From a virus, in IMG/VR virus record IMGVR_UViG_3300044707_000069, positions 1-20,643 of that record: DNA of 20,643 bases. One strand, written 5' to 3'. Under the pieces are notes generated by a model. That model worked only from the letters and a program-made list of their open reading frames with translations. It did no database searches and was not told the origin of the DNA. A program made the position numbers and the translations under genes. Numbering within the stretch: the first letter of the stretch is position 1; the number at the start of each line of letters is the position of its first letter. This document shows positions 1 to 20,643 of this stretch, piece after piece.

Positions 1-421
1 ACAAAAATTCATCATACATATTACGATAAGAAAGATGGTGGACATCCTCAATGGGTGCATCCATACATCCTTGGCAAATCTTGTCTCTCTCAATAACTTT
101 TCTTCGCCTTGCCTTCCACGCCTCCGACTTAAGATAAGTTCCGTAGTCTGCTTCGCTGTATTGTTGTTTAGGATTTGGCTCAATAGCTATTTTTGCAGCC
201 TCATAATTAGCGTATCTAGCTTCGCGTCCAGCAACAATCAATTTTCTGTCCAAAGCAGGAGGAGTGCTGGAGTCCTTCTTAATCTTATCTCCAGTGTATT
301 TACCACAGTTCACGCATTGCATAACATGAACAACAAGACCGTTTGAATAAGTCTGGCTTCTGCGCTCCATTTTTGCAAATGGACAACCCTTAAGCTCTTC
401 ATTGCATCCTAGAAAATTCAT
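1..421 (-). CDS. HNH endonuclease, C-terminus cut by window edge
   Basis: The open frame starts at ATG 421-419 and runs off the left edge after 140 codons without a stop. The N-terminal part has Cys6 and Cys13 and then a CxxC at 36-39 (QCVNCG), suggesting a small zinc ribbon. From about residue 96 it reads as the start of an HNH nuclease: YLKSEAW, RRRKVIERD (106-113), CQGC (116-119) and VHHL (127-130), with His128/His129 as the expected first catalytic histidines. The second half of the ββα-metal fold lies outside the window. HNH enzymes of this type nick or cut DNA; in phages they are either free-standing homing nucleases or packaging-associated nucleases. The position after a 114-base spacer fits a free-standing gene. 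No strong Shine-Dalgarno is seen; the leader is AAATAGAAT before ATG. The HNH assignment is strong, the biological role unknown. Confidence 0.85.
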   Translation of the reverse strand, partial: MNFLGCNEELKGCPFAKMERRSQTYSNGLVVHVMQCVNCGKYTGDKIKKDSSTPPALDRKLIVAGREARYANYEAAKIAIEPNPKQQYSEADYGTYLKSEAWKARRRKVIERDKICQGCMDAPIEDVHHLSYRNMYDEFL

Positions 422-535
422 ATTCTATTTAAGTTTTGTTTTAATTTAAAATTCAAACTGGCTCTGATTCAAGGGGTAGACACACTGAGGAAACGCCCGA
501 TGCAAGATCTCCTTGCATACCACAACGCCAGTTAG
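422..535. other. Spacer with a short inverted repeat
   Basis: This is the longest gene-free stretch in the left 7 kb. It holds a 7-bp inverted repeat at 500-506/512-518 (ATGCAAG, 5-base loop, CTTGCAT). It is not followed by a T-run in the minus direction, so it is not a convincing intrinsic terminator. A 21-codon minus-strand frame starts inside it but has no ribosome binding site and no overlap with a neighbour. No clear promoter was found. Confidence 0.35.
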
Positions 536-1642
536 TTATTTGGTTTCTAGTTCTATTGCCTTTCTGGATGCCTCAACAATATCCTGCGCTGTTATATTCC
601 GCAGAGCATTGCACCAGTACTGAGTCTTGGGAGTCTTGTTGGTAGCATCCTTACACTTAGCCTGGGGCAACCCAGCGTGCGGACGGCAAGGCGCGTGCGG
701 GCAGGTATCGGGCTTGAATACCGATACGTTCTTACTATAATAAGTCATTCTGTCTTCTGGGGAATACGAACCCCACAGCGACACACACGGCGTATCCAAC
801 CCAGCAGCCATGTGATTGACTGAGCTATCTGGCGCGACAACGAAGTCAGCCCCGCTAATAATCGGGAACAGCGAGCGCACAGCCTTGGTGCAGTTAAATA
901 AGTCAATCACCCTGGGATGATCCACCTTAAAGTTGTTTGAGTTGTCCAGCCCAATGATTACAGCGTGATGCTTGGGGTAAGCCTCAAGCAATGCCAGCAC
1001 GGCCTCCTGCCCCATCGTTGGCGGGTAAGTGCGGGTCGGACCACTGGACGAAACGTGGTAGGCAAAGAACGGACTAGGCATCGGCCACTTGCCCATCGCC
1101 TTCAACTCTTCGTGGTCTGGCTCGATGAGATGCAGAACTGGCTTACAATACTTAGCCATAGTCTTCTCATCCCACACACCCATCCACTCGTAGATCCGCT
1201 GGTAGCAGTTGCCAGGACCAGTGCCTAGCTTCGTGTTACCAACCTGTCCGCTGAACAAATCGTCAGTCGGAACGTGGGCGTCAAAAGAATCCCAAGCCTC
1301 CAGTGAGGCAGGCAACGGCCACAGCTTTGCACCCAGCCCAGCGTAGAGAGGCAAGTTGCGAGCAGGCGCGTAAACTTCCACAACCCCACCCGACTCTTGC
1401 ACCAAGTAGTTGACGAAGGCAGTAGCGATGATCGCGTCACCGATTGCACCAGCGCGGTAGACGGCTGTTGCCCCACCAGCAGCACGCCCTTTGTAGTACG
1501 GCTTGATCTTGTGTGGGCAAGGGATTGACTCCTCCCAAACTCCTCCAGTTAGCTCATCGGGCAGCACATAGGTAGTGCGCGGGTAGAGCATATTGTCATC
1601 GACTTTTTGAATTGCGTTTGTGTTATTTGTCCATAGTTTCAT
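536..1642 (-). CDS. Glycosyltransferase family 9 (heptosyltransferase-like)
   Basis: The 368-residue protein has the two hallmarks of GT9 (ADP-heptose:LPS heptosyltransferase) enzymes. The first is an N-terminal Rossmann-type loop RAGAIGDAIIATAF (63-76). The second is the C-terminal donor-site segment ISGADFVVAPDSSVNHMAAG (262-281), followed by CVSLWGSYSPEDR. The family moves a sugar from a nucleotide-activated donor; in bacteria it usually acts on lipopolysaccharide core. Here the acceptor is unknown. A roughly 50-residue N-terminal extension and a cysteine-rich tail (Cys314, 319, 330, 344) are unusual. The start ATG at 1642 overlaps the TGA of the upstream gene as ATGA and has AAAGGCAGG upstream. 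It is the last member of the overlapping gene chain and could act with the other glycosyltransferase and the 2OG oxygenase at 2915-4790. Family assignment is good; substrate is not predictable. Confidence 0.85.
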   Translation of the reverse strand: MKLWTNNTNAIQKVDDNMLYPRTTYVLPDELTGGVWEESIPCPHKIKPYYKGRAAGGATAVYRAGAIGDAIIATAFVNYLVQESGGVVEVYAPARNLPLYAGLGAKLWPLPASLEAWDSFDAHVPTDDLFSGQVGNTKLGTGPGNCYQRIYEWMGVWDEKTMAKYCKPVLHLIEPDHEELKAMGKWPMPSPFFAYHVSSSGPTRTYPPTMGQEAVLALLEAYPKHHAVIIGLDNSNNFKVDHPRVIDLFNCTKAVRSLFPIISGADFVVAPDSSVNHMAAGLDTPCVSLWGSYSPEDRMTYYSKNVSVFKPDTCPHAPCRPHAGLPQAKCKDATNKTPKTQYWCNALRNITAQDIVEASRKAIELETK

Positions 1643-1914
1643 TTTGCCTGCCTTTCTATTTTGTGAATGAAGATCGGAGTCTGCTCACCTACATAAGCTC
1701 CTGCAATATTAAAATCAAAGTGTTCCATAGCTTCTGCGTAATCCATTCCTTCTTTCATAAGAATGTCAATCACTTTGTCGGCATCATAAATAGCGCAAAG
1801 CTGGTCGCCAAACTTGTTGCCAACCCCAATGATCGCGTCATCAAATCCGTCAGCGAACAGCATCGTTTCGGCATCATCACCGAACTGGTCAAGGATGTCT
1901 TCTCGTATGCTCAT
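1639..1914 (-). CDS. Conserved small phage protein, 91 residues
   Basis: An acidic protein with no catalytic motif that I can name. The pattern GFDDAIIGVGNKF, then AIYDADKVIDILMKEGMD, then EAMEHFDFNIAGAYVGEQTP is one I recognise as recurring in small hypothetical proteins of many phages and prophages; no function is attached to it. ATG at 1914 overlaps the stop of the 59-residue gene upstream (ATGA), and a GTGAGGA sequence precedes it. Its own TGA overlaps the start of the GT9 gene. The tight coupling to both sides says it is translated, but does not show that it works with the glycosyltransferase. Confidence 0.75.
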   Translation of the reverse strand: MSIREDILDQFGDDAETMLFADGFDDAIIGVGNKFGDQLCAIYDADKVIDILMKEGMDYAEAMEHFDFNIAGAYVGEQTPIFIHKIERQAK

Positions 1915-2090
1915 TCCTCACCCGCCACTTCCTTGCACACCAGGCTGGCCGCATCCACCATCGTTATGATTTGGATCATATCTATCGCGTGTCCGTGAGT
2001 CGCGCGATTCCTCTCAACTACAAGCTTATTGCGTGCAATTGAAAGGATCTCGCGCGCCCACTTGAGCCTAGCTTTAGCCTCGACTTGCAT
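1911..2090 (-). CDS. Small protein, 59 residues, function unknown
   Basis: The frame begins at ATG 2090, which shares its A with the TAA of the upstream gene (TAATG), and ends at TGA 1913-1911, which overlaps the next ATG (ATGA). The product starts MQVEAKARLKWAREILSIAR and ends VCKEVAGEE. It is predicted to be mainly helical, with a basic N-terminal half (KARLKWAREIL, RNKLVVERNRA) and a hydrophobic helix IDMIQIITMVDAASLV near the C-terminus. I recognise no family. The case for a real gene is the exact overlap at both ends and the absence of any other frame filling this stretch. Confidence 0.65.
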   Translation of the reverse strand: MQVEAKARLKWAREILSIARNKLVVERNRATHGHAIDMIQIITMVDAASLVCKEVAGEE

Positions 2091-2269
2091 TACGAACCAG
2101 ACCGCATCCGAAACTTGCGTGGCTTACTCTTGCCTGCTGCGGATAAAGCAATGGCAATCATCTGCTCGCGTGAGCGCGGCTTACCGCCTGCTCCACGCTC
2201 GCTACCCTTCCTGCGGTTATCCCTAGCCAACTCACTCATATTCTTCGATACGTCTTTACCTAATGGCAT
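2090..2269 (-). CDS. Small basic phage protein, 59 residues
   Basis: ATG at 2269 is preceded by AGAAAGGAAAATAGAAT, a good Shine-Dalgarno. The product opens MPLGKDVSKNMSELAR, continues through a Lys/Arg/Gly-rich stretch, and has the segment REQMIAIALSAAGKSK (35-50). That last motif (x-QMIAIALSxAGKSK) is like the C-terminal helix of very small basic phage proteins that I associate with the DUF6496-type group; this is from memory and not verified. Strongly positive charge suggests nucleic-acid binding or a virion-associated role. The TAA shares its last base with the next gene's ATG (TAATG). This gene follows one of the few non-overlapping joints in the left-hand gene chain (19 bases). Confidence 0.7.
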   Translation of the reverse strand: MPLGKDVSKNMSELARDNRRKGSERGAGGKPRSREQMIAIALSAAGKSKPRKFRMRSGS

Positions 2270-2288
2270 ATTCTATTTTCCTTTCTGT

Positions 2289-2915
2289 TTATGGTTGTTC
2301 CGACTTGTGAAGATCATAGTAAAAAGAATCTGTATCCTCCGTCACCCACTTGTCGGACTGATTCTCCACGCTGGGCAGTTCGGTATCAACACGAAACTGC
2401 TTTAAGTTCTCTGGCAACTTCTTCGTAACCCAATTACTATCCCGCCAGAAGATTCGGTTGTTTGGCATACAGAGTAAGTAGCCATCATCACCCGCGAACA
2501 CATGACCGCACTTGTAATCTGACGGCTCATCGCTGTATGGATTGTTAAACCAATCCACGGTAAACAAGTATGTACCCCATACCTTAGTCGCATCTCTAAG
2601 TAGTATCTGCGCGCGATGGTAGGCGAGGAAGCTGTACTCGGTTACAGTTACATTCTCAGAGAAGCAATCCCAAAGTTGTTTGTAGTTAAATGGGATGTCG
2701 GCCTCTGGCTCGTGCGTGTATATCTCCGATAGCGGTACTCGACTCCGCAGCATTCCAGAGTCAGTCATAACGTGGAAGGTTAGGATTGCCCCAGCGCAAG
2801 ACTGCAAGGCGAACACATAGACGTTGTAAAACTCCTTGTCCTCATCGTTCTTGGTAAAGAATGACTTCCTCACCATAGCCTTGAAGCTAGGGATGTTCTC
2901 GTTAAGCGTTGCCAT
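2289..2915 (-). CDS. Hypothetical protein, 208 residues
   Basis: I do not recognise this protein. The start chosen is ATG 2915-2913, which shares its A with the TAA of the oxygenase gene upstream (TAATG); the longer in-frame start at 3014 would run 100 bases back into the oxygenase gene and encodes an unlikely cysteine-rich leader. The product begins MATLNENIPSFKAM, is rich in aromatic residues (YNVYVFALQS, WGTYLFTVDWFNNPY, FAGDDGYLLCMPNNRIFWRD) and looks like a globular, mostly β protein without transmembrane segments. It sits directly after the 2OG oxygenase, so a joint role is possible, but the sequence itself does not show one. Confidence 0.75.
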   Translation of the reverse strand: MATLNENIPSFKAMVRKSFFTKNDEDKEFYNVYVFALQSCAGAILTFHVMTDSGMLRSRVPLSEIYTHEPEADIPFNYKQLWDCFSENVTVTEYSFLAYHRAQILLRDATKVWGTYLFTVDWFNNPYSDEPSDYKCGHVFAGDDGYLLCMPNNRIFWRDSNWVTKKLPENLKQFRVDTELPSVENQSDKWVTEDTDSFYYDLHKSEQP

Positions 2916-3487
2916 TATCGCCAAGCAGGTCCAGTAAACCAAGCCACAAGCACCCAGCGCGTTCCCCAAATAGGCGCACGCGCACGATGCTCGATGTAGG
3001 ATGGAAACCAACACCCTGCTCCCTGCTCGCGGATGAACTGAGGATTCACCATATCAGCCTTAGCCTGCAACCCTCCACCGATATACTCCTCTGGCGCGGA
3101 CAGGTTCACCACCGCTGTCAACTTGCGTACTGGTGCTTCGGATGTGTAGGTGTCCCAATGCCAGGAGAACTTCTGTAGTGGGCGGTATCGCAGGATCTGC
3201 AACTGTTGGATGCCTTGGATGTCGAAACGCCATTGCTCGGCATTGATGCCATCCGTAATCTCGCGCATCACATTGTAGATCCACTCGTAATGCTTGGCGA
3301 AAGGTATCCAGCACGATGAGCAGGTTCGCGTACGTGATACCGTACGTGTTACACCATCCTTCGAAAGCACTGGCGCACGCTTCATCCCGATCACTTCCGC
3401 ATCCTGGCGCAGCATCTCGCACTGCGTCCTAGTTAGGACATAGCGATCCACTGAAGCGGTTAATACCTTCTGCTTAAACTCGTTCAT
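2915..3487 (-). CDS. 2-oxoglutarate/Fe(II)-dependent oxygenase
   Basis: The 190-residue protein has the facial triad and co-substrate residues of the prolyl-4-hydroxylase-like 2OG-Fe(II) superfamily. These are HWD at 110-112 (iron-binding His110 and Asp112), then a distal His167 in FPSYIEHRA, and Arg177 in GTRWVLVAWFTGP, the expected 2-oxoglutarate anchor. The GGG at 137-139 precedes the expected jelly-roll strand. Members hydroxylate proteins, small molecules or, more rarely, nucleobases; phages often carry short forms of unknown target. The start at 3487 was chosen because it overlaps the preceding TGA (ATGA) and has GAGGAA five bases upstream; an upstream in-frame ATG at 3502 overlaps that same Shine-Dalgarno. 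Motifs are complete, so the enzyme is likely active. Confidence 0.87.
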   Translation of the reverse strand: MNEFKQKVLTASVDRYVLTRTQCEMLRQDAEVIGMKRAPVLSKDGVTRTVSRTRTCSSCWIPFAKHYEWIYNVMREITDGINAEQWRFDIQGIQQLQILRYRPLQKFSWHWDTYTSEAPVRKLTAVVNLSAPEEYIGGGLQAKADMVNPQFIREQGAGCWFPSYIEHRARAPIWGTRWVLVAWFTGPAWR

Positions 3488-3681
3488 TTGAGTTCCTCGC
3501 ATAGTTCAAGCAACGTCTTGTTTAGTGCATACTCGAAACAAGCCATCTTATCTTTAGCTAGGTGCTGACGGCCAGCCTTTGCCAACGCCTCGTAAAGATC
3601 ATCGTCAATATCGATCATTACCCTTACGGCTTTTTGCTCCAATGTTTTTACCAGAGTTATCTTTCTGTCTTTCTTTTTCAT
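3484..3681 (-). CDS. Ribbon-helix-helix-like small protein, copy A
   Basis: A 65-residue product starting MKKKDRKITL. After a basic N-terminal tail comes a β-strand (KAVRVMIDID, 17-26) and two helices (DLYEALAKAGRQHL and KDKMACFEYALNKTLLEL). This β-α-α order is that of MetJ/Arc ribbon-helix-helix DNA-binding dimers; the fold assignment is inferred from pattern only. It aligns without gaps with the protein at 4787-4975 with about 17 identical residues in 41. The start at 3681 was chosen because AAAGGAA lies at a proper distance and the ATG overlaps the TGA of the small membrane protein upstream (ATGA). A longer in-frame reading from 3792 would lie over the membrane protein gene and is probably an artefact. 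It may repress or autoregulate phage genes. Confidence 0.65.
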   Translation of the reverse strand: MKKKDRKITLVKTLEQKAVRVMIDIDDDLYEALAKAGRQHLAKDKMACFEYALNKTLLELCEELK

Positions 3682-3824
3682 CTGTCTAGTTCCTTTCGTA
3701 TGATTTCGATTAACTTGAAGATCAAGTAACCAGCGCAATAGATTGCCGATAAAGTAAGCGAACTGTAAAGCACAAACCAACCGATTACCCAAACAACTCC
3801 AGCCAGATCAAGTAGGCAAAACAT
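3678..3824 (-). CDS. Small membrane protein, 48 residues, two hydrophobic segments
   Basis: The frame starts at ATG 3824 with CTAAAGGAAAACGACT upstream, a good Shine-Dalgarno, and overlaps the end of the preceding gene by 17 bases. Its TGA overlaps the ATG of the ribbon-helix-helix gene (ATGA). The product is almost wholly hydrophobic to residue 42: segment one is about LLDLAGVVWVIGWFVLY (4-20), segment two about LTLSAIYCAGYLIFKLI (23-39), ending with a charged tail EIIRKELDR. Size and topology fit an inner-membrane hairpin. Small holins look like this, but the muralytic gene is 4.7 kb away, so a holin call would be a guess. No family recognised. Confidence 0.65.
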   Translation of the reverse strand: MFCLLDLAGVVWVIGWFVLYSSLTLSAIYCAGYLIFKLIEIIRKELDR

Positions 3825-4128
3825 AGTCGTTTTCCTTTAGTTTCCTTAACAGCGTTCTATTATCTATCTGCACCCCGCTAGCCCTGCACCACCAGGAGAC
3901 AACGCCAGTCTTAAAGTCACGCAACAGCTTCTGTACTTCGTGCGAGTTCTTATACTCCAGCGCATCGTTGAGTGGCACACCTTGGTGGCCTTTAACAATC
4001 TTCATACCCTTAACCATCCCGCGCTTGCGCAACATCCGTAGGTCGCGGATAGCCTGGAGTGCAACCTCACCAGCCAACTGTTGCACCCTATCATCGTAAT
4101 CACCGCGACATAGCTGGGTTGACCTCAC
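3808..4128 (-). CDS. Hypothetical protein, 106 residues, GTG start
   Basis: Starts with GTG at 4128, overlapping the TGA of the glycosyltransferase gene as GTGA, with GGAG eight bases upstream. The protein is basic and helical in its N-terminal half (VQQLAGEVALQAIRDLRMLRKRG) and ends with VSWWCRASG and a predicted helix NRTLLRKLKEND. The two tryptophans in VSWWCR and the Lys/Arg content could suggest nucleic-acid binding, but I recognise no domain. Its 3' end overlaps the next gene by 17 bases. Confidence 0.65.
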   Translation of the reverse strand: MRSTQLCRGDYDDRVQQLAGEVALQAIRDLRMLRKRGMVKGMKIVKGHQGVPLNDALEYKNSHEVQKLLRDFKTGVVSWWCRASGVQIDNRTLLRKLKENDYVLPT

Positions 4129-4790
4129 CGACCTAGCTCCACCAGCTTCGCTTCGTCTTCTTTAATCTGGTTAGATAATCTAGTTAGATCGTTTGACTGC
4201 CCAGCGTAATGAATAATCATTGCGTCCTTGTAGCGGTCCAATCCAAAGTGCGACTCAACGCTGGTCATACAATTGAATGACGGGTCAAGCTCGGTCAGCG
4301 GTATGTTCCATAGGTGCGCCATCACGTTGAGCCAGGTCTGCTCGGCGAAGTGATTTGGGTGCAGGCCAATGGGTGGCATTGATAAGATACCAACGGCCTT
4401 GGTATGAACTACGAACACGCCAGTGTTGACATAGAACTTAGGCTCAATCACACCGCCAAAAGCTCCAGCCAGCTTGACCATATCTGGCTTGCGATCCAAG
4501 AACGCTCCCTCGTCAAAGGCACAGAACACACCAGCGTCCTCGGATAGCTTCGGGCAATCGGCTGCAATCAGAACGTCAGCGTCAACGAATGTTACCTGCT
4601 CGTAGCCCTTGGTTGCCATGATGTTTCCAATTGCTGACTTGGAGTATTGGGCTGGATGCGTGAGAGGCTTGTCGATTAGAATGAAGTCAGTGCTATGGCG
4701 TTTGCAGTACGCCTCCATCCTCGGTCTAGTCAGATCAATAATCTTCTGCCAATCCTCACCAAACGATTGCGTTACTAATGCTTGTTTCAT
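4125..4790 (-). CDS. GT-A-fold glycosyltransferase (GT8-like)
   Basis: The 221-residue protein has the features of a GT-A nucleotide-sugar transferase. VTFVDADVLI carries the metal-binding DxD motif at 70-72; FYVNTGVFVVH (119-129) matches the FNSGv segment of GT8-like enzymes; AEQTWLN (149-155) and the late IIHYAGQS with His194 are in the expected order for donor and metal contacts. It is shorter than many GT8 enzymes but seems complete. Sugar and acceptor cannot be read from sequence. ATG at 4790 overlaps the TGA of the upstream small regulator (ATGA); there is no good Shine-Dalgarno, so translation probably depends on coupling. Together with the GT9 enzyme and the 2OG oxygenase it forms a possible modification cassette. 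Confidence 0.8.
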   Translation of the reverse strand: MKQALVTQSFGEDWQKIIDLTRPRMEAYCKRHSTDFILIDKPLTHPAQYSKSAIGNIMATKGYEQVTFVDADVLIAADCPKLSEDAGVFCAFDEGAFLDRKPDMVKLAGAFGGVIEPKFYVNTGVFVVHTKAVGILSMPPIGLHPNHFAEQTWLNVMAHLWNIPLTELDPSFNCMTSVESHFGLDRYKDAMIIHYAGQSNDLTRLSNQIKEDEAKLVELGR

Positions 4791-4975
4791 TTTTTTAATT
4801 GATATGCCAATGATTTTTGAATTACATATTCAATCACGGCTTCCTTATCTTTTTTTAACAACTCTAATCCAATCTTAAACAAGGTTGCCTCAGTCTCTTT
4901 ATCGTAAGACACATCGACAATAACTGCCTTTGGGGCTGGTCTTGACTTGCCAAATTTTATAGTTCCTATTTTCAT
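4787..4975 (-). CDS. Ribbon-helix-helix-like small protein, copy B
   Basis: A 62-residue product beginning MKIGTIKFGKSRPAP. It repeats the layout of the protein at 3484-3681: a basic N-terminal tail, the strand KAVIVDVSYD (16-25), helix ETEATLFKIGLELL and helix KDKEAVIEYVIQKSLAYQL. The core KAVxV, LxKxG, LxKDKxAxxEY and K.L positions are the same in both. The start at 4975 is supported by overlap with the TGA of the upstream gene (ATGA) and by GGAAG eight bases upstream; another in-frame ATG at 4990 has a weaker site. Probably a dimeric DNA-binding protein or a related small adaptor; the target is unknown. Confidence 0.65.
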   Translation of the reverse strand: MKIGTIKFGKSRPAPKAVIVDVSYDKETEATLFKIGLELLKKDKEAVIEYVIQKSLAYQLKK

Positions 4976-5127
4976 TTTACGTTCTTCCATATTTTGCCAT
5001 GCTCATCCAGCGCGGATGACCAGATCATCATCTTGTTATAGATACTGTAGGCATAGCCAAACCTCATCAGCGTGAGGCTAATCAGATCACCGATCTGATA
5101 ACAGATCCAAGACAAAGCCAGCTTCAT
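4972..5127 (-). CDS. Small conserved-looking phage protein, 51 residues
   Basis: ATG at 5127 overlaps the TGA of the acidic small gene upstream (ATGA) and the TGA at 4974-4972 overlaps the next ATG (ATGA). The product begins MKLALSWICYQIGDLISLTL, then has an aromatic helix RFGYAYSIYNKMMIWSSALD and ends EHGKIWKNVK. The ending (YNxxMxWSSxLDxxGxIWK) resembles short hypothetical proteins that I recall from many tailed phages; no function is known for them. Its first 20 residues are amphipathic or hydrophobic and could touch the membrane. The coding region includes two adjacent inverted repeats at 5062-5099. Confidence 0.7.
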   Translation of the reverse strand: MKLALSWICYQIGDLISLTLMRFGYAYSIYNKMMIWSSALDEHGKIWKNVK

Positions 5128-5294
5128 TCCCTAGGATACCTATTGTTTCCATCGTGATCGCAGAACTTCTGGAACGATTCTTCGGTTTCCGACTCATCCT
5201 CATCATTGGTTTTGTCTCCGTAATTGGAGTAAAGCCAAGGGCGAGGCTTGCTGAAAAACTCATCCCAATCTTTGTCTATTTCTTCTTGGTTCAT
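5124..5294 (-). CDS. Small acidic protein, 56 residues
   Basis: ATG at 5294 overlaps the TGA of the preceding gene (ATGA), with AAGGAAGTACCAAG upstream. The product begins MNQEEIDKDWDEFFSKPRPW and contains the run NDEDESETEES (30-40). It is strongly acidic, likely disordered in the middle, and has no family that I recognise. Acidic phage proteins of this size are often DNA mimics or host-protein inhibitors, which is only a suggestion here. Both ends are joined to neighbours by four-base overlaps, which is the main support for the gene. Confidence 0.65.
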   Translation of the reverse strand: MNQEEIDKDWDEFFSKPRPWLYSNYGDKTNDEDESETEESFQKFCDHDGNNRYPRE

Positions 5295-5587
5295 AGTCTT
5301 GGTACTTCCTTTTTGATTTGTGCTAACACGAAGAGCGACCTTACCAACGCACGCTCAAGATGGTCAATACTTGTTTCACCGTTATTGTCTGGACAAGGCG
5401 ATGACTTGTGCAATTGCATCTGCGCTGTGGCTAGGTGACGAATCGCTCTGGCAATATGGTAATCGTGAGTCGGCCTATCCTTCTCCAGCCAATCGCCGTA
5501 GGCAGACTTGTCCGATCCTTTTCCCATCACGCGCCAAACTATCTCCTGTGCGGCAAGACCCATCTCTTGAATTGTTGGCGCAGTCAT
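5291..5587 (-). CDS. Hypothetical protein, 98 residues
   Basis: ATG at 5587 has a strong GGAGG eight bases upstream and overlaps the TGA of a 23-codon frame (ATGA). The protein is helical. Its middle, GDWLEKDRPTHDYHIARAIRHLATAQ, and the later SIDHLERALVRSLFVLAQI carry His/Asp/Glu pairs on helices, a pattern faintly like the short all-α phage proteins with paired HL motifs (DUF5664-type). I would not assign an enzymatic role on this. The gene lies between the exonuclease module and the small-gene chain. Confidence 0.7.
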   Translation of the reverse strand: MTAPTIQEMGLAAQEIVWRVMGKGSDKSAYGDWLEKDRPTHDYHIARAIRHLATAQMQLHKSSPCPDNNGETSIDHLERALVRSLFVLAQIKKEVPRL

Positions 5588-5655
5588 TTTGCAAGCCTCC
5601 TATAGAATTCGTCTAGTAATCCTTCTAGCCATAAGACATCCGCTGGGTCGATCAT
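5584..5655 (-). CDS. Mini-ORF, 23 residues, ATGA-coupled at both ends
   Basis: ATG at 5655 overlaps the TGA of the exonuclease gene (ATGA), and its TGA at 5586-5584 overlaps the ATG of the next gene (ATGA). The product would be MIDPADVLWLEGLLDEFYRR followed by LAK, an amphipathic acidic helix. It fills the whole interval between two well-supported genes, and the Shine-Dalgarno of the next gene (AGGAGG) lies inside it. It could be a true micro-protein or a translated leader that carries ribosomes to the downstream start. Sequence alone does not separate these. Confidence 0.5.
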   Translation of the reverse strand: MIDPADVLWLEGLLDEFYRRLAK

Positions 5656-6470
5656 AACTTCATCCCAGGAGGGGTATATCCTTTGACCCAAGCCCATACT
5701 TTCTGCATAGCGCAGAAGGCAATGCCAGCTTGGTAGAGTTCGTCTTCGTCCCACACTTTTGTTTCAAGCTTGGTAGCATCGTTGGACGCTAGAACCACCG
5801 ACACACAAGCGCATTTGGGATTCTCGCTTGCATTTCTATATGCCCAAAGCTGTGCGCAATCTGTATCGTAGAAAGGATCGTACTTGGGATTAACCTTACG
5901 ATTCTTTAGGTCGATAATAGCGTCACCAACACCGCGTAGCTTGACGTAGGCATCACACCTGCCCGCATACCCTCCGCCGACAAGACCCTTTTCGCACCAG
6001 TAGGTTTTCTCAATGTTTGCATCGGCCCACTTCTTAAAGGTTTCGATGTACGGAGCAAGTGTTTCATCTCTGGATACGGCTCTTCCAAGGAGGATGTTTT
6101 CCATTTCCGTGTGCATTTTCGTGCCATGCTCAGCTGCCTTCGTTGTTGATTCTTTAGAGTCCTTAACCACTCTTCGAGCGTAGGTTTCGAGCGTTTCATT
6201 TTCCTCCTTTGGCAATGTCAATGACGACATAATTGCTTGTTCAATTTTCCAACTGGTCAATTGTGGCTTATCCAAAATAGACAAAATCGAAGTGACGCTA
6301 GGGTATAAACCCAGCTTGCGCGCATCGGCTACGGTTGTGTTTCTTTCCTTGCCGTTAGCCCCGATAATGACATGGGCAGACTCGCCTTTTTCTGAGTACC
6401 AATGTCCCGCCTGATCCGTTTGGACCAGACGGGAATTAGTAGGCTCTTTCGCTGTGATTGTAAGAGCCAT
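5652..6470 (-). CDS. PD-(D/E)XK exonuclease (RecB/Cas4-like)
   Basis: The 272-residue protein has the motif series of the RecB/Cas4-type PD-(D/E)XK nucleases: His120 in EHGTKMHTEME, Asp173 in GGYAGRCDAYV, the D-x-K pair Asp187/Lys189 in DAIIDLKNRK, and Gln207 in CAQLWAYR. In phages such enzymes act as 5'-3' exonucleases in recombination or in replication-end processing, next to a single-strand binding protein. The SSB-like gene is directly upstream (5-base gap), supporting that role. No iron-sulphur cysteine cluster of the Cas4 type is obvious. A good Shine-Dalgarno is not seen before ATG 6470, so it may depend on translation of the upstream gene. Confidence 0.85.
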   Translation of the reverse strand: MALTITAKEPTNSRLVQTDQAGHWYSEKGESAHVIIGANGKERNTTVADARKLGLYPSVTSILSILDKPQLTSWKIEQAIMSSLTLPKEENETLETYARRVVKDSKESTTKAAEHGTKMHTEMENILLGRAVSRDETLAPYIETFKKWADANIEKTYWCEKGLVGGGYAGRCDAYVKLRGVGDAIIDLKNRKVNPKYDPFYDTDCAQLWAYRNASENPKCACVSVVLASNDATKLETKVWDEDELYQAGIAFCAMQKVWAWVKGYTPPGMKL

Positions 6471-6475
6471 TTGAT

Positions 6476-7117
6476 TTAGAATGGCACTTGGTTGCCGTCT
6501 GCGTCCACCTCGACCTTAGTGGCCGTGGACTTTCCAGCAGCGGTAGCAAACTCCTTGGAAGCACGAATCTTTTCCTGCAACCAATCGGGCATATCGTTGA
6601 ACTGACCAGCCTCACCCTGCTCGATCTCGTAATACAACTGATCGTTAGTGGTAGTAGCTGGTGCTTTCATGCCCTTGGGCAGTTTGGATGCACCTGCGAT
6701 GGCACAGTATTGCCGACCCTGCTGGCTGGTCTTGTGGATCAGCGTCAGCATGGCTGGCTTGCCCAACAGGTTCTTCAAGCTGAACGCTTGGAGTTCCTTG
6801 GAGGTAAAGGTCTGACCGCGCCATTGTTCGAGAAGCTTGCGAAGGCTTGCTTTCTCGCCAAGGCTACGGGTCTGTTCGATGGAAACGACCATAGGCTTTT
6901 GGACTGTGGTGCGTTTGCCATTCTCCTCGACCTCAAACTCATCGGTTTGATCGGGCAACTCAAAGGTTAAGCGAACTTTAGGTGTCCACTTCTCTTGGTT
7001 GTCCCAATTAGTCTTCTGGTGGCCTAGGTCAACTAGGCTGTAGAGAACGCCTACAGTAGCTCCCGCTTCTGGTAGTTTGCGCTCTTGTTTTGCTGATTCA
7101 CTTAATGTTAGTGCCAT
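6476..7117 (-). CDS. Phage single-stranded DNA-binding protein (putative)
   Basis: The 213-residue protein has a β-rich core, VGVLYSLVDLG (23-33), VRLTFELPDQ, then SLGEKASLRKLLEQWRGQTF (106-125) and LLGKPAMLTLIHKTSQQGR, followed by a low-complexity linker and an acidic/hydrophobic C-terminus ending DADGNQVPF. This order is what I know from phage proteins usually annotated as SSB or replication-associated proteins with an OB-like fold, and the acidic C-terminal tip is typical of SSBs. It would coat ssDNA during replication and recombination with the exonuclease downstream and the resolvase upstream. AAAGGAGAAATAAC before ATG 7117 is a good ribosome site. Confidence 0.7.
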   Translation of the reverse strand: MALTLSESAKQERKLPEAGATVGVLYSLVDLGHQKTNWDNQEKWTPKVRLTFELPDQTDEFEVEENGKRTTVQKPMVVSIEQTRSLGEKASLRKLLEQWRGQTFTSKELQAFSLKNLLGKPAMLTLIHKTSQQGRQYCAIAGASKLPKGMKAPATTTNDQLYYEIEQGEAGQFNDMPDWLQEKIRASKEFATAAGKSTATKVEVDADGNQVPF

Positions 7118-7129
7118 GTTATTTCTCCT

Positions 7130-7576
7130 TTATTTATTTGGGTTGTTTATGTTGGGGGTAAGTTCGTCAAAAGCTGGGGACTTAACGTAGTAGCCCTGCG
7201 CGATGGTTGCGGTCTTTGCATACTCAATAGTCACATTGGCTGGCGCGATCTGTCGAGCTAATTCGCACACGCTGTCGGCGGTCATTATGACTAGCCATTC
7301 TTTGCGTCCGTTACGGCGGAAGAATACAGATGGGATCTTGCCCTTCGGACAATCCCGCTTGGATTGTTCCATCCACTCTTCGGGCTTGAGTGCTTGGCAG
7401 CGTTTGCCTTCTATGTGAAATGGGAAATTCTCGCAGACCACATCACCGCTACCGCCTTCTGGATTGCCTGCGAACTGTTGGCTACGGCGAGCCTTCTGCC
7501 AGCCCTGCTCCCGCAAGTAATTTGCTAATTCTCGCTCACCCGCTGCACCTTTAGCCCGACTATTGATTTTGCCCAT
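7130..7576 (-). CDS. Holliday-junction-resolvase-like PD-(D/E)XK nuclease
   Basis: The 148-residue protein has the compact motif set of archaeal/phage Hjc-like and related resolvases: KGAAGEREL (9-17, catalytic Glu), RRSQQFAGNP, GGSGDVV (41-47, Asp45) and FHIEGKRC (53-60, Glu56-x-Lys58). These enzymes cut branched DNA in recombination and before packaging. Spacing E-D-ExK is normal and the length usual. It is followed after 12 bases by the SSB-like gene. Upstream of the ATG at 7576 lies a hairpin (7577-7606) rather than a clear Shine-Dalgarno. A general restriction-like nuclease is the alternative. Confidence 0.78.
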   Translation of the reverse strand: MGKINSRAKGAAGERELANYLREQGWQKARRSQQFAGNPEGGSGDVVCENFPFHIEGKRCQALKPEEWMEQSKRDCPKGKIPSVFFRRNGRKEWLVIMTADSVCELARQIAPANVTIEYAKTATIAQGYYVKSPAFDELTPNINNPNK

Positions 7577-7606
7577 CCATCGGGTTTAGCTGTCAACCCG
7601 CGATGG
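7577..7606 (-). promoter_or_regulatory. Hairpin touching the resolvase start codon
   Basis: CCATC GGGTT (7577-7586) pairs with AACCC (7595-7599) and GATGG (7602-7606), leaving a two-base GC bulge and an eight-base loop. On the mRNA the stem ends right at the ATG of the gene at 7130-7576 and includes the purine-rich sequence that would serve as its ribosome site. It could control translation or be a protein-binding operator. There is no downstream U-run in the minus direction, so it is not a terminator for the leftward transcripts. The 50-base AT-rich spacer 7577-7630 may also hold a promoter, but no good -35/-10 pair was found. Confidence 0.4.
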
Positions 7607-7630
7607 TGTCGATATATATTTTAATCTATT

Positions 7631-7810
7631 TCAGTTCCGCCAAGTCTTATTAGCGCGGCTAATATCCTCATTAAATCTTCTAATCATTGCCATCATGGTC
7701 AGCTTCTCTACGATCTTCTTGTTCTTCTTGACCCAAGCCACAGCTTCATCAAAGGATTCTGCATCCTTCAGCCCTTCCTCAAACTTAGCCCAAGCCTCTT
7801 TCTCGTTCAC
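7631..7810 (-). CDS. Hypothetical protein, 59 residues, GTG start
   Basis: Helical protein with NEKEAWAKFEEGLKDAES and VAWVKKNKKIVEKLTMMAMI, no family recognised. The chosen start is GTG 7810, which overlaps the TGA of the gene upstream as GTGA, matching the style of this genome. An in-frame ATG at 7852 would add 14 residues and overlap the upstream gene by 46 bases; neither start has a strong Shine-Dalgarno. It is the last gene before a 54-base spacer. Confidence 0.6.
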   Translation of the reverse strand: MNEKEAWAKFEEGLKDAESFDEAVAWVKKNKKIVEKLTMMAMIRRFNEDISRANKTWRN

Positions 7811-8190
7811 AAGCTTTGGAATACACGCCAGTTCTGGCCTGTCGATGGGCAAAGTTTAGTTGTTATGCTTTTGCACTTGGCGATGGGCAACAGCCAGAAT
7901 AGATCATCGTTCATGCCCCAGCAGGCCACATAATCCACGCCACTGATGGCGCGCTTGGGGATATTGAAACCATTGCCACTGCTGGTAGTGAAGCGGTACT
8001 TGGTGCGCCCAGGTTCTACGGTCTGTGCGGTCTTAACTTGGATGCGGTAAAACTTATTGTTCTTCTCGGCCACCACATCATAACCAGCAAAATCCTCGTA
8101 AGGCGTAAGCACGTTGTACCCGCAGCGTAGCAACGCGCCAGTGACGCGAGCAACACCTACTGCTCCAACTTGGCGTGATGTTAATTTCAT
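7807..8190 (-). CDS. PD-(D/E)XK-like endonuclease (intron-associated type)
   Basis: The 127-residue protein starting MKLTSRQVGAVG resembles the short PD-(D/E)XK family linked to group I introns (PDDEXK_5 type): helix VARVTGALLRCGYNVLTPY, then FAGYDVVAEKNNKFYRIQVKTAQ with Asp38 and the Q-x-K pair Gln51/Lys53, and a C-terminal DYVACWGMNDDLFWLLPI strand-rich part. The usual early glutamate of the first helix is missing and Gln replaces Glu in the ExK position, so activity is uncertain. ATG at 8190 was chosen; a longer reading from a TTG at 8238 would run across the start of the plus-strand gene. It is divergent from that gene with only 38 bases between starts. Confidence 0.65.
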   Translation of the reverse strand: MKLTSRQVGAVGVARVTGALLRCGYNVLTPYEDFAGYDVVAEKNNKFYRIQVKTAQTVEPGRTKYRFTTSSGNGFNIPKRAISGVDYVACWGMNDDLFWLLPIAKCKSITTKLCPSTGQNWRVFQSL

Positions 8191-8228
8191 CCTTGACGGC
8201 TTTCGGTTTGTACTAGAGACTTTTCCCA

Positions 8229-8567
8229 ATGAAAGCAATAATAACTATGACACTGACGGCGATGCTGATGGCATCGGTGATGGCGGATGATTTTGATGGC
8301 GGAGTATATGACTCTGGATACGCCGTGTTTAGCGGTGGCAAAGGATTGGCTATAACATCAAATGGATTGATAGTAGATAATGGCATACTCAAGCAAACTC
8401 CTAATGGATGTTATTCCTCATGTGGAGATGTTTATTATGGTGGGAACGAAATTGTAACAAAGAGTGGATACCTTTATTATGGATCAAATGGTACAAAGGT
8501 GCAGGTTGGTCAATATTATTCTGGAACGGCTGGATCAACCTATGTGTTTGAGGACGATTCAGAATAA
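8229..8567 (+). CDS. Small secreted protein, only plus-strand gene
   Basis: The 112-residue product has a clear N-terminal signal peptide: MKAIITMTLTAMLMASVMA, with cleavage likely before DDFDGG. The mature part is rich in Gly, Tyr, Ser and Asn, with short β-like units (SGYAVFSGGKGLAIT, SNGLIVDNGILKQ, DVYYGGNEIVTKSGYLYYGSNG) and two cysteines in CYSSC; it looks like a small β-rich exported protein. It is on the opposite strand to everything else. Its start is 38 bases from the divergent nuclease start, and its TAA is immediately followed by the stop (TAG read on the minus strand) of the muralytic gene, with no space between. Phage genes set like this are often morons acting on the host envelope. 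No family recognised; no strong promoter or Shine-Dalgarno is seen upstream. Confidence 0.75.
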   Translation: MKAIITMTLTAMLMASVMADDFDGGVYDSGYAVFSGGKGLAITSNGLIVDNGILKQTPNGCYSSCGDVYYGGNEIVTKSGYLYYGSNGTKVQVGQYYSGTAGSTYVFEDDSE

Positions 8568-9293
8568 CTAACCACTCCCAAATGCGTTAAGCCTATTATT
8601 GATTCTGTTCTCAAGACCAACAATAAACTTCTTCCTTCTTGGGTCAGCACCAGCCCTAGCTCTTTCATCATTTAATTGCGCTTGGCTTGCTGCAATCATA
8701 AGTTGCTTTGGATTTACTCCTCCAATAGCAGCAAGCGTCTTTGGACCAATAGCTCCGTCAACCGCAACCTTTACTCCCAGCGAGTTTAGTCCCTCTTGGA
8801 GATACTTTGTTGCCCCGCCCATACCTCTATTAAACGCCATATCCTGGGCGAATGGCTGGATTGCTTGTGGAAGCTTCGATACGAGAGGTGCTGTGTATTC
8901 GCTGATATATTTTGCGGCTGCTTCCTCCCTGTCTTGGGCTGGCAAGCCTGCAATCTTTCTGAATGCTTCTGGATGGTATCTGTCATTGATTCCAGCTACC
9001 TCATAATCTCCACCCATATCACCAGCAGGCAAGGCATATACCGCAAGATTGCCTTTCTTGTCCCTTCGGCCTTCCCAATTTACTGTTGTTTTAGCTGCAT
9101 TTATTAAGTCAAGGCCAGATTCCCTAGCCTCTGGCTCAATAACATCATAACCAAGATCAGTTTTGGGTTGTTCTGGCGTGACGCTCTCAATTTGATTATT
9201 GATTGGTTGTGCTTGCCGTACAATTGGCTGTTGAACTGGAGCAGCACTAGGTTGGGGAATGTTTGCCTGCATCATCTTTTCGTAGCGTTCCAT
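8568..9293 (-). CDS. GH108-like peptidoglycan hydrolase with PG-binding domain
   Basis: 241 residues. Residues 1-60 are a Pro/Gln-rich disordered arm that includes TDLGYDVIEPEARE (45-58), a motif shared with the large protein upstream. The catalytic region resembles glycosyl hydrolase family 108 muramidases: NWEG (72-75) with candidate catalytic Glu74, DMGGDYEVAGINDRYHPEAF (92-111), DREEAAAKYISEYT and MAFNRGMGGATKYLQ (152-166). The next part, VKVAVDGAIGPKTLAAI (174-190), is a peptidoglycan-binding segment. No signal peptide or holin is adjacent, and it lies after the internal virion genes, so it may be a virion-carried wall-degrading enzyme for DNA entry rather than, or as well as, an endolysin. 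AAAGGAGAAATAAA precedes ATG 9293. Confidence 0.8.
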   Translation of the reverse strand: MERYEKMMQANIPQPSAAPVQQPIVRQAQPINNQIESVTPEQPKTDLGYDVIEPEARESGLDLINAAKTTVNWEGRRDKKGNLAVYALPAGDMGGDYEVAGINDRYHPEAFRKIAGLPAQDREEAAAKYISEYTAPLVSKLPQAIQPFAQDMAFNRGMGGATKYLQEGLNSLGVKVAVDGAIGPKTLAAIGGVNPKQLMIAASQAQLNDERARAGADPRRKKFIVGLENRINNRLNAFGSG

Positions 9294-9294
9294 T

Positions 9295-12200
9295 TTATTT
9301 CTCCTTTGGTGTCAAGTAATCCCTATTGTACTTTAGGAATTGCCTTTTGCCATCTTCAGCACCACGCTCATACGCTTTTTCTAAAGCCTTAATTTTGAAA
9401 TCTGCATCCATTCCATCAAATGTTGCGCTCTGGAATAGATTATCCACAAGAGCCTTTCTTCTTTGGCCTACATACTCTTGATAAATTGCGTACTGGTTCT
9501 GATCAAGCTGGTAAGTAATTTTTTTGTCCATAACATTCCTTGATGGAACAGATGGCAACGCATCGGCATTTCCAGTTTCCTTCCATAACCTATATAGGGC
9601 AAGGTTGGATTCATCACTCGGAACTACTCTTGACCTTGTGAAATCAAGAAAATTGTATAGAAACGGATTTGCTCCTTCTGGAGTCTGTTTAACTGGATTC
9701 CCCCACATATCTCTTTTGAGTGGCAACTCTTCTGCTCCAATAGCCTCGCGCGCAAACTCTGGCATCTTTGATTTAAGAACATTTGCAAATAGTTGCAGGC
9801 TATCATCAGTTTTGGGATCAACCATATTTTCCCGACTTGCCTTATTGAAGGCCTGCAATGTATTCGGGAATGGTATTGATGAAATTGTTCCGTATAGTGA
9901 TTCTAGGTAGCTGTCATAATCTTCTTTTGAGATTGCATTAAGAAGAGTGTTTGTACTCTTTAAGAATGTTTGATTGAGCGTATAGCTTGCGACTGAAGGC
10001 AAGCCCTTGAGGGTTACATCAAGAACATCCTCCAGCAATCCAGAGCCTTCATTCTTGCTTAATACATTTGAATAGACGTTAAAGATTGTTCCAAGATAAC
10101 CAAAATTCTCGTAGCTCTTTATGTCGTCACCAGCTTGGATTGCTGGATCTTCTCCATTCAATAGTCTATTCAATCCAGACATATTTATGGTATTCGGAGG
10201 TTGTGTTTCGTATTGGATTCCACGCTCTTTTGCAGACTTCGAGGCAGATCCAGTAATAACTCCAGCGCGATACAAGGCAGCAGCCGTACCTCCAATTACT
10301 GTACCAACTATTCCTTTTGCCGCAGCTTCGAGTGATTTTTTTCTGTCTCCCTTAACTGCGTAATACGCGCTTTTAGAAAACGCCAATCCTGGTACTGCAA
10401 CATCAACAACATCAGTAACAACATTAACAGGAGTTTTTGTATATGGAGCAATAACTGCTTTGGTTAGCGGACCAACAATGGGAATACTTTTTACCGCATT
10501 TGCAACAACACCAACCACTGCCGTAAGCTTTGTGTCCTGCTGAAATGTGGCTTCTGCCGCTTCATTTGATATATTTTTTAATTCTGTTTTTGTCGGGAAT
10601 CTTACGCTTGCAATAACTTCCTCTGGGGTTTTGCCAGCCAAAATAGCTTGTTGGGCAAGAAGTCTTCCCTCTGCAAATCCTCTGGCTGGAACGTCGCCAA
10701 GAGTTAATACCCTGCCTACTGGCTCAGTGTACAATCCAATTATCCCTTCGGTAAGTTTTCGGACTCGGTCAATAAGAGCAATATTACCTTTTGCATTTGT
10801 AACCATGTCCTTTCCAGTAAATGCTTGGGCTAAAGATTTGAATACAGTAAATCCCTTAACTCCTTCTCCAGCCAGAGCAGATGACGCTGGAATGCCTTCA
10901 CCAAGGAATGCCCTAATTGCTTCCTTGGTTTTTTCAGCCCCACGAATTATTGCGCCTCTTGTTGTCAGCGCAGACTGAGCCATTGTCCTTGGCTGCTTTG
11001 TTACATAGCTTATTACCGCATCGCCAGCGTTTGCTAGTGATCTCACGCCAAGCTGTCCAACTGCTCTAGCTACGTTGAATACTGGATTTTTTACAAGAGA
11101 CAATGGGCTTAACAGTGTAATCTGTATTCCTTGTGGAAGTGTTTCTCCGAGAATTTTCTTTGGGAAAATGCTGTCTGAATATTTCTGAAGTTTTGCTGCC
11201 GCGCTGGCTGCTGCAATTCTTGCGTTTCCAGCAATAGCAGCAGCCTTATCGGTTAAACTTGATCTATAATTTGCTTCCGCTTTAACCAATTCGGCTTTTG
11301 CATTTTTACTTGCATTAAATAATCTAAGAACCTTGTCGCTTACGTCTTTGGGTATATTTCTATTAGCCGCCTCCGCTGCCTTTGATATGGTCGCCAAATA
11401 CCCAGTAGGCGTGTTTAGGTACTCACGCACATTCCTCAAGGATACGCCAGCCAGCGATGCTGCCTTAGTAAATTCATCCCAATTGATTGCAGCAGATGCT
11501 GGGTCTGCATCAATCTGCCTTGCGGCTAGTATTGCATTTGCCCCTGCTCTTTCGGCATCATCATACGCTGACGAGGTAATGCTTCTTCTTGCAATGACAT
11601 TCAGCTCGTCATCGGATAGCTCTTCAAGGTTTCCCTTAATAGCACCTAGTGGAACATTCTGCCTTACCGTGCTTGGCTGAAGTGCAACCTCTGCCTTGAA
11701 TGGCTCTGGTGCTTTTTCGGATTTCAACACGCGTTCAGCAGTTCTTGCAATTTTAGATCCTTCTGGAACTTCTGGCATCTTAAACTCTGGCCGTACTGTG
11801 CCAGACTCAAATCCAGCCTCTCCAACTACGCCTTGGCGAATTGGTTGCTGACCCTCAATAGTCCCGATAACCTCTGATGGCTGCGCCTTTACCTGCAAGG
11901 ACGGAGTAGCCTTTGGCTGCAACAATTGCTGAAGCTTGTCAATACCCTTTGTAGGACCAGCAAGTCCAGCACCAACAGCCATAGGCGTTGCAATCTCAAG
12001 AGACTTTGTTGTTATTGGGAACATCGCAATATCGGCTTCACGCATTCTTTGATAATCCGCATAGCCTTGCTCACCAGCCAAGATTCTTGCAAGTCCAGCT
12101 TGCCCCATTTCGCCTGCTTTATATCCAGCAGCACCACCAGCCAATCCTCCAGCAAGTATCCCAACTGGACCAGCAGGTGCGCCAGCAACACCGCCAAGGA

Positions 12201-12810
12201 TTGTGCCAGCAACAGCACTAGCTCCAGGTATAATCTGTTCTCCAACCGACCTTAATGATGCGCCAACGAGTGTTGGTGGCTTTTCCTCAATACGAACAAC
12301 CCGACCATCCTTGGCCTTCCCAACGGCAAATCCAACGCCTTTCTCTTTATCAAATCCAGAAGATACAGTAAGCACGCCCTCATCCATTGCCTTCCTAACG
12401 GCTGGCAACGCTGCTGGTTGGATCATTCCCTTTTGGATTGCTTCTTCGGTTGGAGCGTATCCTGCGGATATAGACCCATCTGGCCTTGTCTCTGGAGGTA
12501 AAGCCTCAAGCGCATCTGTTGCCTTGAGCAACGCTTCTTGTTGAGATAGTCCAGACTGAAGGTTTTTATTTACTTCATTTGCTAGAAAATCAGCACGCTC
12601 TGGCGCGTAAACGTCAAGCGGATTCCCGCCCTGCGAAACGTAGTCTCGCTTGATTTGGGATAGGTACTGCCTATCTGGTTCGATTACTTCAAATGATTCC
12701 GAAGGCGTTGGTTTAGCGTTTTCTGGCTCAATTACGTCATAGCCAGCATTCTGCTGATCTGCCTTTACCTCTGGCTCAATAATGTCAAACCCCAAGTCGG
12801 GACTTGCCAT
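9295..12810 (-). CDS. Very large internal virion / polyvalent-type protein, 1171 residues
   Basis: The N-terminus holds three copies of a short acidic motif: DLGFDIIEPE (5-14), AGYDVIEPE (22-30) and SFEVIEPD (39-46). A glycine-zipper stretch, SAVAGTILGGVAGAPAGPVG and following (198-229), could insert in a membrane. A central Ala/Lys-rich helical part follows. The later segment VIAPYTKTPVNVVTDVVDVA, the Ala-rich helix, and RAGVITGSASKSAKERGI are like the LPD38-type domain of large polyvalent phage proteins (recalled, not verified). The last 150 residues are rich in aromatic residues and helices. Position between core-type proteins and the muramidase fits the ejection protein role filled by gp15/gp16 in T7-like phages: forming a channel across the cell envelope. 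Ribosome site AAGGAT precedes ATG 12810 and the gap to the gene before it is four bases. Confidence 0.7.
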   Translation of the reverse strand: MASPDLGFDIIEPEVKADQQNAGYDVIEPENAKPTPSESFEVIEPDRQYLSQIKRDYVSQGGNPLDVYAPERADFLANEVNKNLQSGLSQQEALLKATDALEALPPETRPDGSISAGYAPTEEAIQKGMIQPAALPAVRKAMDEGVLTVSSGFDKEKGVGFAVGKAKDGRVVRIEEKPPTLVGASLRSVGEQIIPGASAVAGTILGGVAGAPAGPVGILAGGLAGGAAGYKAGEMGQAGLARILAGEQGYADYQRMREADIAMFPITTKSLEIATPMAVGAGLAGPTKGIDKLQQLLQPKATPSLQVKAQPSEVIGTIEGQQPIRQGVVGEAGFESGTVRPEFKMPEVPEGSKIARTAERVLKSEKAPEPFKAEVALQPSTVRQNVPLGAIKGNLEELSDDELNVIARRSITSSAYDDAERAGANAILAARQIDADPASAAINWDEFTKAASLAGVSLRNVREYLNTPTGYLATISKAAEAANRNIPKDVSDKVLRLFNASKNAKAELVKAEANYRSSLTDKAAAIAGNARIAAASAAAKLQKYSDSIFPKKILGETLPQGIQITLLSPLSLVKNPVFNVARAVGQLGVRSLANAGDAVISYVTKQPRTMAQSALTTRGAIIRGAEKTKEAIRAFLGEGIPASSALAGEGVKGFTVFKSLAQAFTGKDMVTNAKGNIALIDRVRKLTEGIIGLYTEPVGRVLTLGDVPARGFAEGRLLAQQAILAGKTPEEVIASVRFPTKTELKNISNEAAEATFQQDTKLTAVVGVVANAVKSIPIVGPLTKAVIAPYTKTPVNVVTDVVDVAVPGLAFSKSAYYAVKGDRKKSLEAAAKGIVGTVIGGTAAALYRAGVITGSASKSAKERGIQYETQPPNTINMSGLNRLLNGEDPAIQAGDDIKSYENFGYLGTIFNVYSNVLSKNEGSGLLEDVLDVTLKGLPSVASYTLNQTFLKSTNTLLNAISKEDYDSYLESLYGTISSIPFPNTLQAFNKASRENMVDPKTDDSLQLFANVLKSKMPEFAREAIGAEELPLKRDMWGNPVKQTPEGANPFLYNFLDFTRSRVVPSDESNLALYRLWKETGNADALPSVPSRNVMDKKITYQLDQNQYAIYQEYVGQRRKALVDNLFQSATFDGMDADFKIKALEKAYERGAEDGKRQFLKYNRDYLTPKEK

Positions 12811-12814
12811 TGGA

Positions 12815-13543
12815 TTATTTTATCCTTACTTTTCCGACACCTGGAATATAAACAATATCTCCAGCTTTTGCCCCGCCTTGGATTGCCTCGTCTCTTGATT
12901 TATAGGTAGGAACTGCTTGCTGTGTTTGTGGCTGTGCGGATGGCTGGGCTGTTGGTTGCTGTGCGGCAGGCTTTGCAACCGAAGGCATCCCATAGCTTTG
13001 TGGCATTTGAGTATCTTGTAATGCCTGCATCTGAATCCCAGCAGTGTTACGCCTTTGCTCGGTTTTAATCATTTCTTGTTCTATATCTTTCAATTGTTTG
13101 GCATATGACTTCCCAAACATTTCCCCAGGAAGGAAATCTGGACCAGGTTTTATATTTCCACCAGCTTGAGAGGCTTCAATATCCCTCTTCTTTTGAAGAT
13201 TTGTTTCAAGCTCAACTTCGGCTTTAGCCATATCTGCTTGGTGCTTTGTAAACTTTCTGGATTGCTCTAATTCCCAATCGACTTGACGTTGTTTAGCCCA
13301 CTGAGCCTTCTGTTCTGGTGGTAATGCTTTAAATGGAATTTGCTCTCCGTTTACATCAATCTTAAAGTCTTCAAATGGCAAAACCTGCCTTTGCTGTGTT
13401 TGCTGGCGAACTTGCTCTTCTTGTTGGTATCTTTGCAATTGAGCATTCTGGAGTTGCTCTCCAAGCGCAGCCCTACGCAATGCGTCTTGATCCCCAAAAG
13501 TCTGTGGAAACATTGCCGCCAAATCTAAATTAATTTTGCCCAT
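12815..13543 (-). CDS. Gln-rich internal virion-type protein, 242 residues
   Basis: The product is rich in Gln and predicted coiled coil (LQNAQLQRYQQEEQVRQQTQ near residues 31-50, KAEVELETNLQKKRDIEAS around 107-125). A low-complexity Pro/Ala/Gln linker leads to a small C-terminal module, YKSRDEAIQGGAKAGDIVYI then PGVGKVRIK, a GD-x-vyipG pattern common at the ends of phage structural proteins. No enzymatic motif. Position between two similar proteins and the large ejection-type protein suggests a core or ejection component. AAGGAGATTT five bases before ATG 13543 overlaps the TAA of the gene upstream. Confidence 0.65.
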   Translation of the reverse strand: MGKINLDLAAMFPQTFGDQDALRRAALGEQLQNAQLQRYQQEEQVRQQTQQRQVLPFEDFKIDVNGEQIPFKALPPEQKAQWAKQRQVDWELEQSRKFTKHQADMAKAEVELETNLQKKRDIEASQAGGNIKPGPDFLPGEMFGKSYAKQLKDIEQEMIKTEQRRNTAGIQMQALQDTQMPQSYGMPSVAKPAAQQPTAQPSAQPQTQQAVPTYKSRDEAIQGGAKAGDIVYIPGVGKVRIK

Positions 13544-13551
13544 AAATCTCC

Positions 13552-15075
13552 TTAAATGCTTATGTTTGGTATAAGCGAACCAATGCCAGATGCAATTGCA
13601 CCAAACTGTTGCGCGCCACTAGGCTGACTTGCAATTGCACCAACCTGTGCGCCATAGGTTCTAGCAGTATAATCAGACATCGTATTGTAGATGTTCGCAG
13701 CATTGCTAGCCAACTGCACAGGAATTGCAGGATTCGTTGTTTGATAAAATTGATTAGCTGCTGGTCCAGTTTGGAACTGACCAGGCATAGCTTGGTTGGC
13801 TTGGATATATCCTTGGAACGCTGCATTCTGCTGGGCAAGCCTTTGACCAGCCAAGTTGTAAAGCGAAGGTCCTCCAGCGATGAAGTTGGATGCAGCACCG
13901 AGCCTGTTCTGTTGTAATCCCTCTCGCAACGCCAAGTCTCTTGCTGTGGCAGCACCAGTTGTTTCGCCAGAACCAAGGAAGCTTTGTGCCGCGCCATAGC
14001 GTGCAAGCTTGCGTTGTTCGCCAGCCGCGCCTAGCTGTGCAGCTTCTTGTACTGCTGGTCCAAGGCCAAAGATGTTTCCACGGGCAGTCTGTGCTGCCCT
14101 AATGGATTGTTCGTATCCACGCCGTTCTTCCGCGCCAATGGTTGAGCCAAGTCGAAGTTGATTCAGTGCTTCTTGTTCAAGCGTGTTTCGCAATTCTTCA
14201 GTCTGTGCTGTAGTGGTTTCACCAAGAGGCTGAGTAGCCATCTGGCGATATTGACGGCCAAGGCCAACAGCCGTCCTGTACGCCTCTGGATCAATCTGGC
14301 GTAATTGATCTCCAGCGCGTTCTTCGGGAAGTTTGGCGAACTCGCGGAAAGATGTGATTTGTTTCAAGCCTTCATTGTCTGTTGGAGTAACTGGCTTAAA
14401 GTCTGTAATCTGCTGGCCTGCTTTAGTTACCGCGCCCTGCACGCTGGCTAGATCGGATTTAAGCTGGTCGATTGCCACCTTGGCAGATGCTGCCCTAGCG
14501 TCACCAGAAGGAAGCTGATTGTATAAACTCTGTGCGGCCTCTAGCCTGCTTGTAATCCCAGCAATCTGTGAATTGCCATCCTCTACAATCTTATTTAGCT
14601 TGCCAATCTTGCTGGTATTGTAGTCGTTAATAATATCATTGTCTGATACTTGAAAGTTTAGGCGAGTAGAAAGATCAGATGCACCAAAGTTGGCATCAGC
14701 CGAAAGGTTGGCTGGAGGTTGGTTTGATGGCTGCATACCTACCTGGCCTCTCATTCCTAGCCCACCCGTCAACGCTTGGATTTGTGAGGCAAGAGTATTG
14801 CGGGTATTTTCTTGGCTTGTCACATCGGAAAGACGCTTCTCGTATGTATCCTGCAATTTTTGTGTTCTCAATTGATTGCTTTTTAGTATTGCGTCACTAT
14901 AGCTTTTTGCTGTTTGTTCCCGCAAGGATTGTTCGTCAGCATCCAATTGTTGCTTCATTGTCAATTGCCGATTATTGGAATTAGAAACAAGTTCACGCTG
15001 AGTTACTTTTTCCGATATGTTTCCATTGTCGTCAACCTCGTAGGTTGTGAATGGAATAATTCTTTTTTGTCCCAT
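13552..15075 (-). CDS. Coiled-coil internal virion-type protein, 507 residues
   Basis: Start at ATG 15075 (MGQKRIIPFTTYEVDDNGN): it has GGAGAG seven bases upstream and lies one base after the upstream stop, whereas the longer reading from 15114 overlaps that gene. The N-terminal half is a long coiled coil (LKSNQLRTQKLQDTYEKRLS; NKIVEDGNSQIAGITSRLEA; SAKVAIDQLKSDLASVQG). The C-terminal half is Ala/Gln/Gly-rich with helices such as EERRGYEQSIRAAQTARGN and ends IASGIGSLIPNISI. No enzyme motif. By context it is probably one of the internal core or ejection proteins; I do not recognise the exact family. Confidence 0.65.
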   Translation of the reverse strand: MGQKRIIPFTTYEVDDNGNISEKVTQRELVSNSNNRQLTMKQQLDADEQSLREQTAKSYSDAILKSNQLRTQKLQDTYEKRLSDVTSQENTRNTLASQIQALTGGLGMRGQVGMQPSNQPPANLSADANFGASDLSTRLNFQVSDNDIINDYNTSKIGKLNKIVEDGNSQIAGITSRLEAAQSLYNQLPSGDARAASAKVAIDQLKSDLASVQGAVTKAGQQITDFKPVTPTDNEGLKQITSFREFAKLPEERAGDQLRQIDPEAYRTAVGLGRQYRQMATQPLGETTTAQTEELRNTLEQEALNQLRLGSTIGAEERRGYEQSIRAAQTARGNIFGLGPAVQEAAQLGAAGEQRKLARYGAAQSFLGSGETTGAATARDLALREGLQQNRLGAASNFIAGGPSLYNLAGQRLAQQNAAFQGYIQANQAMPGQFQTGPAANQFYQTTNPAIPVQLASNAANIYNTMSDYTARTYGAQVGAIASQPSGAQQFGAIASGIGSLIPNISI

Positions 15076-15076
15076 A

Positions 15077-15628
15077 CTAAATCTCTCCAGCCTGGTACTT
15101 CTTGGTTGTAACAAGCTTGGCTGCTTCGTTGCGTTTCAATACATCTTCAATGTTTGTCGTGTATTCTGGAGCAGCGATAGGTTGCGATATGCCAGCCGTG
15201 TAATTAACTGGGGCTACACCGCCGCCCATTGCGACTTCGCGCTCAACAGAAGCTTGTGGTGCTTGCCCGTAAGTTCTGGCGAATTGGGCTGTAAGCTGAT
15301 TGCCTAATGCGCGGTTTAAGGAATAAGCCTGTGGGCTGTACTCATACTGCCTACGCAAGCCTTCCAGCGTGCGCTGACCACCATATTGACGCTCTATCTG
15401 TAATCCAGCCTGCACCTGCGCAAGCTGGTCGGCAGCCGTAAGCTGACGCTCCAGTTGGCGTTGTTCGGGCATATATTTGATGCGAAGAGCATTCTCAAGC
15501 GCGGCAATATCTGGAGACTTTTCAATATAGGTTTCAAGCGAAGAACGATAAAACAACGCATTAGCCTGCGCCGATTTCATTGGATCGGGCGGAGGAGGCG
15601 GCGATGGAATAGATGGTGAACCGCCCAT
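15077..15628 (-). CDS. Putative internal virion / structural protein, 183 residues
   Basis: It opens with a polyproline arm, MGGSPSIPSPPPPPDPMKSA, followed by helices (NALFYRSSLETYIEKSPDIA; PEQRQLERQLTAADQLAQVQ; RQYGGQRTLEGLRRQYEYS). The C-terminal part, after VAMGGG, has mixed structure and ends KKYQAGEI. The Gly/Ser/Pro start followed by helical repeats is common in small podoviral core proteins. ATG at 15628 shares its A with the TAA of the preceding gene (TAATG) and has AAAGGCG upstream. Role inferred from position only. Confidence 0.62.
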   Translation of the reverse strand: MGGSPSIPSPPPPPDPMKSAQANALFYRSSLETYIEKSPDIAALENALRIKYMPEQRQLERQLTAADQLAQVQAGLQIERQYGGQRTLEGLRRQYEYSPQAYSLNRALGNQLTAQFARTYGQAPQASVEREVAMGGGVAPVNYTAGISQPIAAPEYTTNIEDVLKRNEAAKLVTTKKYQAGEI

Positions 15629-15996
15629 TAGCGTAACGCCTTTCGCATAAATGTCATATAGTCGTAACTCCTTGGTTTACCAGAACGATTAAAGGTGATC
15701 CGCTTGCGAGGACCAAAACGCTCCGCTAGGAGCAACAGCAAGCCTCCCAAGGATTTAGCACCCTTTGAGGAGATCGTCAAGTCCACAAATACATTCTCGC
15801 CATCTTCGCTATGCACATAATGATTAGGCTCTTGCCCATCCTTTATGCACCTAGCCAAAGCCACGCCTGCAATACCATCGTTATCACGCACAATCCCAAC
15901 CATCCCTTGCTTTTCAAACCAGCCAAACCACTCAGCTAGGTTAGGCCACATAGCCTCTGGAACACCGCTTTGCTCAATATACTCCACAGCCGTCAT
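15628..15996 (-). CDS. Acyltransferase-fold (GNAT-like) internal core protein, putative
   Basis: The 122-residue product starts MTAVEYIEQSGVPEAMWP. Strands GMVGIVRDNDGIAGVALARC (31-50) and ENVFVDLTISSKGAK (77-91), then helix LGGLLLLLAERFG and RKRITFNRSGKPRSY fit the order of a small N-acetyltransferase-like fold, as in podoviral core proteins placed just after the tail tube genes. A complete acetyl-CoA pyrophosphate loop (Q/RxxGxG/A) is not evident, so it may be structural, not catalytic. Start at 15996 was chosen because it overlaps the TGA of the upstream gene (ATGA); a reading from 16101 would add 35 residues lying wholly over the upstream gene. Confidence 0.6.
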   Translation of the reverse strand: MTAVEYIEQSGVPEAMWPNLAEWFGWFEKQGMVGIVRDNDGIAGVALARCIKDGQEPNHYVHSEDGENVFVDLTISSKGAKSLGGLLLLLAERFGPRKRITFNRSGKPRSYDYMTFMRKALR

Positions 15997-17846
15997 ATTG
16001 TCTTTTGCGTCTCGATGGTATCGGGGTTGGCTGCCGCAATGATTTGACGAACTGAAAACTGGCCTGTGGCACTGTAAACTTGAATGGCTAAGTTGCGCCA
16101 CTTTTCGTAATAACGAAGATCGTTTGCCACCCTATTTTGGGTTGTGGCAGTAAGCGTGGCTGGTAGAGTAAATGGCAAAAGCAACGATACCGTAGATGCG
16201 TTAATGTTTGACAACACTGCTATTGGAGAACTGTCAGTATCGCGCTGGATAAGTACATCAACATCTTGCGAGAATGTCTTGTCAAAGCTGACCTCGAAAT
16301 GGCTTCCGTGTTTATCCGCAAATGGATCGCCAAATATAAATGATCTTGTTAATAGGAATGACTCGTAGTAAGCCCCTGCGTCCTGGTAATCTGTTGCAAC
16401 CGTATTGGCGAGAGTCTTGTATCCGTTGTACTGACTAATCACGCCATCAGACCTTTTGCCATTTAACCTTCGACCTTGAGAGGCAAAGTTGGTTTCCACA
16501 AATTGATTAACTGCAAATGTCCAGATACCCTCAAACGCTTGAAGGATTGTATTGTAAACAATGATTTTGTCACAAAGATCGCTCGCCTCTGTAGGTACAG
16601 CCAGTATATATCTATTGTCGTTAAATATGGCTGAACTCGCCCCAATTGCGGTTGGGCTGATTGTAAGAATGACATCCTTAATAACCTCGCTGATTGGCAG
16701 GCCAACTGCTGTAAAATCGTCTGATACAGACCTAGAAAGAGATCGTATGCCATCGTTGGCGAGAAAGAATATATCGCTGTTTACCTGGATTGCACTACGC
16801 TCCGCAATGCAACCCGTGGTTGAACTTACATTCTCAACCACCCAATCAGCCGCACTGGTCATGTCTGGCGGGATTGATACTTGATAAATCTTGGACGGCT
16901 TAAAGACAATCAACCGATTGGCGTAGTAAGGCACAACTGCAACAATCTCCTCGCCATCCGCACCGCCAACAACGATGCTGTTATTGGATGCCCAAATTGA
17001 CGCATCCAGAATGTCGGATGCGTAAAGCGTGTTGCGCTCTGCTCCGCTACCAACGCCAAAGAGCCTATTCCCGCTTGTAACCAAAATTCGCAATCCAGAA
17101 GGAGGCGTGCCTACGGTCGCTGTGGCGGTAGCACCAGATCCATTGCCAACAATGGTTACAGTTGGCGTGGTTGAATACCCAGCACCGCTATTGTCCGCAA
17201 CGGTTACTCCAGTTACCGCGCCTCCAGCGGTTAGGGTAATTAGTGTTGGTGAAGTTCCGCCTAAATCTGGACCAGTAACACTCGCTGTGGCTGATGTATA
17301 TCCAGTGCCAGCGGTTGTAACTGTGATTGCGCGCAACTTTCCGCCTTGCTGTCTTACTGTTGTTCCATCCCAAAACATTAGCGGTCCAACTCCATCACAA
17401 ATGTATTCTAGGTCGTTAAACTGAGCCATATTAACTTTGTTTGTGGCAGAAATGGAATAACCATTTTGCCAAGTTCTAGTTACTGCGCTCCAAGTTGAGG
17501 TTGTGGTTGACCACACATCAAGGGATGGTTGCAAGGTTGCCGAACCAGTATTGCTAATTATGCTTAATCTTCCGTTGGCAACAGTAAGCAACTGCTCGTT
17601 GGCCGATGTATCGTAGTAGGCTAACCCACCGACAGATGTAGTCCCGCAGGTGGCGGCAGTAGCGAAATTTGCAAATCCGTAGCGAGTCTCAATCCTTCCC
17701 CGTGGAGAGATGGTCATGTTTTGCATCTCTTGCACTTGGTTTTCTGCCAAGAGATCGGCTTGCAAGCCGCTGGCTTGACCGCCAGTAAATTGACGTATGC
17801 CGTCAAAGGCAAGCACGTCATCGGTTGCGTCTGTAAAGTAAGGCAT
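15993..17846 (-). CDS. Tail tube B / stabilisation-like tail protein, 617 residues
   Basis: The N-terminus (FDGIRQFTGGQASGLQADLL, then ENQVQEMQNMTISPRGRIET and RYGF, up to residue 57) and RNTLYASDILDASIW (271-285), VVPYYANRLIVFKPSKIYQV and FFLANDGIRSLSRSVSDDF are typical of the large podoviral β-propeller-like tail protein (T7 gp12 or P22 gp10 type), which closes or prolongs the tail tube. Residues about 172-247 are an insertion with two Gly-Tyr-Thr/Ser β-repeats (AGTGYTSATASVTG; SGAGYSTTPTVTIVGNGSG). The C-terminus has a β-rich domain with DVDVLIQRDTDSSPIAVLSN. TAAGGAGGGC gives an excellent ribosome site and its TAA is the upstream gene's stop. It follows the adaptor gene in the expected order. 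Confidence 0.78.
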   Translation of the reverse strand: MPYFTDATDDVLAFDGIRQFTGGQASGLQADLLAENQVQEMQNMTISPRGRIETRYGFANFATAATCGTTSVGGLAYYDTSANEQLLTVANGRLSIISNTGSATLQPSLDVWSTTTSTWSAVTRTWQNGYSISATNKVNMAQFNDLEYICDGVGPLMFWDGTTVRQQGGKLRAITVTTAGTGYTSATASVTGPDLGGTSPTLITLTAGGAVTGVTVADNSGAGYSTTPTVTIVGNGSGATATATVGTPPSGLRILVTSGNRLFGVGSGAERNTLYASDILDASIWASNNSIVVGGADGEEIVAVVPYYANRLIVFKPSKIYQVSIPPDMTSAADWVVENVSSTTGCIAERSAIQVNSDIFFLANDGIRSLSRSVSDDFTAVGLPISEVIKDVILTISPTAIGASSAIFNDNRYILAVPTEASDLCDKIIVYNTILQAFEGIWTFAVNQFVETNFASQGRRLNGKRSDGVISQYNGYKTLANTVATDYQDAGAYYESFLLTRSFIFGDPFADKHGSHFEVSFDKTFSQDVDVLIQRDTDSSPIAVLSNINASTVSLLLPFTLPATLTATTQNRVANDLRYYEKWRNLAIQVYSATGQFSVRQIIAAANPDTIETQKTI

Positions 17847-17860
17847 AAGAGTTGCCCTCC

Positions 17861-18559
17861 TTAAGCTGAAAACATTTCTTCTATCGTAAGCTCACCAAGA
17901 CTTGCTGGGGTAATTTGTTTGATCCCTCCAACCTGGCTCAACTCATAGTTAGCCATGCTCGCAAGATCCGAATTTGCGGATTGCGTAACAACCTGCGCCT
18001 TCCCGTACTGCCGTTCTCTCTCAAGAGCATCAGCGTGGGTCAAGGCCAGGACAACATGATTAACGTGGGGCAGGCGCAATTCATCGTTAATAGCATTGCT
18101 GGATGGAGGGAAATCTACAACGTAGTTGTTGCGGGTTAGGCAGGACAATTTTTCCACCACGCGCAGAACAGTTGTTCCAGCCGTTGCAAGCCTTGGATAA
18201 AGGTCAAGCTGCGCAACTCCAGATGTATTGCGACCAGTAAAGTGATATACCTGGGGATCGCCAGTTCTTGTGTCCTCAAGCAAGTCGGAGTCTTGACTTA
18301 CAATGGTTGCCAAATCAATTGGATCAACTTCGCTCTTGTCGTAAGCAACTGAAAGCGGGGTTTCAACATTTGTGCCAAGAGTAATCGTGCGGCTAGTCCC
18401 AACTGAATAGGTGGAGCTAGTAACGCTTTCCCGCCAGGGTGCAAAGTTCCAAACTCTGCGGTAATTCAGCGAGGCTGATTTTTGCAGGAATGTGAGAGTG
18501 GTTGCATCAGTTTTGCCAATCTTCTCGCCTGCGTATTGGGCGATTTCAGTTAGGGTCAT
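17861..18559 (-). CDS. Tail tube A / head-tail adaptor-like protein, 232 residues
   Basis: Helical start MTLTEIAQYAGEKIGKTDAT followed by FLQKSASLNYRRVWNFAPWR (23-43) is the layout of podoviral gp11/gp4-like adaptors, where long helices pack on the portal. The middle is β-rich (SRTITLGTNVETPLSV; VYHFTGRNTSGVAQLDLYPR). The C-terminal helical part HVVLALTHADALERERQYGK and the rest of that helix (167-200) again suggests the adaptor fold. It lies directly upstream of the large tail-tube-B-like gene, the conserved order of these two proteins. GAGGGGC sits before ATG 18559. Related names in other phages include gp6-like connectors, so exact homology is not certain. Confidence 0.7.
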   Translation of the reverse strand: MTLTEIAQYAGEKIGKTDATTLTFLQKSASLNYRRVWNFAPWRESVTSSTYSVGTSRTITLGTNVETPLSVAYDKSEVDPIDLATIVSQDSDLLEDTRTGDPQVYHFTGRNTSGVAQLDLYPRLATAGTTVLRVVEKLSCLTRNNYVVDFPPSSNAINDELRLPHVNHVVLALTHADALERERQYGKAQVVTQSANSDLASMANYELSQVGGIKQITPASLGELTIEEMFSA

Positions 18560-18570
18560 TTATGCCCCTC

Positions 18571-18810
18571 TTAATTCAGCACGCTTGGCCAAACTGCCTT
18601 AATCTCTTCAGGCGTGTTGCCAACAATCTCAGTCTGGGTTACATCACGCAAGGCTTGTTTCTTTAGCGCAATCTCCGCTTGCTTCTCTGTGTCAGCAGCC
18701 TCAACAGCCTTCATAAACTCAATGTCGAGAGAGGCAAGCAATGGCTTGCGAACCTCACGCCACTTGTCTTTCCAAATTGCTTTTGCTTTGTCTGGATTTA
18801 CAATAATCAT
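18571..18810 (-). CDS. Small conserved phage protein, 79 residues
   Basis: Product MIIVNPDKAKAIWKDKWREV then a helix-rich part DIEFMKAVEAADTEKQAEIA, KKQALRDVTQ and a late PEEIKAVWP. I know this pattern (NxxKAKxI...LDxEFxxA.E..D...A..KQALRDVT...PEELKAVWP) from small proteins downstream of tail-fibre genes in many podoviruses and prophages; the function is unproven, perhaps fibre-related. Start 18810 is set by overlap with the preceding TGA (ATGA) and GGGAG eight bases upstream, in preference to an in-frame ATG at 18825. Confidence 0.75.
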   Translation of the reverse strand: MIIVNPDKAKAIWKDKWREVRKPLLASLDIEFMKAVEAADTEKQAEIALKKQALRDVTQTEIVGNTPEEIKAVWPSVLN

Positions 18811-19001
18811 TCTTGGTACTCCCATGCGTTACGAAATGTGCGGTCAGGGGGAATTTCCGACCCTTCAACAATCTTGTATGGTTTGCCTTCTGGCACGTCT
18901 TTGACGGCTAATTCTTCTAGTGTTCCATTCCAGTTGGGAGACGGAGTTAGAATAACTACTCCGCCCTCATCATTTGGATATATAATTCTTTTTTTGTTCA
19001 T
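18807..19001 (-). CDS. Small conserved phage protein, 64 residues
   Basis: The product begins MNKKRIIYPNDEGGVVILTP and ends with DVPEGKPYKIVEGSEIPPDR and TFRNAWEYQE. The RxxYPxxxGGVxVxxP ... DVPEGxPYxIVxxSEIPxDRTFRNAW pattern is a common partner of the preceding type of small gene next to fibre genes in phages; role unknown. It lies nine bases after the tail-fibre stop, with only a weak purine stretch before ATG 19001, and overlaps the next gene by four bases. Confidence 0.75.
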   Translation of the reverse strand: MNKKRIIYPNDEGGVVILTPSPNWNGTLEELAVKDVPEGKPYKIVEGSEIPPDRTFRNAWEYQE

Positions 19002-19010
19002 TTGCTTTTA

Positions 19011-20393
19011 CTAGCTTAGTATGGAAACACAAACAGTTACAAAGTCAAATTGCCCGCCGTTATTTGCGTATCCTGACACAACTCTTACAGAGCCTGCGGC
19101 TGGATTACTTGCAAAATTAGCTATACTTACACCCAAAACTGTAGATGCTCCAGCATTTTCAATATACTTTCCTGTTGATGCAACACAATAATTTGCATTA
19201 CTCATGGCGGTAGTGAAATTCACAGTATAATCACCAGTTCCATTGTCTGCAACTGTGCTTACATTAAAGTCATCTCGGATAGTGCAATTACCACCGACAT
19301 TAGTTGTTCCATCGAAATTAACCCAAGCTTTTGAAGTTCGTTTTGCTACGTTGTCAGCTTCTGTTGTGCTAGTCGATAGCATTGGGAATGTAATAGAATT
19401 AGTCCCAATAGTAACATTACTCCAGCTTGGTGCGGCTGAAGCTCCTGCACTTGTTAGAACCTGACCGCTTGTTCCGTAGTTTGCTCCACCGATTCCGATT
19501 TGACCAGCAGATGCAATTCGTAGGCGTTCGGTGCTATTGGTGTAAAAATTTGTTGAGCCAGCCGCGTTGCTGAATAGATCAAAGTCAGTTCCGTTTTGGC
19601 TTATAATAGAATAGGTTGTGCTTGCTGTGTCTGCAAAGATTATTGATGGAATACCGCTATCTGCAATTACAATACCATTTGCGCTGCCAGAGTAAGCAGA
19701 CATATATGTAGCTGGAGAATCGGTCCCAATCCCAACATTACCGATTGAATCAATCCTCATCGCCTCAGCCCCACCCTCAGCAAACGCAATCGTGTCAGCG
19801 GCGGGGAAGAATATGCCTGTGTTAGTATCGCCAGTTGGCGAGATGGCTGGGGCGGCTGCCGTTCCTGTCCCGCTTGTAATCTTAGTTATGGATGTAAGGG
19901 TTGGGATTGTTCCAGTGGTGCTATTAAGCGTGGCAATCGTTCCATTGGTGCTGCTCAATCCAGTAATAGTTCCAGTAGTACTATTTAGCGTAGCTACAGT
20001 TCCAGTGGTGCTGTTTAGCGTGTTGATAGTTCCAGTGGTGGTGTTTAATCCAGTAATCGTGCCAGTAGTGATTGTTGCGCTGGTGCTAACTGTGCGATTG
20101 CCAGTAGCCGTACCGTAAGTAAGTTGCTCGGCGATGTTCGCGTTTGTAAATGTTCCGCCAGTAAGAGTGTCGTTTAATAGTTTCTGGATTGTTACCTTGT
20201 TAGCCGCACCACTGCTTCCAGCATCTGTGTCGGCAATGAGAAGCAAGTCAGCCGTACTTACAGTTGCTGCGATTGCGGTTTGATCTGCAATAACGCCACT
20301 ATAAATATCCAGCAGTCCGACTATGTTATTTAGCTTTGCGCCTGTTACTTGATCGCCGTCAGCGAACGATTGACCTGTATTAAATTTAGCCAT
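19011..20393 (-). CDS. Tail fibre / receptor-binding protein, 460 residues
   Basis: Low-complexity Thr/Ser/Gly/Asn-rich protein with trimeric-fibre character. The N-terminus MAKFNTGQSFADGDQVTGAK probably attaches to the tail. Residues 111-170 are six ten-residue repeats of the type GTIxTLNSTT. Next is TNTGIFFPAADTIAFAEGGA then EAMRIDSIGNVGIGTDSPA (190-228), a segment widespread in phage fibres, and a second similar unit ERLRIASAGQIGIGGANYGT (289-308). The C-terminal part KAWVNFDGTTNVG through TGDYTVNFTTAMSNANYCVA (355-405) is the host-range-type distal domain known from many aquatic phages. No intramolecular chaperone is seen, so folding may depend on the small proteins downstream. Start 20393 has GAGG 12 bases upstream. 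High confidence as a fibre; receptor unknown. Confidence 0.87.
   Translation of the reverse strand: MAKFNTGQSFADGDQVTGAKLNNIVGLLDIYSGVIADQTAIAATVSTADLLLIADTDAGSSGAANKVTIQKLLNDTLTGGTFTNANIAEQLTYGTATGNRTVSTSATITTGTITGLNTTTGTINTLNSTTGTVATLNSTTGTITGLSSTNGTIATLNSTTGTIPTLTSITKITSGTGTAAAPAISPTGDTNTGIFFPAADTIAFAEGGAEAMRIDSIGNVGIGTDSPATYMSAYSGSANGIVIADSGIPSIIFADTASTTYSIISQNGTDFDLFSNAAGSTNFYTNSTERLRIASAGQIGIGGANYGTSGQVLTSAGASAAPSWSNVTIGTNSITFPMLSTSTTEADNVAKRTSKAWVNFDGTTNVGGNCTIRDDFNVSTVADNGTGDYTVNFTTAMSNANYCVASTGKYIENAGASTVLGVSIANFASNPAAGSVRVVSGYANNGGQFDFVTVCVSILS
19884..20063 (-). repeat. Six in-frame 30-bp repeats in the tail fibre gene
   Basis: Six consecutive 30-base units encode residues 111-170: GTITGLNTTT, GTINTLNSTT, GTVATLNSTT, GTITGLSSTN, GTIATLNSTT and GTIPTLTSIT. 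They are diverged at base level but keep length and frame exactly. Such units lengthen a fibre shaft and can change copy number by recombination or slippage. Confidence 0.9.
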
Positions 20394-20394
20394 A

Positions 20395-20643
20395 TTAAGC
20401 TGTAAACCTCAGTGCGGTTGCGTATAGCGTGCCTGCTGGAGTTGTGCCGTGGGAAACTGTGTCTGTATTAAGTATTACATATCGAATCGTATCTGTCGAT
20501 TCAACCCTAAACGAAAGAATTAGCCTTTGGGCTAAGGTAGCGTTTGTGCCTGTGCTTGAACCAATTGATGTAAGCCCACCAAAGACAATGTCTCCCAAGG
20601 CTGCACCTGTTACTGCGAATGTTCCTGTTGTAACATTTGATCC
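20395..20643 (-). CDS. C-terminus of an unidentified phage structural protein (partial)
   Basis: The minus-strand frame is open to the right edge and encodes the last 82 residues, ending TPAGTLYATALRFTA. The part that begins FAVTGAALGDIVFGGLTSI and has TLAQRLILSFRVESTDTIRY and VILNTDT looks like the small β-sandwich C-terminal domains seen in phage head or tail appendage proteins. The true start is outside the window; an internal TTG at 20598 should not be taken as the start. It ends one base before the tail fibre ATG. Confidence 0.65.
   Translation of the reverse strand, partial: GSNVTTGTFAVTGAALGDIVFGGLTSIGSSTGTNATLAQRLILSFRVESTDTIRYVILNTDTVSHGTTPAGTLYATALRFTA

Follow-up and report, generated by a model that had tools for sequence, protein, structure and literature searches.

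Protein A064R of PBCV-1 carries a glycosyltransferase domain, a second glycosyltransferase domain and a methyltransferase domain, and acts on the glycan of the capsid protein (PMC9614988). Capsid glycosylation is also reported for mycobacteriophages Che8 and Rita, in two papers as cited in PMC11256854, one of them Freeman et al. 2023, and for cyanophage glycosyltransferases a role in modifying the cell wall or LPS has been proposed (PMC9602691). Here we describe a pair of glycosyltransferases, GTA and GT9, encoded in the window (the whole 20,643-nucleotide stretch of viral DNA analyzed) and in its relatives. We suggest, with a probability of roughly 0.4, that they are successive enzymes of one pathway that glycosylates a phage head protein, and that the 2OG/Fe(II) oxygenase and the 208-residue protein encoded between them are separate from it.

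Organization of the locus

An earlier note, made from the sequence alone, placed three enzymes and a number of small proteins in one overlapping gene chain, and the open reading frame coordinates bear this out: all of them are present, on the minus strand (Table 1). Neighboring genes overlap by 1 to 19 nt, typically by 4 nt, the sole exception being a 19-nt gap (positions 2270–2288), and the chain continues upstream past position 4790. The gene for the 208-residue protein begins through a 1-nt TAATG overlap. The sequence makes ATG 3487 the more likely start of the oxygenase gene, in preference to ATG 3502, since it gives a 4-nt overlap and a conserved MNEFKQK start. Pfam gave no confirmation of the small proteins called RHH-like in the note. 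The 91-residue protein is missing in many relatives. PADLOC made no defense assignment apart from its generic 2OG model.

Table 1. Genes of the chain, in order of coordinates
Feature	Coordinates	Strand	Evidence or remark
GT9-family glycosyltransferase (GT-B), 368 aa	536–1642	–	PF01075
91-aa small protein, phrog_13182, function unknown	1639–1914	–	PHROG match 5.7e-31
59-aa small protein, unknown	1911–2090	–	
59-aa small basic protein, DUF6496-like	2090–2269	–	PF20106 1.3e-5
208-aa protein, allele A, of phage family labelled "PurM"/"ferredoxin"	2289–2915	–	phrog_3704 1.3e-38
2OG/Fe(II) oxygenase, prolyl-hydroxylase-like, 190 aa (195 aa from ATG 3502)	2915–3487	–	PF13640, phrog_61
65-aa protein, RHH-like by eye only	3484–3681	–	no significant Pfam match
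48-aa protein, membrane-hairpin-like	3678–3824	–	
106-aa unknown protein (u106)	3808–4128	–	three alleles next to unchanged type-B1 glycosyltransferases in relatives
GT-A glycosyltransferase (GTA), GT8/GT34-like fold, 221 aa, DAD motif	4125–4790	–	weak GT8 match; predicted fold
67-aa protein, RHH-like by eye	4787–4990	–	few relatives have one

The three enzymes

Judged by its predicted structure, GTA is a GT-A fold glycosyltransferase with a DxD motif and a metal-binding histidine. Its match to Pfam Glyco_transf_8 (PF01501; 8.8e-4, 19.4 bits) lies below the 24.3-bit cut-off, which a distant orthologue in contig L159 narrowly exceeds (24.6 bits). The top four PDB matches in a fold search with the model are A064R domain 1 of PBCV-1 (2p6w, E 8.4e-10), a likeness at the level of fold only (TM about 0.6, 19% identity, model pLDDT 75), and glycogenin (E 3e-6) and LgtC (1g9r) are matched as well. 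Residues D70, D72 and H194 are invariant, with the DxD motif and histidine conserved from group 1 through group 2 of the relatives; together with the match to 2p6w, this upholds the original description of a GT-A enzyme with a DAD motif.

Membership of the second enzyme in family GT9, also proposed earlier, holds, as it matches Glyco_transf_9 (PF01075) at 2.1e-8 and 34.3 bits, above the curated cut-off of 22 bits (the L159 orthologue scores 34.2). Its profile matches are the LPS heptosyltransferases 1psw (1.2e-4) and 2h1f (0.0019), and such searches align its C-terminal stretch only; the C-terminus has a CPHAPC...KCKDAxN...WCN motif that is invariant across relatives. Neither glycosyltransferase has a sequence match in a collection of 50,697 phage records, and neither these proteins nor the window DNA match anything among phage isolates. 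A genome scan for a bacterial GT9 homologue with two short, narrow patterns found none.

The oxygenase exceeds the cut-off of 2OG-FeII_Oxy_3 (PF13640; 9.2e-9) and matches phrog_61 at 1.7e-20. The HxD, distal His and Arg are all kept, with the motifs present in 21 orthologues and conserved from group 1 through group 2, as in the complete enzyme that had been read from its motifs. It was also said to be prolyl-hydroxylase-like and not TET-like, which agrees with its PF13640 type, with its closest solved chain (PBCV-1 prolyl 4-hydroxylase 5c5t, 3e-4) and with a Pfam search in which the window protein had no match to Tet_JBP (PF12851). Tet_JBP likewise matched in none of 21 relatives, a count to be read with the fact that the control gave no signal either. 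PF13640 occurs in one copy per genome in the relatives.

The 208-residue protein

This protein had seemed an orphan; it belongs instead to PHROG 3704, a widespread phage family with homologues in cyanophages, pelagiphages and a Flavobacterium phage (27–38% identity). The family is labelled PurM or ferredoxin, and nine of its members have no AIRS, PurM or ferredoxin match in Pfam or NCBIfam. The modelled structure is predicted to be all-beta, whereas PurM would be expected to be alpha/beta, and no AIRS-fold entry stands among the PDB matches listed in the fold search. The label is apparently a mistake. Because the only fold matches are weak, tandem SH3/Tudor-like ones (TM about 0.23) or uncharacterized phage proteins, we claim no function for it. 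The gene that follows the 2OG gene of Roseobacter phage CRP-810 was tested for kinship with this family and none was found.

Conservation and pairing of the enzyme genes

The carriers of the gene set are a large group of uncultured, mostly freshwater phages. A metagenome search found the set in hundreds of contigs, across two phage groups and in altered order, which excludes chance accumulation, and the earlier idea of a true cassette stands to that extent, having passed the refuting check set for it in the note (genes borne singly by relatives at unrelated sites). Both glycosyltransferases are present in 27 of 27 long relatives and in all 34 further contigs with upstream coverage. The pair spans two phage groups that share 36–50% identity in their remaining proteins and differ in gene order, the two genes being adjacent in group 2 and 2.2–4.3 kb apart in group 1. 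Their alleles are always matched (A/A in 59 cases, B1/B1 in 6, B2/B2 in 10, group 2 in 16, mixed in none), even as the genes lying between them have been repeatedly exchanged, u106 having at least three alleles within B1. As far as sequences can tell, GTA and GT9 are a set of at least two virus-encoded glycosyltransferases kept together, and they may well act jointly. Contig L159, at one time taken for a discordant pair (type A GT9 with a distant GTA), is chimeric and holds its own matched GTA–GT9 pair; the chimera is a recombinant or an assembly product.

The oxygenase behaves differently. It could belong to a single pathway in which it hydroxylates a proline- or lysine-like protein residue that the glycosyltransferases then glycosylate, as in viral collagen or Skp1. 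Its kinship with the PBCV-1 prolyl 4-hydroxylase, a weak profile match of GTA to the Skp1 galactosyltransferase 6mw5 (0.086) and the presence of all three enzymes in 21 of 27 long contigs agree with that, but 10 of 34 contigs, plus five contigs of 37–41 kb, have both glycosyltransferases and no 2OG gene. Moreover, among 32 contigs sampled by their 2OG gene, the correlation with GT9 is 0.18 for the oxygenase and 0.93 for GTA; 2OG alleles vary with the adjacent replication-side genes that flank them, independently of the glycosyltransferase alleles. We therefore reject one co-inherited three-enzyme pathway as originally put and regard action on a shared residue as very unlikely. The earlier proposal that hydroxyl groups and sugars are added to one target finds no support in these same observations; its preference for a protein or surface target over DNA is upheld in so far as we too favor a virion protein. 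The oxygenase seems to be a passenger or accessory function independent of the pair.

Co-variation with head genes

Mantel correlations of gene distances were computed for 23 group-1 genomes, which share ancestry. GT9 correlates strongly with the head genes about 20 kb away (MCP 0.88, scaffold 0.94, portal 0.91) and less with its flanks (u98 0.37, u106 0.51, 2OG 0.24). The GT9–MCP value is 0.93 once the B lineage is removed, and in every delete-3 jackknife GT9 tracks MCP better than u98, u106 or 2OG does. GTA correlates at 0.78 with the methyltransferase MT24 and at 0.64 with MCP, values above the tested flanks only with type B in the set; without type B, u106 (0.72) and 2OG (0.76) exceed MCP (0.53). 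A head link as strong as that of GT9 therefore fails for GTA, which tracks head genes more weakly and largely through one lineage.

GT9 and MCP are each correlated with TerL as well (0.86 and 0.78), so part of the signal may reflect a vertically inherited core of GTA, GT9, head genes and terminase, around which replication-side genes recombine, with no functional coupling to the head. Among type-A genomes alone (n=11) the MCP link is weak and not significant (GT9 0.47, GTA 0.26), as such a core would allow. However, the GT9–MCP correlation is still 0.72 after TerL and 0.71 after helicase is partialled out, mixed pairs are lacking, and, with the two genes embedded singly among recombining genes, breakpoints would have to spare both time and again. 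We consider this explanation improbable.

Constant pairing, together with evolution of GT9 with distant capsid genes rather than with its neighbors, suggests decoration of the shell, and the fold match of GTA to A064R domain 1 also points to a virion target. In such a pathway, GTA and GT9 would act one after the other and would build a short glycan on the phage's own head protein (MCP or a neighboring head protein) inside the infected cell. The glycan might be finished by a class I methyltransferase whose gene, in relatives, lies between those for portal and scaffold. The oxygenase and the 208-residue protein would serve accessory functions of their own within the same transcription unit.

Those kin of GT9 whose function is known act as LPS heptosyltransferases, and this points to an acceptor on the cell surface. 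The pair might alter host LPS or another surface glycan for receptor masking or superinfection exclusion, GT9 attaching heptose (or a similar sugar) to the core and GTA extending it; GT8-type LPS enzymes such as LgtC match the GTA fold, and the role proposed for cyanophage glycosyltransferases is of this kind (PMC9602691). A receptor-linked function is expected to track receptor-binding proteins, but it is the head genes that GT9 follows, its correlation with the tail-side gene HC617 being low (0.24), and no flippase gene was noticed adjoining the glycosyltransferase genes on inspection of the gene lists. A surface target is somewhat unlikely.

Methyltransferase genes and a possible DNA target

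Of two overlapping sets of long contigs, 14 of 21 contigs in one and 12 of 17 in the other carry a PF13578 methyltransferase, and in one genome (G001) it sits between portal and scaffold. Of 90 contigs, 44 have a C5-methyltransferase in the slot adjoining GT9, while 5 have an N6-methyltransferase there and 3 have Mom. These counts would fit hypermodification of DNA by C5-methylation, then oxidation by 2OG, then glycosylation. Against this, 13 of 21 long contigs lack a C5-methyltransferase, including all nine group-2 contigs tested there, the five 37–41 kb contigs dispense with 2OG, and the oxygenase is of PF13640 type, its lack of a Tet_JBP match being a weak point given the silent control. 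A 5mC–TET–glycosyltransferase route is rejected as a general one and is highly improbable here. Group-2 contigs L215 and L226 do have a C5-methyltransferase.

Comparison with known systems

If head glycosylation is the function of the pair, decorated particles would be commonplace throughout a large aquatic phage group that is uncultured, instead of a peculiarity of some few isolates, and glycosyltransferase targets could be inferred from metagenomes by way of allele linkage; at least four matched allele classes make the question testable. It is a more doubtful proposal that two-enzyme capsid glycosylation by GT-A and GT9 enzymes, to which a portal-adjacent sugar O-methyltransferase may belong, is new, universal in this very abundant group of tailed phages and co-inherited with the decorated capsid allele despite frequent recombination.

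The 208-residue protein is by sequence a member (27–38%) of the cyanophage and pelagiphage "PurM" auxiliary metabolic gene family, which differs from its name in its predicted all-beta fold and its lack of PurM/AIRS matches; the apparent misannotation of "purM" affects published claims of purine metabolism for these phages. The oxygenase is 23–33% identical to the phrog_61 enzymes of cyanophages and pelagiphages and differs from them as a single PF13640 copy per genome within a glycosyltransferase-bearing operon. GT9 shares its family with WaaC and WaaF but aligns with them by its C-terminal stretch only, has an extra conserved Cys-rich C-terminus and, in phage genomes, has a GT-A enzyme as its partner. 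As in Che8 and Rita, where the literature cited in PMC11256854 places glycans on the major capsid protein, the glycosyltransferase genes lie in a phage genome; here the capsid link is evolutionary only, and GTA and GT9 are without counterparts in the phage collection searched. Unlike A064R, the enzymes are encoded by separate genes in a tailed phage, the second is GT9 and not of A064R-D2 type, and the capsid glycan and sugar-acting methyltransferase are putative; like A064R, the system combines two virus-encoded glycosyltransferases with a class I methyltransferase tied to the capsid, and A064R domain 1 is the best fold match of GTA.

Gene content and spread of the cassette

The main genes of the 20,643-bp IMG/VR contig lie on the minus strand, and profiles and motifs confirm the claim of the earlier note that a GT9 enzyme, a 2OG/Fe(II) oxygenase (2OG) and a GT-A enzyme (GTA) belong to one chain, in which the genes from GT9 to GTA overlap by 1-19 nt and are interrupted by a single gap (19 nt). 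The window is that of a phage, since its remainder comprises a recombination/replication block, a lysozyme and virion proteins; neither its DNA nor its GTA and GT9 proteins have a match in a 50,697-record phage collection. Its sole small plus-strand ORF (112 aa, G/S/Y-rich, secreted-looking) runs opposite to all other genes, and a relative carries a counterpart comparable in both size and start, likewise opposite to its neighbors. A tail-fibre-like protein has long Thr/Gly-rich repeats (TGTI.TLNSTTGT) that could be a candidate O-glycosylation substrate.

Coordinates of features in the window and in related contigs
Feature	Location	Strand	Basis
GT9	536-1642	-	profile and motif
208-aa gene	2289-2915	-	PHROG 3704
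2OG oxygenase	2915-3487 or 3502	-	profile and motif
GT-A enzyme	4125-4790	-	profile and motif
112-aa ORF	8229-8567	+	
Tail-fibre-like protein	19011-20393	-	
Counterpart of 112-aa ORF	L201:2624-2989		
Methyltransf_24 gene, portal on one side, scaffold on other	L200:2453-2983		
Modification slot upstream of GT9 (C5-methyltransferase, N6/N4-methyltransferase or Mom)	L029:3574-5418, L074:11161-12267, L167:8038-8763		
208-aa family gene after 2OG, cyanophages S-SSM5 and P-RSM4	L198:3026-4681, L227:3402-4675		

For the three enzymes, scans of IMG/VR gave 215, 327 and 292 relatives. Gene order is identical in all inspected relatives of the window's group (group 1). Through L159, a divergent locus, a second group (20 loci) was identified; in the proteins that it shares with group 1, identity is mostly 36-50%. 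In complete group-2 loci the GTA and GT9 genes are adjacent and overlapping; an RHH-like gene and 2OG come next, then in most cases a small gene, followed by the 208-aa gene. In L159 itself, group-2 sequence on the left meets group-1 sequence on the right at ~7.1-7.7 kb, with two helicase and two GT9 genes; it is a recombinant or an assembly chimera. A final scan with a GT9 profile reached more distant carriers: GTA is on the same strand in 34 of the 34 contigs extending far enough upstream, 2OG in only 24 and the 208-aa gene in 22. Five contigs of 37-41 kb (G042, G044, G068, G070 and G072) have both glycosyltransferases and no PF13640 gene anywhere. Because GTA and GT9 are constant, and 2OG is missing from 10 of the 34 and from these five, the sugar-transferase pair is the conserved unit and the oxygenase is optional; of the set proposed earlier, the pairing holds and 2OG as a fixed member does not.

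The pair also matches by allele. Across all classified loci, 59 GTA/GT9 pairs are A/A, 6 are B1/B1, 10 are B2/B2 and 16 belong to group 2; mixed pairs do not occur. The 16 flagged in classification all consist of group-2 proteins, which share 26-35% identity with each of the group-1 references. Within B1, u106 (the 106-aa gene between GTA and GT9) varies: its versions share 96-98%, 85-86% or 77-78% identity with that of the window, and for 2OG the range is 81-97%. In 32 distinct contigs, picked through 2OG and therefore independently of the glycosyltransferases, the correlation between GTA and GT9 distances is 0.93 (0.905 given u106), and those of 2OG with GTA and GT9 are 0.29 and 0.18.

Linkage to the head module

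In a gene-by-gene comparison of near-complete genomes, the type-B genome differs from type A in the glycosyltransferases and the head module (identities of ~28% for the methyltransferase, ~62% for scaffold and ~68-72% for capsid); many of the genes that flank the glycosyltransferases or lie between them show little difference. Among 23 group-1 genomes, with head genes assigned by profile (portal PF23899, capsid PF25209), the Mantel r of GT9 distances is 0.88 with capsid, 0.94 with scaffold, 0.91 with portal and 0.86 with terminase, versus 0.37, 0.51 and 0.24 with its physical neighbors u98 (a flank gene), u106 and 2OG; these tests leave shared ancestry in the correlations, and part of the GT9-head signal could reflect a core that is inherited vertically. 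The GT9-capsid value is still 0.93 without type B, and 0.72 or 0.71 after removal of terminase or helicase distances; in every delete-3 jackknife GT9 tracks capsid better than u98, u106 or 2OG does. The evolution of GT9 is linked to that of the head module. The GTA link is weaker (capsid 0.64, portal-adjacent methyltransferase 0.78); without type B its capsid value falls to 0.53 and it tracks neighbors more (u106 0.72). Within type A alone neither link to capsid is significant. 2OG tracks replication-side genes (u98 0.85, u106 0.86), not capsid (0.06). The linkage is read from relatives' capsids, as the window ends before its head module.

Our leading, tentative inference is that GT9 and GTA would act as glycosyltransferases in sequence in the infected cell, adding sugar to a phage head protein ahead of assembly or in its course, and that the methyltransferase may cap that sugar. 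LPS as the target instead is less likely; it stays under consideration since the characterized GT9 enzymes are heptosyltransferases.

Neighboring DNA modification genes

In 90 contigs the slot between a 59-aa gene and GT9 holds a C5-methyltransferase (44), an N6-methyltransferase (5), Mom (3) or none of these (40); anti-restriction DNA modification is therefore a neighbor of the glycosyltransferases. Their dependence on a C5-methyltransferase/TET route is rejected, since the C5 enzyme was not found in 13 of 21 long contigs, among them the nine group-2 contigs tested (it is present in two further group-2 loci), and no TET-type oxygenase was found in 21 relatives, where the control likewise had no match.

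The 208-aa protein

The 208-aa protein is a member of PHROG 3704 and of a family annotated 'PurM' in cyanophages and pelagiphages, the labels being PurM/phosphoribosylaminoimidazole synthetase or ferredoxin (for example L198, L227, L229 and L230), and papers treat the 'PurM' phage gene as one of purine synthesis (PMC9599517, PMC6293099, PMC3037559). Nine diverse members match no PurM/AIRS or ferredoxin model, and the structure is predicted to be all-beta (pLDDT 71.5), its tandem SH3/Tudor-like matches being no more than weak. Neither label is supported, and this phage gene, which is very common, has probably long been misannotated. The gene directly follows 2OG in P-RSM4 and follows it one gene away in S-SSM5, which suggests a recurrent association.

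Alleles A and B, ~27% identical, occupy the same locus in both groups (group 1: A 58, B 44, B2 8, other 1, none 22; group 2: A 4, B 12). Allele A is 92-94% identical across groups, where other proteins are mostly 36-50%. Both alleles have passed between the groups, as in L212, L213, L218, L224, L226 and L118, and the locus seems to be one that is swapped and possibly diversifying.

Comparison with PBCV-1 A064R

The GTA model (pLDDT 75, pTM 0.79) best matches domain 1 of PBCV-1 A064R (E 8e-10, TM 0.61-0.66), which its PDB entry describes as a glycosyltransferase with a part in major capsid glycosylation, followed by glycogenin, Skp1 galactosyltransferase and LgtC; the acceptor cannot be read from such fold similarity alone. 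Profiles detect Methyltransf_24 in most of the long relatives, in both groups; it diverges in step with GTA (0.78-0.88), and in G001 it lies between portal and scaffold. A064R combines two glycosyltransferases and a methyltransferase, completing the capsid glycan (PMC9614988). Like it, the relatives here have two glycosyltransferases, to which most of the long contigs add a Methyltransf_24 gene, a parallel that is suggestive and no more.

Follow-up and report, generated by a model that had tools for sequence, protein, structure and literature searches.

Short acidic tags of a large phage protein and a muramidase vary together with the C-terminal module of a third protein

Introduction

How short-tailed phages package and release the right internal proteins together is, to our knowledge, poorly known. 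The window analysed here, one whole IMG/VR virus record (IMGVR_UViG_3300044707_000069; 20,643 bases), raises this question in a specific form: two otherwise unrelated proteins encoded by adjacent genes, a very large protein and a muramidase, carry the same short acidic peptide. In a preliminary description of this DNA, the peptide was proposed to be a packaging or docking tag that brings both proteins to the same, unnamed internal core partner, or else a sign of recombination between the two genes.

The locus and its proteins

In transcription order, the minus strand of the window encodes tail genes, a 183-residue protein, a 506-residue protein and three proteins designated P0003, P0001 and P0002. 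The features relevant here are the following (tags located by motif scan):

12815..13543, minus strand: P0003, 242 residues, proposed tag-binding hub, directly upstream of P0001 and covarying with the tags
12818..12916, minus strand: P0003 reader module, the last 33 residues, AVPTYKSRDEAIQGGAKAGDIVYIPGVGKVRIK, predicted helix plus beta-hairpin
9295..12810, minus strand: P0001, the large protein, 1171 residues, with the tag-bearing N-terminal arm at residues 1-46
12769..12798, minus strand: P0001 tag 1, DLGFDIIEPE, residues 5-14
12721..12747, minus strand: P0001 tag 2, AGYDVIEPE, residues 22-30
12673..12696, minus strand: P0001 tag 3, SFEVIEPD, residues 39-46
8568..9293, minus strand: P0002, the muramidase, 241 residues, an arm of ~60 residues followed by catalytic and PG_binding_3 parts
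9129..9158, minus strand: P0002 tag, DLGYDVIEPE, residues 46-55

By its position and size, P0001 is presumably a gp16-like ejection or internal virion protein. It has no Pfam or NCBIfam match at E 0.1, only two weak PHROG matches, both of unknown function, and no tblastn match among the named phages of INPHARED, where P0004 has no relatives either; in IMG/VR, 22 loci with relatives of P0001 were found. P0002 fits PG_binding_3 (PF09374) with 32.9 bits, above the curated cut-off of 24.6, and the holin-associated N-acetylmuramidase family NF040573 of NCBIfam with 41.5 bits, below the curated cut-off of 240; its best PHROG match is phrog_315, endolysin (3.2e-12). Elsewhere in the window, a 112-residue ORF with a signal peptide-like start (8229-8567, plus strand) converges on the muramidase gene from the opposite strand and matches nothing in PHROG or NCBIfam, nor anything in Pfam above cut-off; the protein encoded at 2915-3502 on the minus strand fits a PHROG family of 2OG-Fe(II) oxygenases (E 1.7e-20).

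All four tags are present as first described, three in the large protein and one in the muramidase. Among the 26 minus-strand ORFs taken as genes (6435 residues), the strict pattern [YF][DE][VI]IEP[ED] has 4 matches, all in the arms of P0001 and P0002, compared with 0.002 on average and at most 1 in 500 residue shuffles. A looser pattern, picked after relatives had been inspected, finds the same 4 matches and none besides (shuffle mean 0.61, maximum 5). The likeness of the underlying DNA is equally real: exact copies of TTATTGAGCCAGAG lie at 9129-9142 and 12769-12782, and a copy with 2 mismatches lies at 12721-12734; this similarity between the two genes is imposed by the shared amino acids.

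Tag types among relatives

In the closest IMG/VR relatives with the ends in view, both proteins carry the tags of the window, three in the large protein and one in the muramidase; in L011, one of the three large-protein copies is altered. A small clade (L014, L017, L022 and L024) deviates from the type-A tags, with LEFVPDE, IEFVPDK, IEFVPDT or close variants in the large protein of L014, L017 and L024, and LQFVPDES in the muramidase of L014, L017 and L022. In more distant relatives, further spellings pair GYEVLEDE/GYEVLPDE in the large protein with GYEIISEE in the muramidase (type C), LEFVPE with LDFIEE (type D), GYDVIEPD with GYEIIEEE (type E) and LEFVPE with FEFVPE (type F). These spellings form two classes, YxVI-like (types A, C and E) and xEFV-like (types B, D and F), and the large arms hold two or three copies at a spacing that is specific to the type. 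The large arms of types G and H carry three DPEGLLE versus three LDKYF/LASYF/IEKYF-like tags, and their muramidase is without such a tag; a universal muramidase tag was rejected, since types G, H and I lack it. L046 retains the beginning of P0003 and part of the large protein but has neither reader nor tags. As a separate observation, the muramidase arms of types D to H (L043, L044, L133, L177) contain a second element resembling LTGxxYxxVPEEIR, which is similar across tag types and may address a different, unchanging partner.

A DNA scan for pairs of EFVP[DE] yielded 9 stretches, of which three (L217, L220 and L222, two of them contigs already in the locus set) belong to the tag-reader system, with a reader upstream in each; no reader was seen in the remaining 6, so that the motif alone is not specific. 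Bacterial assemblies yielded 17 relatives of the muramidase, none of which carries a tag in the 130 residues preceding the catalytic part; by their titles, most of these assemblies are Verrucomicrobiota MAGs, the others being Calothrix, Nostoc, Rhodoplanes and a Proteobacteria MAG, and prophage may account for some of the contigs. A scan for TAT-initial YxVIEP pairs, a pattern that window-type arms would rarely fit, gave 0 matches. Type-B arms and readers have no relatives in INPHARED at E up to 10.

Joint presence and absence of tags and reader

The sequence of the C-terminal module of P0003 (~33 residues), referred to here as the reader, goes with the tag type. Readers end in YKSRDEAIQGGAKAGDIVYIPGVGKVRIK in type A, YNTPEDALKAGVKEGDRVIIGGRAGTFKRPK in type B and FNSLQEAKAAGVKPGELIYINGKPGRLQARQ in type D; GKVR-like ends accompany YxVI-like tags, and G[RT][LF]-like ends accompany xEFV-like tags. 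Muramidase and large protein occur together in 177 loci, 154 of which also show P0003 and the N-terminus of the large protein. Several loci are overlapping stretches of one contig. Pooling of identical combinations left 111 distinct ones: 67 with a reader (A 17, B 1, C 6, D 31, E 3, F 9), 36 without a reader-like end, and the others with ends of types G (3), H (3) and I (2). The single full type-B combination stands for 5 loci, and L022, L024, L041 and L220 are partial type-B contigs.

The muramidase arm has exactly one tag in all 67 reader combinations, and the large arm has two or three in 66 of them; the exception, L167, has a GTG start and carries both tags. Neither arm is tagged in any of the 36 combinations without a reader-like end. 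The A-F tag pattern is likewise missing from all arms of types G, H and I, including the two type-I combinations, in which a reader-like end is present and the tag is missing from both arms. Where relatives encode both proteins and the motif is missing, its loss is thus joint. Both the tag and the reader patterns were tuned after relatives had been inspected; because of this post hoc choice, the test was repeated pattern-free, using the best 8-residue match between the two arms. Compared with shuffles, the arms resemble each other at p<0.05 in 54 of 66 reader combinations (L167 excluded; 44 at p<0.01), in 1 of 36 without a reader, in 1 of 2 of type I and in none of 6 of types G and H. The 12 reader combinations below significance are all of type D. 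The muramidase tag, ~3.5 kb away, is likewise predicted by whether the reader is present.

Matching of tag and reader classes

Agreement extends from presence to class. When muramidase catalytic domains were placed on a tree (58 of 98 rows, limited to 12 per type), the classes of reader, large tags and muramidase tag agree in 39 of 39 rows, namely those with tag and reader, the large tag of L165 and L167 (GTG start) having been supplied by hand. The class needs three changes on this tree, in which type B is nested in type A and L186 is the sister of L183 (same contig as L035; support 100/91). The independent pairs number two on well-supported branches and three on all branches; with only two, a sign test cannot reach significance (p 0.5). 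When the six large arms are paired with the six muramidase arms in all possible ways, one genome per type, 2 of 720 pairings score as high, the true one included. Scored over 8 residues, the large arms of types A, B and F fit their own muramidase arm best, whereas that of C fits the E muramidase better, that of D the F muramidase and that of E the A muramidase. With three of six large arms fitting another type better, the matching is by class, not by type.

The initial reading of the peptide as a docking tag is thereby supported at the level of sequence: relatives retain the tag in both proteins, both lack it in all 36 combinations that have no reader-like end, and its class changes in both along with the reader.

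Natural swaps between genomes

Closely related genomes with different tags bear on the identity of the partner. Between L035 (type A) and L037 (type B), most of the compared flanks are 95-99% identical. For the P0003 C-terminus and the large arm of L037, none of 14 type-A loci provides a DNA match, and the L037 muramidase arm matches these loci over only 14-22% of its length, versus 83-98% identity of the other segments to L035. The same three parts resemble type-B contigs: the P0003 end and the large arm are 85% identical to L024, the muramidase arm 85-87% to L041 and L022. Both arms of L037 are thus unlike type A, and the body between them is type-A-like. L035 is not the best type-A match of this body (83-84%), since several other type-A loci reach 85-91%; a single imported tract may therefore have covered everything up to the muramidase arm, in which case the muramidase tag would be a weaker independent witness.

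Across whole A/B records (matched ORFs), the portal is 100% identical, TerL 99.8%, the 652-residue internal protein 98.6% and the major head protein 97.7%; a 232-residue protein is 100% identical, a 152-residue protein falls within 97.7-100%, and the homologue of a 617-residue protein is at 91.7%. P0003 (83.6%), the large protein (86%) and the muramidase (80%) differ more, as do TerS (86%) and ORFs at 84, 78, 41 and 30%. Among the genes beside the tags, P0003 would be the simplest candidate partner. The internal core partner proposed initially is, by sequence covariation, most likely P0003, probably acting via the C-terminal module.

Other pairs provide further kinds of swap. In the G/H pair L175/L177, the P0003 C-terminus is 24% identical, compared with 79% for the N-part, 87% for the large body and 85% for the muramidase arm; a value of 29% for the muramidase catalytic part is an artefact of the truncated ORF in L175 (79 residues). 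The G/H pair L182/L176 shows 71% in the P0003 N-part, 26% in the C-part, 66% in the large body, 96% in the muramidase arm and 92% in its catalytic part. Between types D and E, P0003 has diverged over its length (N-part 23-24%, C-part 40-41%), together with the large arm (18-23%) and the muramidase arm (38-48%); the large body is at 54-66% and the muramidase catalytic part at 81-88%.

An unrelated variation affects the large protein itself: that of L032 (5851-9996) is ~214 residues longer owing to an insert near residue 319, which contains a YHGS...GLVFVS stretch, and longer ORFs are also present in L019, L021, L040 and L057. The insert gives sub-threshold Pfam hints only, including ART-PolyVal (E 0.17); a possible ADP-ribosyltransferase-like domain on an ejection protein is suggested.

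The reader module

When the reader of the window was fused to the arm, AlphaFold2 predicted a helix and a hairpin (block pLDDT 68-82), comprising one helix and two strands of 3 or more residues, with all tags unstructured; in a type-E fusion, tag 1 was modelled as a strand at low pLDDT. Both fusions are single tethered chains with low overall confidence. In one representative of each of the six types, the reader tails have charges of +2 to +4 and the tags of -1 to -3. This pattern fits strand addition with salt bridges, by analogy with the short linear motif (SLiM)/beta-hairpin pairs of NRPS as described in the available part of PMC9113145.

Foldseek searches with the reader gave nothing under E 0.001. 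Profile matches to DegP/PDZ and a few other PDB entries (E 0.003 upward) span only ~10-25 residues, and a Molydop_binding match in Pfam, seen for the type-B reader alone (E 0.0035), is below the cut-off; all were taken as short-motif resemblance.

Two groups of loci show other arrangements. L071, L088 and L097 have a reader-like P0003 end (SFATEEEARRAGKKxGDxVIIGGRRGILEP), a large protein starting with MAFRPLDGE and no tag of the usual pattern; they may perhaps carry a single-copy variant tag. In the tag-less loci L076, L087, L101, L108, L112 and L047, the large protein starts like MPILDVPGVGxFDLPDxxTPEQ, and the end of the upstream P0003-like protein is a short sequence resembling a hairpin (QTTIDENGRIVIPR, KYMTDPATGKVMRVK); start and end are possibly another matched pair.

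A proposed mechanism and its alternatives

The tags may bring two proteins, the gp16-like ejection protein and the separate muramidase, to the P0003 reader, such that both are packaged and ejected together; we assign this reading a probability of roughly 0.6. Peptides resembling [YFLI][DEQ][VIF][IVLA]xx[ED] would act as short linear docking motifs that bind the ~33-residue C-terminal module of P0003, a putative helix plus beta-hairpin with a basic tail, probably by strand addition to the hairpin and acid-base complementarity. With two or three copies on the ejection protein and a single copy on the muramidase, both would be loaded onto a P0003 hub, and the cell-wall enzyme would thereby be packaged and ejected together with the channel-forming protein. 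Physical binding, location in the virion and the role in packaging and ejection are what we infer. Tag and reader would make up a code whose matched parts can be exchanged, at least as far as the two classes go. Going further, reader and cognate tags may form mutually exclusive pairs that are swapped as units between related phages, a switchable address that keeps the ejection machineries of co-infecting relatives unmixed and employs at least two unlike reader modules (A-F and G/H); this extension is tentative and perhaps doubtful. If peptide and module do switch as a unit, the loading of internal proteins becomes testable by tag swaps and pull-downs; the pair would also provide a rule by which ejection proteins of unnamed phages can be recognised from sequence, and it could supply small docking pairs.

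The tags could instead dock on another virion protein, such as the portal, the 652-residue internal protein or the major head protein, the P0003 C-terminus changing only as a DNA neighbour. The stop codon of P0003 and the ATG of the large protein are 3-5 bases apart, so that one recombination moves both and the joint swap could be linkage; the swapped stretch of L037 may moreover be a single tract. Yet the three proteins named are 97.7-100% identical across A/B genomes with different tags, the reader predicts the distant muramidase tag as well, and between types D and E the change in P0003 exceeds the adjoining end, all of which makes a different partner unlikely. The agreement in tag class between muramidase and large protein would also follow if the tags bound each other or linked the two proteins directly, without P0003. 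Such pairing would leave unexplained why the P0003 C-terminus appears, disappears and changes class with the tags, and it is disfavoured by the acidic character of the tags in all six representatives; we regard it as very unlikely.

About as unlikely is a role of the tags as cleavage sites of a maturation protease. Their N-terminal position and the acidic residue after hydrophobic ones would suit propeptides such as those of T4, whose internal-protein leaders are cut during maturation (available part of PMC5694885), but two or three copies at type-specific spacing and, in type A, a proline after the glutamate would not, and a search that was not exhaustive recognised no protease among the genes differing in the A/B pair. 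Similarly improbable is that P0002 is a lysis endolysin with a tag unrelated to the virion: its best named relatives are endolysins, but its gene adjoins those of internal proteins, its tag is common to the large protein, and the 17 relatives in bacterial assemblies are tag-less. The reading for which least can be said is gene conversion or segment duplication between the adjacent genes without any function, the second of the two original proposals. It is prompted by the 14-base identity between both genes, and tags within one large arm do share codons slightly above expectation (53.3% versus 47.1%, 555 positions). Where muramidase and large tags have the same residue, however, the codon is the same in 384 of 790 cases (48.6%; 66 combinations), close to the 47.5% predicted by codon usage, which makes gene conversion unlikely; the tags are, in addition, kept across divergent lineages and absent from both proteins in all 36 combinations lacking a reader-like end.

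Relation to known systems

Titles and opening lines of abstracts in the open-access literature revealed no comparable tag-reader system, which is weak evidence of absence, and such tags are not described in the accessible portions of structure papers on ejection or cargo proteins (PMC10172136, PMC10925440). Docking of the two tagged proteins on P0003 would nevertheless have several partial precedents, compared here as they appear in the parts of the cited works that were available. The capsid targeting sequence (CTS) of T4 is a short peptide on different internal proteins that brings them into the head, a single N-terminal leader of 10-20 residues that is removed by a protease (PMC3012670, PMC5694885). 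Like the CTS, the tag is common to otherwise unrelated proteins (67 of 67 reader combinations), both of which are presumably internal. Unlike this single leader at the extreme N-terminus, it occurs in two or three tandem copies in the large arm and internally in the muramidase (residues 46-55), and it covaries with a reader module on a third protein, in exchangeable spellings. Encapsulin cargo carries a short targeting peptide as well, at the C-terminus, that binds the shell (PMC7925596); here, the tags sit in N-terminal arms, and the head protein is nearly constant (97.7% identity across genomes with different tags).

In T7, the peptidoglycan hydrolase is the N-terminus of gp16, one of the ejection proteins gp14, gp15 and gp16 (PMC8954989), and in phage PhiM1, hydrolase-like domains reside inside ejection proteins (PMC11440229). 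The present locus resembles that of T7 in that a very large protein is encoded beside smaller internal proteins, presumably with a peptidoglycan hydrolase among them. Whereas the hydrolase of T7, being the N-terminus of gp16, is coupled to the ejection protein covalently, the muramidase is here a separate, tagged protein, and no N-terminal lytic transglycosylase domain or T7 homology was found in P0001 (Pfam and NCBIfam at E 0.1, PHROGs). For the proposed contact itself, the nearest description is the solved SLiM/beta-hairpin docking pair of NRPS and PKS-NRPS systems, which combines strand addition with salt bridges (PMC9113145). Compared by description rather than by sequence, both systems pair a short peptide with a small hairpin-based domain; the order is reversed, with a C-terminal SLiM and an N-terminal alpha-beta-beta-alpha-alpha domain there, and N-terminal tags and a C-terminal reader of ~33 residues here. 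Tags shared between internal proteins are thus known, whereas tandem copies, a covarying reader and exchangeable spellings would be the new elements suggested by this locus.
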